Positions 1 through 64,000 are shown, numbered from the stretch's first letter. The stretch is 64,000 nucleotides of DNA from Oscillospiraceae bacterium (GCA_015065135.1 SVQY01000007.1:1-64000); one strand, 5' to 3'. Notes: generated by a model not told the origin, from the sequence alone. A program made the numbers and translations.

Positions 1-11
1 TTCATATTTAT

Positions 12-935
12 TTACTTAACAAATTTTCTTCTCGCATCGCAGAGTGCGGTAATAAAGTCCTTATCCAGCTTGGTGAGCTTATATCCTTTATGATAGATGA
101 GAACATCCCTATATACCTTTTTATTGCCCTCGCACACACGCTGAACAAGATTATATCTGTCAAGTATCTGCTGTGAGGCAGGCGATACCCACATAAATGT
201 TTTTGGATTTTCCGAAAGAAGATCAAACTGACTTGCTCTCTCGAATACAAATATTCTTTGATCCACTTTGTCGGGAAGCTCCTCGCGGAACACCTTAGAC
301 ATAGATAGTGTGGGAACGTAAGGATCTGCGTGCGCTATCTCTATATAATCGGAAAGATCCTCGTAAGTGATCGTCTCCTTCTCCGCGAGAGGATTATCCC
401 GGCTCATGATAAGAACGTAGGAGAACTCAGCCACAAGCTCGTAAGAAAGCCCTTTTTCCTCAAGCATATCCTTGTAGTATTTATCATAATTGTCCGAATA
501 ACGAATAATACCGAGCTTGTATTCGTTTTCAAGAAGCTTTTTTATGGTCTTTTTGGAGTTGGTTTCCTTGTAATATATTTCTACGGGAGTATCTCCGATG
601 TTTTTTGAAAATTCCGCCATTGCGGCAGAGATATAGCACGCGCGTGGAACGGATATTGAAAACTTACGCTTTTTATGCGAGCCGTCACGGTAGGACTGTT
701 CGATTTTTTCAATACGTAGAAGAATGTCACGCGCATAGTCCATAAACTCCTCGCCATCGGGAGTCAGAACCATTCCCTTTGCGCTTCGTTGGAATATGGT
801 AATTCCAAGATCGGCTTCGAGCTCTTTTATAGATCGACTGATATTCGGTTGTGCGATCATCAGCGTTTCCGCTGCTTTATTCAGCGAGCCGAGTTTTGCA
901 ACCTCGACCGCGTATTTCACATGTAGAATATTCAT
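12..935 (-). CDS. LysR family transcriptional regulator
   Basis: 307 aa; N-terminal LysR HTH (MNILHVKYAVEVAKLGSLNKAAETLMIAQPNISRSIKELEADLG) and substrate-binding C-terminus. Confidence 0.9.
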   Translation of the reverse strand: MNILHVKYAVEVAKLGSLNKAAETLMIAQPNISRSIKELEADLGITIFQRSAKGMVLTPDGEEFMDYARDILLRIEKIEQSYRDGSHKKRKFSISVPRACYISAAMAEFSKNIGDTPVEIYYKETNSKKTIKKLLENEYKLGIIRYSDNYDKYYKDMLEEKGLSYELVAEFSYVLIMSRDNPLAEKETITYEDLSDYIEIAHADPYVPTLSMSKVFREELPDKVDQRIFVFERASQFDLLSENPKTFMWVSPASQQILDRYNLVQRVCEGNKKVYRDVLIYHKGYKLTKLDKDFITALCDARRKFVK

Positions 936-1042
936 ATACAGGTCCTCCTCTCATTGCACTGCTTACACATTTGTTTTATTATATCACAAAACTGTGAATA
1001 ATTCAAGGCGCTTCTTTTACCTTGATATGCGCCAAATAAATA

Positions 1043-1066
1043 TCCCCCCGCGTAGCGGGGGGTATT
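1043..1066. repeat. Palindrome at the tnpA 3' side (possible IS200 RE hairpin or terminator)
   Basis: ccccccgcgtagcggggggtatttc just downstream of tnpA. Confidence 0.5.
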
Positions 1067-1141
1067 TCATTTTCGGGCATAGCCCTCACGTCACTGGCAG
1101 CGCACAAGTGCGCGTTCGAGGACCTGCCAGTCTCGCATGGA

Positions 1142-1612
1142 TTACTTACTACCCATAAATGGGTCCCGTGGGTCGAACATTGCTAACTGGTCACTTTCTC
1201 TATCGTGCTTTAGTTGTTGCGCTATGTATTCCTTTATTGCTTTCGTGTTCTTCCCCACGGTATCAACGTAATATCCCTTACACCAAAATTCGCGGTTTCG
1301 GTATGCAAACTTCATATTTCCCCATCTCTGGAAAATTTGCATCGCACTTTTTCCTTTCAGGTATCCCATAAAACCCGAAACGCTCATTTTGGGCGGGATA
1401 TGAACGAGCATATGTACGTGATCCGGGCACACCTCTCCCCCTTCTATGATCACTCCTTTCCATTCGCATAATTTTCTCAATATCTCTCGTATTTCTGCTC
1501 GGTTGCCGCCAAAAAATGCTTTTCGTCTGCATTTTGGCGCAAACACAATATGGTACTTGCAATTCCATGTTGTATGTGCTAAACTATTTGTGTCTGTGGA
1601 AACTTCTTTCAT
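1142..1612 (-). mobile_element. tnpA: IS200/IS605 family transposase TnpA (Y1 HUH)
   Basis: 156 aa with HVHMLVHIPPKMSVSGFMGYLKGKSA (HUH) and GYYVDTVGKNTKAIKEYIAQQ (Y1 region); no tnpB nearby. Confidence 0.93.
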
Positions 1613-1620
1613 AGATAAAT

Positions 1621-1680
1621 CCTCCGTTGTGTTTTTTTAGTTCTGACTGGCAGGTCGAACTCATTATATCACAACGGAGG
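1621..1680 (-). promoter_or_regulatory. RBS-sequestering inverted repeat in the tnpA leader
   Basis: Perfect 11-bp inverted repeat cctccgttgtg (1621-1631) / cacaacggagg (1670-1680); the proximal arm contains the GGAGG Shine-Dalgarno of tnpA. Confidence 0.7.
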
Positions 1681-1762
1681 ATTTCCTGCTCATCGGTTAA
1701 CCTCTACTGAACCACGCGAAGCGTGAGGCGACATATCGCGTGGTTTTCGTTTTACAATAAAG

Positions 1763-1789
1763 AAAAAACGCCCACGTGGGCGTTTTTTT
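1763..1789 (-). terminator. Rho-independent terminator
   Basis: aaaaaacgcccacgtgggcgttttttt just 3' of the serine hydrolase gene. Confidence 0.8.
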
Positions 1790-1792
1790 CTG

Positions 1793-2953
1793 TCAATATG
1801 TCAGGCTCGGCGCATTGTCGGGCTTTTCGAGCGGGACTTCAATTTTTTCACCAAGCAGGTCGGCACGTATGGTCTTGTAGAGCCAGGAGCGCAGGTGTCG
1901 GTTGGGCGCTCCTAACACGTGCTGCGCATAATAGAAGGTGACGTTATTCACCGGATCCACCGAGGCGTATGCACCTGCGGCGCCGCCCCATCCGAAATCC
2001 GTGCGCTCCCGATTCTCCGGGTCCAACGCGCGCATACCGAGACCGTAGCCGCCACCGCGGGACGCCGCGTTGAACATAGCACGTTGCTGCTCGGTGAGGT
2101 GATCCTGTGCCATCAGCGCGACCGTCTCCTTTTTCAGGATCACGTCGCCGACGCGCATGGCCTCCAGAAACTTGATGAAGTCCTCCACCGTGGAGATGCA
2201 GCCGCCACCGCCGCCCGCGTAGTCCTTTTTTAAATGGCACCAGAAGCGCCATGCGAGCGAAAACTCGCCCGTTTCCTTATTGTATCGGTATTGCTTTGCA
2301 AAGCCCTCCCAATCCTCAAGGGGATGCAGGAAGGTGGAATGCGCCATACCGAGCGGATCAAAAATATGCGCCTTTACATAGTTTTCAAATTTTTCGCCGG
2401 AAAGCACCTCGATAAGGGCGCCCAGCACGTCATGGGAAAGGCCGTATTTCCAGCCCTCGCCCGGTTCAAACTCCAGGGGTGTCCTTGCAAACATATTAAC
2501 CGTCTCCACCGTGGGGCAGTTGTTGCCCGGGATGCTGTAGTACGCCTCCAGCTCGGGGGTGTGCATACTGTAGCCCATGCCCGAGGTCATTCGGAAAAGA
2601 TCCTTGATCTTGATGGAATTTTTCGCTTTTTCGATACCGTTTTCTGTTTTTACGGTCATTTCACGAAAAGCGGGCAGGTAATCGGCCAGATCGTCCTCCA
2701 GCGAAAACATCCCCTTTTCCCACAGCTGCATCGCCGCCGCGCAGGTGATCAGCTTGGAGCAGGAATACACGTGATATTTCTCCTTGCCCTGCACGGGGAT
2801 CTTGTTTTCAAGGTCAGCATATCCCCCCATATGCCGCAGAATGCATTCCCCGTCCTTATAAACGATCAGGTCGAAGCCGGGAATACCCATGTCCAGAAAA
2901 TGTTGGCACAGTGCTTTCGTTTGTTCAAACATAGGATCACCTCCGACACTCAT
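1793..2953 (-). CDS. Serine hydrolase, beta-lactamase/class C-like family
   Basis: YSCSKLITCAAAMQLWEKG (SxxK) and YGLSHDVLG (YxLS-type) motifs; start may be the internal MFEQT. Confidence 0.85.
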   Translation of the reverse strand: MSVGGDPMFEQTKALCQHFLDMGIPGFDLIVYKDGECILRHMGGYADLENKIPVQGKEKYHVYSCSKLITCAAAMQLWEKGMFSLEDDLADYLPAFREMTVKTENGIEKAKNSIKIKDLFRMTSGMGYSMHTPELEAYYSIPGNNCPTVETVNMFARTPLEFEPGEGWKYGLSHDVLGALIEVLSGEKFENYVKAHIFDPLGMAHSTFLHPLEDWEGFAKQYRYNKETGEFSLAWRFWCHLKKDYAGGGGGCISTVEDFIKFLEAMRVGDVILKKETVALMAQDHLTEQQRAMFNAASRGGGYGLGMRALDPENRERTDFGWGGAAGAYASVDPVNNVTFYYAQHVLGAPNRHLRSWLYKTIRADLLGEKIEVPLEKPDNAPSLTY

Positions 2954-3009
2954 TATAAATCAAAACGTTTCTAAAGTCAATATGCATCTAAAGCTTAGAC
3001 GATTACGCC

Positions 3010-3036
3010 AAAAGGCACCCCGTGGGTGCCTTTTGC
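3010..3036. terminator. Hairpin with T-rich tail
   Basis: aaaaggcaccccgtgggtgccttttgc. Confidence 0.5.
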
Positions 3037-3217
3037 TTTGTCAGATCTATTCTATTTCATCGGGATCGGGCAAGAAGAAAATTCGGCACGGGTAACCCGT
3101 TTAGTCGCCTGACGGTATGAGTTTACCATCATCGCGGCTTGACTTCTTGGATGAGAAGTCGGCTTGAGCCAACCCTTGACCGTCTGTCGATTCGGGCACA
3201 AAAGTATCTTGTCACCG

Positions 3218-3976
3218 TCACCGCCGATCGGTCAGTTCAATGCCCACGGGACAGTGATCGCTGCCCATGATCTCACCAAGGATAAAGCTATCCTTGACCA
3301 TGGGAAACAGGCGCTCGGAGACCACAAAATAGTCGATCCGCCACCCTACATTCTTTTCCCTCGCCTTCATCATATAGCTCCACCAGGAATATGCCACCGT
3401 TTCCGGATATAAGGTGCGGAACGTGTCGAGAAAACCGCAGTTCAGAAGCTCTGAAAACTTGCCGCGCTCCTCATCCGAAAAGCCCGCGCTATGGTGGTTG
3501 CTCTGGGGGTTTTTGAGGTCGATGGGCGCGTGCGCCACGTTCAGGTCTCCGCAGTACACCACAGGCTTGTGGCGATCCAGCTCCTGAATATATCCGCGCA
3601 ACGCATCCTCCCAAGCCATTCGATAGGAAAGACGCGCCAGCTCACGCTGGGCATTGGGTGTGTAGACACAAAGCAGATAAAAATCCTCGTATTCCAGCGT
3701 AATGGCGCGCCCCTCGGTATCATGCTCCGGGATGCCGATGCCATAGCGCACCGAAAGCGGCTCGCGCTTTGTGAAAACGGCCGTGCCGGAATAGCCCTTC
3801 TTCTCGGCGCTGTACCAATACTGATGATAGCCCTCCGGGCAGAATTCCGCCTGCCCCGGCTGCATTTTTGTTTCCTGAATGCAGAAGATATCCGCATCCG
3901 CAGCAGAGAAAAATTCCGCAAAGCCCTTGCCAAGGCAAGCGCGAAATCCGTTCACGTTCCAAGAAATTAGCTTCAT
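3218..3976 (-). CDS. xth: Exodeoxyribonuclease III (Xth/ExoA family)
   Basis: MKLISWNVNGFRACLGKGF, IQETKMQPGQ, GDLNVAH, WRIDYFVVS, GSDHCPVGIEL motifs. Confidence 0.95.
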   Translation of the reverse strand: MKLISWNVNGFRACLGKGFAEFFSAADADIFCIQETKMQPGQAEFCPEGYHQYWYSAEKKGYSGTAVFTKREPLSVRYGIGIPEHDTEGRAITLEYEDFYLLCVYTPNAQRELARLSYRMAWEDALRGYIQELDRHKPVVYCGDLNVAHAPIDLKNPQSNHHSAGFSDEERGKFSELLNCGFLDTFRTLYPETVAYSWWSYMMKAREKNVGWRIDYFVVSERLFPMVKDSFILGEIMGSDHCPVGIELTDRR

Positions 3977-4043
3977 AACGGTCTCCTTCTTATCACTTTC
4001 GCATTGTTTATATTATACCATACGACCTCATATTTCGCAATAG

Positions 4044-4083
4044 AAAAAAGCCGCCGCTGCGAAATGCAGCGGCGGCTTTTTTT
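4044..4083 (-). terminator. Rho-independent terminator of the polysaccharide operon
   Basis: aaaaaagccgccgctgcgaaatgcagcggcggcttttttt. Confidence 0.85.
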
Positions 4084-5029
4084 ATTTCTCACCCTCTTGA
4101 TGGTAGTGCACTTCTTCACGCACCACATATTGCGGAGAATTATTGATACACATATAAATGCGTCCAACATACTCGCCAATCAGTCCAAGCATTACCAGAG
4201 TAATACCACCCAATATCAAAACAATGCCGATCAAGGAGCTCCAACCCTCCGGCGCTTGATTGGAAACGAAGTACATTACGATAACGTAAATGAGATACAA
4301 AGCGCCTACTATTGCGGAAAAGATACCGGCATGCGAGGCTACACGCAAGGGCTTGACAGAAAACGATGTAAAGCCATTCACCCACAAACTGATCAGCTTT
4401 TTCAGTGTATAACCGGAAGCACCATTTGCACGCTCACGGTGATTGATCTCCACATTGGCAATACGTTTGGTAGAACGCAGCACCAACCCGATCACATAAG
4501 GAAAAGAACCTTGATAGTTCTTGATCTCATCAATCACATATCGACGGGCTGCAAAATAACTGGAAATGAACAGATCCTTCGGTTTGCCCAGCATCGTCTC
4601 AGTCATCTTGGCGTTGACTTTGCTGCCCCAATTGCGAAAACCGGAATGCTTTTTCTGCGCATATTTGGCGTATACCACATCAAAGCCTTCCTCGATCTTA
4701 TCCAAAAGCTTACCCACCTCGGAAGCAGGCGTCTGTCCGTCATCGTCCAAGCTGACCACAATATCACCCTTAGCATAGCGATATCCTGCCATCAAGGCGG
4801 CGTGCTGGCCAAAATTTTTGGCCATATCTACACCAACAATATCTTCTCCCTCGTTTGCCAATTGGCGGATCACCTCAAACGTATTATCAGGCGAGCAATC
4901 ATTGATCAAAACGATTTCGTGTGTATATCGATCACTCAGCGTCATCATCGCTTCACGGATCTCTTCCACAACGGCAGGAAGCGTTTCCGCAGATCGATAG
5001 CACGGGATCACAAAGCTTATTTTTTTCAT
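4082..5029 (-). CDS. Glycosyltransferase family 2 (GtrB/DPM-like), two C-terminal TM helices
   Basis: SFVIPCYRSAETLPAVVEEI, DDDGQTPASEV; C-terminal TM pair. Confidence 0.92.
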   Translation of the reverse strand: MKKISFVIPCYRSAETLPAVVEEIREAMMTLSDRYTHEIVLINDCSPDNTFEVIRQLANEGEDIVGVDMAKNFGQHAALMAGYRYAKGDIVVSLDDDGQTPASEVGKLLDKIEEGFDVVYAKYAQKKHSGFRNWGSKVNAKMTETMLGKPKDLFISSYFAARRYVIDEIKNYQGSFPYVIGLVLRSTKRIANVEINHRERANGASGYTLKKLISLWVNGFTSFSVKPLRVASHAGIFSAIVGALYLIYVIVMYFVSNQAPEGWSSLIGIVLILGGITLVMLGLIGEYVGRIYMCINNSPQYVVREEVHYHQEGEK

Positions 5030-5559
5030 ACCGTCTCCTCCCGAATAATAGCCATTCTGGTTACATCGCAGAATTTTCCATCCACAAAAATATCATCCTT
5101 CAAAACGCCCTCGATCTCAAATCCCGCCTTTTCGTAGCTACGGATCGCACGCTGATTATCCGAAATAACACGAAGATACAGCTTGTGCAAGCCTAGCTCC
5201 TCGAAGGCAAAACGGATGGCCAGCTTAGCAGCATCGGTGCCGCATCCCTTACCAAGTGCTACATGCTCACCAATAAAAATGCCGTATTCTGCGTTTTTGT
5301 GCACGGGATCAATGCTTTGCATATACACCGAGCCGATCGGCATATCGTTTTCGCGCATATAAATGATAAATTGTGCTACTTTTCCGGTTTTGACCTTGGT
5401 CTCTAACCAATTCAGATGTTCGGCAGGTGTAATATCCTGTCTATAAATAAAATATTGCTTGACTGCCTCGCTATTTCGCCAACGCAGCACCATTTCGGTG
5501 TCCGCCTCAGTGATCGGACGCAAATAGATGTTTTCGGTATATAACTCCATTATGCTCAC
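5026..5559 (-). CDS. GNAT family N-acetyltransferase (RimJ/RimL-like)
   Basis: IYLRPITEADTEMVLRWRNSEAV... LGLHKLYLRVISDNQRAIRSYEKAGFEIEG. Confidence 0.9.
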   Translation of the reverse strand: MSIMELYTENIYLRPITEADTEMVLRWRNSEAVKQYFIYRQDITPAEHLNWLETKVKTGKVAQFIIYMRENDMPIGSVYMQSIDPVHKNAEYGIFIGEHVALGKGCGTDAAKLAIRFAFEELGLHKLYLRVISDNQRAIRSYEKAGFEIEGVLKDDIFVDGKFCDVTRMAIIREETV

Positions 5560-6686
5560 ACCTCAAAAAAAGCTTTGACCGCTTCGCAGATCTGTGCCAC
5601 ATCTGCAGCGCTGATGCCATAATACATCGGCAGTCGCACCAAACGATCGCTTTCTGCGGTAGTGTACTGATCTACTCCATCAAAACGACCAAATTTGAGG
5701 CCAGCCGGTGCACTATGCAAGGGTACGTAATGGAACACCGCCATAACTCCCTTCTCTTTCAAAAAGCGGATCAGCGCGGTGCGCTCCTCGAGATCTTTAC
5801 ACTTGAGGTAGAACATATGTGCGTTATGCACGCAGTCCGCAGGAATGGTCGGCAGCGTGACCTTGCCCGCCTTCTCCAGGGGAGCAAATGCCTCGTGATA
5901 GGCATTCCAGGTGGCCAGACGGTCGTTGTTGATCTCATCCGCCTTCTCCAGCTGCGCCCACAGGTAAGCAGCATTCATATCGCTGGGCAGATAGCTATCG
6001 CCAAAATCCACCCAGGTGTATTTATCCACCTGACCGCGGAAAAACTTAGCGCGGTTGGTGCCCTTTTCGCGCAAAATCTCGGCGCGCTCATTATAGGCAG
6101 GATCGTTGATGACCAATGCTCCGCCCTCGCCCATAGAATAGTTTTTCGTCTCGTGGAAGGAATAGCATCCAAAATCACCGATAGTGCCGAGCGGACGGCC
6201 CTTATAGGTGCTCATCACGCCCTGCGCGGCATCCTCCACGACCTTCAGACCGTGCTTTTTGGCGATGGCCATGATGGTATCCATCTCACAAGCCACGCCC
6301 GCATAGTGCACCGGCACGATCACCCTGGTCTTTTCGGTAATAGCTGCCTCAATCTTTGTCTCGTCAATGTTCATCGTATCGGGGCGAACGTCAACGAACA
6401 CCAGCGTTGCGCCGGCCAGCACAAAGGCAGTCGCCGTGCTGGAAAAGGTAAAGCTGGGCAGGATCACCTCGTCACCGGGCTTCAGATCACACATCAAAGC
6501 AGCCATATCCAGTGCGGTGGTGCCGCTAGTGGTCAGCAGGACCTTCTGCGCACCAAAGCGCTCCTCAAACCATTGATTGCAGCGTTTGGTAAACTGACCG
6601 TCGCCACAGATCTTGTGCGCGTCGATCGCTTGCTTTACGTAATCAAGCTCGGTGCCCACGTACGGGGGAATATTAAAATAGATCAT
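5556..6686 (-). CDS. rffA: dTDP-4-amino-4,6-dideoxygalactose transaminase (RffA/WecE-like, DegT/DnrJ/EryC1 family)
   Basis: IPPYVGTELDYVKQAI, TTSGTTALDMAALM, FGCYSFHETKNYSMGEGG (PLP lysine). Confidence 0.88.
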   Translation of the reverse strand: MIYFNIPPYVGTELDYVKQAIDAHKICGDGQFTKRCNQWFEERFGAQKVLLTTSGTTALDMAALMCDLKPGDEVILPSFTFSSTATAFVLAGATLVFVDVRPDTMNIDETKIEAAITEKTRVIVPVHYAGVACEMDTIMAIAKKHGLKVVEDAAQGVMSTYKGRPLGTIGDFGCYSFHETKNYSMGEGGALVINDPAYNERAEILREKGTNRAKFFRGQVDKYTWVDFGDSYLPSDMNAAYLWAQLEKADEINNDRLATWNAYHEAFAPLEKAGKVTLPTIPADCVHNAHMFYLKCKDLEERTALIRFLKEKGVMAVFHYVPLHSAPAGLKFGRFDGVDQYTTAESDRLVRLPMYYGISAADVAQICEAVKAFFEV

Positions 6687-6714
6687 TTTTCTTCCTTTCT
6701 ATCATCCGGACACT

Positions 6715-8475
6715 TTAAGATAATGGTGTGATCACGGCGTTGGATACATCCCAAAAGAAAACATATACCCAATATTCGCCGTCGCTGATCGGATATATCT
6801 CCGGCATACGATTCACAGTCCCGTTGGGTTCTTCCAAATAGTATGGGGCATTTATCCAGTTCTGTGCAAAAACATAACACCTGGCATTTATTTCATCCCA
6901 CACAATAACACTATCTTCTCTGACATCCAAATACAGTTGGGGTAAATCGTCCCCTTCTGAAATATTTACAAAATCAACCTGTATATCATACAATGCGGCA
7001 TATCGCTCCCAATATCCGTCATGTATAGCCAACAAATTTCTTGTTTGATAGATCGTGTTTGATTGTACACGCTGATTGTGACAGACCCGGATCGTGTCGG
7101 TCTCAAAAACACCTTCTATCATTTCAAGCCGCTGATAATCCTCGGCTTGTACACGCCCAACTACATTATTAAACGCCTGTTGTGGAATCAGAACGAGGCC
7201 TATACAAATGCAAATCAATGCCGCCCCTGCAAAACGCACTTTTTTCAAGGCATATTGAACAAGGCAACACAACAGCGCAATGATAATAATTGCTGCAGCA
7301 TATAAAAAATAACTAACCGGTAATGACGTGAACGACGATGAATTGACGGCTCCTTGATACATAGTAGAAACGGCATTCGGTAACGAAGGGAGAACCATAT
7401 ACACAAGGCACACGGCAATACCGATCAAATAAAGCCACCAGTTCTTCTTTTCGGTTTTTTGAGCCGCAAAGTAAAAGATAGAAACACCTGCACCAAGCAC
7501 AACGAAAAGCAAGCCGAGGCTTAACAGGCTTTGTGCATTCAGCAGTCCGCCATTGTACAGTTCCATCTGATATTGAGCAACATCGTTTAAACAGTAATAT
7601 CCCGGAATTGCGGACACAAACAAGGTTTTGATAATTTCAAAGGAACTGGAAAAAGATACGAAGCCAATCTGATTACCCGAATACGCCGTGGGAAAGAGTG
7701 CCGTCAAACCAAAATATAAAGCCACATAGGCCACGGCTGTAACAATATGCCAGACACAGGCCTTTACCATATTTAAGAAGGAAAGCCTTTCCTTGGTTTG
7801 ATAACATCGGTAAATATACACAAGTGGGAATAAGAACGAATAGACAATCAAAAATTCATATCCGCACATTGCCAGGAAAAACAAAATAGCTGAACAAGCA
7901 ACATTGCGTTTGGAATGCTTAGAATGATCCAAACAACTCATATAGCATAACAGCGAGCCTTGCAAAAAAAGCATTGGTATAGCAACCAAAGGCGTAAAAG
8001 CCGCAGGTGCCGCATGTTGAAAGGTAAGCGGCATTAAAACCACGAACAAAAATGCTGTCAGAAAAGAAAGCGTCTTATTTTTGCAAAGCCTATATAACAC
8101 ATACCCCAATAAAACGGCATTTACCACAATCAAAAAGGCACAGATGCATCTGTTGAAAAACATATTGTCGCTTAAAAAGCCTAAGTATCGCCAATCAGCT
8201 AAAAGCCCCAACAATCTTCCCTTTTCAAAGTGCACCTTTGTGTTTTCCCAAACAAGATGCCAAAAACCAATTTTACGATCAAAGCGATTCTGCAACTCAT
8301 CATTTAATGTCACGCCTTGACCTAGCATCGGCCATAATGCCGCAACCATAGCGATCAAAGCAAGAATATAAACGGCTCCTTTTATTGGTGTGATTTGCTT
8401 AATCTTTTCACGCACTTTTTTCCATTGAAGGGCAAAAAAAGACTCTCGTTTATCATTTGTTTTTTCTTCTGTCAT
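6715..8475 (-). CDS. Polytopic membrane protein, possible glucosyltransferase-domain (GtrC-like) protein
   Basis: 586 aa with many TM helices; position in glycan cluster. Confidence 0.55.
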   Translation of the reverse strand: MTEEKTNDKRESFFALQWKKVREKIKQITPIKGAVYILALIAMVAALWPMLGQGVTLNDELQNRFDRKIGFWHLVWENTKVHFEKGRLLGLLADWRYLGFLSDNMFFNRCICAFLIVVNAVLLGYVLYRLCKNKTLSFLTAFLFVVLMPLTFQHAAPAAFTPLVAIPMLFLQGSLLCYMSCLDHSKHSKRNVACSAILFFLAMCGYEFLIVYSFLFPLVYIYRCYQTKERLSFLNMVKACVWHIVTAVAYVALYFGLTALFPTAYSGNQIGFVSFSSSFEIIKTLFVSAIPGYYCLNDVAQYQMELYNGGLLNAQSLLSLGLLFVVLGAGVSIFYFAAQKTEKKNWWLYLIGIAVCLVYMVLPSLPNAVSTMYQGAVNSSSFTSLPVSYFLYAAAIIIIALLCCLVQYALKKVRFAGAALICICIGLVLIPQQAFNNVVGRVQAEDYQRLEMIEGVFETDTIRVCHNQRVQSNTIYQTRNLLAIHDGYWERYAALYDIQVDFVNISEGDDLPQLYLDVREDSVIVWDEINARCYVFAQNWINAPYYLEEPNGTVNRMPEIYPISDGEYWVYVFFWDVSNAVITPLS

Positions 8476-8495
8476 CTCGAATCTCCTTTGCTATA

Positions 8496-9617
8496 TCAAT
8501 GCTCTTTCGCTTTAGGATCCCTGCCCTTTAATGCCCACTTTTTACCTAACAAAATGTTGACATACGGAATCATCATAAGAACTTTCCATACACCAATACA
8601 GAACAATAGCGAAACAACCGAATAAAAGAACCAACACCAACCGTGCGCCTGCGCGCTTGCAGGTAATAAAAACGCTTGGGTATCTTGTAGTGTAGTAATT
8701 TTAAATAGACACAACAAAAGAGTTGCAATTTTAAATCCGATAAAATGGAAGAATAGCACACCAAGCGTTGAACTACCGACCACGCAGAAGGGCTTTGTGA
8801 TCTTAGGGCCAAGTCTGCCGATCAGCTCGGAAATACCAAAAACAAATAAAATACCACCAATCGGCACAAAAAACGTCATCCATACATTTGGATAGACACG
8901 GGAGGGATAATCAACCGTTGCGCCGCCCGCGACCTTGCCGCCAAGCCATTTTGCAACAAACATCCATAGCCCGGCAACAGCATAAATGGCATAACACCAT
9001 TTTTGCTTTCGAAGCCATTCCAAAGCATTGCATTTGCTCAGAAAAACACCCATACCAAAAAACACTTGGCCAATAAGTGCCATATCGAAGCAAAATGTTT
9101 GTCTATACCCGTTCTTTTGCAGATAATAACCAATAAGATATACGACAACCGTAGCAACCGCATAAACCGCAATGTGCGCCTTTTCGGTTGCTTTCCAGAT
9201 CAAACGCTGAATAATGAACACAAAGAAAAGTGCAATCAAGAACCATGCGGCACCCAGCATAGGGTCCGTGATACCGTGTATCAAAAAATTTTTGATACAC
9301 GTCAATATACTGACCGCGCCATCCTTGAATGTGATATCCGGGGAAAAAATGGCAATTATTGCACGTACACATCCGATCCCCACCACCATACTCAACAACG
9401 GCAACAATAACGTCCTGGCTTTATCAATAACAACACTTTCCAAATCTTTCTTCCAGATCTTGGAGGTGTATCCACTGATGAAGAAAAACGCCGCCATATG
9501 AAATTGATATATATAATGATTGAAAAGTCCCGTTGCGTGACCGACTACCACCAAAATAATGCAAATTGCCTTATATACATCGATCCATATGATCCGTTGC
9601 TTGGCTGCCTGTTCCAT
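8496..9617 (-). CDS. Acyltransferase family 3 (OafA/WecH-like) membrane protein
   Basis: RIIWIDVYKAICIILVVVGHATGLFNHYIYQFHMAAFFFISGY. Confidence 0.9.
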   Translation of the reverse strand: MEQAAKQRIIWIDVYKAICIILVVVGHATGLFNHYIYQFHMAAFFFISGYTSKIWKKDLESVVIDKARTLLLPLLSMVVGIGCVRAIIAIFSPDITFKDGAVSILTCIKNFLIHGITDPMLGAAWFLIALFFVFIIQRLIWKATEKAHIAVYAVATVVVYLIGYYLQKNGYRQTFCFDMALIGQVFFGMGVFLSKCNALEWLRKQKWCYAIYAVAGLWMFVAKWLGGKVAGGATVDYPSRVYPNVWMTFFVPIGGILFVFGISELIGRLGPKITKPFCVVGSSTLGVLFFHFIGFKIATLLLCLFKITTLQDTQAFLLPASAQAHGWCWFFYSVVSLLFCIGVWKVLMMIPYVNILLGKKWALKGRDPKAKEH

Positions 9618-9640
9618 AAAATCCTCTTATTCTCTCAATG

Positions 9641-10930
9641 TTATAACACTCTATCATCCACAAACTCCAGCAGGCTCTGGTACTGCGCGGTGGCGGCGCT
9701 CTCACCGGGGAGCAGGATGGGCGTGCAGCCGGCATTGATGCCGCATTGCACGTCGTTATCGCTATCGCCTACCATATAGGAGGCCGCAAGATCGATGTGG
9801 AAATCCTTTGCCGCCTGCAGCAGCATACCCGCCTTGGGCTTTCTGCACGCGCAGTCTATCTTCAGCTCGGGTATTTCACCCTCATACCCTTTGTGGGGAT
9901 GATGCGGACAGTAATAGATGGCATCCACATAGGCGCCCTCCTGCCCCAGCAGCGTTTCCAGCTTGTTGTGGATCTCCTGCAGCGCCTCGACCGTCACCTC
10001 GCCTCTGGCGATTACCGGCTGATTGGTGACCACGATGGCAAGATAGCCGGATTCGTTGATCTTACGCACCGCCTCGGCAACGCCGGGCAGCAGCTCCAGC
10101 TCCTCGATATTGCGCAGAAAGCCCACGTAACGGTTCAGTGTACCGTCGCGATCCAAAAACACGCATTTCTGCGGATTGGACAGATTTTTGGCATGTACCT
10201 TGCCCGAGCGGATATCCTCGGTGACCGCAAAAAAGCGATCCGGTGTACCCATATCCTTCACATATTCGGGGCTATCATATACGTACAGCTCGCCGGTGGG
10301 GATCAGGGGCTTAAGCACCTCCCTATCCAGATCCACCTTCTTCAGCTCACGGAAAAGACCCTGCTCAAAGACCTTGGGCGAGAAGAAATGCAGTCCCGCA
10401 TTCACGCGGTTGCGATACCACTCGCGCGGATCCTCCTTGTGTAACCAATTGGTCACCCTGCCCTCTTTATCTGCCATAATAATACCGCTATCGTACGGAT
10501 GACTGTTGGGATGGGTAAAGAGGGTGGCCACACCGCCACGCGCCTTGTGGAAGCGATAGAAGCGCTCCACGTCGATATCAAAGATCACGTCGCCACACAG
10601 CAGCAGAAAATCATCGGTCAGCTGCTCCTTTAAGAGAAACAGCGCGCCGGCGGTGCCGAGCGGCTCGGTCTCGACCACATAGTCGATCCGCACGCCAAAG
10701 GGCTTACCGGTAGCGGGCGAAACACCGCTGCCGTCGCCAAAATAATCACGCACCACGTGACCCAGATGACCGATCACCAGGATCACGTCGTCATAGCCTT
10801 GATCGCGCAGACACTCCAATTGATACTCCAGGATAGGCTTTCCCAGAATGGGGATCATAGGCTTCGGCACCTCGGCATTGACCGAGGCGATACGGGTGCC
10901 CTTGCCGCCTGCCATAATCACCGTTTTCAC
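9641..10930 (-). CDS. HddC-GmhB fusion: heptose-1-phosphate guanylyltransferase-like domain plus D-glycero-D-manno-heptose-1,7-bisphosphate phosphatase
   Basis: N-terminal nucleotidyltransferase MKTVIMAGGKGTRIASVNAEVPKPMIPILGKP; C-terminal HAD FLDRDGTLNRYVGFL, TNQPVIARG, CPHHPHKG...CACRKPKAGM, VGDSDNDV. Confidence 0.9.
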   Translation of the reverse strand: MKTVIMAGGKGTRIASVNAEVPKPMIPILGKPILEYQLECLRDQGYDDVILVIGHLGHVVRDYFGDGSGVSPATGKPFGVRIDYVVETEPLGTAGALFLLKEQLTDDFLLLCGDVIFDIDVERFYRFHKARGGVATLFTHPNSHPYDSGIIMADKEGRVTNWLHKEDPREWYRNRVNAGLHFFSPKVFEQGLFRELKKVDLDREVLKPLIPTGELYVYDSPEYVKDMGTPDRFFAVTEDIRSGKVHAKNLSNPQKCVFLDRDGTLNRYVGFLRNIEELELLPGVAEAVRKINESGYLAIVVTNQPVIARGEVTVEALQEIHNKLETLLGQEGAYVDAIYYCPHHPHKGYEGEIPELKIDCACRKPKAGMLLQAAKDFHIDLAASYMVGDSDNDVQCGINAGCTPILLPGESAATAQYQSLLEFVDDRVL

Positions 10931-11934
10931 AGATTTTCACCTCTCGGAATATAGATTTCAGGGGTGTAGTGGATCACGCGGGTGCCCGCGTTTTCAAACT
11001 CAAAGGGAACGTGCATCAGCTTGCGCAGCACGGTGAGCACTGCGGGCTGCTTTTCCTCGGGCACATAAAAGAGCAGGAAGCCACCACCACCGGCGCCCAA
11101 CAGCTTGCCGCCGAGCGCGCCTACGGAAAGCGCCTTTTCATAAAGCTCGTCGATCTCGTCGGTGGAAACGCGGCCACCGGTCTGGCGCTTCAGTCGCCAA
11201 CTCTGATCCAGCAAACGACCGAAATCATCCAGATCGCTCTGGCGGTCGATCAGCACCTTTTCGGCCTCGTCCACCAGCGCGTACATCTCCTTTAGCTGCG
11301 CGGTCTTTTCCTCCATCGTCTTGGAGGCCTGTTGAATTTCAGAAGAAAAGCGCACAAAGCCGGTAAAGAACAGGAGCAGATTGCGGTTGAGCTTATTCTT
11401 TCGCTCGGGGGAGATGATGATGGGCTGCACGTCAAAGCTGTCACCGTGGAAATTGATGCGATTGAGACCGCCATAGGAGGCAGCGATCTGGTCCTGCCAG
11501 CCGCCCGCCTCATTGCAAAGCACACGCTCCAGATAGATGGCCTCGCGCGCCAGGCGCTGCTTGTCGGCAAACTTGCCCTTCAGGGTATGGAAGGCGTTCA
11601 GCATACCGACCGCAAAGGAAGAGCTGGTGCCGAGGCCGGTCCTTGCCGGCAGGTCTGCCTCATAGGTCAGACGAATATCGTGCATATCCAACATCCGCAT
11701 TCCCTCTCGGATCGCGGGATGGTCGATCTCATCCACCTGCACCACACGCTCGATCTGAGAATAGGAAAGCTCTGAGTGATAGTCGAAAAACGGCGGCAAA
11801 TGGCGCACGTTCACGTAGCAATACTTGTCAAATGTGGTAGAAAGCACGGCTCCGCCGTGTTCTCGGAAGAAATCGGGCATATCGGTTCCGCCACCGAAAA
11901 AGGACATACGAAACGGTGTTTTGGTGATGATCAT
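10927..11934 (-). CDS. hddA: D-glycero-alpha-D-manno-heptose 7-phosphate kinase (HddA-like GHMP kinase)
   Basis: MIITKTPFRMSFFGGGTDMPDFFREHGG; LPARTGLGTSSSFAVGML; LLGAGGGGFLLFY; adjacent to HddC-GmhB. Confidence 0.88.
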   Translation of the reverse strand: MIITKTPFRMSFFGGGTDMPDFFREHGGAVLSTTFDKYCYVNVRHLPPFFDYHSELSYSQIERVVQVDEIDHPAIREGMRMLDMHDIRLTYEADLPARTGLGTSSSFAVGMLNAFHTLKGKFADKQRLAREAIYLERVLCNEAGGWQDQIAASYGGLNRINFHGDSFDVQPIIISPERKNKLNRNLLLFFTGFVRFSSEIQQASKTMEEKTAQLKEMYALVDEAEKVLIDRQSDLDDFGRLLDQSWRLKRQTGGRVSTDEIDELYEKALSVGALGGKLLGAGGGGFLLFYVPEEKQPAVLTVLRKLMHVPFEFENAGTRVIHYTPEIYIPRGENL

Positions 11935-11948
11935 AACTCAAATTCCTT

Positions 11949-14900
11949 TCAGCACAAATCAAATTCGGGTCCAATGACCTTGACTGCGTTATCGGGAGAA
12001 TAGTTTTCTTGAATATAGCGAATGGCATCGCGGCTCATTCTCTCCAGCGCCGCACCATCGTTATACAAGGCTGCAATGGTCTCGGCCAGCTTTTTGGCGT
12101 CGCTCTCCACCGCCATGACCTGCTCGGCATTGGGAATGCCCTCAGCTCCGGTGGGCGTGGTCACAACAGGCGTGCCGTAGCGCATAGCCTCGATCACCTT
12201 ACCCTTGATACCGGCGCCGTAGCGCAGAGGCACCAAAGAAATGCGACAATTGTGATAGAAGCCCTCCAACTGCTCATCGGTCACAAAGCCCTCCAAGATG
12301 AGGTGCTCATTTTCCAGCTCCTGCACCTCGTTCGGCGCATTGGAGCCAAGCACATGGATCTTAATGTCCGGCAGCAGCTGCAGCAGCTCGGGCAAGACCT
12401 CCTCAGCCAGCCACTTGACCGCATCGACGTTAGGACGATGCGAGAAACCGCCAATGAACATGATATCCTGTCTGCTTTCAAAATCGTAGCCTTCAAAGGT
12501 CACGTTTTCAAACAAATACGCAGGGATGGCCTTGACGCGGATCTCGGGATCGATGGCGTGGATCTCCTCTACCTCCACGTAGGAGGGATAGTAAGCCATA
12601 TCCGACTGGCGCATCAGATCCAGCTCCTTGGGTTTCCAATCCTCAGAGGACTTGCGGAAGCTCTCGTCACCGGTGATCTCAAACTCGCGCATCTCACGCA
12701 GGAAGGCCAGATCGTGTCCGTAATACATAATGCGTGCGTTGGTATTTTCACGCAGGAACTCCAGATAACGGGGGGCGATATGCGGACGGTTCAGGAACAC
12801 GTAATCAATATGCTCCGCGTTCTTTTTGACCCATTCCTTCCAGTTCTTTGCGTAATCGGGGCCGTAAAGCACCTCGATGCCAAGCTGCTGCAGCACCGTG
12901 GTATAGGGCTCGTGACGGTAGAAATTATCGCCAATAAACTTGACGTTAAAGCCGGCTGCGGCAAACATTTTCAGATATTGGAACACCGTGCGGCTGCCCG
13001 CATCTCTGTCAAACTGCGGCACGTAGTGATCCACCATCAGCAGTGTTTTCTTTTCGTAGGAATAATCGCGCGCCTGGAAAACATTCACGCTGGTTTCGGG
13101 ATGCTTTTCCAGCTCCGCTTCCCACTTTTTGTAGAATTTCTCGGTATTCTCGATCTGATATTTTTTCTGGCCGGAGGCGGTGTCGGTGCCATTGGAAACG
13201 CCCTCGAAATGCACCACCACGGAAAGCGGCTGATACATCACGCGGTAGCCCATTTTACGCACCGTAAAGGCCAGGTCGCTATCCTCGCAGTAAGCCGGTG
13301 CAAAATACTCATCAAAGCCGCCGATCTCCTCCCACAGCTCGCGGGAAAGCATAATGGCAGCGCCCGAGATGTAGTCCACCTGCTTGACGTAATTGAACTC
13401 GGGCTGCGCGGGGTTCTGACCGTTGCCGTAATTCCACGCTGTGCCGTCACGCCACAGAATGCCACCGGCCTCCTGCAGCTTGCCGTCGGGGTAGATCAGC
13501 TTGGAGCCGACCATACCGATATCCTCTGCGCTTTCGATCAGCTCGACCAGCGGCGCCAACCAATTTTCCAGCACCTGTGTATCGTTGTTCAAAAACAGAA
13601 CGTACTTCCCCTTTGCGTGCTTGGCCGCATTGTTGCAATTGCGCAGGAAGCGTAGATTCTCGGGATTGGTGATGCAGCGCACACCGGGCAGGATCTCCTC
13701 GATCCTGGTGGTCAGGTCGGTGGAGCAATCGTTGGCGATCAGGATCTCATAGGTAATATTCCCCGTATTGCGCAGAATGGATTCCACACAACGGTAGGTG
13801 TACTCAAACTGGTTATAGACCGGGATCACGATCGAGACCTGCGGCACCTCCCATTGGGGGATCGGCAGCACGGGGTAATCCTCAAAGGTCTTTTCGCGGC
13901 TCATATCCACCGCAACAATGTCGGGCGGCGTGATCGGCAGCAGCGAAGCGCCCACGTTGCCCACAACATTATCCATCAGTCGGCCGGCATATTCGGTCTC
14001 GCCGCTCTTCATCAGGCGGAAGAACTTTTTGATGCGGCGCTTGGAGATGCTGCGCATAAACAGGATGGGATGACGGAACATCTTCCAAAGCAAACGGCAG
14101 AACAGCGCACGTCTACTGCCGCGCGGTACAAAGAAACGGAACACCTTGGAGAACTTTTGCCCCAATCTGTAGCTGCGGCTGTTCAACAATCTGTCTATCT
14201 CGTTTTTCAATTGATTTTCTTTATCGCGCAGCTGCTGACATTCGCCCTCCACACAGGCGATCTGCTGCTTCAGATCACGCTCACTCTGCAGCAGAAGCTC
14301 AATATGCCCTCGCTGATTGGAAAGCTGAATCTGCATTTCTTGCAAGGATTCCGTGTGCAAAGAAGCTGATGGTCTTTGGGGAAGCTTTTCCACAGATTGA
14401 ATACCGTTTGCCTCAACGTACTCTTTTTTTTGCGCCGTTAAAACAAACTGATAAATTTCGCCTTCCAAACGTCTCTTCAGCATTCCGTACAATTGCTCAT
14501 CGGCAGGAAAAGCCGCGCTCTGATATTGCTCGGTGCTTGCCGTAGCAGCTTCAACGCAATCCTTTACAACAATGCGTAAGCCAGCTTCCTCAAAAAACTC
14601 GTCTAGGTTATTAATGCCCCAAAAATGGATGTGTGTATCATCCAAAAGCCCAATAGAGGTGTAGTCCCATCGACCGTCCAACAACTTGGCTACGATATCA
14701 TTGTGACCAACATTCGGCAATGAAATCAGCATAACGCCTTCATCCTTAAGCAAGGCACAGGCAGCTTGCAACACCCGAATAGGATCTCGCAAATGCTCCA
14801 ATACATCAGCAAACATAATACAATCGAAGCGAATGTCTGCAAACTTTTTCTGCCAATGATCCTCCATCAGATCTCCACAAACGCCGTCTGTAGCATACTG

Positions 14901-15092
14901 AATTGCTTGATCAAATCCACTTTTCACATATTCTACGATATAGACAGAGCAACCGAGCTGCTCCGTCATATATTTGGTCATATATCCGCTAGCGCATCCA
15001 CATTCCAAAACGGTTGAACCCGGCTTAACCTGCGCCAACAGTTTCCCTTGTGCGCCGGCCGCATCAAAACTATTCACAAAATTGTATTTCAT
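11949..15092 (-). CDS. Trimodular protein: SAM-dependent methyltransferase, GT2, GT1/GT4-type glycosyltransferase
   Basis: 1047 aa: VLECGCASGYMTKYM / FADVLEHLRDP; coiled-coil spacer; VSIVIPVYNQFEYTYRCVESIL...LNNDTQ; C-terminal IMFIGGFSHRPNVDAVKWLAEEV...GAGIKGKVIEAMRYGTPVVTT. Confidence 0.9.
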   Translation of the reverse strand: MKYNFVNSFDAAGAQGKLLAQVKPGSTVLECGCASGYMTKYMTEQLGCSVYIVEYVKSGFDQAIQYATDGVCGDLMEDHWQKKFADIRFDCIMFADVLEHLRDPIRVLQAACALLKDEGVMLISLPNVGHNDIVAKLLDGRWDYTSIGLLDDTHIHFWGINNLDEFFEEAGLRIVVKDCVEAATASTEQYQSAAFPADEQLYGMLKRRLEGEIYQFVLTAQKKEYVEANGIQSVEKLPQRPSASLHTESLQEMQIQLSNQRGHIELLLQSERDLKQQIACVEGECQQLRDKENQLKNEIDRLLNSRSYRLGQKFSKVFRFFVPRGSRRALFCRLLWKMFRHPILFMRSISKRRIKKFFRLMKSGETEYAGRLMDNVVGNVGASLLPITPPDIVAVDMSREKTFEDYPVLPIPQWEVPQVSIVIPVYNQFEYTYRCVESILRNTGNITYEILIANDCSTDLTTRIEEILPGVRCITNPENLRFLRNCNNAAKHAKGKYVLFLNNDTQVLENWLAPLVELIESAEDIGMVGSKLIYPDGKLQEAGGILWRDGTAWNYGNGQNPAQPEFNYVKQVDYISGAAIMLSRELWEEIGGFDEYFAPAYCEDSDLAFTVRKMGYRVMYQPLSVVVHFEGVSNGTDTASGQKKYQIENTEKFYKKWEAELEKHPETSVNVFQARDYSYEKKTLLMVDHYVPQFDRDAGSRTVFQYLKMFAAAGFNVKFIGDNFYRHEPYTTVLQQLGIEVLYGPDYAKNWKEWVKKNAEHIDYVFLNRPHIAPRYLEFLRENTNARIMYYGHDLAFLREMREFEITGDESFRKSSEDWKPKELDLMRQSDMAYYPSYVEVEEIHAIDPEIRVKAIPAYLFENVTFEGYDFESRQDIMFIGGFSHRPNVDAVKWLAEEVLPELLQLLPDIKIHVLGSNAPNEVQELENEHLILEGFVTDEQLEGFYHNCRISLVPLRYGAGIKGKVIEAMRYGTPVVTTPTGAEGIPNAEQVMAVESDAKKLAETIAALYNDGAALERMSRDAIRYIQENYSPDNAVKVIGPEFDLC

Positions 15093-15122
15093 ACAAAGGC
15101 ACCCTTTCTCTCAAACAGCGCA

Positions 15123-16241
15123 TCAGTTTCCGTCGGTATCCTCCAGAACCACCGACAACTTTCGCTCGTCTTTGCCGGGGGAACGGTGGAAATTGCTTTT
15201 GATATGCACCGTGACCACGGTGTCGGGCTTGCCCTTGACCTCAAAGCTGAGATGCTCCTCGGTCACGCGGATCACAATAGGCTCCTCGTCCTCGTTGCAA
15301 TCCAACGAAATGCTGATCTTCTCTTTGCCGGTCAGATCGTCAAAGGGGCAGCGCAAATTACCCGAGACCAAGCCCATCGGGCCGGTCTTGATCTTATAAG
15401 AGCCCTCAGGCGGTAGCCAGTTATCGGGGTACATCAAGATCCTTTGAATATCGTCCATATGGTGGCCGATCTCAAACTTGGGAGCGTTATCAAAATCGAT
15501 CAGACCCTCGTAGGCATCGCACACGGTCTTGGCATCGCCGTCCATAACCACCTTACCGTGATCCAGCCAGATCACACGGTCGCACATACTGCGGATCTGC
15601 CCCAGCACATGAGAGACCATCAGCACGGTCGTACCACCGCTCATCATCTGTCTCATACGGCCTTCGCTCTTCTGGCGAAAGTGGCTATCGCCCACCGACA
15701 GAATCTCATCCACGATCAGGATCTCGGGATCCACCTGCGTGGCAATGGAAAAGGCCAAGCGCATCATCATACCCGAGGAGAAGGTGCGCACGGGCTGATC
15801 TACAAATTCGCGCAGCTCTGCAAAATCAACGATCTGGTCAAAGCGCTCACGGATAAAATCTCGGCTGTATCCGAGGATCGCGCCGTTGAGATAGATATTC
15901 TCTTTTGCGGTCAGCTCTTGATCAAAGCCTGCACCCAGCTCCAGCATAGGCGCGATCTTGCCGTGAATGCGGATGCTGCCGTCGGTCGGTGAAAGTACGC
16001 CTGCAATCATCTTCAGCAGCGTGCTCTTGCCCGCGCCGTTTCGACCGATGATGCCACACACCTCTCCCTTTTTGATCTGTGCCGTTACGCCATCCACCGC
16101 ACGAAAGCGATCGTATTGCAGCTTTCCCTTCAACAGTCTGACCACAAACTCCTTCAGGCTGTTGCTGCCGCCGCTCTCGCGACGAAAATCCATTGTGGCG
16201 TTATTGATCTCAATCATTACTTGTTCCATGATCATCCTCAA
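15123..16241 (-). CDS. ABC transporter ATP-binding protein, polysaccharide export (Wzt/TagH-like) with C-terminal extension
   Basis: GIIGRNGAGKSTLLKMIAGVLSPTDG; TFSSGMMMRLAFSIA; LIVDEIL; ~110 aa C-terminal extension. Confidence 0.9.
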   Translation of the reverse strand: MRMIMEQVMIEINNATMDFRRESGGSNSLKEFVVRLLKGKLQYDRFRAVDGVTAQIKKGEVCGIIGRNGAGKSTLLKMIAGVLSPTDGSIRIHGKIAPMLELGAGFDQELTAKENIYLNGAILGYSRDFIRERFDQIVDFAELREFVDQPVRTFSSGMMMRLAFSIATQVDPEILIVDEILSVGDSHFRQKSEGRMRQMMSGGTTVLMVSHVLGQIRSMCDRVIWLDHGKVVMDGDAKTVCDAYEGLIDFDNAPKFEIGHHMDDIQRILMYPDNWLPPEGSYKIKTGPMGLVSGNLRCPFDDLTGKEKISISLDCNEDEEPIVIRVTEEHLSFEVKGKPDTVVTVHIKSNFHRSPGKDERKLSVVLEDTDGN

Positions 16242-17011
16242 ACGTACAAGATAAATTTCTTTTTCATTGCCCTAAACACCAGCGCGCCGATCAGCATAAA
16301 GCCCAACGCGTAGCCGAAACAGAATAGGAACTGCTCGGGAGTAGGGCAAGCTCCCTCCAGAACCAGCGTGCGGAAGAAAGTCACGTACTGATACATCGGG
16401 TTAAGACGATAGATACCAAACAGGCTTTCGGGGATCATATCTGCCGAATAGAACAGGGGGGTCAGATACATCCAAAGGGTGATGACCACACCGTACAAAA
16501 ATTGCATATCTCTGAAGTACACCATCAGTGCCGAAAGGATCATGCCGATGCCGAGGCTGAACAGGATCAGAGCCACATACAGCACAGGGATCAGCAGATG
16601 GAACCAGTTGAGCGGCACCCGTTGAATCAGAATGATCACGTAAAGCGCCAAGGTGGAGAAGCCAAGATTGATGCAGGAGGAGAGCACCTTGGAAAGTGGA
16701 AATACATAGGTGGGAATATAGACCTTGGTGATCAGCGAGGCACTGCCCGTTACTGCCGTCAGCGCGGATTGGGTCGCCTCCGAGAAAAAGTTGAAGGTCA
16801 CAGTGCCGATCAACAGGTAGACCGCATAGTTCTCAATTGAGCTACCAAAGAAATGCGAGAACACCAGATACTGCACGCCCATGGTCAGCAGTGGGTTCAG
16901 CATGCTCCACAAAACACCAAGGACGCTGCGCTTGTACCGCGTTTTGAAGTCGCGTGCTACCAGCTGTCCCAGCAAAAAGCGATAGCGATTCAAGGTTCGA
17001 ATGGCATTCAT
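16238..17011 (-). CDS. ABC transporter permease, polysaccharide export (Wzm/TagG-like)
   Basis: ARDFKTRYKRSVLGVLWSMLNPLLTMGVQYLVFSHFF, six TM helices; 4-bp overlap with the ATPase gene. Confidence 0.92.
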   Translation of the reverse strand: MNAIRTLNRYRFLLGQLVARDFKTRYKRSVLGVLWSMLNPLLTMGVQYLVFSHFFGSSIENYAVYLLIGTVTFNFFSEATQSALTAVTGSASLITKVYIPTYVFPLSKVLSSCINLGFSTLALYVIILIQRVPLNWFHLLIPVLYVALILFSLGIGMILSALMVYFRDMQFLYGVVITLWMYLTPLFYSADMIPESLFGIYRLNPMYQYVTFFRTLVLEGACPTPEQFLFCFGYALGFMLIGALVFRAMKKKFILYV

Positions 17012-17175
17012 TCTTTAAAATTCCTTTCCGGCCTGATTTCATACACTATGCGCACGCGCGTCATATCCGACATTTTTCGCACGCGGTGGCTATGGTTATA
17101 TATATAATAACATATTTTTAATTAAATGTCTATACAAATTTACACTTTTCTCAAAATTGCTCCTTCGCCCACAAC

Positions 17176-17225
17176 AAAAAGAGAGGGGTGCGAGTCGGAA
17201 TTCCGGCTCGCACCCCTTTCTTTTC
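17176..17225 (-). terminator. Rho-independent terminator after rubredoxin
   Basis: gagaggggtgcgagtcggaattccggctcgcacccctttctttt. Confidence 0.75.
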
Positions 17226-17242
17226 TCATACCGTTCGGGGAC

Positions 17243-17401
17243 TTATGCCTCGCTGAACATGCTTTTATCCACACCGCAAACGGGGCAGGAAAAGCTTTCG
17301 GGCAGATCCTCAAACTTCGTACCGGGGGCAATACCCTGATCCGGCAGACCGGCTGCCTCATCATAGACCCAGCCGCAAGCGTCGCATACATAGTTTTTCA
17401 T
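17243..17401 (-). CDS. Rubredoxin (52 aa, below the cutoff of the ORF track)
   Basis: Translation [52 protein letters not shown] with two CxxC motifs. Confidence 0.95.
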
Positions 17402-17425
17402 ATACGTTGTCTCCTTTTTGTGATT

Positions 17426-18586
17426 TTAATTTTCCGCACAAAGCTCATCGGCCAATGCCCCCAGAGCCGCCTCTGTCTCTGCATTAGGGGCGGAAAGGAT
17501 CTTGACGGTGGCTTTGGTGTAGGTGATATTTTTGGACTTTTCCAGCATTCCCTTCATGACCTTGGTGGCCATAGGAGCCCAGCTGCCGTTCTCGATAAAG
17601 GCAACGGTACGGTTCTGAAAATTGCGCTCGGTCAGATGATCGATAAAGCTGCGCATAAAGGGGAAAATGTCTGCGTTATAAGTTGTGGTAGCCAGCACCA
17701 GCTTGCCGTAACGGAAGGCATCCTCCACCACCTCAGCCATATCGCAGCGTGCCAGATCGTTTACGACTACCTTGGGGCATCCCTTTTCCCGCAGCAATGC
17801 AGCAAGCCTTTCCACGGCCTTTTTGGTGTTGCCATAGACCGAGGTATACGCGATCACAACGCCCTCGCTCTCTACGCCATAGGTAGACCAGGTCTGGTAC
17901 AGGTCCATGTAGTAACCAAGATCTTCTGTCAACACAGGACCGTGCAGCGGACAGATGGTCTCAATCTCCAGCACCGCCGCCTTTTTGAACAGTGCCTGCA
18001 CCTGCGCACCGTACTTGCCAACGATGCCGATATAATATCTTCTGGCCTCGCACGCCCAGTCCTCCTCTACATCAAGTGCGCCGAATTTTCCAAACGCATC
18101 TGCGGAAAACAACACCTTATCCGCCTTGTCGTAGGTCACGATCACCTCCGGCCAATGGACCATCGGTGCGGTCACAAAGGTAAGCTCGTGCCGACCAAGC
18201 GAGAGCGTATCGCCCTCGCCCACAACAATACGGCGATCGGCATAGTCCTCGCCGTAAAAATTCTTCATCATCGTAAAGGCCTTAGCAGAGGAAACGATCA
18301 CTGCTTTGGGGTATGCCACCATAAAGGCAAGAATGCTGGCCGAATGGTCGGGCTCCATATGCTGCACCACCAGATAATCCGGAGCCTTTTCCTCCAGCAC
18401 ACCGGCAATGTTTTGCATCCACTGCGCGCCAAAACGCGCGTCAACGGTATCCATAATCGCGATTTTTTCATCCATGACCGCATAGGAATTGTACGCCATA
18501 CCGTTTGGTACCTCGTACTGCCCCTCAAACAGATCGATCTCGTGATCGTTCACGCCAATATAGCGAATGTCCTGTGTGATCTTCAT
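17426..18586 (-). CDS. FprA family A-type flavodiiron protein
   Basis: HMEPDHSAS, beta-lactamase-like domain then flavodoxin domain (VVIAYTSVYGNTKKAVERL). Confidence 0.93.
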   Translation of the reverse strand: MKITQDIRYIGVNDHEIDLFEGQYEVPNGMAYNSYAVMDEKIAIMDTVDARFGAQWMQNIAGVLEEKAPDYLVVQHMEPDHSASILAFMVAYPKAVIVSSAKAFTMMKNFYGEDYADRRIVVGEGDTLSLGRHELTFVTAPMVHWPEVIVTYDKADKVLFSADAFGKFGALDVEEDWACEARRYYIGIVGKYGAQVQALFKKAAVLEIETICPLHGPVLTEDLGYYMDLYQTWSTYGVESEGVVIAYTSVYGNTKKAVERLAALLREKGCPKVVVNDLARCDMAEVVEDAFRYGKLVLATTTYNADIFPFMRSFIDHLTERNFQNRTVAFIENGSWAPMATKVMKGMLEKSKNITYTKATVKILSAPNAETEAALGALADELCAEN

Positions 18587-18695
18587 TTTGACCTCCTATT
18601 GCTCGTATTGCCCTTATTATAGCATATCCAAAGCGAATTTGCAATATTGCTCCAAAACATTTCTTTTTATAAATTTTGCCGCAAAAGTCACCCCG

Positions 18696-20354
18696 TCAAG
18701 CGGCTTTTTGACCGTTTGCATATTCGGAAAGGCTTGCCCGCAGCGCAAGATACGCCTTCTCCTCAAAGGGAGAGTCCATCCCCACACTCCGCAATGCTTC
18801 GATGAAGCCGCTCTCATCCTCTACGCTGCAAAGTGACTCATATAGCGCGACAGCTCCCGCAAAATCTGCTTGTGCGGCAGCACCCAACGTCAGCGCGGAC
18901 ACGCCGGACACCGCATAACTGATATAATACAACGGCGATACCGCAGCATTATCCAAGATGTACTCTTCGTTGGAAATACCGTATTTTTGCATCACGTTAT
19001 CCAATATTTCGCGTGCTGATTCGGGTTGCAGATCCGTTGCCTCATAGCAGCGCAGCTCAAATTCATACATTGCCGCGCCGATCACTACAGAATCCAGCAT
19101 ATCCGCATACTGACGGGTCAGGATCGCCGTCAGACAGGTCTCGGAAAGCCCCAAGGCACCACCGTTCGCACCAAGGTACGCGAGAAACAGCATTTCGTTT
19201 CCCTGCGAATGCAGCTCCAGTAAGTCATAGTCTCTGTTATTCCCCTTGGTTGCGTGATAATAATGTCCCAGCTCGTGGGTGACCGTCATCACATCCTGAT
19301 AGTAGGGGCCGAAATAAAGGTACGGTACCCCCTCGGCCTCAAAATAGCCTTGATAAGCCCCCTGATAGGAATTCTCGGTATCGTTACCGTAAAAGCAGTA
19401 CCCATTTTGCCAAAGTGCATCGTACGTGGCACAAAGCTCGCCGCCAACGGCATCGGCATAGGCATCCAGATATTTCTTTGCCCCATACCGATGAAAGCCA
19501 CGGTAAAAGAAATTGGTATAGGCATCACGATCCGCTTTTCCCCAGTGCAGCTGCGCTGCCTCAAGCTCGGCCCAATGTGCACCGACGTCCTGCGAGAGCG
19601 CGCAAACATATTGCTGTACATAATGCAAAAGACGGTCGATCTCTGCCTTGCCGTAATCCCGACCGTAAAGCACCGCATGCGCATAAGTCGCATAATCGCC
19701 GTAGCCATTCATCACAGCCAGCTCGTTACGGGCTCGTACCAGTGCTACGTAGGCTTCCATCGCATCACTGCCGTCCGTGCCGTAGTTCTCCTCCAGCATC
19801 TCGATCCGCTCCTGCAGTGCCTTTTCCTCCTCGCTATACATACCCTTCAGCTCACTTACGTGTGCCTCGACCTGCGCATCGGTCAATCCCTCGTAATAAA
19901 GAGGACGGAAAGCGGAAGCAGCCAACAGCTCCTCGGTCTCAATAAGCCAGAGCGCAAAATTCCGTTCGAAATTAAGACAATGCGTATATCCCGCCTGCCA
20001 CTCGGTGTTGCTGCCGTCAAGATCGCGAAGCAGCGCGTATTTTTCGGTCTGCTCCGATAGATAAGCGGCATCCTCTGTACGCAACGTGGTATACAACAAC
20101 TCAAAGGCGGCGTAATCGGTGCCCTGCGCAATAAGGAAGCGCACCTCTGTCATTTTTTCCTCTATAGCAGAAAGATCGCGACTATATACGAATTCCTTGC
20201 CGATCTCATAAGGGGGCAGATCAGCGTATTCATCAAAGAAAAAACGGTCACGGAGATAGCGTATCACGCCGCACCCACCAAGCGACGGAAGCAACAGAAA
20301 AACCAGCAGCAGACATAGTAATTTTGAACCCGTCCGCCATATTTTTTTGCGCAT
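18696..20354 (-). CDS. M3-like oligoendopeptidase, putative lipoprotein
   Basis: TVTHELGHYYHATKG (HExxH-type variant HELGH); signal/lipobox LPSLGGCGV; start at MRKKIW avoids overlap with the AraC gene. Confidence 0.85.
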   Translation of the reverse strand: MRKKIWRTGSKLLCLLLVFLLLPSLGGCGVIRYLRDRFFFDEYADLPPYEIGKEFVYSRDLSAIEEKMTEVRFLIAQGTDYAAFELLYTTLRTEDAAYLSEQTEKYALLRDLDGSNTEWQAGYTHCLNFERNFALWLIETEELLAASAFRPLYYEGLTDAQVEAHVSELKGMYSEEEKALQERIEMLEENYGTDGSDAMEAYVALVRARNELAVMNGYGDYATYAHAVLYGRDYGKAEIDRLLHYVQQYVCALSQDVGAHWAELEAAQLHWGKADRDAYTNFFYRGFHRYGAKKYLDAYADAVGGELCATYDALWQNGYCFYGNDTENSYQGAYQGYFEAEGVPYLYFGPYYQDVMTVTHELGHYYHATKGNNRDYDLLELHSQGNEMLFLAYLGANGGALGLSETCLTAILTRQYADMLDSVVIGAAMYEFELRCYEATDLQPESAREILDNVMQKYGISNEEYILDNAAVSPLYYISYAVSGVSALTLGAAAQADFAGAVALYESLCSVEDESGFIEALRSVGMDSPFEEKAYLALRASLSEYANGQKAA

Positions 20355-20367
20355 AATGTCCTCCTTT

Positions 20368-21231
20368 TTAGGAAACGGTATCGTTTTTTTCAAACCAATG
20401 ACGATATTCCCGTGGGGTCACACCCTTATAGCGCTTGAAGATCTTGCAAAAATAACTCATATCGTTAAAACCGCTGTCCATAGCGGCCTCGGTGATGTTT
20501 TTATCCCCCTCGGCCAAAGCCAGGCAGACTCGCTCCACACGCAGTCGATTGATATACTCCACCGGACTGTTTCCGGTGTATTCCTTGAAAAAACGGCATA
20601 AATATTTTTCGTTACTGCCCACCACCTGTGCCAGATCGCTCAATGTGATGTGCTCGGCATAGTTCTGCTCGATCCACTCCAGCAGCAGCGTCATGCTCTG
20701 CCGCCTGCCCGCGCGCTGATGCTTTTCACGCAAACGGACACGGTCACCGCTATAAAGCAGATACAAAAGCTCGGCAATGGCGCCGTGTACGCGCAGCTCG
20801 TAATATGCTCCCTCCCTTGCCAAAGCAGAAAAGAGCGCATCCGCCGCTTCGATCAAAGCGCGATCACCGGAAACGGGACGATTCTCGATCTCGCTGGTCA
20901 ACAGCGAAAGTGTATATTCTCCCACCCTGCCGGGGCCGTGACGTGTCAGAATGCCCGGATCAAACACCACACACTCGTACACGCAATTCTGCGGTATCGC
21001 GCGATGCAGCACACCGCTGGATACAAAGGCGATCTCCCCCTCGCAAAGCGGGTATTCGGTGTTATCCAGATAAAGCAAAAGCTCGCCGCGCAGAATACGC
21101 ACGATCTCCAGCTCCCGGTGCCAATGCAGGTTCATCTCGTAACGAGGATGCTCGCTGTCGATATGATAATACTGTACCGGAAAGGCCGGCTGTCCGTGCC
21201 GCTTCTCCTCTTTGTACTGTAGATTTTTCAT
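20368..21231 (-). CDS. AraC family transcriptional regulator (cupin plus HTH)
   Basis: C-terminal HITLSDLAQVVGSNEKYLCRFFKEYTGNSPVEYINRLRVERV...GFNDMSYFCKIFKRYKGVTPREYR. Confidence 0.93.
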   Translation of the reverse strand: MKNLQYKEEKRHGQPAFPVQYYHIDSEHPRYEMNLHWHRELEIVRILRGELLLYLDNTEYPLCEGEIAFVSSGVLHRAIPQNCVYECVVFDPGILTRHGPGRVGEYTLSLLTSEIENRPVSGDRALIEAADALFSALAREGAYYELRVHGAIAELLYLLYSGDRVRLREKHQRAGRRQSMTLLLEWIEQNYAEHITLSDLAQVVGSNEKYLCRFFKEYTGNSPVEYINRLRVERVCLALAEGDKNITEAAMDSGFNDMSYFCKIFKRYKGVTPREYRHWFEKNDTVS

Positions 21232-21349
21232 GCAAACGCCTCTTATTAGTGAATATCGTTATAGTTTTAAGGGATATTCTACAAGTATTTTAACATAAAA
21301 TGTACTATAATGCAATTGTAAAATAAAAAAATCACGGAGGTTTTTTGAA

Positions 21350-23185
21350 ATGGCAAAGAACAGATATATCGGCGGCTATCCCGTTATCGGCATCCGCCCC
21401 ATTGTTGACGGCCGTCGCGGCCCCCTGATGCTGCGCGAGTCGCTTGAGCCCCTGGTATGGGCAATGGCAAAGGCAGCCAAAAAGCTGTTTGAGGAAAATC
21501 TGTACTACTCCAACGGCGAGCCCGTCAAGGTTGTTATGGCAGATACCTGCATCGGTCGTGTGCCCGAGGCAGCCGCCTGCGCCGAAAAATTCAAGAAGGA
21601 GGGGGTAGACATCACCCTTTCCGTTACTCCCTGCTGGTGCTACGGCTCCGAGACCATGGATATGGATCCCACCACCATCAAGGGCGTCTGGGGCTTTAAC
21701 GGTACCGAGCGCCCCGGCGCGGTCTATCTTGCTGCCGTGCTGGCAGGTCACGCCCAGAAGGGTCTGCCCGCCTTTGGCATTTACGGCCACGAGGTACAGG
21801 ATCGGGATCAGGTGACCCAGATCCCCGAGGACGTGCAGGAAAAGCTGCTGCGCTTTGGTCGCGCCGCCGTTGCCGTTGCCACCATGCGCGGCAAATCCTA
21901 TCTGCAGATCGGCTCCCAGTGCATGGGCATTGCCGGCTCGATTATGGATCAGGATATGATGGAGAGCTACTTCGGTATGCGCGTGGAGTCTGTGGATGAG
22001 GTCGAGATCCTGCGCCGTATGGAAGAAGGCATCTACAACGAGGAGGAATATCAGAAGGCGCTTGCCTGGACCCGCGAGCATTGCAAGGAGGGGCGTGACG
22101 ACAACCCCGACTCTGTGGAATTTCTTGGCGAGGAGCGCCGCATCAAATTCACCCCCGAGGAAAAGGAAAAGCAGTGGGAGTTCACCGTTAAGATGTACTG
22201 CATCATCAAGGATCTGATGGCAGGCAACCAAAATCTTCCCGATCAGTTTGAGGAGGAGAAGGTAGGTCACAACGCCATTGCAGGCGGCTTCCAGGGTCAG
22301 CGTCAGTGGACCGACCATTGGCCCAACTGCGACTATCCCGAGGCGCTGCTCTCCTCCACCTTTGACTATGAGGGCGCCCGTGAGCCCTTCACCCTTGCCA
22401 CCGAGAACGATATCCTCAACGGCATGGGTATGCTGATGATGCGTCTGCTCACCCACCGCGCCCAGATCTTTGCGGATGTGCGCACCTACTGGTCTGCCGA
22501 TGCCACCAAGCGCGTGACCGGTTACGACCTCACGGGCAAGGCTGCCGAATCCAACGGTATCATCCACCTGCTCAACTCCGGTGCCGCCTGCCTGGATGCC
22601 TGCGGCGAATGCACCGACGAAAATGGCAATGCTATTATGAAGAAATGGTGGGAGGTCACCGAGGAGGACATCAAAAAGATGACCGATGCCACTGTCTGGT
22701 GCGAGGCGGGCTTTGATAACTTCCGCGGCGGCGGCTTCTCCAGCCACTACACCACCAAGGCGGAGATGCCCTGCACCATGATCCGTCTGAACCTTGTGAA
22801 GGGTCTCGGCCCGGTGCTGCAGATCGCAGAGGGCTGGACGGTGAATCTCCCCGACGAGGTCTCCGACACGCTGATGGAGCGCACCAATCCCACCTGGCCC
22901 TGCACCTGGTTCGCACCTCGCTGCGACGGCAAGGAGGGCTCCCCCTTCAAGACCGCCTATGAGGTGATGATGAACTGGGGCGCCAACCACGGTGCCATCT
23001 CCTACGGTCACATCGGTGCGGATCTCATCACCATGTGCTCGATGCTGCGCATTCCCGTTTGTATGCACAACGTGCCCGAGGACAAGATCTACCGCCCTGC
23101 CTGCTGGAACGCCTTCGGCATGGACAAGGAGGGTCAGGACTACCGTGCCTGTGCCACCTACGGTCCGCTTTACAAGAAGGTCTGA
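21350..23185 (+). CDS. fucI: L-fucose isomerase
   Basis: 611 aa; [37 protein letters not shown]-like region, full-length FucI pattern. Confidence 0.93.
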
Positions 23186-23194
23186 TAACGCAAT

Positions 23195-23234
23195 AAAAAC
23201 CGCTCCGTTTCGTACGAAACGGAGCGGTTTTTTG
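23195..23234. terminator. Bidirectional terminator between fucI and the ECF S gene
   Basis: aaaaaccgctccgtttcgtacgaaacggagcggtttttt. Confidence 0.85.
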
Positions 23235-23249
23235 ATAACGTGTTGCGTT

Positions 23250-23834
23250 TTACGATTTTTTGCGAATGTTCAACAAGCGAACGATGACGGGCGAGAGGAT
23301 CAGATTGAAGCCCAACTCAAACAGGAAATTGAAGCCGGCAAGGCCCACGAACATATAGGCGGTCGCACTGCCCGTAAAGCCGGCACCCTCCGCCAGAACA
23401 GCCACCGCCTCTTGGAAGAACAAAAGGCAACCGATCAAAAAGATGCCCGTGTTGACCAGGGGACAGACCACGGCCGAAACAACAACGGCTACATATCGGT
23501 TGACCTTTTCCAGCGCGGTATAGACCAGGCCGGCAAGAAAGCCTGCACCGATGCCCTTTGTGAGTACTACCGCAATGGTAGCAGGTGCATTGAATTGTAG
23601 AAAGAAGGCTGCATCGCCGCTTGCCAGCACCACCACGCCGAACACCAGACCGAGCCATGCACCGATGTACGGGCCACAGGTCGCCGCGCCGACCACGATG
23701 GGGATCAGCACCAACGAAACAGAAAATGGACCGAGGCGAATAAAGCTGCCGACCAGCTGCAATACCACGACCAACGCAGTCAGCATCGCGCCCAAGGTCA
23801 GCTGACGGGTCGAGATTTTTTGGTTCTTTAACAT
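23250..23834 (-). CDS. ECF transporter S component (possible pantothenate-type, by neighbourhood)
   Basis: 194 aa, ~6 TM helices, LTLGAMLTALVVVLQLVGSFIRLGPFSVSLVLIPIVVGA; next to a CoaX-like gene. Confidence 0.8.
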   Translation of the reverse strand: MLKNQKISTRQLTLGAMLTALVVVLQLVGSFIRLGPFSVSLVLIPIVVGAATCGPYIGAWLGLVFGVVVLASGDAAFFLQFNAPATIAVVLTKGIGAGFLAGLVYTALEKVNRYVAVVVSAVVCPLVNTGIFLIGCLLFFQEAVAVLAEGAGFTGSATAYMFVGLAGFNFLFELGFNLILSPVIVRLLNIRKKS

Positions 23835-23948
23835 CAGAACCCTCCTTTGGGGACTTTAACCCCTGCTGTCGTCTTGCCCTTGCAAGTACAACGCAGTTCA
23901 AATTTATCTGAACGGACACGCGCCGTAAAGATCAAAATATATGCTTTT

Positions 23949-24776
23949 TCAAGCACGTTTGGGGGGATATTTGCATTTTCCGGCATTGAGCAACGCCAAA
24001 CGGTACAAGCCGATATGGGCGAGCTCGGGCTGTAGGATGCAGAGCCGATCCAGCTCCCACATGAACATGGCGTGGTGATCCCCCGTCAAAACGGCAGGCA
24101 GCTCCTCCACACCCATTTCCTTTTCAAACAGCTCGGTCAGATGCTTGACCGCACCCACATAGCCGAGCATCAGTCCTGCGCGTATACTGTCTCCGGTGTT
24201 TGTACCGATGGCGCGCTCCGCCGAAGAAAGCCCCACGTGGGGCAGCTGCGCCGCGTGCAGCTTCAGCGCCTCCGCGCCAAGCTCGGGACCGGGCAGAATG
24301 GCACAGCCCAGAAATTCGGGGCCGTTCTTCCCTGCCGCCACGGCAGAAACAGTAGTTACGGTATTGCTGCAATTTAACACCACAAAGGGCGGCTCCTGTT
24401 GGGTAAGCGCACCCGAGACCAACGCCACCAGATCGGCGCCAAGCTCAGCGGGCGCATCGGTACGGATGGTCAGCCCGTTCTTCAGCCCCGCTCCCACCGT
24501 CAGGGCAGCAGCATCCGGATACAGACGGCGTACTGCGCAAAAAACGGGATCGGTCAGCGCGGGCACGGCGGAGGCGATGATACAGCACTCCACCTCACGC
24601 TCCAGCACCTTGGGCACCAGCATCACAGAAAGCAGCGCCTCATATTCATCGGCAGTACGAACGGGATAGGCGGCAAGCTGAACGGTCGCCTCGGTATACG
24701 CCTCCGACGGCTCCATGCCGCCCTCAAACAGCGCAAAGGATATTTCCTGGTTATCAACGGTCACGGTCAGTATCAT
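23949..24776 (-). CDS. Type III pantothenate kinase (CoaX)-like protein with altered active-site motifs
   Basis: CoaX-like layout (AELGADLVALVSGAL, GCAILPGPELGAEALKLHAAQLPHV, IGTNTGDSIRAGLMLGYVGAV) but P-loop reads VTVDNQE and phosphate-2 reads LNCSNTVTT. Confidence 0.72.
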   Translation of the reverse strand: MILTVTVDNQEISFALFEGGMEPSEAYTEATVQLAAYPVRTADEYEALLSVMLVPKVLEREVECCIIASAVPALTDPVFCAVRRLYPDAAALTVGAGLKNGLTIRTDAPAELGADLVALVSGALTQQEPPFVVLNCSNTVTTVSAVAAGKNGPEFLGCAILPGPELGAEALKLHAAQLPHVGLSSAERAIGTNTGDSIRAGLMLGYVGAVKHLTELFEKEMGVEELPAVLTGDHHAMFMWELDRLCILQPELAHIGLYRLALLNAGKCKYPPKRA

Positions 24777-24836
24777 GCTGCCACCTCCTTTTTTATTATT
24801 CTATCGCGCAAGACTCCTTTTGTCAAGTCAGAAGGC

Positions 24837-24863
24837 AAAAAAGACCGCATTGCGGTCTTTTTT
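24837..24863 (-). terminator. Rho-independent terminator
   Basis: aaaaaagaccgcattgcggtctttttt. Confidence 0.8.
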
Positions 24864-24865
24864 GC

Positions 24866-25627
24866 TTATTGCTCTGCTTCGTCGTCCGTATCCTTTTCCG
24901 GTTTGGCCTCATCCGTATCCTTTTCCTTCTTTGTTTGCGCCTTTTTTGCCTTTTTTTCTTTTTTGACGGCAACCTTCTCCTCCTTGCGCTCACGCTTGGC
25001 GGCGACCTTGCCCTCCTTGCGCTCACGCTTTTCGGCGGACGCCTCCTCCTGATGATCCTGCTCTACCGTGGCCAGATCCTTATAACGAGCGGCCAACAGC
25101 TCCTTGCCGATCTCCTTCAAGTAAGCGGAAAGCGAGAGAATATCCAAAAGTGATACGAAAAAGTCGTGATCGTCTTTCACATCAAGCTGATCCTCGCGCA
25201 TCATTTCCTCTACCGCCTCTACTGCACGCTGACGGTTGCGCTCCTTCAGCATCAGATAGCGACGGTAAGCGGCGATCATATCCTCGCCTTCAAAACCGCA
25301 CTCCTCACGCACGCCGATCAGGGTACGCTTGATCTCATCAATAGAAAGTGTATTCTTCATGCCGTAGACCAACAGCATTTCCACAATATGTGCACGGGAG
25401 TATTTTTTGCCCGTGATCGGGCTGATCAATCCGTCCTTGGAATAGTTGTTGACCATCGTTTTGGTCAGCGCGCGCTCCTGATAGCGTGGTGTAGACTTTG
25501 CGTTCCGATCCGCGATCAGGCTGAGTATCTGATCCAGGTACAGATCGATGGCAGGGATCTCCTCCTCGGTCAGATCCACATCACCGATCGCCTGCAGCAT
25601 CACGCTGCGCCATTCTTGCTCTGTCAT
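24866..25627 (-). CDS. DUF1836 domain protein with long Lys/Glu-rich C-terminal tail
   Basis: LTKTMVNNYSKDGLISPITGKKYSRAHIVEMLLVYGMKNTLSIDEIKRTL; low-complexity KKEKKAKKAQTKKEKDTDEAKPEKDTDDEAEQ tail. Confidence 0.85.
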   Translation of the reverse strand: MTEQEWRSVMLQAIGDVDLTEEEIPAIDLYLDQILSLIADRNAKSTPRYQERALTKTMVNNYSKDGLISPITGKKYSRAHIVEMLLVYGMKNTLSIDEIKRTLIGVREECGFEGEDMIAAYRRYLMLKERNRQRAVEAVEEMMREDQLDVKDDHDFFVSLLDILSLSAYLKEIGKELLAARYKDLATVEQDHQEEASAEKRERKEGKVAAKRERKEEKVAVKKEKKAKKAQTKKEKDTDEAKPEKDTDDEAEQ

Positions 25628-25723
25628 TTTTTACACTCCTTCATTGGGTGATGGTATTATTATATAACAGAAGCGGCGAGGTGTCAACCCCGCCGCCACA
25701 TTTTATGGTTTTCAAAACCGCTT

Positions 25724-26683
25724 TCAGATACCGAGGAACGCGGCACCGATGATACCTGCGTCGTTGCCGAGCTCGGCAATGCAGATCTTGGTGAGAGACA
25801 CCAGATCGCCGCCATACTGCTCCTGACGCACGAGCGGAATGAGAGGCTTCAGCAGATTTTCTCTCTCATTGGAAACACCGCCGCCAAGCGAGATGACCTC
25901 GGGCTGGAAGATGTTGATCATATTGCCAAGACCGGTTGCAAGATAAGCAAGATACTTATCCACGACCTCCTTGCCCGCCTCGTCGCCTGCGCGCATCGCA
26001 TCAAATGCAGTCTTGCCCGAGACCTTGCCCTTTTCGGCGGAGATCTTCTCCAAAAGGGTCTCGCGACCTGCCGCCTTGCACTCCGCCATCTTCTCCTTGG
26101 TCATACGGATCAGCGCGGTTGCGGAGCTATATGCCTCCCAGCATCCCTTGCGACCGCAGGAGCAGGGAGCACCATCCTTTTCAATAACGGTATGGCCCAG
26201 CTCGCCGCCGGCGTAGTTGAAGCCGGAAAACACCTTGCCGTCGATGATGATACCGCCGCCCACGCCGGTGCCAAGAGTGATCATCACAGACTTCTTGGTT
26301 CCCTTTGCAGCACCTGCCACAGCCTCGCCCCAAGCAGCGGCATTGGCATCGTTCTCCACGTGGATGTTCTTCACGCCGGTACGCTCACGCAGCATATCGC
26401 AGATAGCAAACTTACGGAAGGGCAGATTGTTGGCATATTCCACCACACCGTCGTCGTGGTTGGCAATGCCGGGGCTGGCAATACCGATAGCTTCAATGTC
26501 CGCGATCTGCAGGCCCTCGCCGGCGCACAGCTTTTTACAAAGCATAGCAATATCATCCACGATCAGGGCAGGGTCGCGCTGTGCATTGGTCGGAACGCTA
26601 TCCTTACGAACGATCTGATAATTTTCATTGACAAGTCCGGCAGCAATATTGGTGCCACCAAGGTCGATACCGATACGATACAT
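25724..26683 (-). CDS. glcK: ROK family glucokinase
   Basis: MYRIGIDLGGTNIAAGLVNE; GTGVGGGIIIDGKVFSGFNYAGGELGH; zinc motif CSCGRKGCWEAYSS. Confidence 0.93.
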   Translation of the reverse strand: MYRIGIDLGGTNIAAGLVNENYQIVRKDSVPTNAQRDPALIVDDIAMLCKKLCAGEGLQIADIEAIGIASPGIANHDDGVVEYANNLPFRKFAICDMLRERTGVKNIHVENDANAAAWGEAVAGAAKGTKKSVMITLGTGVGGGIIIDGKVFSGFNYAGGELGHTVIEKDGAPCSCGRKGCWEAYSSATALIRMTKEKMAECKAAGRETLLEKISAEKGKVSGKTAFDAMRAGDEAGKEVVDKYLAYLATGLGNMINIFQPEVISLGGGVSNERENLLKPLIPLVRQEQYGGDLVSLTKICIAELGNDAGIIGAAFLGI

Positions 26684-26771
26684 ATTGATTACCTCTCGTT
26701 TTTTCAAATTGCGCTGTGCGCAGTCTATGAATATTATAAAAGATACAACGCTAAAAGTCAAGGCTTGACGC

Positions 26772-27482
26772 TCATTTTTTGCCACCGAGCAAAACCTCGC
26801 GATTGGTGCCATAAAACACGTCTGGCGCGCCCGAGATCATTTTGCAGAATTCCTCAAACCTGTCCCATTCGTCCCGAATGTCAAATTCATAGGCGTGCCC
26901 CCAGATATAAAAGATCTGTGGCGTATCAGCCTGCATAGAAAGAAAACGCTCGCCAAGGCGGAACATCTCCTCCATCTCCACGTGGTGGTAAACGGTAGGA
27001 TTAAATTCATACAGATCGGTCTGCGGTGCAAAGCTGCGGGTAGAATCGGTGGTGCGGCAATATTTCACACCCGTTTTGCGGCGAATGATCTCTGCCACGC
27101 GTTTATCGTGATTGATACCGCCGCCGGGATAGGCAAATCCTACCACCTCGTAGCCCATCAGATCAGAGAGCGCCAAACGGTCCTCCTCTACCTGCCGCAC
27201 GATCTCCTGCTCATCCTCGATTTTCGGCAAAAAGGGATGCGTTACGGTATGGGCGGCGACCTCGTGCCCCTCATATACCGCGCGTACATCGGCAACGGGT
27301 ATCTTGTTGTGATCCACCGTCACGCCGTCTCGTACCAGTGTCCACTCCTTGCCGAGAAGCCCGGAATTGAGATTGAAGGTGGCCTTCAACCCGTATTTGT
27401 TAAAAATTTCGATCAAGCGCTTATCCTGCGTAACACCGTCGTCATAGCTGAAGGTGATCGCCTTCATTTTACCGTTAAACAT
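26772..27482 (-). CDS. Polysaccharide deacetylase (NodB) family protein
   Basis: KAITFSYDDGVTQDKRLIEIFNKYGLKATFNLNS; HEVAAHTVTHPFL (HxxxH). Confidence 0.92.
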   Translation of the reverse strand: MFNGKMKAITFSYDDGVTQDKRLIEIFNKYGLKATFNLNSGLLGKEWTLVRDGVTVDHNKIPVADVRAVYEGHEVAAHTVTHPFLPKIEDEQEIVRQVEEDRLALSDLMGYEVVGFAYPGGGINHDKRVAEIIRRKTGVKYCRTTDSTRSFAPQTDLYEFNPTVYHHVEMEEMFRLGERFLSMQADTPQIFYIWGHAYEFDIRDEWDRFEEFCKMISGAPDVFYGTNREVLLGGKK

Positions 27483-27519
27483 AGTATATCTCCGTTTTTC
27501 TATGGCATTTGTCACTTTT

Positions 27520-28338
27520 TTATCCAAAGCATTCCGCAGCACCGATCACGTCAAGCAGCGCAGGTTCGATCTTGTCCCTGCCGTAAGCATCCAGAAAGCG
27601 CTCGGCGTAGCAGCTTGTTTTTAAATTGAATTGCAGCGTCCAGACCCCCCAGTAAAGATCAATGTGACGGTCACCCACGCCCCCGTTCCCGAGATCGATA
27701 AAGCCGGAAAATCGCCACCCGTCCAGCAGGATATTGGGCAGGCAATAGTCGCCGTGAAGGAGTGAGCGATCATGCAAAAGCGGCTTGGCCCGCATCACAA
27801 ACGCAAACGCTTCCTCGGCATCCATTCCCTTCTGCCCCGGCATCAGGTAGCCGCTATCAAACGTGCCCTGTCGGTGATTTTGCTCCACCGTATCAAAATA
27901 TGCCGACATACGGTCGGGAACGGGACAATCCGCAGCCGGTATCTCGTGCAGCTTGCGAAGGGTCACAGCCAACAGATCACACAGTCGCTCCGGCTCGGCA
28001 AGATAGGTCGCATGGGTGCAATCCTCGCCCACAAGACGTGGGGTCAGCATCCAATCCTTCTCCAACGACAAATACTCCAACACCGGCACCGAAAGGCCCT
28101 TTTGATAAAAATAATCCGTCATTTTCGCCTCGGCGGCAAGCGTGCCTTTGGGGGCACATTTCAAGAAATATCCCCCATCCTTCTCCAGGAAAAAGACCCG
28201 CGCCTCAGGCGAGCAACTGCTGTCAAAAACCGCGCCGCTGCGCAAAAAGTGGCGGAACGGGGTGGGAAAATATAGGTTTTTGGGATCTATCTGTGTTCTT
28301 TTCAAAACACCCTCCTTACTCGCGCAGGCCAATGCCAC
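27520..28338 (-). CDS. Aminoglycoside 3'-phosphotransferase (APH)-like kinase
   Basis: LLHGDYCLPNILLDGWRFSGFIDLGNGGVGDRHIDL catalytic loop/DxG region; exact start uncertain (annotated start overlaps the PHP gene). Confidence 0.85.
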   Translation of the reverse strand: MALACASKEGVLKRTQIDPKNLYFPTPFRHFLRSGAVFDSSCSPEARVFFLEKDGGYFLKCAPKGTLAAEAKMTDYFYQKGLSVPVLEYLSLEKDWMLTPRLVGEDCTHATYLAEPERLCDLLAVTLRKLHEIPAADCPVPDRMSAYFDTVEQNHRQGTFDSGYLMPGQKGMDAEEAFAFVMRAKPLLHDRSLLHGDYCLPNILLDGWRFSGFIDLGNGGVGDRHIDLYWGVWTLQFNLKTSCYAERFLDAYGRDKIEPALLDVIGAAECFG

Positions 28339-29038
28339 GCGCGAAGGTCACCGAAACGGGAGCGGAGCCGTCGGTCTCCTGCACCATCATTCGTACGCTC
28401 CGGGCGTCCATCAGATATGCGGCGATCTCCTTGGCATCCCTCAGCTCATCCGGCAGATAAACGCCGCAGCAAGGCCGATACGGCGTATCGGCGTGATAGT
28501 CGCCGCCGCAGGTCAGGATCTTGCCGCTTTTCGCCGCGATCTGTGCAAGCTCCTGCAGATGCGTGCTCTCATATTTGGGATGGCAGCTGATCTCTATGCC
28601 ATCCATAAAGGAAACATCCTGTAACTGCTTTTTCTTGCGATGCGGATGCGCCTGCACCAGCATCGCGTTCTCTTTTTTGACAAGAGCATATAGCTCTGCA
28701 AGCGTGTAGTCAAACATCGTTGGATGGCTGTACAAAAAGTTCTCGCCTACGCCGTAAAGCAAAAAATGCAGCCTGTCATGAAGCTCCAATGTGACCTCAA
28801 TACCAAAAAAACACCGAATACCTTCCTTTTCGGCATATTCTGCGGCATAACGGTATTCCGCCATATAGCGCCCAACGTATTCCTGCAGCTCCGTATCTCC
28901 GATATATTGCTTGCAATAATGATTGGTCAGCACGATGCCATCCAGTCCGACCTTTTTGGCTTCACGCACCATTGTGGGCACATCTGCCTTGCAGCAAATG
29001 CTGATGCCGGAGCTATGTGCATGCAGATCGATCAGCAT
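28316..29038 (-). CDS. PHP domain metal-dependent phosphoesterase-like protein
   Basis: MLIDLHAHSSGISICCKADVPTMVREAKKVGLDGIVLTNHY ... HPHRKKK, CGGDYHAD. Confidence 0.88.
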   Translation of the reverse strand: MLIDLHAHSSGISICCKADVPTMVREAKKVGLDGIVLTNHYCKQYIGDTELQEYVGRYMAEYRYAAEYAEKEGIRCFFGIEVTLELHDRLHFLLYGVGENFLYSHPTMFDYTLAELYALVKKENAMLVQAHPHRKKKQLQDVSFMDGIEISCHPKYESTHLQELAQIAAKSGKILTCGGDYHADTPYRPCCGVYLPDELRDAKEIAAYLMDARSVRMMVQETDGSAPVSVTFARGIGLRE

Positions 29039-30465
29039 TATATTTTTTCCTTTCTATACGCATAAAGGCGCGCGGCGCATTGATCGATACGTGCGGCAAT
29101 AGCTTCCTCCACGTCACGCCCTTTCAAGGTCAGAATGCGGTGATTTCCTGCACCGTTCTGCGAAAACACGGTTTTTCCCTGCTCGTTGACAGTAACCGTC
29201 CCACAAGGGGATTCCGCCAAAAACGCGCCGCAGCCCTCAAAGCCGTAAAGCACGGTAGCCGGATCCCAGGAGGACCTTCCACCTCGCTGGATCACACCGG
29301 GAAACAATGTAAACGCCAGCGCCAGCGGATTGCCGTCGCCATATTTTTGCAGGATAGGTCCACCGGTCATGATGCCTGCACCCGTTTCGCTGGGCAGCCA
29401 TACCACGGGAACAGGAGATCGCTCGGCGACAGTCTGCGCCGCAGGAATATCCAGATGAATATTCCACTCGGTTCGCTCCACGTCGGGGTCAAAGATGCCT
29501 GCCATCAGAACGAGCCTTTCGCAACGTTCGCGCAGCAAAGATACACCATCAAGAGGGCTGATCTCATCTCCCTCGCTTTCCAGCAACGCGGCGATATTGG
29601 TCATAGCGCCCACTGCGCAGATCACCGCGCGGCGGCTCTCACACAGTGCACGGCGCAGCACCTTGACCGCATCCTCGTAGCTATGCTTCTTCTCGCTTTT
29701 ATCAAAGCGCTCTACGATCTGCTTACAATAATGATCGTATGCCCTCAGCTCCCGTGCGGCGCGTCCGATGGGAGGCACCGGCTCACCGAGATCCTCAAAA
29801 AAGACGCGGATCGCATCGGGGCCCTCGGCGCAGCCGTTGCTATGGGTGACTGCCTTCAGGCATACGGCGCCGCGGCGCTCTGCATCCACCAGATAGGCCA
29901 GCGCCATCGCATCGTCGCAATCCGAACCGAAATCGGTATCCAGGATCATCTCTACCCTCGGCACGCGATATACGCGATCCTGCAGCTCCTTGGCCACACG
30001 CTCCGGGTTCGACAAGGGCACAGGATAACTCATCAGGATCAGCGGCACGCCGATCCCCTCTTTTCGATAAGGGGGCTGCACATAAGGATATTTGTTTTTG
30101 TGAAAGCCGTTCCGCTCATAAAAGCCGATACGTCTGGCAGCCATTTCGTTATCGGGATGCTCCACCTCCAACAAAAGCGCGCCGAAGCGCTGCTGCAACA
30201 ACCTCAATGCCACCGAGCCGTGGCCGCCGTTCCGGTGCGCCGCATAAACCACAAGATGCTCCACAAAGACCATCTTTTCCAACTGCCAGATCGTTACAAA
30301 GCCAACGCGGATTCCATCCTTCACCAAATGGAAAGCGGTATAGTTGGGGTCCTCCAGGACCGCTCTGGCATGCGCCTTGTCTCGCCGCTCCTCAAGCACA
30401 AAATTTTGCTCCATTTCGGCATAGATCGCATCAAAATCAGCTAGGTCTATTTTCTCTAATATCAT
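29038..30465 (-). CDS. GNAT acetyltransferase - inosine/uridine nucleoside hydrolase fusion
   Basis: N-terminal GNAT (VEHLVVYAAHRNGGHGSVALRLLQ... RIGFYERNGF) then MILDTDFGSDCDDAMALAYL and TEWNIHLDIPAAQTV nucleoside hydrolase motifs. Confidence 0.85.
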   Translation of the reverse strand: MILEKIDLADFDAIYAEMEQNFVLEERRDKAHARAVLEDPNYTAFHLVKDGIRVGFVTIWQLEKMVFVEHLVVYAAHRNGGHGSVALRLLQQRFGALLLEVEHPDNEMAARRIGFYERNGFHKNKYPYVQPPYRKEGIGVPLILMSYPVPLSNPERVAKELQDRVYRVPRVEMILDTDFGSDCDDAMALAYLVDAERRGAVCLKAVTHSNGCAEGPDAIRVFFEDLGEPVPPIGRAARELRAYDHYCKQIVERFDKSEKKHSYEDAVKVLRRALCESRRAVICAVGAMTNIAALLESEGDEISPLDGVSLLRERCERLVLMAGIFDPDVERTEWNIHLDIPAAQTVAERSPVPVVWLPSETGAGIMTGGPILQKYGDGNPLALAFTLFPGVIQRGGRSSWDPATVLYGFEGCGAFLAESPCGTVTVNEQGKTVFSQNGAGNHRILTLKGRDVEEAIAARIDQCAARLYAYRKEKI

Positions 30466-30505
30466 AGTTTTTTCTCCAAAACCGCAAAACGGTACGATAA
30501 ATTCG

Positions 30506-31495
30506 TTATTTTTCGGGATAATATGCGGCACGGAAGCCAACTGCCTCACCGCAGTATCCCCTGGGGTCGTCCAGGCAGGTCTTGAACACGCCCGCATTCT
30601 CCCCTTGCCCCCATCTGCCACCGCGGAACATCATCCGCTCCGAGGCACCGTTGTTGGCGTAAAGGTCCACTCCGTCAAGGGTCATACCGGGAACGGGCAA
30701 CAGCGCCAGCGCCCAAAGCAGCTCCACTGCCTGCGGGCAAAGCCCCTTGGCCGTTGTCTGTACAAACGGCGCAAAGCGAGCGTGAGCATAGGCATCCTGT
30801 ACGGCCTCTGCCGTATAGACCCAATGCCCCTCCGCAAAATCCAACTTGACACTGTTCGCGGTGGTGCCCTCTCCGTCGGGGGTCAGATAGCCGCCGCTTT
30901 TGCCGTCGATTGCAAGCCAGGTGTCCTGCTGCATCAGCTGCAGCTCGCCGCGCACAAGACGAAAGCCGCCCATCCACTCCCACACGTTACCGTTCAGGTC
31001 ATAAATGCCGTCGGCGGCCCCGTTGTGACTCCAGGCAACAGGCCCCGTTCCCGTAGCAACGCGCAAGATCCCCTTCTCGTCATCCCGATAGGAAACGCGC
31101 GCCACCGCCTCTGCTTCACGGTGATCCTTGCCCTCTCCGTTGTTTCCATAGGGCAAATATCCGTTTTTCAGACACCAAAGAGCAACGGCTCCCCATTCCA
31201 TAGCGGTCATCAGATGCCAGCCCTCCCCCTTTCGGGCACAGGCTGCCTCTGCCTCATCCCACGTGATGCAAACGGCGGGATCCCGATCCGCCACGGATCG
31301 GGCACCCCCTTTTTCGACCACGTTCTGATATTTTGAAATGTAAATGCCGTCCAGCACGCGCCCGTTTACCGCAAAGGCGGGATGGGGCGTGCGGCGTGCG
31401 CCCGCAATCACATCACACAGATCAAAGCACGGAATATATACCATCAGTGAGGAGCTCCCCACCCCGTCGATCAGCGTTTCATTTTTTAGCATCAT
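30506..31495 (-). CDS. SUMF1/FGE-sulfatase (C-type-lectin-fold) domain protein
   Basis: WDEAEAACARKGEGWHLMTAMEWGAVALWC; DLNGNVWEWMGGFR; FRGGRWGQGENAGVF...VGFRAAYYP. Confidence 0.85.
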   Translation of the reverse strand: MMLKNETLIDGVGSSSLMVYIPCFDLCDVIAGARRTPHPAFAVNGRVLDGIYISKYQNVVEKGGARSVADRDPAVCITWDEAEAACARKGEGWHLMTAMEWGAVALWCLKNGYLPYGNNGEGKDHREAEAVARVSYRDDEKGILRVATGTGPVAWSHNGAADGIYDLNGNVWEWMGGFRLVRGELQLMQQDTWLAIDGKSGGYLTPDGEGTTANSVKLDFAEGHWVYTAEAVQDAYAHARFAPFVQTTAKGLCPQAVELLWALALLPVPGMTLDGVDLYANNGASERMMFRGGRWGQGENAGVFKTCLDDPRGYCGEAVGFRAAYYPEK

Positions 31496-31529
31496 TTTTC
31501 AAAAAGTCCCCAAACGGTATAGGTTTTTC

Positions 31530-33413
31530 TCATCTGAACGCGGCAGTACCGCTTGTTTTTGTGTACGTGTGCCACAGAAATTTACCTGTAACGGGCTCGG
31601 TGCCCTCAGGGGCGCAATCAAAACGCAAGCGTTCCTCTGCCAGCTCCTCGATGGCATCGATCTCGCCTGCAAGATAGGCAAGAATACGCGCCTTTGCCGT
31701 TTCGAAGCGCAGCTGCTGACCGCCGTAACGAATGTCAAAGATCTCCCAGCCAAAGGGCTTGCAGTATTTCATCCAGGCGGCTCGATGCACGTCGCGCAGG
31801 GTGCGGAGCTTGGCGACTACCGTGTCGCACTCCTCTGCCATTGCAGCCAGCGCTTCCCTATCGTCCGCATCGTATGCCTTCTTCAGTCGCACGCCGAAAT
31901 CCGCCTTATTGTAAAGCAGATCGGCAAGGGCGCGCACCGTCTCGAAGGCAGGGGCAAAGATCCCTGCCGATCCGAGCCCTGCCAGCTCGGCGATCACCTT
32001 TTTATAGTAGGCCTGCATATCGATCCCCTCCAGATGCTTATCCATCAGGCCAAGCAGCGGATCGTTATAGACCAACGAACGGGTGATACACATATCCGCT
32101 CCATGGGGATGCTCGGGCAGCTCGGTCTTCAAAAAATCGTCATAGCGCTCACCCACGGCGTAACGGAAGCAGCGCTTGACGCTTTCCTCGTCATATCCGC
32201 CGGTGTAGTCGTAGTCCGCATACCAGGCAAGACCCGCAAGAGACAGCACAAGGCAGGACTCCGCGCCGTTGTGCCAGACGGTGGCCAGCACCTCGCGGAT
32301 GCCCTTCTTACGGCAGGCATCCAGCGCAGGGATGGTGTGGCGCAGAGAGCGGGAAAAGAGCGGACAGTGACCGCTCCAGGTCCAGACACCGCCTGCAAAC
32401 ATGATATTCTCCCCAAGCTGCCTGTGCTTGTCGATGTTCATGCTATAGAACTCCTCGTCGGGGTTGTAGTAATCCCAGAACACCTGCTGCACGCCACGCG
32501 GCACAAGCTCCGCAATGTCGCTACGCAGCACGGTGCGCTTGTCATAATCCTTATAGCCCTGCAGCTGACCGCCCGACATACGAAAGAACATATCGCTCCA
32601 CATCATAGGCTTAAAGCCGTAGCCGATCGCCATCTCGGACACCTTGTTCAGATGCCGCAGGTACAACTCCTCACGGGGGCGGTAACCGTTCTTATCCAGA
32701 TACTTGCCGGTGCCGAGAGAGTGGGTCTCATCCATGCCGATGTGCAAGCGGCGACTGGTGAAGCACGCCGCCACGGTGCGCAACATATCGTCGATCAAGC
32801 GATAGGTCTCCTCCGCATCCACCATCAGAACGTCCGCGGTGTCCTTGTAGGGTGCAGTCACGCTCCAACGCAGAGCGCTTTCCAGATGCCCCAGGGTCTG
32901 GATACAGGGCACCAGCTCGATACCGAGCTTGAGGGCGTAAGCATCCAGCTCCTTGATCTCGGCGGGGGTATAGCGACCGCGCATATAGCCGAAATAGGGG
33001 CGACCCTCGATCTCATAGGTGTCCTCTGTATAAAGCATAAAGGTATTCATGCCCATCAGCGCCATTTTGCGCAGCATCATCTTGACGGTAGGAACATTCA
33101 TCACCGCATTGCGGGACATATCCACCATGGCGCCATTGCTGCAAAAGAGAGGCGTTTCTGTAACAGTCCTTTCGCAAACGCCCTCCTTCAGCCAGCCCAC
33201 AAGGGTGGCAAGACCTCTGAAAAAGCGCGCCCTTCCACCGCCGTAGGAGATCGTTGCCTTGTCACTTGCCAGCGAGATGCAAAGCTGATCCCGCTCCAGC
33301 TCGCACACGGTCACGGTCACCTCCGCATCGGGGGCAAGGGTCACGTCCAGATCCTCCAGGAGCAGCGCGATACCGTCATCCAGACCTTGTGCATTTTCAA
33401 AATAAAGCTTCAT
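31530..33413 (-). CDS. Beta-N-acetylhexosaminidase-like glycoside hydrolase (GH20 family)
   Basis: MALMGMNTFMLYTEDTYEIEGRPYFGYMRGRYTPAEIKELDAYA; RLHIGMDETHSLG (catalytic DE pair). Confidence 0.88.
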   Translation of the reverse strand: MKLYFENAQGLDDGIALLLEDLDVTLAPDAEVTVTVCELERDQLCISLASDKATISYGGGRARFFRGLATLVGWLKEGVCERTVTETPLFCSNGAMVDMSRNAVMNVPTVKMMLRKMALMGMNTFMLYTEDTYEIEGRPYFGYMRGRYTPAEIKELDAYALKLGIELVPCIQTLGHLESALRWSVTAPYKDTADVLMVDAEETYRLIDDMLRTVAACFTSRRLHIGMDETHSLGTGKYLDKNGYRPREELYLRHLNKVSEMAIGYGFKPMMWSDMFFRMSGGQLQGYKDYDKRTVLRSDIAELVPRGVQQVFWDYYNPDEEFYSMNIDKHRQLGENIMFAGGVWTWSGHCPLFSRSLRHTIPALDACRKKGIREVLATVWHNGAESCLVLSLAGLAWYADYDYTGGYDEESVKRCFRYAVGERYDDFLKTELPEHPHGADMCITRSLVYNDPLLGLMDKHLEGIDMQAYYKKVIAELAGLGSAGIFAPAFETVRALADLLYNKADFGVRLKKAYDADDREALAAMAEECDTVVAKLRTLRDVHRAAWMKYCKPFGWEIFDIRYGGQQLRFETAKARILAYLAGEIDAIEELAEERLRFDCAPEGTEPVTGKFLWHTYTKTSGTAAFR

Positions 33414-33435
33414 AATAGTTTCCACCTTTCCCAAA

Positions 33436-34734
33436 TCAAAGCTGCTTCACAAGCTCTGCCGCATTTTCGATCATGCGGTCCAGAACCGATAATTCAAAGG
33501 GGGCGCTTGGCAATATCGCCTCGTAGACCCGACCGCCAAAGGCGGGCTCGGTGGCAAAATACCCCAGCTCGTTATTGGCAAGCTCGGAGATCATCACCTG
33601 TCTCGGCGCCACCAGCGCGCGCAGACGGAGGCCCAGATCCGAGAAGGGCTCACCCGGGATGCCGACCACGTAAAGCTCGCCGATACGGATGACCTGCAGC
33701 TCCACCTGCTCGGTGTAGCGCGGTTGCTCTTGCAGGGCGTACAACTCCCTTGCAAGGCGGCGATCCACCTTGCTGCTCTCGTTTGCCAGCACCGCTGCCG
33801 CCCATTGCATATCCACGTCGGCAGGCTGACGGCGGGGCTCCTCATAGCGGCGATGAGCTACGCCGACCGTTGTATCTGCCATCGGCCGCAAACGCTTGTG
33901 CAGCTCCAGCACATCGTCTGCAAGGATCCTGCCCATTTTTTTATAATGATCCTTGGGATAGCGGAAATCGGGATCCGTAAAACGTCTCGCATCAATGTGA
34001 TTGACATTGCCGCTGCAGCCGTTAAAAAACAGCACCGTGTAATCGTTTCCGTATACCGTTTTCAGATTTTGGCGCATAGCACCGGGAAAATCAGCAGAAT
34101 ATTCGGTGCCCCCCACCGTATCGGGGTGGCAAGCGAAATTGACGATCTCCGCTACGGGCTTGCCCGACATATCCTCAAATCGAAGCACAGACAGAGTGGG
34201 GTCGATGGGGGTCACCGCCTCCACGATCTCATGAGCGTGCTTACGCCCCGGGTTCATTTTAATACTGCCGTCGGTCAGGCGGTAGTTGCGGCAAAAGCTG
34301 ATGCGATCCTCCTGCCCCACGGCAAAGCTTGCGATCACCGGCACACGAGCGCGGTATGCCGAAACAGCGGCATCCACCGTCTCGCGAAAGAACAGCGCGT
34401 CCGTTTCCGCATCCTCACCCTGCCCCCAAAAGGTATCCAGCAGCTGCGGACCGCCGGTGTGGATATGAATGGCGCTGACCATGATGGCGGTGGGGGCTAT
34501 CCCCGTTTCCTTGGAGACCGCCGCACGCACGCGGTCGGTAAAATCAGTGCCGAGACCGCTGGTATCGATAGAAATCAGAATCGCCGCATTGCCCTCACAC
34601 TCCACCGCCAACGCGTGGGTGTAAAGATCATCCTTCACGCCCGTGGCGTAGTTGGGGGCCATGCATTGGGGAATATTCTTACCAAGGGGCGGCGTGACCA
34701 CACGCTCCGCCGCACCGCATTTCAGCTGCTTCAT
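33436..34734 (-). CDS. Neutral/alkaline non-lysosomal ceramidase N-terminal-like protein
   Basis: KCGAAERVVTPPLGKNIPQ; VSAIHIHTGGPQ; NFACHPDTVGG; NGCSGNVNHID. Confidence 0.8.
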   Translation of the reverse strand: MKQLKCGAAERVVTPPLGKNIPQCMAPNYATGVKDDLYTHALAVECEGNAAILISIDTSGLGTDFTDRVRAAVSKETGIAPTAIMVSAIHIHTGGPQLLDTFWGQGEDAETDALFFRETVDAAVSAYRARVPVIASFAVGQEDRISFCRNYRLTDGSIKMNPGRKHAHEIVEAVTPIDPTLSVLRFEDMSGKPVAEIVNFACHPDTVGGTEYSADFPGAMRQNLKTVYGNDYTVLFFNGCSGNVNHIDARRFTDPDFRYPKDHYKKMGRILADDVLELHKRLRPMADTTVGVAHRRYEEPRRQPADVDMQWAAAVLANESSKVDRRLARELYALQEQPRYTEQVELQVIRIGELYVVGIPGEPFSDLGLRLRALVAPRQVMISELANNELGYFATEPAFGGRVYEAILPSAPFELSVLDRMIENAAELVKQL

Positions 34735-34793
34735 GTCGTGCCTCCATTATGAACTGATAAATGCCGTTTTTATCCAAAAACGCATACCGTTTC

Positions 34794-36365
34794 TTATTTT
34801 TCTTCTATCGGCACCGTCAGCAAAGAGTGCTGCAGATACACCGTATTGTGTGCGATCTTGGCCGTTGCCTGCTCGCTGTAAAGCCCCTTTTTATTGGTGT
34901 GGCGCACGTAATGCTCCGCATTGGCGGAGGCGATATCCACACGCAGGCGCTCTCCCTTTTTGATCAGGAAGGCATGCTCATCAAAGCTAAAGCGCAGGTC
35001 CACCGCCGTGCCGGGCGCATAGTCCCCCAGCTGATAGCAAAGAGACGTGATATCGTCGCGCAGACCAAAGTCACCGCGCTCCTTGGCAATACTGACGCGC
35101 ACGTAAAAGCAGGTGTCCTCGCAGTCCGAGCAAACGCGCAGGGTCGCGGACATCTTGCCCTTTACCTGCGTATCCCGTTCAAAGGGGGCGGTGTAGACCG
35201 AGATGATATCATGCCGCGCATTGGGCGGATCCTGAAAAGCACTGCCGCCGAAGTTGCAGGAAAGCCCGCCCTTGAAGCGGGGCGGATCAAAGGGATTATA
35301 GGTATAGCTGACCGACGCCTTGCCAAGTGGCAAGGAAAGCGCGGCATCCGGCTGCGCGAAATCATCGGTCTGCCAGCAATTTGCAAACAAATTATAGTAG
35401 GTGACCTTACCGGGGGGCACGGGCGGCTTGCTCCCCTTTCGGATGGCATCCAGCCAATCGATCTCGTGATCCGCACCAAAGCCCTCCTTCCGCCGTCCCT
35501 TGGGGAAGGCGTAGCCGGTCGCCTCGTTGAAGCTATCTCCGTGATCGTACGGTGACACCAAAAGTGCACAACGTGCACGGCTTTCCGCGCTCATGGCGTG
35601 CCACATATCGAAAATGCCGCCGGTATAAAGATCGTAAAAGCCTGTGGTAAACAGTACCGGAAAATTCACGTGATCGGTCGCCCCACGCGCATCCGCACCG
35701 CCGTTGTGGGTCTGCCAGAAGGGATCGGTAGGACGGGGAGAGCGCAGCATCTCGTCAAAATCCGCCACCGACTCCCCGAACACGGTCTCGGTAAAGGCGG
35801 AAAGGGGCAAGGTCTCAAAGCTGCCCTTGGTATAGTGCTTTTTCATTTTGGACTTGGCCTTGTACATGCCCACGTACCAGTTACCGTGAAGCCCCTTTTT
35901 GAGAAAGCCGTTGCGGTAGCAAATATTATAGCGCTCGGTATCCTGAATGCCGAAGATGGCACCCTTGATATCCTCCTCGAAGGGGGCGGCGCAGTAATGC
36001 ACGCTGGTCAGATAGCTGCCGCCCTTTAAAAACAGCTCGCCGTTATAAAAGGGCTGCTGACGGATCCATGCATACAGGGCACGGGTATCCTCCCGCTCGT
36101 TGATATACGGAATGCAATCGCCCTCGCTCTTGCCTCTGCCGCGGCAATGCTGCAGCACGATGGCGTAGCCTCGCTCCAGCCACCGCACGTGCTCCTTCAG
36201 ATAGGCGGCGCAGATCTCCGCCTCGGAAAGTGGCTCCAATGCATCCACGTAGGGCGTTCTGATCACCACGCAGGGGAACTGCCCCTCATCACGCGGCAGC
36301 AATACCGCCGTAAAGAGACGTGTGCCCTTGGAGACCACCGCCTCACAATATGCCTTATACTCCAT
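34794..36365 (-). CDS. CocE/NonD family hydrolase
   Basis: LLPRDEGQFPCVVIRTPYV; GKSEGD...; GGSYLTSVHYCAA nucleophile region; C-terminal jelly-roll. Confidence 0.85.
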   Translation of the reverse strand: MEYKAYCEAVVSKGTRLFTAVLLPRDEGQFPCVVIRTPYVDALEPLSEAEICAAYLKEHVRWLERGYAIVLQHCRGRGKSEGDCIPYINEREDTRALYAWIRQQPFYNGELFLKGGSYLTSVHYCAAPFEEDIKGAIFGIQDTERYNICYRNGFLKKGLHGNWYVGMYKAKSKMKKHYTKGSFETLPLSAFTETVFGESVADFDEMLRSPRPTDPFWQTHNGGADARGATDHVNFPVLFTTGFYDLYTGGIFDMWHAMSAESRARCALLVSPYDHGDSFNEATGYAFPKGRRKEGFGADHEIDWLDAIRKGSKPPVPPGKVTYYNLFANCWQTDDFAQPDAALSLPLGKASVSYTYNPFDPPRFKGGLSCNFGGSAFQDPPNARHDIISVYTAPFERDTQVKGKMSATLRVCSDCEDTCFYVRVSIAKERGDFGLRDDITSLCYQLGDYAPGTAVDLRFSFDEHAFLIKKGERLRVDIASANAEHYVRHTNKKGLYSEQATAKIAHNTVYLQHSLLTVPIEEK

Positions 36366-36484
36366 TTTCTCACCCCGTTGCCGTATATTTTGACCGATTC
36401 CCTCTTCACCAGATGAATGGGATCAAGCTTCTTTTTGCCTTTTTTTCAATGCCGCATCGCTCGTAAGCGCTTGCGGTATCAGCT

Positions 36485-38104
36485 TCATTGCGGCTTCCCC
36501 TTCACCGCATTGTATACGGTCAGATAGTCGTTGGTCAGCACGGTATCAATGCCCATGTCAAAATAGCGACACGCCTCCTCGGGGTCGTCTGCCCAGAACA
36601 CGTTGCAAAGGATGCCGTGGGCGTGGGCCTTGTCGATGCTCTCCTGATTGAAATAGGGCTTGAACAGCTGCACCTTATAGGCACCCAGCGCAATGGCGCG
36701 ATCCACAATGGACATGGGATCCTTGTTGCCATCCCAACCCACGCAAACACGCAGGTCGGGAGCGTACGCCATCACGCGCTTGATGATGGCATCGCTTGTG
36801 GTCATAAAGTAAATATGCTTTTCGCAATCGTATTTGCGCACCAGCCCCACGATCTCCTCGATCTTGGCATCCTCGCAATTTTTATCCCAGATCTTCACGT
36901 GGATGTTCATGATCACGCGACCTGCGAACTTTTGCAGGATCTCTTCAAAGGTCGGGATCTGCAAGCCCCTGAATTTTTCACTGTGCTTGGCACCGAAGTC
37001 CAGCTGCAGCAATTCCTCGTAGGTATGGTCGTAGATCTTGCCGCTGCCGTTGCTGACACGGTCAAGAGTGCTATCGTGGCAGGAGACCAGCACGCCGTCC
37101 TTGGTGGACCACAGGTCAAACTCGATCTCCTCTGCCCCCAGCGCCACCGCCGCGCCAAAGGCGGGCATACTGTTTTCGGGCGCCACGGTGCTGAAGCCGC
37201 GGTGAGCGCAAAGACGGGGATAGGCCATCACACCGTCAAAGGGCACCACCGAGGGGCCGCCGTTACGGTAGAGCCAGGGTCTGCGCCCCTCCTCGATGTA
37301 TTCGTAATGGGATCTCAGCTTGCCCATATGCCCGGCGGGCTTGTAGTACTTATTCTGCGGATCGATCTCGCAAACGCCGAGCCCCACGCGGCTTTCCATA
37401 TTCAGCAGCATTTCGCCCTTGGGGGATACCACCATGCTGCAGCCGCAAAGCTTGGCATCCTCGCCGAGAGACACCGAGGCGCGGATAAGGTGCGCGTTGG
37501 TGTTGTAGCAAAGGAAGCGGTTGATGATGGAAAGCGCCTCGTGACTATCGGTGCGCTGCAGCGAGCAGCCGATGATGATATCCACCTTTTCGCGGGCGAT
37601 CCGTGCGAAATTTTCATAGAAATAAAAGTCGTAGCAGGTGAGGAACGCAAAGCGCAGCCCCTCCAGCTCCAGCACGTAAGGCGCGGCGGTCTCGTAGCTG
37701 TACGCCACGTCAAGAGCGTGTCCGCCCTCCGCATCGGTCTTCACCTCGCTGGGCGCGGGATGCGCCTTGAAATACCGCCCCACGATATGGCCCTCACGGT
37801 CGATGGCGTGCGTGGTGTTGCGGATGCCCTGCTCGGTCCGATAGCCCGCATTGACGAAAAGGAGCGCGTGGCATCGCTTTGCCGTTTCGCAGGCCTTTTG
37901 CAGCAGTATCGCGTTGTTCGCCTCCACCGCATCGTAAAAGCCCTTCTCCCCCTGCACGTCCGCAGGCGCATCGCTATACTCGGGCAGAACGATCAGATCC
38001 ATGCTCTCGTCGCATTGATCCAGCAGCGCAAGCAGATCCCCAAAGCATTGCGCCAGGTCCTTTTCATCAAAGGAATAATGAGGCTGAATGACACAAATTT
38101 TCAT
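36485..38104 (-). CDS. Carbon-nitrogen hydrolase (nitrilase) - glycerophosphodiester phosphodiesterase fusion
   Basis: Nitrilase E-K-C: LIVLPEYSD, GRYFKAHP, FLTCYDFYF; GDPD: CAHRGFSTVAPENSMPAF, EIEFDLWSTKDGVLVSCHDSTLDR. Confidence 0.9.
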   Translation of the reverse strand: MKICVIQPHYSFDEKDLAQCFGDLLALLDQCDESMDLIVLPEYSDAPADVQGEKGFYDAVEANNAILLQKACETAKRCHALLFVNAGYRTEQGIRNTTHAIDREGHIVGRYFKAHPAPSEVKTDAEGGHALDVAYSYETAAPYVLELEGLRFAFLTCYDFYFYENFARIAREKVDIIIGCSLQRTDSHEALSIINRFLCYNTNAHLIRASVSLGEDAKLCGCSMVVSPKGEMLLNMESRVGLGVCEIDPQNKYYKPAGHMGKLRSHYEYIEEGRRPWLYRNGGPSVVPFDGVMAYPRLCAHRGFSTVAPENSMPAFGAAVALGAEEIEFDLWSTKDGVLVSCHDSTLDRVSNGSGKIYDHTYEELLQLDFGAKHSEKFRGLQIPTFEEILQKFAGRVIMNIHVKIWDKNCEDAKIEEIVGLVRKYDCEKHIYFMTTSDAIIKRVMAYAPDLRVCVGWDGNKDPMSIVDRAIALGAYKVQLFKPYFNQESIDKAHAHGILCNVFWADDPEEACRYFDMGIDTVLTNDYLTVYNAVKGKPQ

Positions 38105-38167
38105 AGACGGTCTCCTTTTTTAGCGAATTGGGCAAAAAGATTTTTTCAAGGCAAGCTTCGTTCGGGC

Positions 38168-38230
38168 TTACGGTTTTTGTTTCGTCAGACGATCGACAAG
38201 CTCAACGTGAGCGAGGAGCGCAAAAGGTAT
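38168..38230 (-). repeat. rlmD 3'-end-like repeat, copy A
   Basis: Minus-strand translation IPFALLAHVELVDRLTKQKP* resembles the RlmD C-terminus (GHVESVVCLKRQ). Confidence 0.7.
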
Positions 38231-38258
38231 ATTTTCCATTCCCCAAAAGCTGCCTGTT

Positions 38259-38729
38259 TTATATCCAGTGCGTCACTTGCGAATATGGGATTTTTTCCAT
38301 ACTCACCAACGAATAAGTTTTTGTTTCATATTCACAAAGACAGTATTCGTAGCCATCCTTTCGCCATCTTTGCACAGGTACATATAGCATTTCTCCATCG
38401 CTTGAAAAACTGCCATATACGTCTATAGCCTCGTAAAAACGCGGAAGCGTAACTCTCAGCTTTTGTGTAAAATCTTCTAAGGAGATGATATAGAAATGCT
38501 TGCCATTTTCCAACGCAAAGAGTTCTGTTTCATCAGGCTTTACATCTCCCGTATACAAATAATTGTATCTTTTGATTTGGTTGAGCAAAGTACCCGTTTT
38601 CTTATCCGATATAACGACGCTACCGCCCGTAATATGAACAACAAACTTATCTGTATGTATCGTAAAATTCCAATGCAAGTCCAAATCAAACGTTCTGATC
38701 CATTTCCCGTCAGAAATCGTTTTATTCAT
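38259..38729 (-). CDS. Hypothetical protein (cassette gene 1)
   Basis: MNKTISDGKWIRTFDLDLHWNFTIHTDKF..., good RBS (aggaggtaaaagtcATG). Confidence 0.7.
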   Translation of the reverse strand: MNKTISDGKWIRTFDLDLHWNFTIHTDKFVVHITGGSVVISDKKTGTLLNQIKRYNYLYTGDVKPDETELFALENGKHFYIISLEDFTQKLRVTLPRFYEAIDVYGSFSSDGEMLYVPVQRWRKDGYEYCLCEYETKTYSLVSMEKIPYSQVTHWI

Positions 38730-38736
38730 ATGACTT

Positions 38737-38793
38737 TTACCTCCTTGCGAGACAAACGACACTCTCAACGTAGGTCAAGAGAGCAAAAGGTCT
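38737..38793 (-). repeat. rlmD 3'-end-like repeat, copy B
   Basis: Minus-strand translation RPFALLTYVESVVCLARR* (stop TAA overlaps the RBS of cassette gene 1). Confidence 0.8.
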
Positions 38794-38836
38794 CAAAATC
38801 AGTCAAAAACGGGGGTTGTAAAGCCAAAAGGTATAT

Positions 38837-39349
38837 TTACTTCCCGCGATTTTTCTTATAGTTAACAACAAACAAAAGTGCGCCTACCGATATTGAGAGT
38901 GCCATAATCGTTGGACCAACAATATGTGCGGTCTTTTCGTTTTTGCTATATTCATTCAAAACATCGTTGAGTGATAAATATGTTTCACCGTTATATTCAA
39001 GGGCGCATATTTTTCTTAATCCACCACTTTTTTCAAAATAAGTAATCGTAAGTTCTTTGCCTATCTGTAGCTCTTCAAATAATCTTCTATCAATGTTGTC
39101 ATAGCATATTCCTGTTGCCTCAAAGTAAGAATTATCTTCAAATCGCACATCGAAGTAAGAACCTTTAGAATTTCCAAAAATATTATCGTACCATTTCTCA
39201 TCGTATTGATTGAATTTAGACACAATACCCGTTTGCTGTTTTAATCCCGTCGGCTGTTGATATGAGAAAGTGAATATTAAACTAAGCACTAAAACAAGCA
39301 GCAGCACAATTGCTATTAAAATGTTAAAGGCTACAAATCTGTTTTTCAT
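38837..39349 (-). CDS. Hypothetical protein with two TM helices (cassette gene 2)
   Basis: N-terminal TM NILIAIVLLLVLVLSLIFTF and C-terminal TM IMALSISVGALLFVVNYKK. Confidence 0.7.
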   Translation of the reverse strand: MKNRFVAFNILIAIVLLLVLVLSLIFTFSYQQPTGLKQQTGIVSKFNQYDEKWYDNIFGNSKGSYFDVRFEDNSYFEATGICYDNIDRRLFEELQIGKELTITYFEKSGGLRKICALEYNGETYLSLNDVLNEYSKNEKTAHIVGPTIMALSISVGALLFVVNYKKNRGK

Positions 39350-39425
39350 AAGACTCCTTTCGATATGTTATACCGTACTGCTGTAAACTGAACTTTCGGG
39401 TCTTGCTCAAAACTCACATTTGTCC

Positions 39426-39779
39426 TTATCCGTTTTCCTTTGCGGTGGTGATGGAAGCGATGAGCAGTTTGCGTATCTTACTGCATTTTGCGAACATATC
39501 CTTATATTCTTCCTCGGTTATCATGTGCGTATCTTTGAACAGACCGAGCCAATAGTCTGTTTCGTAGCACTCTTTAAGTGCGATTTGAAATTTGTTAATA
39601 AAGTCTGCTTTGCTTGCCGCATAGTTTGCTTCGTGAATATTCGCACCGATGCTTGTGCCGCTGCGTAATATTTGGTTTAGCAAAACATTGCTTTTGCGGT
39701 TTTCTTTGATATCGGTGCAAAGATTAACGATATCAACAGCAAATTGCTTTGACAAATCGACTAAAAAGTTTTCTTTCAT
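39426..39779 (-). CDS. Four-helix bundle protein (S23/IVP family)
   Basis: LSKQFAVDIVNLCTDIKENRKSNVLLNQILRSGTSIGANIHEANYAASKADFINKFQIALKECYETDYWLGLF. Confidence 0.9.
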   Translation of the reverse strand: MKENFLVDLSKQFAVDIVNLCTDIKENRKSNVLLNQILRSGTSIGANIHEANYAASKADFINKFQIALKECYETDYWLGLFKDTHMITEEEYKDMFAKCSKIRKLLIASITTAKENG

Positions 39780-39799
39780 CGTAAAACCTCGCTACTAGA

Positions 39800-39964
39800 A
39801 TGATTTGACACTTTGTGTCATGAATTGATGCTATTGCATCATGATTTCTCGCTACGCTCCATGAATTGAATTGCGTGTCCAAACTTATGCGCCCGCAGGC
39901 GCAATTCATGGCGAAGCCAATTCATGAGTGCAACGCACTCAATTCACGCGCTCGCGCAATTCAT
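39800..39964. repeat. Array of 7-bp repeats (ATGAATT/ATGATTT, then AATTCAT) separated by different mini-palindromes
   Basis: Spacers include GACACTTTGTGTC, GATGCTATTGCATC, GCGCCCGCAGGCGC, GGCGAAGCC, GAGTGCAACGCACTC, CGCGCTCGCGC. Confidence 0.85.
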
Positions 39965-41346
39965 TGTTGAATCTGTCGTTTGAGACAAACGACAGATTCA
40001 ACGTGGCCAGTGCGCGGGAAAAGATCAACGGGCGTTACAACACCGATCTCATAGCCGAGGTCGCGCAGGATGGCGCAATCGCGGGCGAGGGTATCAGGGC
40101 CGCAGGAGACGTAGACGATGCGAGGCACCTCGCGTGCGGCGAGGAACTCCAGCAGCTGGCGGTCACAGCCCTTGCGGGGCGGATCCAGGATCACCACGTC
40201 GGGGTGCAGGGTGCCGCGCTCCGCCTCCACGGGGGCAAGCAGCCCCTCCGCATTGGCGGCATCACCGCAATAAAAGTGGGCGTTTTCGATACCGTTCAGG
40301 GCTTTATTCACATTGGCGCATTCCACGGCGGCGGGCACGATCTCAATACCGATGACCTCCCCCGCCCGTTGTGCCATCGAAAGTCCGATGGTACCCGCGC
40401 CGCAATAAAGATCCAGCAAAAGTCCCTTTCCGTCAAGGCCTGTCCGCTCGGCGGCAAGCCCGTAAAGCAGCTCCGCCGCATCGTGGTTGACCTGATAAAA
40501 GGATGCCGGCGCAATGCGGAAGCGCTTGCCGCACAGCACGTCCTCTATGTAGGGCTTGCCGTAGACCGTGCGATAGCGCTCCCCCAGCACCACGTTGGTG
40601 CGACGGGTGTTCTCGTTGATCATCACCGAGGTCACCTGCGGAAATTTTTGCAATAATATATCTGCAAACTCCTGTTCTTTTGGCAAAGACTTGCTGTTAA
40701 TAACAGGACAGACCATCAGCTCGCCCGTTCCCACCCCTTGGCGCAGGTAGAGATGGCGAATCACGCCCTTCCCCGTCTCCTCGTCATAGGGCAAAACACC
40801 CAGCTTGGTGTAAAAATCGCAGAACGTATCGAGAATTTCGCCAAAAACAGGGGGCAAAAGCGAGCAATCGGAGCAAGGCACGACCCTGTGGGTTTTCTGG
40901 GCGTAAAAGCCGCCAAAAAGGCCGTTTTTACCACCCGTTATGGGGTATTCCGCCTTGTTGCGGTAGCCCTTGATCGCCCCCGTGGTCTGCACCGCCTCCA
41001 CCGTCACATCGGCAAGCCCCGCCTTGCGGAACATTTGCACGACCAGCTCACGCTTCAGCGCCAGCTCCTTTTCATAGGTCAGATAGCGATAAACGCAGCC
41101 ACCGCAGGAGGCGGGCGCTGCGCAATAGCCGTCGGCACGGTGGGAGGAGGGGGTCACCACCTCCAGCACACGACCCACGGCAAAGGTCTTATTCACCTTA
41201 ATGATCAGTGCCCTGACGGTATCCCCCGCCACGGCGCCTGCCAGAAAGACCGCTCTGCCGTCCGGGGCGTGGGCAACGCCGCACCCCAGATTGTTCAGAT
41301 CGGTCACCTCCAGCAAAAGCTCGCTTCCCTTTTGCAGCTCAGGCAT
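39961..41346 (-). CDS. rlmD: 23S rRNA (uracil-C5)-methyltransferase RlmD/RumA family
   Basis: TRAM domain LEVTDLNNLGCGVAHAPDGRAVFLAGAVAGD; CxxCGGC (APASCGGCVYRYL); DLYCGAGTIGLSMAQ; LDPPRKGCD; IVYVSCGPDTLARD. Confidence 0.93.
   Translation of the reverse strand: MPELQKGSELLLEVTDLNNLGCGVAHAPDGRAVFLAGAVAGDTVRALIIKVNKTFAVGRVLEVVTPSSHRADGYCAAPASCGGCVYRYLTYEKELALKRELVVQMFRKAGLADVTVEAVQTTGAIKGYRNKAEYPITGGKNGLFGGFYAQKTHRVVPCSDCSLLPPVFGEILDTFCDFYTKLGVLPYDEETGKGVIRHLYLRQGVGTGELMVCPVINSKSLPKEQEFADILLQKFPQVTSVMINENTRRTNVVLGERYRTVYGKPYIEDVLCGKRFRIAPASFYQVNHDAAELLYGLAAERTGLDGKGLLLDLYCGAGTIGLSMAQRAGEVIGIEIVPAAVECANVNKALNGIENAHFYCGDAANAEGLLAPVEAERGTLHPDVVILDPPRKGCDRQLLEFLAAREVPRIVYVSCGPDTLARDCAILRDLGYEIGVVTPVDLFPRTGHVESVVCLKRQIQQ
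39966..40002. repeat. Perfect 17-bp inverted repeat at the rlmD 3' end
   Basis: gttgaatctgtcgtttg-aga-caaacgacagattcaac. Confidence 0.9.
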
Positions 41347-42007
41347 AGAATTCCTCTCCGTTTTCCAGGCAAAGCGCGGCAAGCGAGCCGCCCTGCAGCA
41401 CACCGCAGTCAATGCGGATAATGCCCTCCTCATATTCGATCTTGCCGCTATCGGTAGGCGTATGACCTACTACCAGCGTACGATCCGGGAAGAAGGCAGA
41501 ACCTGCCGGCGCGGGGGTGAAAAAGTCCTCCGGCTCATAATCGTCAAGGGCGGTATCGGGGTCAAAATCGGCAATGCCCGTATGCACCAGCACAAAGGAC
41601 TTGCCCTTGGTCTCTACCTCCTCGAACAACACGAATTCGGAAAGATAATCCAACACGCCCTCGCGCATATCGTCATCCAAGGCGCGGAAGCCATCCAAGG
41701 TGGGCTTGCCGCCATCATTTGCCCAAGCGGTCATTTCGGCGGCGAACTCAGGGTCGGGCATCGAGCCCTCCTTCAGCATCTTATCAAAGCCGGCAAGCAT
41801 CCGCAGTGCCAGCAGCTCGCGCTCTCCCGCCACAGGATACACGTTGGCACGCATGCTCATGTCGGTCAGCACCTCCATGCTCTGCTCACCGTAGTCTACC
41901 ACGTCGCCAAGGACGTAAAGCACGTCGCTCTCCTTTAAATTGATCTTCTGAAGCAGGCTGTTGTAGCGCTCCCAATCTCCATAAATACCGGCAGTTACGT
42001 AGGTCAT
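41339..42007 (-). CDS. Metallophosphoesterase-fold protein with degenerate metal-binding motifs
   Basis: GDVVDYG, VHTGI and GHT retained; GDxHG replaced by GIYGDW and GNHE by GERE. Confidence 0.8.
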   Translation of the reverse strand: MTYVTAGIYGDWERYNSLLQKINLKESDVLYVLGDVVDYGEQSMEVLTDMSMRANVYPVAGERELLALRMLAGFDKMLKEGSMPDPEFAAEMTAWANDGGKPTLDGFRALDDDMREGVLDYLSEFVLFEEVETKGKSFVLVHTGIADFDPDTALDDYEPEDFFTPAPAGSAFFPDRTLVVGHTPTDSGKIEYEEGIIRIDCGVLQGGSLAALCLENGEEFYA

Positions 42008-42022
42008 TTTTTTTACACTCCT

Positions 42023-42820
42023 TCATCTTGTCACCATCTGAATGGTGGGTTTGGTATCGATTTCAACAACGATCGCAGGGTCGGCCTTTTTCACAAGCTC
42101 TGCCAGCTTATGGCAGACCGCGACCTCGGTGGCAAAGTGACCGGCCTCGATGAGGGCAATCCCCTCCTCGGCGCCGTCCAGCATACGGTGATAGCCGATG
42201 CGCCCGGCAAGGAACAGATCGGCACCTGCGGCAACGGCTGCATCCACAAAATCACCGCCCTCGCCGCCAAGCACGGCAACCCTTTTTATTTTACCCGTTC
42301 CCGACAGCAAAACTGCGGGAATGTTCAGCTTTTCGCATACCGTTGTGGCATATTTGCTGACATCTACGGCTTCAGGAAGGCTGCCGATACGGCCGAATTC
42401 CTCCCCCTCGGGGCCAAAGGACGTCACCTCGGAGAGCCCCAGTTTTGCCGCCAAAATATCGTTCACACCGCCCTCGGCGGCATCCAATCTGGTGTGAAAG
42501 CTCATCGCCGCGACCTCCCCCTTTATCAGCGCCAGCAGCTTGCGAGGCACCGTGTGAACGGGGGTCAGCTCCTTCACACCGCGGAAAAGAAGCGGATGGT
42601 GGGTCAGCAGCAGGTCAAAATGCTCCTCTACCGCTCTTTTGACGGTGCGCTCGGTGGCATCCAGGGCCACCAGCACGCGGCACACCGGGCGGTCAAGCGA
42701 GGCGGCGCAGGCAATGCCGTCGTTATCCCAGGAGGCGGAAAGCGCGCGAGGCGCAAATGCGGATATATATTGATACAATTCGGATACTGTCATCGTCTTC
42801 TCCTTTTTGAGCAAATGCAA
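42023..42820 (-). CDS. Nif3-like dinuclear metal center protein
   Basis: WDNDGIACA, LLTHHPLLFRGVKEL, SFHTRLDAAEGGVND, GEGGDFVDAAVAAGADLFLAG. Confidence 0.92.
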   Translation of the reverse strand: MHLLKKEKTMTVSELYQYISAFAPRALSASWDNDGIACAASLDRPVCRVLVALDATERTVKRAVEEHFDLLLTHHPLLFRGVKELTPVHTVPRKLLALIKGEVAAMSFHTRLDAAEGGVNDILAAKLGLSEVTSFGPEGEEFGRIGSLPEAVDVSKYATTVCEKLNIPAVLLSGTGKIKRVAVLGGEGGDFVDAAVAAGADLFLAGRIGYHRMLDGAEEGIALIEAGHFATEVAVCHKLAELVKKADPAIVVEIDTKPTIQMVTR

Positions 42821-42858
42821 GAAAGGTCGGACACGTTTTCACGAGCCCGACCGGTTTC

Positions 42859-43059
42859 TTATTGTGCAGACAAGAACTCGTTCAATTTGCGAACCAACTC
42901 GTCGGCATTGGTACCGTGAACGGCACAAGCATCGGCGATCGACTCACCGCGAGAAGCGGGGCAGCCGAGGCAATGCATGCCGATCTCGAAGAAAAATTTT
43001 GCGGTGCCGGCATTATAATCCAGCACGTCGCCGATAATACTTTCCTTGGTAACCTGCAT
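42859..43059 (-). CDS. DUF1858 domain protein
   Basis: MQVTKESIIGDVLDYNAGTAKFFFEIGMHCLGCPASRGESIADACAVHG. Confidence 0.92.
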   Translation of the reverse strand: MQVTKESIIGDVLDYNAGTAKFFFEIGMHCLGCPASRGESIADACAVHGTNADELVRKLNEFLSAQ

Positions 43060-43168
43060 GAGTAAAATCCTCCTTTGCGTGGGATACTTTTATTATACCT
43101 TTTTCTCAGACTTTTGTCAACAAGCCCTTTACTCTTTTCTGAATTTCTGCTATACTAAATATAGGCAG

Positions 43169-43477
43169 TCAAAGACCGAGCTCCTCCAGCAATGCCGTCT
43201 TGGGACGATAACCGAGCGCGGTAGCGGCGATTTCGCCGTTTTTGACCAGTGCCACAAAGGGAATGGAAACTATGCCGAATTTTCTGGCAAGACCCGGTTC
43301 CTCATCAACATTGACCTTGCCCACCACGATCTCAGGGTGCTCCTCTGCGATCTCCTCAATTGCGGGCGCGATCATACGGCAAGGGCCGCACCAATCGGCA
43401 TAAAAATCAAGCAGGACCGGCTTGCTGCCACGGATCAGCTCCTCAAATCTTGCGGCGGTAACGTGTTCAACAGACAT
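43169..43477 (-). CDS. trxA: Thioredoxin
   Basis: MSVEHVTAARFEELIRGSKPVLLDFYADWCGPCRMIAPAIEEIAEEH; start inside a longer ORF. Confidence 0.93.
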   Translation of the reverse strand: MSVEHVTAARFEELIRGSKPVLLDFYADWCGPCRMIAPAIEEIAEEHPEIVVGKVNVDEEPGLARKFGIVSIPFVALVKNGEIAATALGYRPKTALLEELGL

Positions 43478-43561
43478 CTCTGTTCTCCTTTCATATGTTT
43501 TTTCTTTGCCTTTATTATATCCCATACGCATAACAAAATCAAGACGGAGTGTGAAAAAGAA

Positions 43562-43759
43562 ATGAAAATTAAGGAAAATCCGGATAAGGAAGTTGTGGCG
43601 ACCATCCGCCAGGGCCTGTTGATGACAGGTGGCTATTGCCCCTGCCGTCTGGAGCGCACACCCGAGACCAAGTGCATGTGCGCAGAGTTCAAGGCACAGA
43701 TCGCAGACCCCAGCTTTGAGGGCTTCTGCCATTGCTATCTCTATTACAAGGAAAAATAA
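43562..43759 (+). CDS. Ferredoxin-thioredoxin reductase catalytic-subunit-like protein
   Basis: 65 aa: GYCPCRLERTPETKCMCAEF...FEGFCHCYLYYK (CPC-x-CMC-x-CHC pattern). Confidence 0.88.
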   Translation: MKIKENPDKEVVATIRQGLLMTGGYCPCRLERTPETKCMCAEFKAQIADPSFEGFCHCYLYYKEK

Positions 43760-43764
43760 AGCAA

Positions 43765-44664
43765 ATGATTCAAGAGACTCTTACCCCCACCCTTTCCTTT
43801 CACGCTGTGACCGTTGCTGATCGGGATCGCTACCTTGCCGCCGCTGCGGCAGAGGGCTCGCCCAGCGCCGACCATGCCTTTGCGAACCTTTATTTGTGGA
43901 ACGAGACCTATCATCAGGAGATCGCCTTTTGGGGCGAGCGCGCTATAGTGCGCTTTCACGTGAAGAAGGGCTACCAATATCTCTATCCCATCGGTGGCGG
44001 TGCGCTGAGACCCACGATAGAGGTGCTGCTCTCTGCAGAGCCGCAGCTTTGTCTGACCGCCGTTACAGAAACCGAGCTGGAAGCTGTTTTGCACGAATTT
44101 CCCGACACGTTCTCGTTTTTTGAGGAAAGAGATATCGCAGACTACCTTTATGATGCCACCTCGCTTTCCACCCTTTCCGGCAAAAAGCTGCACGGCAAGC
44201 GCAACCACATCAACGCCTTTACCGCCGCAAACGAGTGGTCGGTAAAGCCCCTTGAGGCCGCAGACTTCGACGGCTGCCGTGCTATTTTGGATATATGGGG
44301 AAAGGACCGCCTTGACGATGGCACGCAGCACGAGCGTGTTGCCATTGAGCGTGCCTTTGCGGCATACGAGGCCTTGGCGCTTCACGGCGCATTGCTGATC
44401 GCCAACGGTGATCCCGTTGCCTTCACCGTAGGCAGCATGCTATCGGACGACACCCTCTGCGTGCATTTTGAGAAGGCGCTCCCCCATGTGCAGGGCGCTT
44501 ACCCTATGATCAATCGGGAATTCGTGCGGATGATGCTGGCACGCTTCCCTGCGCTTGCTACCGTCAATCGCGAGGACGATATGGGGTTGGAGACCCTGCG
44601 TGCCGCCAAGCTATCCTACCGTCCCTCCATGCTGCTGCGCAAGTTCACGCTGATCCGAAAATGA
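43765..44664 (+). CDS. DUF2156 / phosphatidylglycerol lysyltransferase-domain protein
   Basis: FANLYLWNETYHQEIAFWG; LSGKKLHGKRNHINAFTA; NREDDMGLETLRAAKLSYRPS. Confidence 0.9.
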   Translation: MIQETLTPTLSFHAVTVADRDRYLAAAAAEGSPSADHAFANLYLWNETYHQEIAFWGERAIVRFHVKKGYQYLYPIGGGALRPTIEVLLSAEPQLCLTAVTETELEAVLHEFPDTFSFFEERDIADYLYDATSLSTLSGKKLHGKRNHINAFTAANEWSVKPLEAADFDGCRAILDIWGKDRLDDGTQHERVAIERAFAAYEALALHGALLIANGDPVAFTVGSMLSDDTLCVHFEKALPHVQGAYPMINREFVRMMLARFPALATVNREDDMGLETLRAAKLSYRPSMLLRKFTLIRK

Positions 44665-44730
44665 GGGGGCTTGTATTTTTGATGCAGTTGTGATAAAATA
44701 TTTATACCACCCTTATGAAGGAGGTGCTTT

Positions 44731-45282
44731 ATGAATATTACACTTTATGGTGCTGCAAGCGACCGCATTGATCGCGCCTACGTAGAGGGCGTGGAGGAGC
44801 TGGGACGCGCCATCGCCAAGCGCGGCCACACCATGGTATTCGGTGCAGGTTCTACAGGCCTGATGGGCGCTGCCGCCAGAGGCGTTGCCGCAGGTCACGG
44901 GCAGATCATCGGCGTGACACCGCATTTTATGCACACGCTGGAGCCTGTCAGCAATCTTTGTACCGAGCTGATCGCCACCGAAACGATGGCCGAACGCAAG
45001 ACCATTATGGAGGAAAAGGCAGATGCCTTTGTGATCGTGCCCGGCGGCATTGGCACCTTTGACGAGTTCTTTCAGATCCTGACGCTGAAGGTGCTGGGGC
45101 GCCACAATAAGCCAATTATTCTCTACAATATCAAGGGCTTTTGGGATAATATGATCTCGGTGATCGGCACCGATCTGATCAAAGGCTTCATTGACCCCAA
45201 GGCCGCCAGCTGCTTTGCTATTTGTGAGACCCCCGAGTCTGTATTCCACGAGATCGAAGCCCCGGACCCCGATAACGACTAA
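44731..45282 (+). CDS. TIGR00730/LOG family Rossmann-fold protein
   Basis: GAGSTGLMGAAARGVAAGHG; ETMAERKTIMEEKADAFVIVPGGIGTFDEFF. Confidence 0.93.
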   Translation: MNITLYGAASDRIDRAYVEGVEELGRAIAKRGHTMVFGAGSTGLMGAAARGVAAGHGQIIGVTPHFMHTLEPVSNLCTELIATETMAERKTIMEEKADAFVIVPGGIGTFDEFFQILTLKVLGRHNKPIILYNIKGFWDNMISVIGTDLIKGFIDPKAASCFAICETPESVFHEIEAPDPDND

Positions 45283-45289
45283 CCAAAAA

Positions 45290-45330
45290 CGAAAAAGACC
45301 GATCAGCACCGCGCCTCTCGGTCTTTTTTC
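45290..45330 (+). terminator. Probable terminator
   Basis: aaaaagaccgatcagcaccgcgcctctcggtctttttt. Confidence 0.6.
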
Positions 45331-45343
45331 AAAGGGAGGATTT

Positions 45344-47161
45344 ATGTTAAAACGCTCTTTATCACTGCTGCTTGCCTTGTTGATGCTCTTCCCTCTCCTT
45401 GCCGCCTGCGGCAACAGGGAGAAAGCCATCGACATTCTGGAGGACGGCTACAGCGACTACGTGATCGTTTGCCCCTCGGGCAAGGATGACGACAGCAAGG
45501 CAGAAAACAAAACTGCGCTGGCACTATTTGAAGCGATCAAGAAGGATCTCGGCGTTTCGCTGAAATGTGTGAATGACAGCGCCGGAGGCGAGGAGCAGCC
45601 GGAGACGGCCGCTGAAATACTGGTGGGTGCCACCAATCGCCGCGAATCGCAAAAATATCTGGAAGGGCTGCGCCTGAAGGATTACGTGATTACATACGAA
45701 AACGATCGCGTGGTGATCCTGGGCGGCTCGCCGGAGGCCACTGCAGAAGCAGTAGAATATTTTATTGAAAAATACGTCAATAAGACCGAAAAAAAGATAA
45801 CGGTATACAAAAACCGTAACGATACCGTGCTGTATCCTTACGCAGTCGGCAAGCTTTCGGTCAACGGTGTGCCCCTTAGCGACTACACCATTGTTTATCC
45901 CGAGGATGCGGATAAGGCCACCGACGCCGAGCTTTGCGCTTACTATACCGCATTGGCGCTGGCCGATTATCTGGAGCTGAATGCAGGCATCCGTCTCTCA
46001 GTGGTGGATGACGATACGACCGAGGCCGATTACGAGATCCTGGTTGGCGAGACCGAGCGAGCTGCTTCTCAGGAGGCATCTAAAAAAGCACTGCAAAAGG
46101 ATCAATACATACTGATGAGCAAGGGCACGAAGCTGATCATGCTGGGCAACTCTTATATGGTAGGCGGTGCCGCCAGCGCATTGGTCAATCTGCATTTTGC
46201 TTCCCAGGGTGTGAACGTGGATATCAACACCACCGACATCCCCACCACTCCCACGCCAAAAACCTTTACCTTTGAAAAGGCCACCTCCGCCATTCTGATG
46301 ATCGGAGACGGTATGGGTGACAATCACATCAACGCCACCCTGGACAGCGGCAAGCTCGAAAGCTTTATCGCCCGTGATCTTCCCCACCAATCCTTCTGCA
46401 CCACGGCCTCTCAATCGGTGATCGATGGCAAAAAGGGCTACACAGACAGCGCCGCTGCCGCCACCGCTCTTGCTACCGGCTACAAGACCTTGAACGGTTA
46501 TCTCGGTATGGATGAAAACAAGGTCGTGCGTGAAAACGTGCGCGAGCTTGCCCATGATGCAGGCGCCAACACGGGCGTGCTGACCACCGATGCCATCACC
46601 GGCGCGACCCCCTCCGGGTTCCTCTGCCACCACAAGGATCGCAATGCCACCTCCACGCTGCAAAAGCAGATCAATGCACTTATAGAAGAAGAAAAGATCG
46701 ACTATTGCAAGGGCAGCGTCTCCAATCTGGCTACGCCTGCGAGAACAGCGCTGAATTCTCTCTCCGCCGACGGTGCCGACTTCTTTATGATGATCGAGGA
46801 GGCACACATCGACAAGCGATCGCACGAGGGCGATACCTCTATGAGCCGCATGCAGGACTGCGTGGTGCGCTACAATCAGTGCATTGCTTACGTGGTCGCC
46901 TTTGTGATGCTACACCCCAATACGGCGCTGATCATCACCGCAGATCACGAGACCGGCGGTCTGACCAAGCAGCCCGACGGCAGCTACGTATTTGAAAACG
47001 AGACCTCTACCGATTATTGGCAGCACACCAATAACAACGCCCCCATCTTTGCCCTTGGCGAGGGTGTGGAGGCGCTGGTAAGATCCGACACCATCACCGA
47101 TAATACCCTTGTTGCAAAGCATATCGCCGGCATCTTCGGCGATACGAATTTCGGCGAATAA
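45344..47161 (+). CDS. Alkaline phosphatase-family lipoprotein with N-terminal duplicated alpha/beta domain
   Basis: Lipobox LFPLLAACGN; MIGDGMGDNHINA, DSAAAATALATGYKT, HIDKRSHEGD, ITADHETGGL. Confidence 0.9.
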   Translation: MLKRSLSLLLALLMLFPLLAACGNREKAIDILEDGYSDYVIVCPSGKDDDSKAENKTALALFEAIKKDLGVSLKCVNDSAGGEEQPETAAEILVGATNRRESQKYLEGLRLKDYVITYENDRVVILGGSPEATAEAVEYFIEKYVNKTEKKITVYKNRNDTVLYPYAVGKLSVNGVPLSDYTIVYPEDADKATDAELCAYYTALALADYLELNAGIRLSVVDDDTTEADYEILVGETERAASQEASKKALQKDQYILMSKGTKLIMLGNSYMVGGAASALVNLHFASQGVNVDINTTDIPTTPTPKTFTFEKATSAILMIGDGMGDNHINATLDSGKLESFIARDLPHQSFCTTASQSVIDGKKGYTDSAAAATALATGYKTLNGYLGMDENKVVRENVRELAHDAGANTGVLTTDAITGATPSGFLCHHKDRNATSTLQKQINALIEEEKIDYCKGSVSNLATPARTALNSLSADGADFFMMIEEAHIDKRSHEGDTSMSRMQDCVVRYNQCIAYVVAFVMLHPNTALIITADHETGGLTKQPDGSYVFENETSTDYWQHTNNNAPIFALGEGVEALVRSDTITDNTLVAKHIAGIFGDTNFGE

Positions 47162-47174
47162 AACAAACAAAAAA

Positions 47175-47216
47175 GGATACCGTTTGACGCAAAAAAGCAA
47201 AACGGTATCCTTTTTT
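47175..47216 (+). terminator. Terminator hairpin
   Basis: ggataccgttt...aaacggtatcctttttt. Confidence 0.8.
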
Positions 47217-47246
47217 GATGCTTTTGAGCGGACCAAATACCGCGAC

Positions 47247-47277
47247 AAAAAAGCCACCGCCAAGGCGGTGGCTTTTT
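47247..47277. terminator. Bidirectional terminator hairpin
   Basis: aaaaaagccaccgccaaggcggtggcttttt. Confidence 0.8.
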
Positions 47278-47303
47278 CAGCCTGCATAAAATCGAATGCA
47301 GAT

Positions 47304-47358
47304 GCTTTGAACGAAAGGCGAAGGTGTAGTGACCTACTCCGAGCCTTTCGTTCGAAGC
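47304..47358. repeat. Long near-perfect stem-loop
   Basis: gctttgaacgaaaggc ... gcctttcgttcgaagc (15/16 pairs) with internal GTAGtgacCTAC. Confidence 0.8.
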
Positions 47359-47391
47359 AAAAAAGCACACGGGAGCTTCCCGTGTGCTTTT
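47359..47391 (-). terminator. Terminator hairpin
   Basis: aaaaagcacacgggagcttcccgtgtgctttt. Confidence 0.8.
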
Positions 47392-47426
47392 GTTCTGCGC
47401 CGATTTTATCGGGCTGACGCCGAATT

Positions 47427-48440
47427 TTAGATCTCGGCGAAATACTTGATGGTGCGAACCATCTGAGAGGTGTAGCTGTTCTCGTTGTCGTACCAAGAAA
47501 CAACCTGTACCTGGTAGGTGTCGTCGTCGATCTTAGCAACCATGGTCTGGGTAGCATCGAACAGAGAGCCGTAACGGATACCGATGATATCGGAGGAAAC
47601 GATCTCCTCGGTGTTGTAGCCAAAGGACTCGGTAGCAGCAGCCTTCATAGCAGCGTTGATACCGTCAACGGTGATGTCCTTGCCCTTCACAACAGCAACC
47701 AGAATGGTGGTGGAGCCGGTGCAGGTGGGAACGCGCTGAGCGGAACCGATCAGCTTGCCGTTCAGCTCGGGGATAACCAGGCCGATAGCCTTAGCAGCGC
47801 CGGTGGAGTTGGGAACGATGTTCTGAGCGCCGGCACGTGCACGACGGAGGTCACCCTTTCTGTGGGGGCCGTCCAGGATCATCTGGTCACCGGTGTAAGC
47901 ATGCACGGTGGTCATGATGCCGCTCTGGATGGGAGCGTAATCATTCAGAGCCTTAGCCATAGGAGCCAGGCAGTTGGTGGTGCAGGATGCAGCGGAGATG
48001 ATAGCGTCATCAGCGGTCAGGGTGTTGTGGTTAACGTTGTAAACGATGGTCTTGAGGTCCTTGCCTGCGGGAGCAGAGATAACGACCTTCTTAGCGCCGG
48101 CATTGATGTGTGCCTGGCTCTTCTCCTTGGAGCAGTAGAAGCCGGTGCACTCCAGAACTACGTCAACGCCCAGCTCGCCCCAAGGGCAGTTGTTAGCGTC
48201 CTTCTCGGCGTAGATCTTCAGGGTCTTGCCGTCAACAGTGATGGTGCCTGCCTCGTCGTCAGCGACAACGTCGTGCTCGTAGCGACCCTGAGCGGTGTCG
48301 TACTTGAGCAGGTGAGCAAGCATCTTGGGGCTGGTCAGGTCGTTGATAGCGACAACCTCATAGCCCTCAGCGCCAAACATCTGGCGGAATGCGAGACGGC
48401 CGATACGGCCAAAGCCATTGATAGCAACTTTAACAGACAT
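47427..48440 (-). CDS. gap: Glyceraldehyde-3-phosphate dehydrogenase, type I
   Basis: [49 protein letters not shown]. Confidence 0.97.
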
Positions 48441-48614
48441 GTTAAAATCCTCCGTTTTTTTGTTTTTTATAGTTTGCTTTTTTGGTTTACCTAAATTATT
48501 ATACAGCATTTTGCCCCGCTTGGCAATAGGTTTGACAAAAATTTCTCACTTTTCGTCATTCCATCAACCACACGGGGCATTTTAGATAGCTTTTTGCGTT
48601 ATTTTGTTCAAAAA

Positions 48615-50291
48615 TCAGCGCTCAAACACGTGGCGCATAGCGGAAAGCTTTGCCTTGGCCGCCGCGAGGTCATTACCGGTCACGCAATAATAGTACTTGC
48701 ACTTGGGCTCGGTGCCACTGGGACGAACTGCCACCCAGCTGCCGTCAGCCAGAATAAAGCGCAGCACGTTGGAAGACGGGAAGCCGAGTGCCTGCATATG
48801 ATCCGAGAGATAATCCTCAACCTCTGTTACGACAATTCCCTCTACCTCTGTGGGAGGCTCGTTGCGCAGGTTATCCACCAGCGCGGCGATCTTCTTGGCA
48901 CCGGCAGAACCCTTATGGACCACATTGGTCAGCGCATCCAGGTAATAGCCGAATTCAGCATACAGATCATGCAGCACATCCCAAAGAGATTTGCCGAGGG
49001 TCTTGTAATAGGCAGCTGCCTCGCAGAGCATCAAGGATGCCTGCACGCCATCCTTGTCACGGGCAATATCGGAGATCAGGCAGCCGTAGCTTTCCTCATA
49101 ACCGAACATATAGGTCTGCGAGCCGGTGGAGTTGTAGGTGTGGATCTTGTCACCGATGAACTTGAAGCCGGTCAGAGTCTTTTCTACCTTGACACCATAT
49201 TTTTCGCACACGCGGTCACCCAGCGTGGAGGTCACCACGGTGTTGCACATCACAGCATTTTCGGGCAATGTTCCGTTCTGGCTGTGATACTCCAGAATAT
49301 AGTTGAGCAGGATCGCGCCCGACTGGTTGCCGCTGAGCAGCTCGTACTTGCCCTTCTTCTTGGCGATCACGCCCAGACGGTCGCAATCGGGGTCTGTGGT
49401 GATGGCAATATCGGCGCCGGTACGGGTCACATACTCCATAGCCAACTCATAAGCCTCTTTGTTTTCGGGGTTGGGGCTTTTGGTATTGATAAAATCCTTA
49501 TCCGGGAAGCACTGCTCGGTGACGGGGGTCACATGGTAGCCGCAACGCTTCAGCACCTCGCGGACCGGTACGTTTCCGGTGCCGTGCTGAGGGGTATAGA
49601 CCACAGAAAAATCATCCCGCGGCACATCGGGGCGCAGGCGGATATTCATGACCGCCTCGTAATAGGCCTCATCCACCTCGGGGCCCAGCACCGTGATCAG
49701 ATCGCCGGCCTCCTCAAGAGAGAGAGACTTGATCGAAAGCGGATCCTCGATCTTGTTGATGATCGAGATCAGGACGTCTGTGTAGCAGGGCACCAGCTGG
49801 CAGCCGTGCTGATCGTAAAGCTTATAGCCGTTATACTCAGGGGGGTTGTGGGATGCGGTGATGACCGCACCGCCGGCAGCACCCAGTATACGAACGGCAA
49901 AGGACAGCTCAGGGGTGGTACGCAAAGAATCGAAAATATAGGCGCGGATACCCTCGGCAGCCAGAACACCTGCCGTTTCCAGGCAGAATTCACGGCTCAT
50001 GCGGCGATTGTCGTGTGCAATGACAACGCCCATCTCAGCAGCCCTGCGATTGGTCTGCTTGAGATACTGTGCATATCCCAGCGTGGCCTTACGGATCACG
50101 TAACGGTTGATGCGGTTGGTGCCGGCGCCGATCACGCCGCGCATGCCACCGGTGCCGAATTCGATCACCTTGTAAAAGCGCTCGTAGATCTCGGCCTCAT
50201 TGCCCTCAAGGGCGATCAGCTCCTGCTTCGTTTCCTCATCCACAAAGGGACTCTCTTTCCATTCCCGATAGGTTTCCAGATACTCTTTCAT
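48615..50291 (-). CDS. Phosphoglucomutase/phosphomannomutase family
   Basis: GTGGMRGVIGAGTNRIN; ITASHNPPEYNGYKLYD; TTDPDCDRLGV; RPSGTEPKCKYY. Confidence 0.95.
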   Translation of the reverse strand: MKEYLETYREWKESPFVDEETKQELIALEGNEAEIYERFYKVIEFGTGGMRGVIGAGTNRINRYVIRKATLGYAQYLKQTNRRAAEMGVVIAHDNRRMSREFCLETAGVLAAEGIRAYIFDSLRTTPELSFAVRILGAAGGAVITASHNPPEYNGYKLYDQHGCQLVPCYTDVLISIINKIEDPLSIKSLSLEEAGDLITVLGPEVDEAYYEAVMNIRLRPDVPRDDFSVVYTPQHGTGNVPVREVLKRCGYHVTPVTEQCFPDKDFINTKSPNPENKEAYELAMEYVTRTGADIAITTDPDCDRLGVIAKKKGKYELLSGNQSGAILLNYILEYHSQNGTLPENAVMCNTVVTSTLGDRVCEKYGVKVEKTLTGFKFIGDKIHTYNSTGSQTYMFGYEESYGCLISDIARDKDGVQASLMLCEAAAYYKTLGKSLWDVLHDLYAEFGYYLDALTNVVHKGSAGAKKIAALVDNLRNEPPTEVEGIVVTEVEDYLSDHMQALGFPSSNVLRFILADGSWVAVRPSGTEPKCKYYYCVTGNDLAAAKAKLSAMRHVFER

Positions 50292-50567
50292 TGGTTTACT
50301 CGCTATGCTCCCGTATAACAGATAAATATAATTTGAGATTATAGTATAACATATTTTATTTCGATTTGCAATGCATAATTATAAATTTTTTTGAGATTTT
50401 TTTGCGGTTTTTCGACATGCTTTTTTGTGATTTTGCACGATGCGCGCTTTACACTTCTCTTTTGCGCCGATCGGCATCTTTTCTTTTGGTATTTTGCTTG
50501 ACAAACAGACAGATTTGCTTTATAATAAACAGTAACTAACTTATCATTGATCCGAAAGGAACCTATC

Positions 50568-52007
50568 ATGGCAAAAGAAAAGAAATTGGTTGAGCAGATC
50601 ACCTCGATGGAGGTCGATTTTGCCCAATGGTACACCGATGTTGTAAAAAAGGCCGAGCTGATGGATTATTCCAGCGTAAAGGGCTGTATGATCTTCCGTC
50701 CCTACGGCTACGCCATCTGGGAGAACATTCAGAAGGACTTGGATGCCCGCTTTAAAAGGACCGGTCATGAGAACGTATATATGCCTATGTTCATCCCCGA
50801 AAGCCTGCTCACCAAAGAAAAGGATCACGTAGAGGGCTTTGCTCCCGAGTGCGCCTGGGTCACCTTCGGTGGTGAGAATAAGCTCACCGAGCGTCTGGCG
50901 GTGCGCCCCACCTCCGAGACCCTTTTCTGCGAGCATTTCCGCAACGTGATCCAGTCCTACCGTGACCTGCCCAAGCTTTACAATCAGTGGTGCTCGGTCG
51001 TTCGCTGGGAAAAGACCACCCGTCCCTTCCTGCGCACCTCCGAATTCCTCTGGCAGGAGGGTCACACCATGCACGAGACCAAGGAGGAGGCCGAAGCAGA
51101 AACGCTGCAGATGCTGAAGATCTATGAGGAGTTCTATCTGGAGGCGTTGGCCATCCCCGCCATCACCGGTCAGAAGACCGATAAGGAGAAATTTGCCGGC
51201 GCGGAGGCCACCTATACCATTGAGCCTATGATGCACAACGGCGTTGCCCTGCAGGGCGGCACCTCTCATTTCTTCGGTGACGGCTTCGCCAAGGCATTCG
51301 ACATCACCTTTACCGCAAGAGACAACACCGTGAAGCATCCCTTCCAGACCTCCTGGGGCGTATCCACCCGTTCTATCGGCGCCATCATTATGACCCACGG
51401 CGACGACAACGGTCTGATCCTCCCCCCCACCGTGGCTCCCATTCAGGTGGTCATCATTCCCGTTGCCCAGCACAAGGAGGGCGTTCTGGAAAAGGCCGGT
51501 GAGATCAAGGACCGCCTTGCCAGCACCCTGCGCGTAAAGCTGGATGACAGCGATCAGTCCACCGGCTGGAAGTTCAGTCAGTACGAGATGAAGGGTGTTC
51601 CGGTCCGTCTGGAGATCGGCCCTAAGGATATTGAGAACAACTCCTGTGTGCTGGTCAGCCGCGTGACCCGCGAAAAGAAGTTCGTGTCGCTTGACAACGT
51701 AGAGGCCGAGGTCGCTGCTATGCTGAAGCAGGTTCACGACGAGCTGGTCGCCCGCGCTCGCAAGAATCTGGAGGAAAAAACCTTTGTTGCCACCAACCTG
51801 GAGGAGTTTCTCGACATCGCGGAGAACAAGCCCGGCTACATCAAGGCCATGTGGTGCGGTGATGTGGCGTGCGAGGAGGCCTTGAAGGAAAAGACCGGCG
51901 GTGTCAAATCCCGCTGCATCCCCTTCAACGAGGAAAAGCTCTCCGACGTTTGTGTCTGCTGTGGTAAGCCTGCCAAGAAGATGGTGGTCTGGGGCAGACA
52001 GTACTGA
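50568..52007 (+). CDS. proS: Proline--tRNA ligase
   Basis: [53 protein letters not shown]-terminal zinc-like [18 protein letters not shown]. Confidence 0.96.
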
Positions 52008-52101
52008 TCCCATTTTAAATCAAATCGTCCCTTTTTGCCGGGAGCCGATCGGATCACCCGACCGGCTCCCAATATTATTATATATGTAAAGGAGTTTGAC
52101 T

Positions 52102-53520
52102 ATGCTTCCTGCACCCAGAAATTATGCCATCTATCCTCAGGTCGTGCTTGCAGATAAGCCCACCGAAATGACCATTGTGCCCACCGAGCGCGCCTTTTTG
52201 CTGTTTGAGGGTAAGGAATACAACGTGATCGTTACCACCCTTGACGACGATGAGACCGACTATCACGATGGCGGCACCTGCCACCACAAGCTGACCGCCG
52301 TTGCGCACGACGGTGTGCTGCGTTTTTCCTACACCTTCCCCGCTGAGGGCGAGCACTTGATCCGCTTTGAGTATAAGGAACAGAAGTTCTTTGAGCTGCA
52401 CGTGTTCTCTCTTTACAAGGATCTGTACCGTCTGCGCCCCGTTCGCGGCGATCTCCACTCTCACAGCTACCGTTCGGACGGCCGCCAGGATCCTGCCGCT
52501 GCCATGGGTCACTACCGCGAGCAGGGCTATGATTTTTATACCCTGACCGATCACAACCGCTACTATCCGGGCGGCGAGGTCGATGAGGTCTATGACGGCG
52601 TGAAGCTGGGCATCACTCGCGTGAAGGGCGAGGAGGTCCACGCCCCCGGCAGCGTGGTGCATATCGTGCACGCAGGCGGCAAAAGCAGCGTCGCGGATAT
52701 CTATATCCACGACAAGGACCGTTATGACCGCGAGATCGCGGAATACGAGTCCCGTGTGCCCGCGAGCATACCCGAGCGCTACAAGGGTCGCTACGCAAGA
52801 GCTATGTGGGTCACCGACCGTATCCACGAGGCAGGCGGCATTGCCATCTTTGCACATCCCTATTGGAGACCGGGCGCATCCAAGGTCTACAACGTAAACA
52901 ACGAGTTCACCCGCATCCTGCTCACCAGCGGCATGTTCGATGCCTTTGAGCTGGTAGGCGGTCAGACGCAGGTAGGCATCAACCGTTGTGTAGCACTGCT
53001 GATGGAGCTGCGCGAGGAGGGCTTCAAGATCCCGCTGGTCGGCTCCAGCGACGTGCACGGCATGGAAAACGTCAGCTCCTTCCCCCATATGTTCACCATC
53101 TGCTTCGTGAAGGAAAATGAGAATGATGCCATCATTGATGCGGTAAAGCAGTTCAACTGCGTTGCCGTAGAAGCAACCAACAATGAGTACACCCGTCACT
53201 ATCGCTGCTACGGCAGCTTCCGTCTGGTCACCTACGCCCAGTTCCTGCTGAAGAATTATTTCCCCAACCTGCAGCGCATTTGTCAGGGCGAAGGCATCGC
53301 CATGCGCACCTACGCCTTTGACGACGCAAGCAAGTCTCTCATCGAGGCACAGGTAAAGCAGACCGACAACTACCGTCTGCGCTTCTTTGGCAAGAAGGCG
53401 CCTGCCCTGCCCACCGCCGCCATCCACGCCTTTGAGGAAAAATGGCGCGCCGTTCATATGGAAGGACCCACCGCCAAGGGCAGTCTGGTTCATATGGATC
53501 CCCCCAACAGACAGATCTGA
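52102..53520 (+). CDS. PHP domain-containing protein
   Basis: GDLHSHSYRSDGRQDPAAAMGHYREQGYDFYTLTDHN; IFAHPYW; GSSDVHGME. Confidence 0.88.
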   Translation: MLPAPRNYAIYPQVVLADKPTEMTIVPTERAFLLFEGKEYNVIVTTLDDDETDYHDGGTCHHKLTAVAHDGVLRFSYTFPAEGEHLIRFEYKEQKFFELHVFSLYKDLYRLRPVRGDLHSHSYRSDGRQDPAAAMGHYREQGYDFYTLTDHNRYYPGGEVDEVYDGVKLGITRVKGEEVHAPGSVVHIVHAGGKSSVADIYIHDKDRYDREIAEYESRVPASIPERYKGRYARAMWVTDRIHEAGGIAIFAHPYWRPGASKVYNVNNEFTRILLTSGMFDAFELVGGQTQVGINRCVALLMELREEGFKIPLVGSSDVHGMENVSSFPHMFTICFVKENENDAIIDAVKQFNCVAVEATNNEYTRHYRCYGSFRLVTYAQFLLKNYFPNLQRICQGEGIAMRTYAFDDASKSLIEAQVKQTDNYRLRFFGKKAPALPTAAIHAFEEKWRAVHMEGPTAKGSLVHMDPPNRQI

Positions 53521-53529
53521 CCACGCAAC

Positions 53530-53565
53530 AGACAGAGGGCACACGCCCTCTGTCTTTCTTTTTGT
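53530..53565 (+). terminator. Rho-independent terminator
   Basis: gacagagggcacacgccctctgtctttctttttg. Confidence 0.75.
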
Positions 53566-53628
53566 CATAATCTCCGCCTCCCGCGCGTATGCTTTAACGG
53601 AAATCACGCACAAGGAGGATTACCGTAT

Positions 53629-54114
53629 ATGTTCATCTATTCGATGCGTGCCGGCACGCTGCGCTTTTTCGGCATTGTTTGTGTGGCTCTGATCGGCCTC
53701 GTGACACTGATGGCCTTCGTTCCCGAGCTGCAACCGACGGCGGCCACCGAAAGCGAGGCGGTGGAAAGCGAGAGCGTTTCCTTTGAAAAGATCCGCTCCA
53801 ACGAGGATCGGATCGGCTTTCTCTCTCACTTTGGCTGGCAGGTAGAGGAAGCACCACTGGAAAGCACCACCGTGACAGTTCCGAGGGAGTTTGACAAGGT
53901 CTTTTCCTCCTATAACGAGCTGCAGCGCGCGCAAGGATTGGATCTTTCTGCTTACGCAGGCAAAACCGTGGAGCGCTACACCTACACCGTTAAAAATTAT
54001 GAGGGGTACGAAGGCACCGTCTATGCCAATCTGCTGATCTGGCGCGGTAGAGTGATCGGCGGCGACATCTGCTCTGCGGATAGCGCCGGCTTCATTCACG
54101 GCCTTACAAAATAA
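53629..54114 (+). CDS. Membrane-anchored protein, DUF4830-like
   Basis: N-terminal TM; NEDRIGFLSHFGWQVEEAPLESTTVTVPREFDKVFSSYNELQRAQGLDLSAYAGKTVERYTYTV. Confidence 0.75.
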   Translation: MFIYSMRAGTLRFFGIVCVALIGLVTLMAFVPELQPTAATESEAVESESVSFEKIRSNEDRIGFLSHFGWQVEEAPLESTTVTVPREFDKVFSSYNELQRAQGLDLSAYAGKTVERYTYTVKNYEGYEGTVYANLLIWRGRVIGGDICSADSAGFIHGLTK

Positions 54115-54480
54115 AAGCGTCGCCGCACGGTCCGAAAGGGGTCGTGCGGCAATTTTTCGTTTGCAAAACTCATACCGTTACGGGGGGTATTTTTTGCATT
54201 TTTGGCTCAAAATCCTCTTTTTTTCACACCGTCTTTGGGGTAATTGAGCAAAAAGCGGCATTCCTTTTTGTGTATCTTGTTTAAATTCCAAAAAAACGCG
54301 AAAAAAATATAAAAAAATCTTCCCTTTTTGCCTTTTTTATGTTATAATACAATTAAGTCTATGGATTTTATATTCATAGACACCCCTTTGACCCCTCTTT
54401 TACGGCTTTTGCGGTACCGTTCAAGGGGTAATTCCACAACCGCAGGTAGTGAAATTTTCACGATACGGGAGGTTTGCTTT

Positions 54481-56484
54481 ATGAAAAAAAGACTTCTGGC
54501 ATGTCTGCTGACGCTTTGCCTGATGATCGGTCTTGTAACGGCAATGGCTTGCACCGTTTCCGCTTCTGCCGACGTGGCATCGGTCACCGCAGACGGTGAG
54601 ACCGTTGTTACCGCCTCTTCCTTCTCCGAGGCAGTGAACGCCGCAAAGCTTTACCGCAATTGCACCGTTACACTGCTGGCAGATACCGAGGTCGGCGCTC
54701 TGGAGCTTGACGGTGACTACACCATCGATCTGAACGGCAAGACGCTGACCGTTCTGGCGCCCCTGACGCTGGATGCAGGTCTGCTGACCGTGACCGACAG
54801 CTCGGAGGCCAAGAGCGGCACCATCACCGCCGCCACCTCTGCTGCGATCGTGATGAACGGCGGAACCCTGAAGCTGAATGCCGGCAAGGTCCACTCCGGC
54901 GCTGCCGCAGCGATCCAGAACCTGGGCACCGGCTCCCTGTATCTCTCCGGCAAGCCTACCCTTTCCACCGCTGTGGAGAATGGTGCTGCGCTTTACGTCG
55001 GTTATCCCAACACCCTGAACGGTAAGGATGGCGATACCGCTTATACCGGCAACACCGTGACCGTTGACTGCGGTTGGGTCGTTTCTGACGGCTCTGTGAT
55101 CGCCAAGAGCGGCAACGCCGATCAGTTCAATGTTCTGCACTATGATGCAAAGGCATTCATCGTGGAATCAAACGGAGATGCCCTGCAGTTCACCAAGATC
55201 GCCAATTTCGTCTGGATCATCATCGGCGTGGTCGCACTGGTCACTCTGGTTATGGTGATCTTCACCATCGTACACACTGTACAGTTTAAGAATAGTATGA
55301 AATTTTATTCTGTTTCGCTTCCCGCCCTGCTGACCCTTCTGGCCGCTATGCTGCCCGGTCAGCTGTACACTATGATCGCCGTTTGCGCCGTTTGCGTTGT
55401 TTCGGTGATCTGCTGCGTAGCCGTTACCACCTCCCAGAATAAGAAGCTGGCTGCCGCCAAGGCTGCTAAGGCCGAGCGCGACGCCGCAGAAGCTGCCGCC
55501 AAGGCCGCCGCCGAGGAGGCCGCTGCCGCAGAAGCCGCCGCTGCTGAGGCTGCTACCGCGGAGGCTCCTACCGCGGAGGCTCCTGCCGAGGAGCCCGCCG
55601 AGGAGGCTGTTGCCGAGGAAGCTCCCGCTGAGGAGCCTGCCGAGGAAGCTCCCGCTGAGGAGCCCGTTGAGGAGGCTGTCGCCGAGGAAGCTCCCGCTGA
55701 GGAGCCTGCCGAGGAGGCTGCTGCCGAAGAAGCTCCCGCTGAGGAGCCCGTTGAGGAGACTGTCGCCGAGGAAGCTCCCGCCGAGGAGCCCGTTGAGGAG
55801 GCTGTCGCCGAGGAAACTCCCGCTGAGGAACCCGTCGAGGAGGCTGTCGCCGAGGAAGCTCCTGCTGAGGAGCCTGCCGAAGAAGCTGTTGCTGAGGAGG
55901 AGACCCTTGAGGAGCCCGTTGAGGAGGCCGCCGAGGAAGAAGCTCCCGCCGCACCCGCTATGCCCAAGGCCAAGCCCGACCGTGTGGTCATCGCAGAGAC
56001 CGATGCCAACGGCAATGTGATCTATTCCGCTTACAAAAAATCCTTCACCGCCCGTGTGATCCAATCCCCCGATGAGGTTCAGGAGCGCTACGAGGTGCTG
56101 AAGAACGCGCTGCTTTCTTACAAGAAGGTCAACTCCCGCATCAGCTGGAGCTACGACTCCATCAAATCCGGCCGCAAGCAGTTGGCTAAATTCGCCATCC
56201 GCGGCAAGTCGCTGTGCCTGTTCCTGGCGATTGATCCCGCTACCCTGGAGGATTCCAAGTATAATATTGCCGATGCCGGCTCCTCCAAGAAGTACGAGAC
56301 AGTTCCCTGCCGCCTGCGTCTCTCCTCTAAGCGCAGCATCAAGTGGGGTCTTGAGCTGATCGAAAAGCTGGCCGAGCAGGAAGGCCTCGTGAAAAATCCC
56401 AAATACAAGGAGCAGTCCTGGAGATCCGAGAACGAGACCACCGAGTCTCTGATCGAAAAGGGCCTGATCAAAAAGATCGTTTGA
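54481..56484 (+). CDS. Membrane protein: signal peptide, extracellular beta-repeat domain, TM segments, Ala/Glu/Pro repeat linker, C-terminal domain of unknown function
   Basis: MKKRLLACLLTLCLMIGLVTA signal; TM FVWIIIGVVALVTLVMVIFTIV and following; (EEAPAEEPVEEAVA)n; C-terminal KSFTARVIQSPDEVQERYEVLKNALLSYKKVNSRISWSYDSIKSGRKQLAKFAIRGKSLCLFLAIDP. Confidence 0.85.
   Translation: MKKRLLACLLTLCLMIGLVTAMACTVSASADVASVTADGETVVTASSFSEAVNAAKLYRNCTVTLLADTEVGALELDGDYTIDLNGKTLTVLAPLTLDAGLLTVTDSSEAKSGTITAATSAAIVMNGGTLKLNAGKVHSGAAAAIQNLGTGSLYLSGKPTLSTAVENGAALYVGYPNTLNGKDGDTAYTGNTVTVDCGWVVSDGSVIAKSGNADQFNVLHYDAKAFIVESNGDALQFTKIANFVWIIIGVVALVTLVMVIFTIVHTVQFKNSMKFYSVSLPALLTLLAAMLPGQLYTMIAVCAVCVVSVICCVAVTTSQNKKLAAAKAAKAERDAAEAAAKAAAEEAAAAEAAAAEAATAEAPTAEAPAEEPAEEAVAEEAPAEEPAEEAPAEEPVEEAVAEEAPAEEPAEEAAAEEAPAEEPVEETVAEEAPAEEPVEEAVAEETPAEEPVEEAVAEEAPAEEPAEEAVAEEETLEEPVEEAAEEEAPAAPAMPKAKPDRVVIAETDANGNVIYSAYKKSFTARVIQSPDEVQERYEVLKNALLSYKKVNSRISWSYDSIKSGRKQLAKFAIRGKSLCLFLAIDPATLEDSKYNIADAGSSKKYETVPCRLRLSSKRSIKWGLELIEKLAEQEGLVKNPKYKEQSWRSENETTESLIEKGLIKKIV
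55575..55950 (+). repeat. In-frame ~42-nt degenerate tandem repeats encoding EEAPAEEPVEEAVA-type units
   Basis: Repeated gaggaagctcccgctgaggagcccgttgaggaggctgtcgcc. Confidence 0.9.
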
Positions 56485-56494
56485 TCTCTTCTTT

Positions 56495-56521
56495 AAGCCG
56501 GGGCACACGCCCCGGCTTTTC
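56495..56521 (+). terminator. Rho-independent terminator
   Basis: aagccggggcacacgccccggctttt. Confidence 0.75.
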
Positions 56522-56595
56522 CTTTGGCCTTGACAAAGCCACTTCAAAACAGTATAATGCTATTGTATCTGTAAAAATTTGATCGAGGTTTTGAT

Positions 56596-57195
56596 ATGTA
56601 CCGCTATTACCTGATCGTTATGCTGGGCGGGCCCGCAGTACTGGCTCTGATCGGCTGGCTGGCCGGTGACGTCCCCGTTTATTACGCTTTTCTGGCCTCC
56701 TACGGTGCTACCGTTGCCGCCTTTGGTATCGGTGCGCTGGCCGCTACCCTGACCCGTGCCTTTCCGCCCCGTTTTTTCGACCCCCTCTCCAAGCGCTATC
56801 AGGTTCCCAAATGGGAGCGACGCTTTCTGGTGCGCATCGGCATCCGCTCTTGGAAGGATAAGATCCCGGAGGTCGGCGCACTGCTTGGCTATCTATCCAA
56901 AAAGAAGATCGAGAACAGACAGGATAACGAATATCTCCACTACTTTATGACCGAGACCTGCTATGCCGAGGTCATGCACCTGGTCTGCTGCTTCGTAGGC
57001 TTTCTCATCCTGATCCCCGGCTTTTTTGTGGATCACCGTTACCTGTTCTTTTTCGCCATTCCGGTCTCAATCATCAATGCGATCCTGCACCTGCTACCGG
57101 TGCTGGTACAGCGCTACGTGCGCCCCTTCCTGCTACACGCCTACCGACACAACGAGCAAAAGAAAAAAAGAGAGGCCGCGCACGAGGCCGAATAA
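56596..57195 (+). CDS. Small polytopic membrane protein, weakly CrtO-like (glycosyl-diaponeurosporenoate acyltransferase-like)
   Basis: 4 predicted TM helices; WERRFLVRIGIRSWKDKIPEVGALLG motif. Confidence 0.5.
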   Translation: MYRYYLIVMLGGPAVLALIGWLAGDVPVYYAFLASYGATVAAFGIGALAATLTRAFPPRFFDPLSKRYQVPKWERRFLVRIGIRSWKDKIPEVGALLGYLSKKKIENRQDNEYLHYFMTETCYAEVMHLVCCFVGFLILIPGFFVDHRYLFFFAIPVSIINAILHLLPVLVQRYVRPFLLHAYRHNEQKKKREAAHEAE

Positions 57196-57196
57196 A

Positions 57197-57228
57197 CAGA
57201 AGGTCCCTGGTTTGCCAGGGACCTTCTG
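57197..57228. terminator. Bidirectional terminator hairpin
   Basis: cagaaggtccctggtttgccagggaccttctg. Confidence 0.7.
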
Positions 57229-57233
57229 CTTAT

Positions 57234-57701
57234 TCAGAGGTATCGCTTCAGCATCTCCAGATTATGCTCCTCAAAGGCCACGACCTCGCGCGCCAGCCGC
57301 ATAGCACCCGGCGCACAATCACAAAGCTCTCTGTCGTTGAGCAGCTTGATCATATCGGTAATGCACAGATTGGAGCCCTCGATCATCATTTCGGCTACGT
57401 GACTGGTGCCGGAATCCAGCATCGTATGCAGCGCGGCGCCGACCTTGGCGGTCATGCGTGTCACAAAGCCCTCCTCTTTGGCCATAAGGCCTGCATCCTG
57501 CAGAGCCTCAGCCGCGCGCTGCGCGTACTTCTCATAGCCATCCAGCTGCATGGTGACCACGCTGCGCAATCCGTCGTCTCTGATATGAGGCAGCAGATTG
57601 AGCACGGTATCCGCGCCCATCTTGGCAGCCTTATAGATCCCGTCATAGAAAAAGGCCTCGTTTTTCTCTTTTGCGTTGACTTTCGTCTTGACCTCCGTCA
57701 T
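57234..57701 (-). CDS. Hypothetical all-helical protein (possibly ferritin-like bundle)
   Basis: 155 aa predicted helical, no recognised family. Confidence 0.6.
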   Translation of the reverse strand: MTEVKTKVNAKEKNEAFFYDGIYKAAKMGADTVLNLLPHIRDDGLRSVVTMQLDGYEKYAQRAAEALQDAGLMAKEEGFVTRMTAKVGAALHTMLDSGTSHVAEMMIEGSNLCITDMIKLLNDRELCDCAPGAMRLAREVVAFEEHNLEMLKRYL

Positions 57702-57716
57702 CCTTCCCTCTCCTTA

Positions 57717-57762
57717 TAAAAAATGCGGTACACGCTTATTTTGAGCGCGTACCGCATTTTTT
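57717..57762 (-). terminator. Rho-independent terminator of the rex-dnaD-dnaC-like operon
   Basis: aaaaaatgcggtacacgcttattttgagcgcgtaccgcatttttt. Confidence 0.8.
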
Positions 57763-57766
57763 ATAC

Positions 57767-58747
57767 TTATTTCTTGATCAGCTTCTGCCGTCTGATATCG
57801 GTGCCGGTAAAGGGGATGACCGAAAACTCGCCAAACAAACGGCTGGTGATGCGGTCTGCATATTTCGACTGGATCTCCTTACCGTTCAGATTGGTATTGA
57901 TGATGGTGGGTCGGCGCAGATTAATGCGATTGTTCAGCACCATATAAAGGCAGGCGGAGGTGAATTGATTGCTCTGCTCTGTGCCCAGATCGTCCAGAAT
58001 CAGCAGATCGCAATCGGTGTAACGGGAAAGCCCCTCGTTTGCCTGCTGCTTTTCCTCTCCAAAGCCAAAGCGCGCCTGCTCGAAATCGGCAAACATCTCG
58101 ATGCTGCCGGTATAGAACACGTCATAGCCCTTATCGATCACGCATCTTGCCACGGCGGTGGAAAGGTGCGTTTTGCCAAGACCGGTGCTGCCGCACAGGA
58201 TCAGGTTGCCCGACTCCGGCGAAAAGCCCTCGGCATAATCCTTCAGCTTTTTGAAGTTTTCTGCCATACTGCGTCTGGATTCTCCCTGCGTTGCATAATA
58301 GCGCAGATCGAAGTTCTCAAAGGACTGCGTTTGCAGCAGCTTGCCAAGGCCGGAGCTTTCATAGGCCGCCAGGATCAGCTCACGGCGCATGCACTCGCAC
58401 ATTTTGGTGTCCACAAAGCCGGTATCCATGCAAACGGGGCATTCGTAGGGCGGCAGCGTATAATCGGCAGGATACCCCATTTTTTCAAGCTCTGCCGCGC
58501 GCTGCTCCTGCAAAGCGCGATTCTGCTCCTCTACAGAGGCAAGCTTTTGCTGATAGCCCTCTCCCGAGCCCAACGCCGCAATGGCGATCTCAGCACCTGT
58601 ACGGGCCAGCTGACGGTCGATCTCGGCGATCTCCGGGCTCTTGGCGTGGATCTCCTCCAGGCGACGATCCGCCTCGGCATAAGCCTTCAGATATTTCGTT
58701 TTATACGACTCGCGGATGCGCGCGTAATTCTCTCTGTTATATCCCAT
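57767..58747 (-). CDS. DnaC/DnaI-like helicase loader ATPase
   Basis: LILCGSTGLGKTHLSTAVARCVIDKGYDVFYTG; DLLILDDLGTEQSNQFTSACLYMVLNNRINLRRPTIINTNL; N-terminal CPVCMDTGFVDTKMC zinc motif. Confidence 0.93.
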   Translation of the reverse strand: MGYNRENYARIRESYKTKYLKAYAEADRRLEEIHAKSPEIAEIDRQLARTGAEIAIAALGSGEGYQQKLASVEEQNRALQEQRAAELEKMGYPADYTLPPYECPVCMDTGFVDTKMCECMRRELILAAYESSGLGKLLQTQSFENFDLRYYATQGESRRSMAENFKKLKDYAEGFSPESGNLILCGSTGLGKTHLSTAVARCVIDKGYDVFYTGSIEMFADFEQARFGFGEEKQQANEGLSRYTDCDLLILDDLGTEQSNQFTSACLYMVLNNRINLRRPTIINTNLNGKEIQSKYADRITSRLFGEFSVIPFTGTDIRRQKLIKK

Positions 58748-58749
58748 TT

Positions 58750-59706
58750 TTATTCTCCGTATGTTCTTCTGATAGCAGCCTCAAAGAAGTCATCTACGTC
58801 AAAGCTGGAGCCGTTGCTCTTCTGGCGGCGGTAATCCGCAATGGCGTTCTGTACCTCCTCTGCCGTGCGGTAGCCGGCAGCATTCCAGCGCTCCAGGATC
58901 GAATTGGCATAGGGGATCGAGGCCTTGCCAATGGCATCCACGGTGATCTCATAGGCCATCTTCAGAACCTCGTCGTCATACTGCATGCCGCAGACCCAGT
59001 TTTCGATATAGCCCTTCTCCTTGGCGGTCAGCGCACGGGAGGAAAGGCCGAACATCGTGCGGATCTTGCCGGTGGCGGTTGCCATGGTCTCGATGCGGTG
59101 CAGCCGCTCCTCCAGGGATCTGGCATCCAGAATGCCGTCATCGTGCAGCGAGATCGCCGTTTTTTCCAGATAGCGCAGCGACTTCTTTTCCATACGCACG
59201 CAATGCGAGAGCAGCAGCAGGATATACTCGCCGTCAAGACCCAGATAATCCGCGAGCCCCGCGATCACAGAGACCTCACCGGCATTGAAGATCTTGCCAA
59301 AGATGCGCTGGCATTCATCCACCAACGCGGCAAGCTCCGCGCGGCGCTCCAGCACACCTGCCAGCTCCTCGGTGGAGTAGGAGGGCAAGCCCTTATCCGC
59401 AATGACCTTGGGAGCCACGGCGGGTGTGGCAACGGCCTGCACGGCAGGGGGTGCCTCTCCCTCATCGTCGGCCGCCAAAACACCGGTGCCTCTCCAAAAG
59501 GAGAGTGATGCCTCGACCTCGCGCTCGCCCATCGTCAGCCGCGCACCCACCAGTCGGCAGGCCTCGGCAAGATCGATCCTTGCCATCGGCTCGGCAGCCA
59601 GCGCAAACAGCACGCGCAGATCCTTTTTGGTTGCTTTTTCCAAATGCTCGGCAACGGCGGTGGGCAAAACCACCACGTCATTGCCATAGGTAAACGTCAG
59701 CTTCAT
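58750..59706 (-). CDS. DnaD domain protein
   Basis: YIENWVCGMQYDDEVLKMAYEITVDAIGKASIPYANSILERWNAAGYRTAEEV. Confidence 0.9.
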   Translation of the reverse strand: MKLTFTYGNDVVVLPTAVAEHLEKATKKDLRVLFALAAEPMARIDLAEACRLVGARLTMGEREVEASLSFWRGTGVLAADDEGEAPPAVQAVATPAVAPKVIADKGLPSYSTEELAGVLERRAELAALVDECQRIFGKIFNAGEVSVIAGLADYLGLDGEYILLLLSHCVRMEKKSLRYLEKTAISLHDDGILDARSLEERLHRIETMATATGKIRTMFGLSSRALTAKEKGYIENWVCGMQYDDEVLKMAYEITVDAIGKASIPYANSILERWNAAGYRTAEEVQNAIADYRRQKSNGSSFDVDDFFEAAIRRTYGE

Positions 59707-60404
59707 ACGTCCTCACTCAAATTCTTTTCTTCCAGTGCGCGCAGCTCGTAGCAAAGCGTCATCAGCGAGTCGCCGATATGCACGTTCTCGATCACCACAT
59801 TCTCGCCCAGGTGCTCCAGCTCCTTGCCGGTGAAATTCCAGATACCCTTGATGCCCAGCTTCACTACGCGCTCGGCTGCATCCAGCGCATTCTCCTTGGG
59901 GCAGGTCAACACCGCCATATCCACGCGGCAGGTCTCGCAAAAGCTCTCCAGCTCCTGCATATCGCGCACCTCGATATCTGCCACGCGCTTGCCGATCACC
60001 TCGGGGGATACATCAAACATACCCACAATATCCACGCCGCGCTTTTCAAACATCGGATTGCGCACCAATGCACGACCCAGGTTACCCGAGCCGATCACAA
60101 TGGCGCTATAGCCCTCGCCCACGCCCAGGATCTCACAGACCTTGGCGTAAAGATAATGCACATTATAGCCGTAGCCCTGCTGACCAAAGCCGCCAAAGCA
60201 ATTCAGATCCTGTCTGATCTGCGAGGCAGTCACATTCATCATAGCGGAAAGCTCTCCGGAGCTGATGCGCAGCTTGCCGTTGCGGATCAACTCGCGCAAA
60301 TAACGGAAATATCTCGGCAGGCGCTTGATCACCGCAGGGCTTACATTATTCCCCTTGGCGCGCGCCTCGCGCTCCACTTCAAGATGCAGTTCTTCTTTTT
60401 CCAT
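59703..60404 (-). CDS. rex: Redox-sensing transcriptional repressor Rex
   Basis: VSPAVIKRLPRYFRYLREL...VTASQIRQDLNCFGGFGQQGYGYNV; Rossmann SAIVIGSGNLGRAL. Confidence 0.96.
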   Translation of the reverse strand: MEKEELHLEVEREARAKGNNVSPAVIKRLPRYFRYLRELIRNGKLRISSGELSAMMNVTASQIRQDLNCFGGFGQQGYGYNVHYLYAKVCEILGVGEGYSAIVIGSGNLGRALVRNPMFEKRGVDIVGMFDVSPEVIGKRVADIEVRDMQELESFCETCRVDMAVLTCPKENALDAAERVVKLGIKGIWNFTGKELEHLGENVVIENVHIGDSLMTLCYELRALEEKNLSEDV

Positions 60405-60448
60405 TTGGTACTCCTTCTTCCCTCCAAAGTTTATCCCAAAAAGCATTT

Positions 60449-60464
60449 TTGTGACTTTGCACAA
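60449..60464. promoter_or_regulatory. Candidate Rex-type operator (non-standard spacing)
   Basis: TTGTG-ACTTTG-CACAA perfect inverted repeat 45 bp upstream of the rex start. Confidence 0.4.
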
Positions 60465-60509
60465 TCCTTTTCGGATCCGTGAGGGGGATGATTTTCAAGG
60501 TTTTTGGGT

Positions 60510-60669
60510 TTTTCCACACCCCGTCATGCATAAAGTTATCAACAATTTCAATAGGTTTTTCCACAAGCAAAATGCGAAAACCCCTATTTTCAAGAGCTTT
60601 TTTCGGATGATTTGGAAAAAATCCGATTTTTTCTATGCATAAAATCACGCATACGGTGAGTTTTCCACA
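60510..60669. promoter_or_regulatory. Cluster of DnaA-box-like 9-mers
   Basis: TTTTCCACA at 60510-60518, 60557-60565, 60661-60669 and TTATCAACA at 60536-60544, all same orientation. Confidence 0.45.
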
Positions 60670-60771
60670 GCTTTATGGAAAACTCCTATGGAAAACTTTT
60701 TTCGACGGCTTCTGCACAAAATTGGCCAAACTGCCGAATTTGATCTTTTTGTCCAAAAGGACTTGACAAGC

Positions 60772-61794
60772 TTATTGCTCCCAGACAGGATGATCCTCTG
60801 CCGAGGCATTGAGATCCGTGCCCGCTCTCTGCCCTGCGCAATAGGCGAAATAGCCGGCTGCCGCGACCATAGCTCCATTGTCACCGCAAAGCGCAATGGG
60901 AGGCACCGAAAGGCGCGCGCCCCCGGCGATAGCGATCTCCTCCAGCCTGCGGCGCAGATGCGAATTGGCGGCAACGCCGCCGGCCAACACCACGGTCTTG
61001 TACCTGCGCTCGGACAGCGCCTGGGCAGTCTTGGCCGCAACGCCCTCCACAATAGCGTGCGTGTAGGAGGCAGCAAGATCCGCACGCGGCACCTCTGTGC
61101 CGCTCTGGCGGCAGGTGTTGATGTAGTTGAGCGCCGCAGTCTTCAGGCCGCTGAAGGAAAAATCCAATGTCTCCTTGCCCAGCGCCGGAGACGGCAGCTT
61201 GATGGCGTGAGGATCACCCTCGTACGCCAGCTTGTCCAATGCCGCACCGCCGGGATACGGCAGGCCGATCACGCGACCGATCTTATCAAAGGCTTCGCCT
61301 GCAGCATCGTCACGGGTGGCGCCGATCTCCTTGAACTCGGTATAGCTGCACACCTCGAAAAGCGATGTGTGGCCGCCCGACACCACCACGGCGAGAAAGG
61401 GCGGCTTCAGCTGCGGATCGGACAGATACGCCGCCGCCACATGCGCCTTGATGTGATTGACCGGCACCAACGGAATGCCATTGGCATAGGCCAGCGATTT
61501 GGCAAAATTCACACCTACCAGCAGCGCACCGATCAGACCCGGAGCGGCGGTCACCGCCACCGCGCCGATGTCGGAAAGCGTAACGCCGGCAGTCTTCAGC
61601 GCCTCGCTCGTAATACCGGTAATGGCCTCGATATGGGCACGGCTGGCGATTTCGGGGACCACGCCACCGTACAGGCGATGGGTCTCGATCTGCGAGGCTA
61701 CCATATTAGAAAGGATCTTGCGCCTGTCCTCTTCCATACAAAGAACCGCGGCAGAGGTCTCGTCACAAGAGCTTTCGATTCCCAGAATATACAT
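60772..61794 (-). CDS. tsaD: tRNA N6-adenosine threonylcarbamoyltransferase TsaD
   Basis: ILGIESSCDETSAAVL; VNHIKAHVAAAYL; VVSGGHTSLFEV; LAGGVAANSHLRRRL. Confidence 0.97.
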   Translation of the reverse strand: MYILGIESSCDETSAAVLCMEEDRRKILSNMVASQIETHRLYGGVVPEIASRAHIEAITGITSEALKTAGVTLSDIGAVAVTAAPGLIGALLVGVNFAKSLAYANGIPLVPVNHIKAHVAAAYLSDPQLKPPFLAVVVSGGHTSLFEVCSYTEFKEIGATRDDAAGEAFDKIGRVIGLPYPGGAALDKLAYEGDPHAIKLPSPALGKETLDFSFSGLKTAALNYINTCRQSGTEVPRADLAASYTHAIVEGVAAKTAQALSERRYKTVVLAGGVAANSHLRRRLEEIAIAGGARLSVPPIALCGDNGAMVAAAGYFAYCAGQRAGTDLNASAEDHPVWEQ

Positions 61795-61811
61795 AAAAAT
61801 CTCCGTTTTTC

Positions 61812-62243
61812 TTATAGGTCACATTGCATCACCAGCGCGGCCTCTGCCGGCTCGGTGTAAAAATGCGGACGTCTGCCCACCACAGCAAAGCCAAATTTCT
61901 CATACAGCGCAATGGCGGCTGCGTTGCTCTCACGCACCTCCAACGTTACAAAGGCAAGTTTTCGCTCTCGCGCCTCCTGCAGCAGGGCTTCCAGCACCAG
62001 CGAGGCAAGCCCCTGCCGACGGTGCTCGGGGTGTGTGGCGACATTGGTGATCTGTCCCTCGTCAAGCACGGTCAGCATACCGCCATAAGCCGTTACGGTG
62101 TCCCCTGCTTGCGTAGCAAAGCCGAAGGCGGTATCGCCGCAAAGCAGCTCCAGCGATCGCACGCTCCAAGGGTGTGCGAACACCGCGCGCTCCAGCGCCT
62201 CCACCGAGGGCAGCATTGCGCGCGTCAGGGGTACGGCCTTCAT
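61812..62243 (-). CDS. rimI: Ribosomal protein alanine N-acetyltransferase RimI-like
   Basis: GNAT: ITNVATHPEHRRQGLASLVLEALL...TLEVRESNAAAIALYEKFGFAVVGRRPHFY. Confidence 0.92.
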   Translation of the reverse strand: MKAVPLTRAMLPSVEALERAVFAHPWSVRSLELLCGDTAFGFATQAGDTVTAYGGMLTVLDEGQITNVATHPEHRRQGLASLVLEALLQEARERKLAFVTLEVRESNAAAIALYEKFGFAVVGRRPHFYTEPAEAALVMQCDL

Positions 62244-62773
62244 TCCCGTTCCTCCGCGCAATAGATCTGCAGGCAGTAGCGCAGCTGCATCAGACATTGG
62301 CGGTAGACCGCAAGATCGCCGCCGTAAGGGTCGGCGATGTCCATAGGCAGCGTGCGGATCTTGCTCGCATAGGCAGGAAAGCGCAGGATCAGCTCCATCG
62401 CGTGCGCACTACTGATGCCCACCACCTCGTCCGCCTCGGCTATCATCTCCTCGGTGACGGTACGGGCCCGATGCTCGTTATAATCATTTTGCGGATGGGG
62501 GGGAATATCCGCCCCCTGCAGCGCTGCTCTGGCCCCCTCCGAGATCGGGGCGCCGTCTGCCGCGCAAAGCCCCGCAGAGGTCGCCAAGGCTACTGTGCGG
62601 CCAAACACACCGTTCGGGCACGCGGAGCAAACCTCGCGCGGGTTCATCATATCGTTATACAACGCCGCGGCCATCGGGGAGCGACAGGTATTGCCGGTAC
62701 AAACAAAGAGCACACGGCGCACCTCGTCCTCGCCCTCCTTTACGGGCGATGTTTTATATGCGGTCTCGTTCAT
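62240..62773 (-). CDS. Low-molecular-weight protein tyrosine/arginine phosphatase
   Basis: RRVLFVCTGNTCRSPMAAAL P-loop; DPYGGDLAVYRQC. Confidence 0.93.
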   Translation of the reverse strand: MNETAYKTSPVKEGEDEVRRVLFVCTGNTCRSPMAAALYNDMMNPREVCSACPNGVFGRTVALATSAGLCAADGAPISEGARAALQGADIPPHPQNDYNEHRARTVTEEMIAEADEVVGISSAHAMELILRFPAYASKIRTLPMDIADPYGGDLAVYRQCLMQLRYCLQIYCAEERE

Positions 62774-62774
62774 A

Positions 62775-63419
62775 TCATCCGTTCTCCTCGGGCAGGGTGT
62801 CTGCCGGGCAAAGGGCTACCGCCAGCTGCTCGGGCAGCAGTACGGTGCGGCGGCTGAAGGCATCGTAAAAATACACTTCGCCGTTTTCATAGATCTGCAT
62901 ACTGAAATTGTAATAAAGGGTGGGGTATTCCTCACCGGACAGCTTGATCTGGAAGGTGTAGGCAGGGGCGGTGATGGGCAGCAATACGTTCTCGGTATCG
63001 CCAAACCACAGCATCCTGACCAACGCGATCTCAGCATCGTCAGCGCCCGCTGACAGACGGGAGCGCTCCACGCTGATGCCGTCCTCCTCGCAAACAAGGA
63101 TCGTTTTCAGCTGCCAGAGCGAGGCATCGGGCGCGGTCTCGCCTGCATAGTAAACATTCCAATACTCATCGCACAAAAACAGATCGGTGCCAAGCTGCGG
63201 GATCTCATAAAAGGCACGCACGATATCGCGATCCTTGTTTTTGTACTCCGCAAATACCTCCCCGCGCGCGGCAGGCTGATAGGAGGGGTCCAACGCCACA
63301 TAGTGAATGCCGCTTTTTTCGTCGGTATAACCGTCATCGGTCTTTTCCAGACCGTGGGGCTTGCTGCAGCCGCAAAGCAAAAGCAGCAAGGAAAGACTCA
63401 GGATCAGAACTCGCTTCAT
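62775..63419 (-). CDS. Hypothetical lipoprotein
   Basis: MKRVLILSLSLLLLLCGCSKPHG lipobox. Confidence 0.75.
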   Translation of the reverse strand: MKRVLILSLSLLLLLCGCSKPHGLEKTDDGYTDEKSGIHYVALDPSYQPAARGEVFAEYKNKDRDIVRAFYEIPQLGTDLFLCDEYWNVYYAGETAPDASLWQLKTILVCEEDGISVERSRLSAGADDAEIALVRMLWFGDTENVLLPITAPAYTFQIKLSGEEYPTLYYNFSMQIYENGEVYFYDAFSRRTVLLPEQLAVALCPADTLPEENG

Positions 63420-63420
63420 A

Positions 63421-63915
63421 TCAGTACCCGAACTGGCCGGAAAGCGAATCGTCATCCTCGATCCAATCCTGCACGTCGATCACACGGTACTCGGTGGGAG
63501 TATCACGTACCACAACGCGTGCAATGCCGGCATTCAGGATCACGCGCTTGCACATCATACAGGAATTCATACCGCCGATGACCTCTCCGTTTTCAGGGGA
63601 GACGCAGGCCATATATAGCGTAGCACCCAGCATCTGCTCGCGAGAGGCGGCAATGATGGCATTCTGCTCTGCGTGTACCGAGCGACAGAGCTCGTAGCGC
63701 TCGCCGCGCGGAATATTCAACTTGTCACGGAAGCAGAACTGCAGATCGCTGCAATTCTTTCTGCCGCGAGGGGCTCCGTTATAACCGGTCGAAACGATGA
63801 CGTCGTTTTTTACAATAATAGCACCGAACTTGCGGCGCAGACAGGTGCAGCGCTCGGCAACCGTCTGGGCGATGTCCAGATAGTAATTCTCCTTGGAAAT
63901 GCGCTCCATTTTCAT
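63421..63915 (-). CDS. Deoxycytidylate/cytidine deaminase family (ComEB-like)
   Basis: CTCLRRKFGAIIVKNDVIVSTGYNGAPRG; HAEQNAI; SCMMCKRVILNAGI zinc motifs. Confidence 0.9.
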   Translation of the reverse strand: MKMERISKENYYLDIAQTVAERCTCLRRKFGAIIVKNDVIVSTGYNGAPRGRKNCSDLQFCFRDKLNIPRGERYELCRSVHAEQNAIIAASREQMLGATLYMACVSPENGEVIGGMNSCMMCKRVILNAGIARVVVRDTPTEYRVIDVQDWIEDDDSLSGQFGY

Positions 63916-64000
63916 CCTCCTTGCTCTCGCGCAACGCGCGGGATATAAATATACAGATTAATTATATCACATAATACGCACAAAATCAAGAAGCTTTTTT

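Follow-up and report, generated by a model that had tools for sequence, protein, structure and literature searches.

A probable integron-like array of small-gene cassettes at the 3' end of the 23S rRNA methyltransferase gene rlmD in gut Clostridia

The known gene-capture platforms with cassette arrays are integrons, which lie mostly outside Bacillota. In staphylococci, SCC elements land at the 3' end of the rRNA methyltransferase gene rlmH and stand there in tandem, sharing regenerated ends. Modules of the pdif type are bounded by short XerCD sites. Clusters of integron cassettes that lack an integrase are termed CALIN (PMC9024848). The serine integrases of ICEs that target rumA, as described for a streptococcal case, recombine inside the rumA 3' end and in doing so swap the ends of the two genes, rumA and the integrase gene, and attR lies inside the integrase gene (PMC4701971).

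Here we describe arrays of small genes at the 3' end of rlmD (rumA) and compare them with these systems. Like integrons and CALIN, they are anchored, their small genes share one orientation and each is followed by a site, cassettes occur across species, and no integrase is resident. Unlike integrons, they have no IntI near any rlmD array, another site sequence, an anchor made of rlmD codons and a host family within the Clostridia; attC-like folding was not found at their sites either (58 sites, mean z of -0.62 and -0.59 on the two strands, against -0.44 for random windows). The lack of IntI and of attC folding rules out membership among the integrons themselves. The rlmD arrays share with SCC an rRNA methyltransferase 3' end as landing site and tandem units with regenerated ends, but the target is rlmD rather than rlmH, and the cassettes are far smaller and carry neither ccr genes nor a recombinase. 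As in the Acinetobacter pdif modules (PMC12907356), small gene modules without a recombinase of their own are bounded by repeated sites, whereas the site here is directional, about 90 bp long and present behind rlmD only. The rumA serine-integrase ICEs and CIMEs (PMC4701971) use the same target codons and octamer, and some ICEs sit in rlmD arrays; unlike them, the cassettes have no integrase, conjugation genes or ICE attP/attR half, measure about 1 kb and stand many in series. No description of rlmD cassette arrays was found in open-access full texts.

The window is a 64-kb stretch of contig 36 of G000, a 2.37-Mb bin that is 84% complete. Searching the whole of it with CAYGTNGANNNNNTNGTNTGTCTNNC (up to two mismatches) returned three minus-strand matches (39980-40005, 38747-38772 and 38184-38209) and no others, where 100 dinucleotide shuffles of the window gave a mean of 0.04 and never three. 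A repeat finder independently reported a 42-nt family with three copies in the same three places. The original prediction had held that the end of rlmD, whose minus-strand translation finishes in ..FPRTGHVESVVCLKRQIQQ before the stop, recurs twice downstream as copies B and A, and these fragments were indeed where it had placed them. The 14-mer caaaaggtatattt, noticed near both copies (38221-38234 and 38825-38838), turned out to be a true part of the site in relatives, belonging to a pair of boxes before the octamer. Exact copies of ATATACCTTTTG in the window are confined to 38221-38232 and 38825-38836. In copy B the 14-mer forms the first (upstream) box, but in copy A, the most degenerate of the three copies, it forms the second, octamer-proximal one. 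The overlap of copy B with the ribosome-binding site (RBS) of the following gene was likewise borne out in the sequence, the RBS of gene 2 being carried in the right half of site 2.

The three sites bound two units (Table 1). Cassette 1 holds a four-helix-bundle gene and gene 1, and cassette 2 holds gene 2. A copy of the site does stand behind each of the two hypothetical genes, as had been claimed, but the first unit holds two genes, since it also contains the gene at 39426-39779, a 23S_rRNA_IVP four-helix bundle that had been overlooked. The hairpin array at 39800-39965 and the 17-bp inverted repeat had likewise gone unnoticed. PHROGs and NCBIfam gave no family match for the two hypothetical genes of the window, and Rfam gave no match in the arrays. 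The 5' ends of the two cassettes are of different kinds, cassette 1 beginning with a hairpin array and cassette 2 being fused to its RBS. In the 17-bp inverted repeat that spans the end of rlmD, the left arm consists of rlmD codons and the right arm of the first bases of cassette 1; a palindrome of the same kind is present in many relatives. The gene adjoining the array end (36485-38104) is a fusion of a carbon-nitrogen hydrolase and a glycerophosphodiester phosphodiesterase domain.

Table 1. Features of the rlmD array in the window
Feature	Position	Strand	Basis and remarks
rlmD (rumA), 23S rRNA m5U1939 methyltransferase	39961..41352	-	PF05958/TRAM match; 3' end is the anchor site
Site 1	39980..40005	-	within rlmD codons HVESVVCL; octamer CACGTTGA at 39998-40005; junction mapped with rlmD left and cassette right
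Perfect 17-bp inverted repeat, 3-nt loop	39966..40002	-	arms 39966-39982 and 39986-40002; repeat search
Short-hairpin array	39800..39965	-	cassette 1 5' leader; spacers are AATTCATG-type 8-mers; sequence and repeats
Four-helix-bundle protein (23S_rRNA_IVP), first gene of cassette 1	39426..39779	-	PF05635, E = 1.6e-26; TIGR02436
Conserved leader ..TTTACAGCAG..TATAACATATCGAAAGGAG preceding gene 1	39350..39425	-	same leader before many cassette genes
Gene 1, putative membrane protein, 170 aa, without family	38837..39349	-	
Site 2 (copy B)	38747..38836	-	octamer TACGTTGA at 38765-38772; repeats and pattern match
Site 2 boxes	first 38825-38836, second about 38784-38795	-	
Gene 2, 156 aa, cassette 2	38259..38729	-	
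Site 3 (copy A)	38184..38232	-	degenerate array end; one box at 38221-38232, octamer at 38202-38209

The full site, of about 90 bp, reads in order: a ATACCTTTTG box, an 8-nt slot and ACCCCCGTTTTTG; a second ATACCTTTTG box, an 8-nt slot and ACC; the octamer CAYGTNGA; and a right half coding for the RlmD C-terminus HVESVVCLTRK. In relatives the spacing of the two ATATACCTTTTG boxes is 41 bp, and about 21 bp separate the second from the octamer that follows. Read base by base, the array of G016 passes from a conserved leader through one gene to two ATACCTTTTG boxes 41 bp apart, then to ACCCACGTCGA and the right half GAGAGTGTCGTTTGTCTGAC, which spells the rlmD C-terminus even at internal sites without rlmD translation. 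What had been proposed as a regenerated rlmD end is more precisely a site in two halves: the right one consists of RlmD C-terminus codons and travels with the next cassette, and the left one is a distinct conserved stretch rather than a plain copy of the rlmD 3' end. The 8-nt slots behind the ATACCTTTTG boxes draw on a limited vocabulary that includes GAGTCTTG, TACTCTTG, ACCTTATG, GTCTTATG and GCTTTACA (L031, L144, L236, L256, L255, L261), and they are exchanged wholesale between cassettes that are otherwise 94-97% identical. Inspected by eye, the site had no conserved dif-like core.

A strict pattern for the site, which undercounts sites, matched in 34 of the 295 genomes of the family and in 19 of its 71 genera, against about four matches for a reversed-pattern control; nearly all genomes are metagenome bins, one per species. 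Among the 394 genomes of the order-level sample, only G491, G440 and G467 matched outside the family. With a matrix derived from 44 sites, sites scored 40-85 bits and shuffles below -10; as the matrix was trained on the very sites scored, the independent test is the position behind rlmD, which forms no part of either the search pattern or the matrix. In all 17 loci with an unbroken contig upstream and no ICE in between, the site stood behind rlmD or a TRAM-less paralogue; the remaining loci follow directly on a contig end or an ICE integrase. Strict-pattern matches in G040 and G118 were not confirmed by the matrix and were taken as chance. The TRAM-less RlmD paralogue carries the same 3' octamer and also anchors arrays (L247 and L249; G256, G305).

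Within the genus, 19 of the 21 genomes searched have rlmD matches, 17 of them clear orthologues, and the content downstream of the rlmD tail differs in nearly every genome. Searching these 21 genomes with the core placed sites behind rlmD of G016 at 2217, 3521, 4539, 5231 and 5909, with a weaker sixth at 6686. Further sites were found in G015, G009, G013 and G017. Arrays in the genus thus reach six sites, and array lengths are lower bounds because contigs often break within arrays. Chance repeats are ruled out by the shuffles together with this conservation across the family; the case foreseen against the original prediction, in which the copies were accidental and unconserved, thus falls away, the copies being kept across 19 or more genera.

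We delimited 55 cassettes between consecutive sites (median 976 bp, range 297-3496 bp). As in integrons, they carry small genes in one orientation, each unit with its site and the whole anchored at rlmD; 84 of the 87 ORFs of at least 60 aa lie on the rlmD strand. The 76 cassette proteins fell into 53 clusters, which indicates high turnover, and only the IVP protein was common (11 copies). Cargo that could be recognised includes an HpaII-type restriction enzyme with a C5-methylase, a large helicase, HNH and GIY-YIG domains, hydrolases and nucleotidyltransferases. The HpaII-type enzyme and its methylase make up a single 3.5-kb cassette in G009 (L029:3452-6237). Among 102 sites, the cassette that follows begins with a hairpin array in 29, with a shared leader containing GGGACAAA/TTTACAGCA in 27, and with an RBS behind or inside the site in 17. 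Since the RBS lies right behind or inside about 17% of sites, genes fused in this way probably need read-through from rlmD or from the upstream cassette.

The same cassettes recur in different genera at 92-97% nucleotide identity, and the rlmD genes of those pairs are only 58-62% identical (cassette against rlmD, 97.3 and 62.3% for G015/G022, 94.4 and 58.2% for G016/G171, 94.6 and 60.1% for G188/G206). One cassette takes the fifth place in the G016 array, the first in that of G171 and the second in that of G022. Cassette 2, which stands second in the window's array, has an orthologue directly behind rlmD in G013 that is 86% identical in nucleotides and begins at the octamer. G006 and G015 are close relatives that share about 92-95% identity in rlmD and in 9 kb past the array; between these conserved flanks, G006 has about 1 kb with one gene and G015 several cassettes. 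Cross-genus identity, shifted positions and the difference between G006 and G015 exclude invariant vertical inheritance, the other case that had been foreseen against the original prediction. A search for carriers found no site in IMG/VR and no array DNA in phage or plasmid records, and phage or plasmid carriers were set aside accordingly.

The point of exchange was approached by comparing 105 sites, with position 0 at the G of GTNGA. Bases up to -7 vary with the left neighbour (rlmD or a cassette) and those from -6, the first base of the octamer, do not, while bases from -1 on vary with the class of the right neighbour. This dependence places the junction within CAYGTNGA, most likely in its first five bases. 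The linkage at -1 is significant only among palindromic right halves, and palindrome classes alone could explain part of the linkage between base -1 and the right half. A crossover deduced from the palindrome arms alone was dropped, as non-palindromic sites show no -1 linkage; selection or correction may also be what keeps the palindromes perfect. The 3' ends of cassettes that are 94-97% identical often differ already from one upstream box on, and their leaders differ too, so that not every exchange ended at the octamer; secondary shuffling, probably homologous, contributes as well.

ICEs occupy five of these loci (G011, G232, G225, G046 and G266), where the 3' end of the integrase gene forms the site, and their integrases are 92-96% identical between genera. 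An ICE-encoded C-terminus was found on the rlmD genes that belong with the ICE integrases of G011 and G225, and on the rlmD of G275. Both ICE and cassette junctions fall in the octamer CAYGTNGA. In the ICEs the base before GA stays on the left (with rlmD in attL, and as a constant C in nearly all attR), and the ICE crossover is therefore probably GA; the attP that we reconstruct, GTTTGGACAACGATACACAAGTC-GA-...-TTGTCCAAAC, would be symmetric about GA. The left half of the cassette site is unlike the attP left half GTTTGGACAACGATACACAAGTC and unlike attR, and the junction of the cassettes appears shifted leftward by a few bases from the ICE crossover. The known integration site at the rlmD/rumA 3' end, to which the original prediction had appealed, does coincide with the octamer, and the ICE integrase is one candidate for the cassette recombinase.

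None of the 55 delimited cassettes encodes a recombinase, and no PF00589 gene, IntI or other, was found in any array or cassette. The view that small elements without an integrase were added serially at the rlmD end is well supported by the conserved sites and the variable content. PF00239 is absent from eight array-bearing genomes that are 90-97% complete (G016, G002, G022, G108, G197, G291, G111 and G440) and present in other genomes; these eight rule out a resident serine integrase as a general requirement. Except for the host Xer, no recombinase is common to all array-bearing genomes. One Xer-like tyrosine recombinase is common to 19 same-genus genomes, and G440 and G122 have only one PF00589 protein each; a tyrosine recombinase specific to the genus was rejected, the only conserved candidate being Xer-like. 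The cassettes may be moved by the host Xer, by an enzyme that merely visits the genome, or by one from a different class. In G008 (L022, oriented 3271-4410), a 379-aa serine recombinase with a cassette-type leader lies directly behind an otherwise normal rlmD site. No further site was found within 5 kb of it at that rlmD locus, and it could be cassette-borne or decayed.

We consider it probable that the locus is an integron-like cassette array at the rlmD 3' end, moved in trans by a recombinase. The integron-like reading originally put forward is supported in part, by conservation and variable content. Each unit would pair the site of about 90 bp with one small gene in front of it, or with two, one of them for the four-helix bundle. 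A recombinase supplied in trans would join a cassette, circular or linear, to rlmD by strand exchange inside the octamer, and each insertion would restore the rlmD coding end and leave a new site. Against this reading stand the lack of a recombinase in any cassette and, the host Xer aside, of one common to all array-bearing genomes, and the breaks of identity at the upstream boxes and in the leaders; among the bins compared, mostly one per species, no circle, excision or same-species insertion was seen. The recombinase need not reside in the genomes where arrays persist. We suggest more tentatively, and with some doubt, that this may be a separate gene-capture system with the coding end of an rRNA methyltransferase as its anchor, an undescribed recombinase that is neither IntI nor a resident serine integrase, and a family-wide spread of small genes.

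The cassettes might instead be very small elements of the accretion (CIME-like) type that use the ICE attB and depend in trans on the large serine integrase of rumA/rlmD ICEs: ICE integrases occupy these very loci with their own 3' end as the site, the published streptococcal rumA case is alike (PMC4701971), and the junctions share the octamer. We judge this improbable, given the eight good array-bearing genomes without PF00239 and a cassette left half that resembles neither ICE attP nor attR. The base before GA, moreover, tends to follow the right half in cassettes and the left side in ICEs, which points to a different crossover. Large serine integrases also do not normally join attB-like sites together. 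Arrays could also evolve by homologous recombination alone, with repeated leaders, boxes and rlmD-like ends pairing inside a genome or across genomes and no dedicated recombinase involved, which we find unlikely as well: genera whose rlmD genes are about 60% identical offer only some 10-40 bp of homology per end, the left context changes over at the octamer across 105 sites, and a single orientation at one locus is typical of site-specific capture. It would nevertheless account for the same gene having different leaders and 3' sites, for breaks of identity at conserved boxes, and for odd variants common to the sites of one genome (G276). Hardly credible is resemblance by chance, or an ancient operon passed down vertically along with decayed duplicates of rlmD; the degenerate copy A speaks for it and nothing else does, and family-wide conservation, cross-genus identity, the G006/G015 difference and the shuffle counts had already led us to reject it.

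If trans-mobilized capture at rlmD is indeed at work, it would provide a second, unrelated capture platform in gut bacteria and a new cross-genus route for small genes, and cassette capture would have evolved more than once. Small genes, restriction-modification included, would spread by it through a whole family of gut Clostridia; those in question are HpaII-type restriction-modification genes, helicase/HNH genes and many without assigned function. The identity of the enzyme that cuts CAYGTNGA then becomes a sharply posed question. With so conserved a site, arrays can readily be located, and what they carry amounts to a catalogue of small accessory genes.

Genes for the IVP four-helix bundle number one to five per genome. 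Many of the copies away from rlmD are preceded by a short-hairpin array with a constant 7-9-mer spacer that differs by locus, and several such loci lie directly behind a long perfect palindrome, for example a tRNA terminator. Loci of this kind include L385 (G002:C2), L388 (G016:C26), L397 (G122:C13), L405 (G047:C12), L390 (G197:C17) and L401 (G022:C50), together with 39426-39965 in the window. The IVP gene with its hairpin array looks like an undescribed small element that settles beside palindromes.
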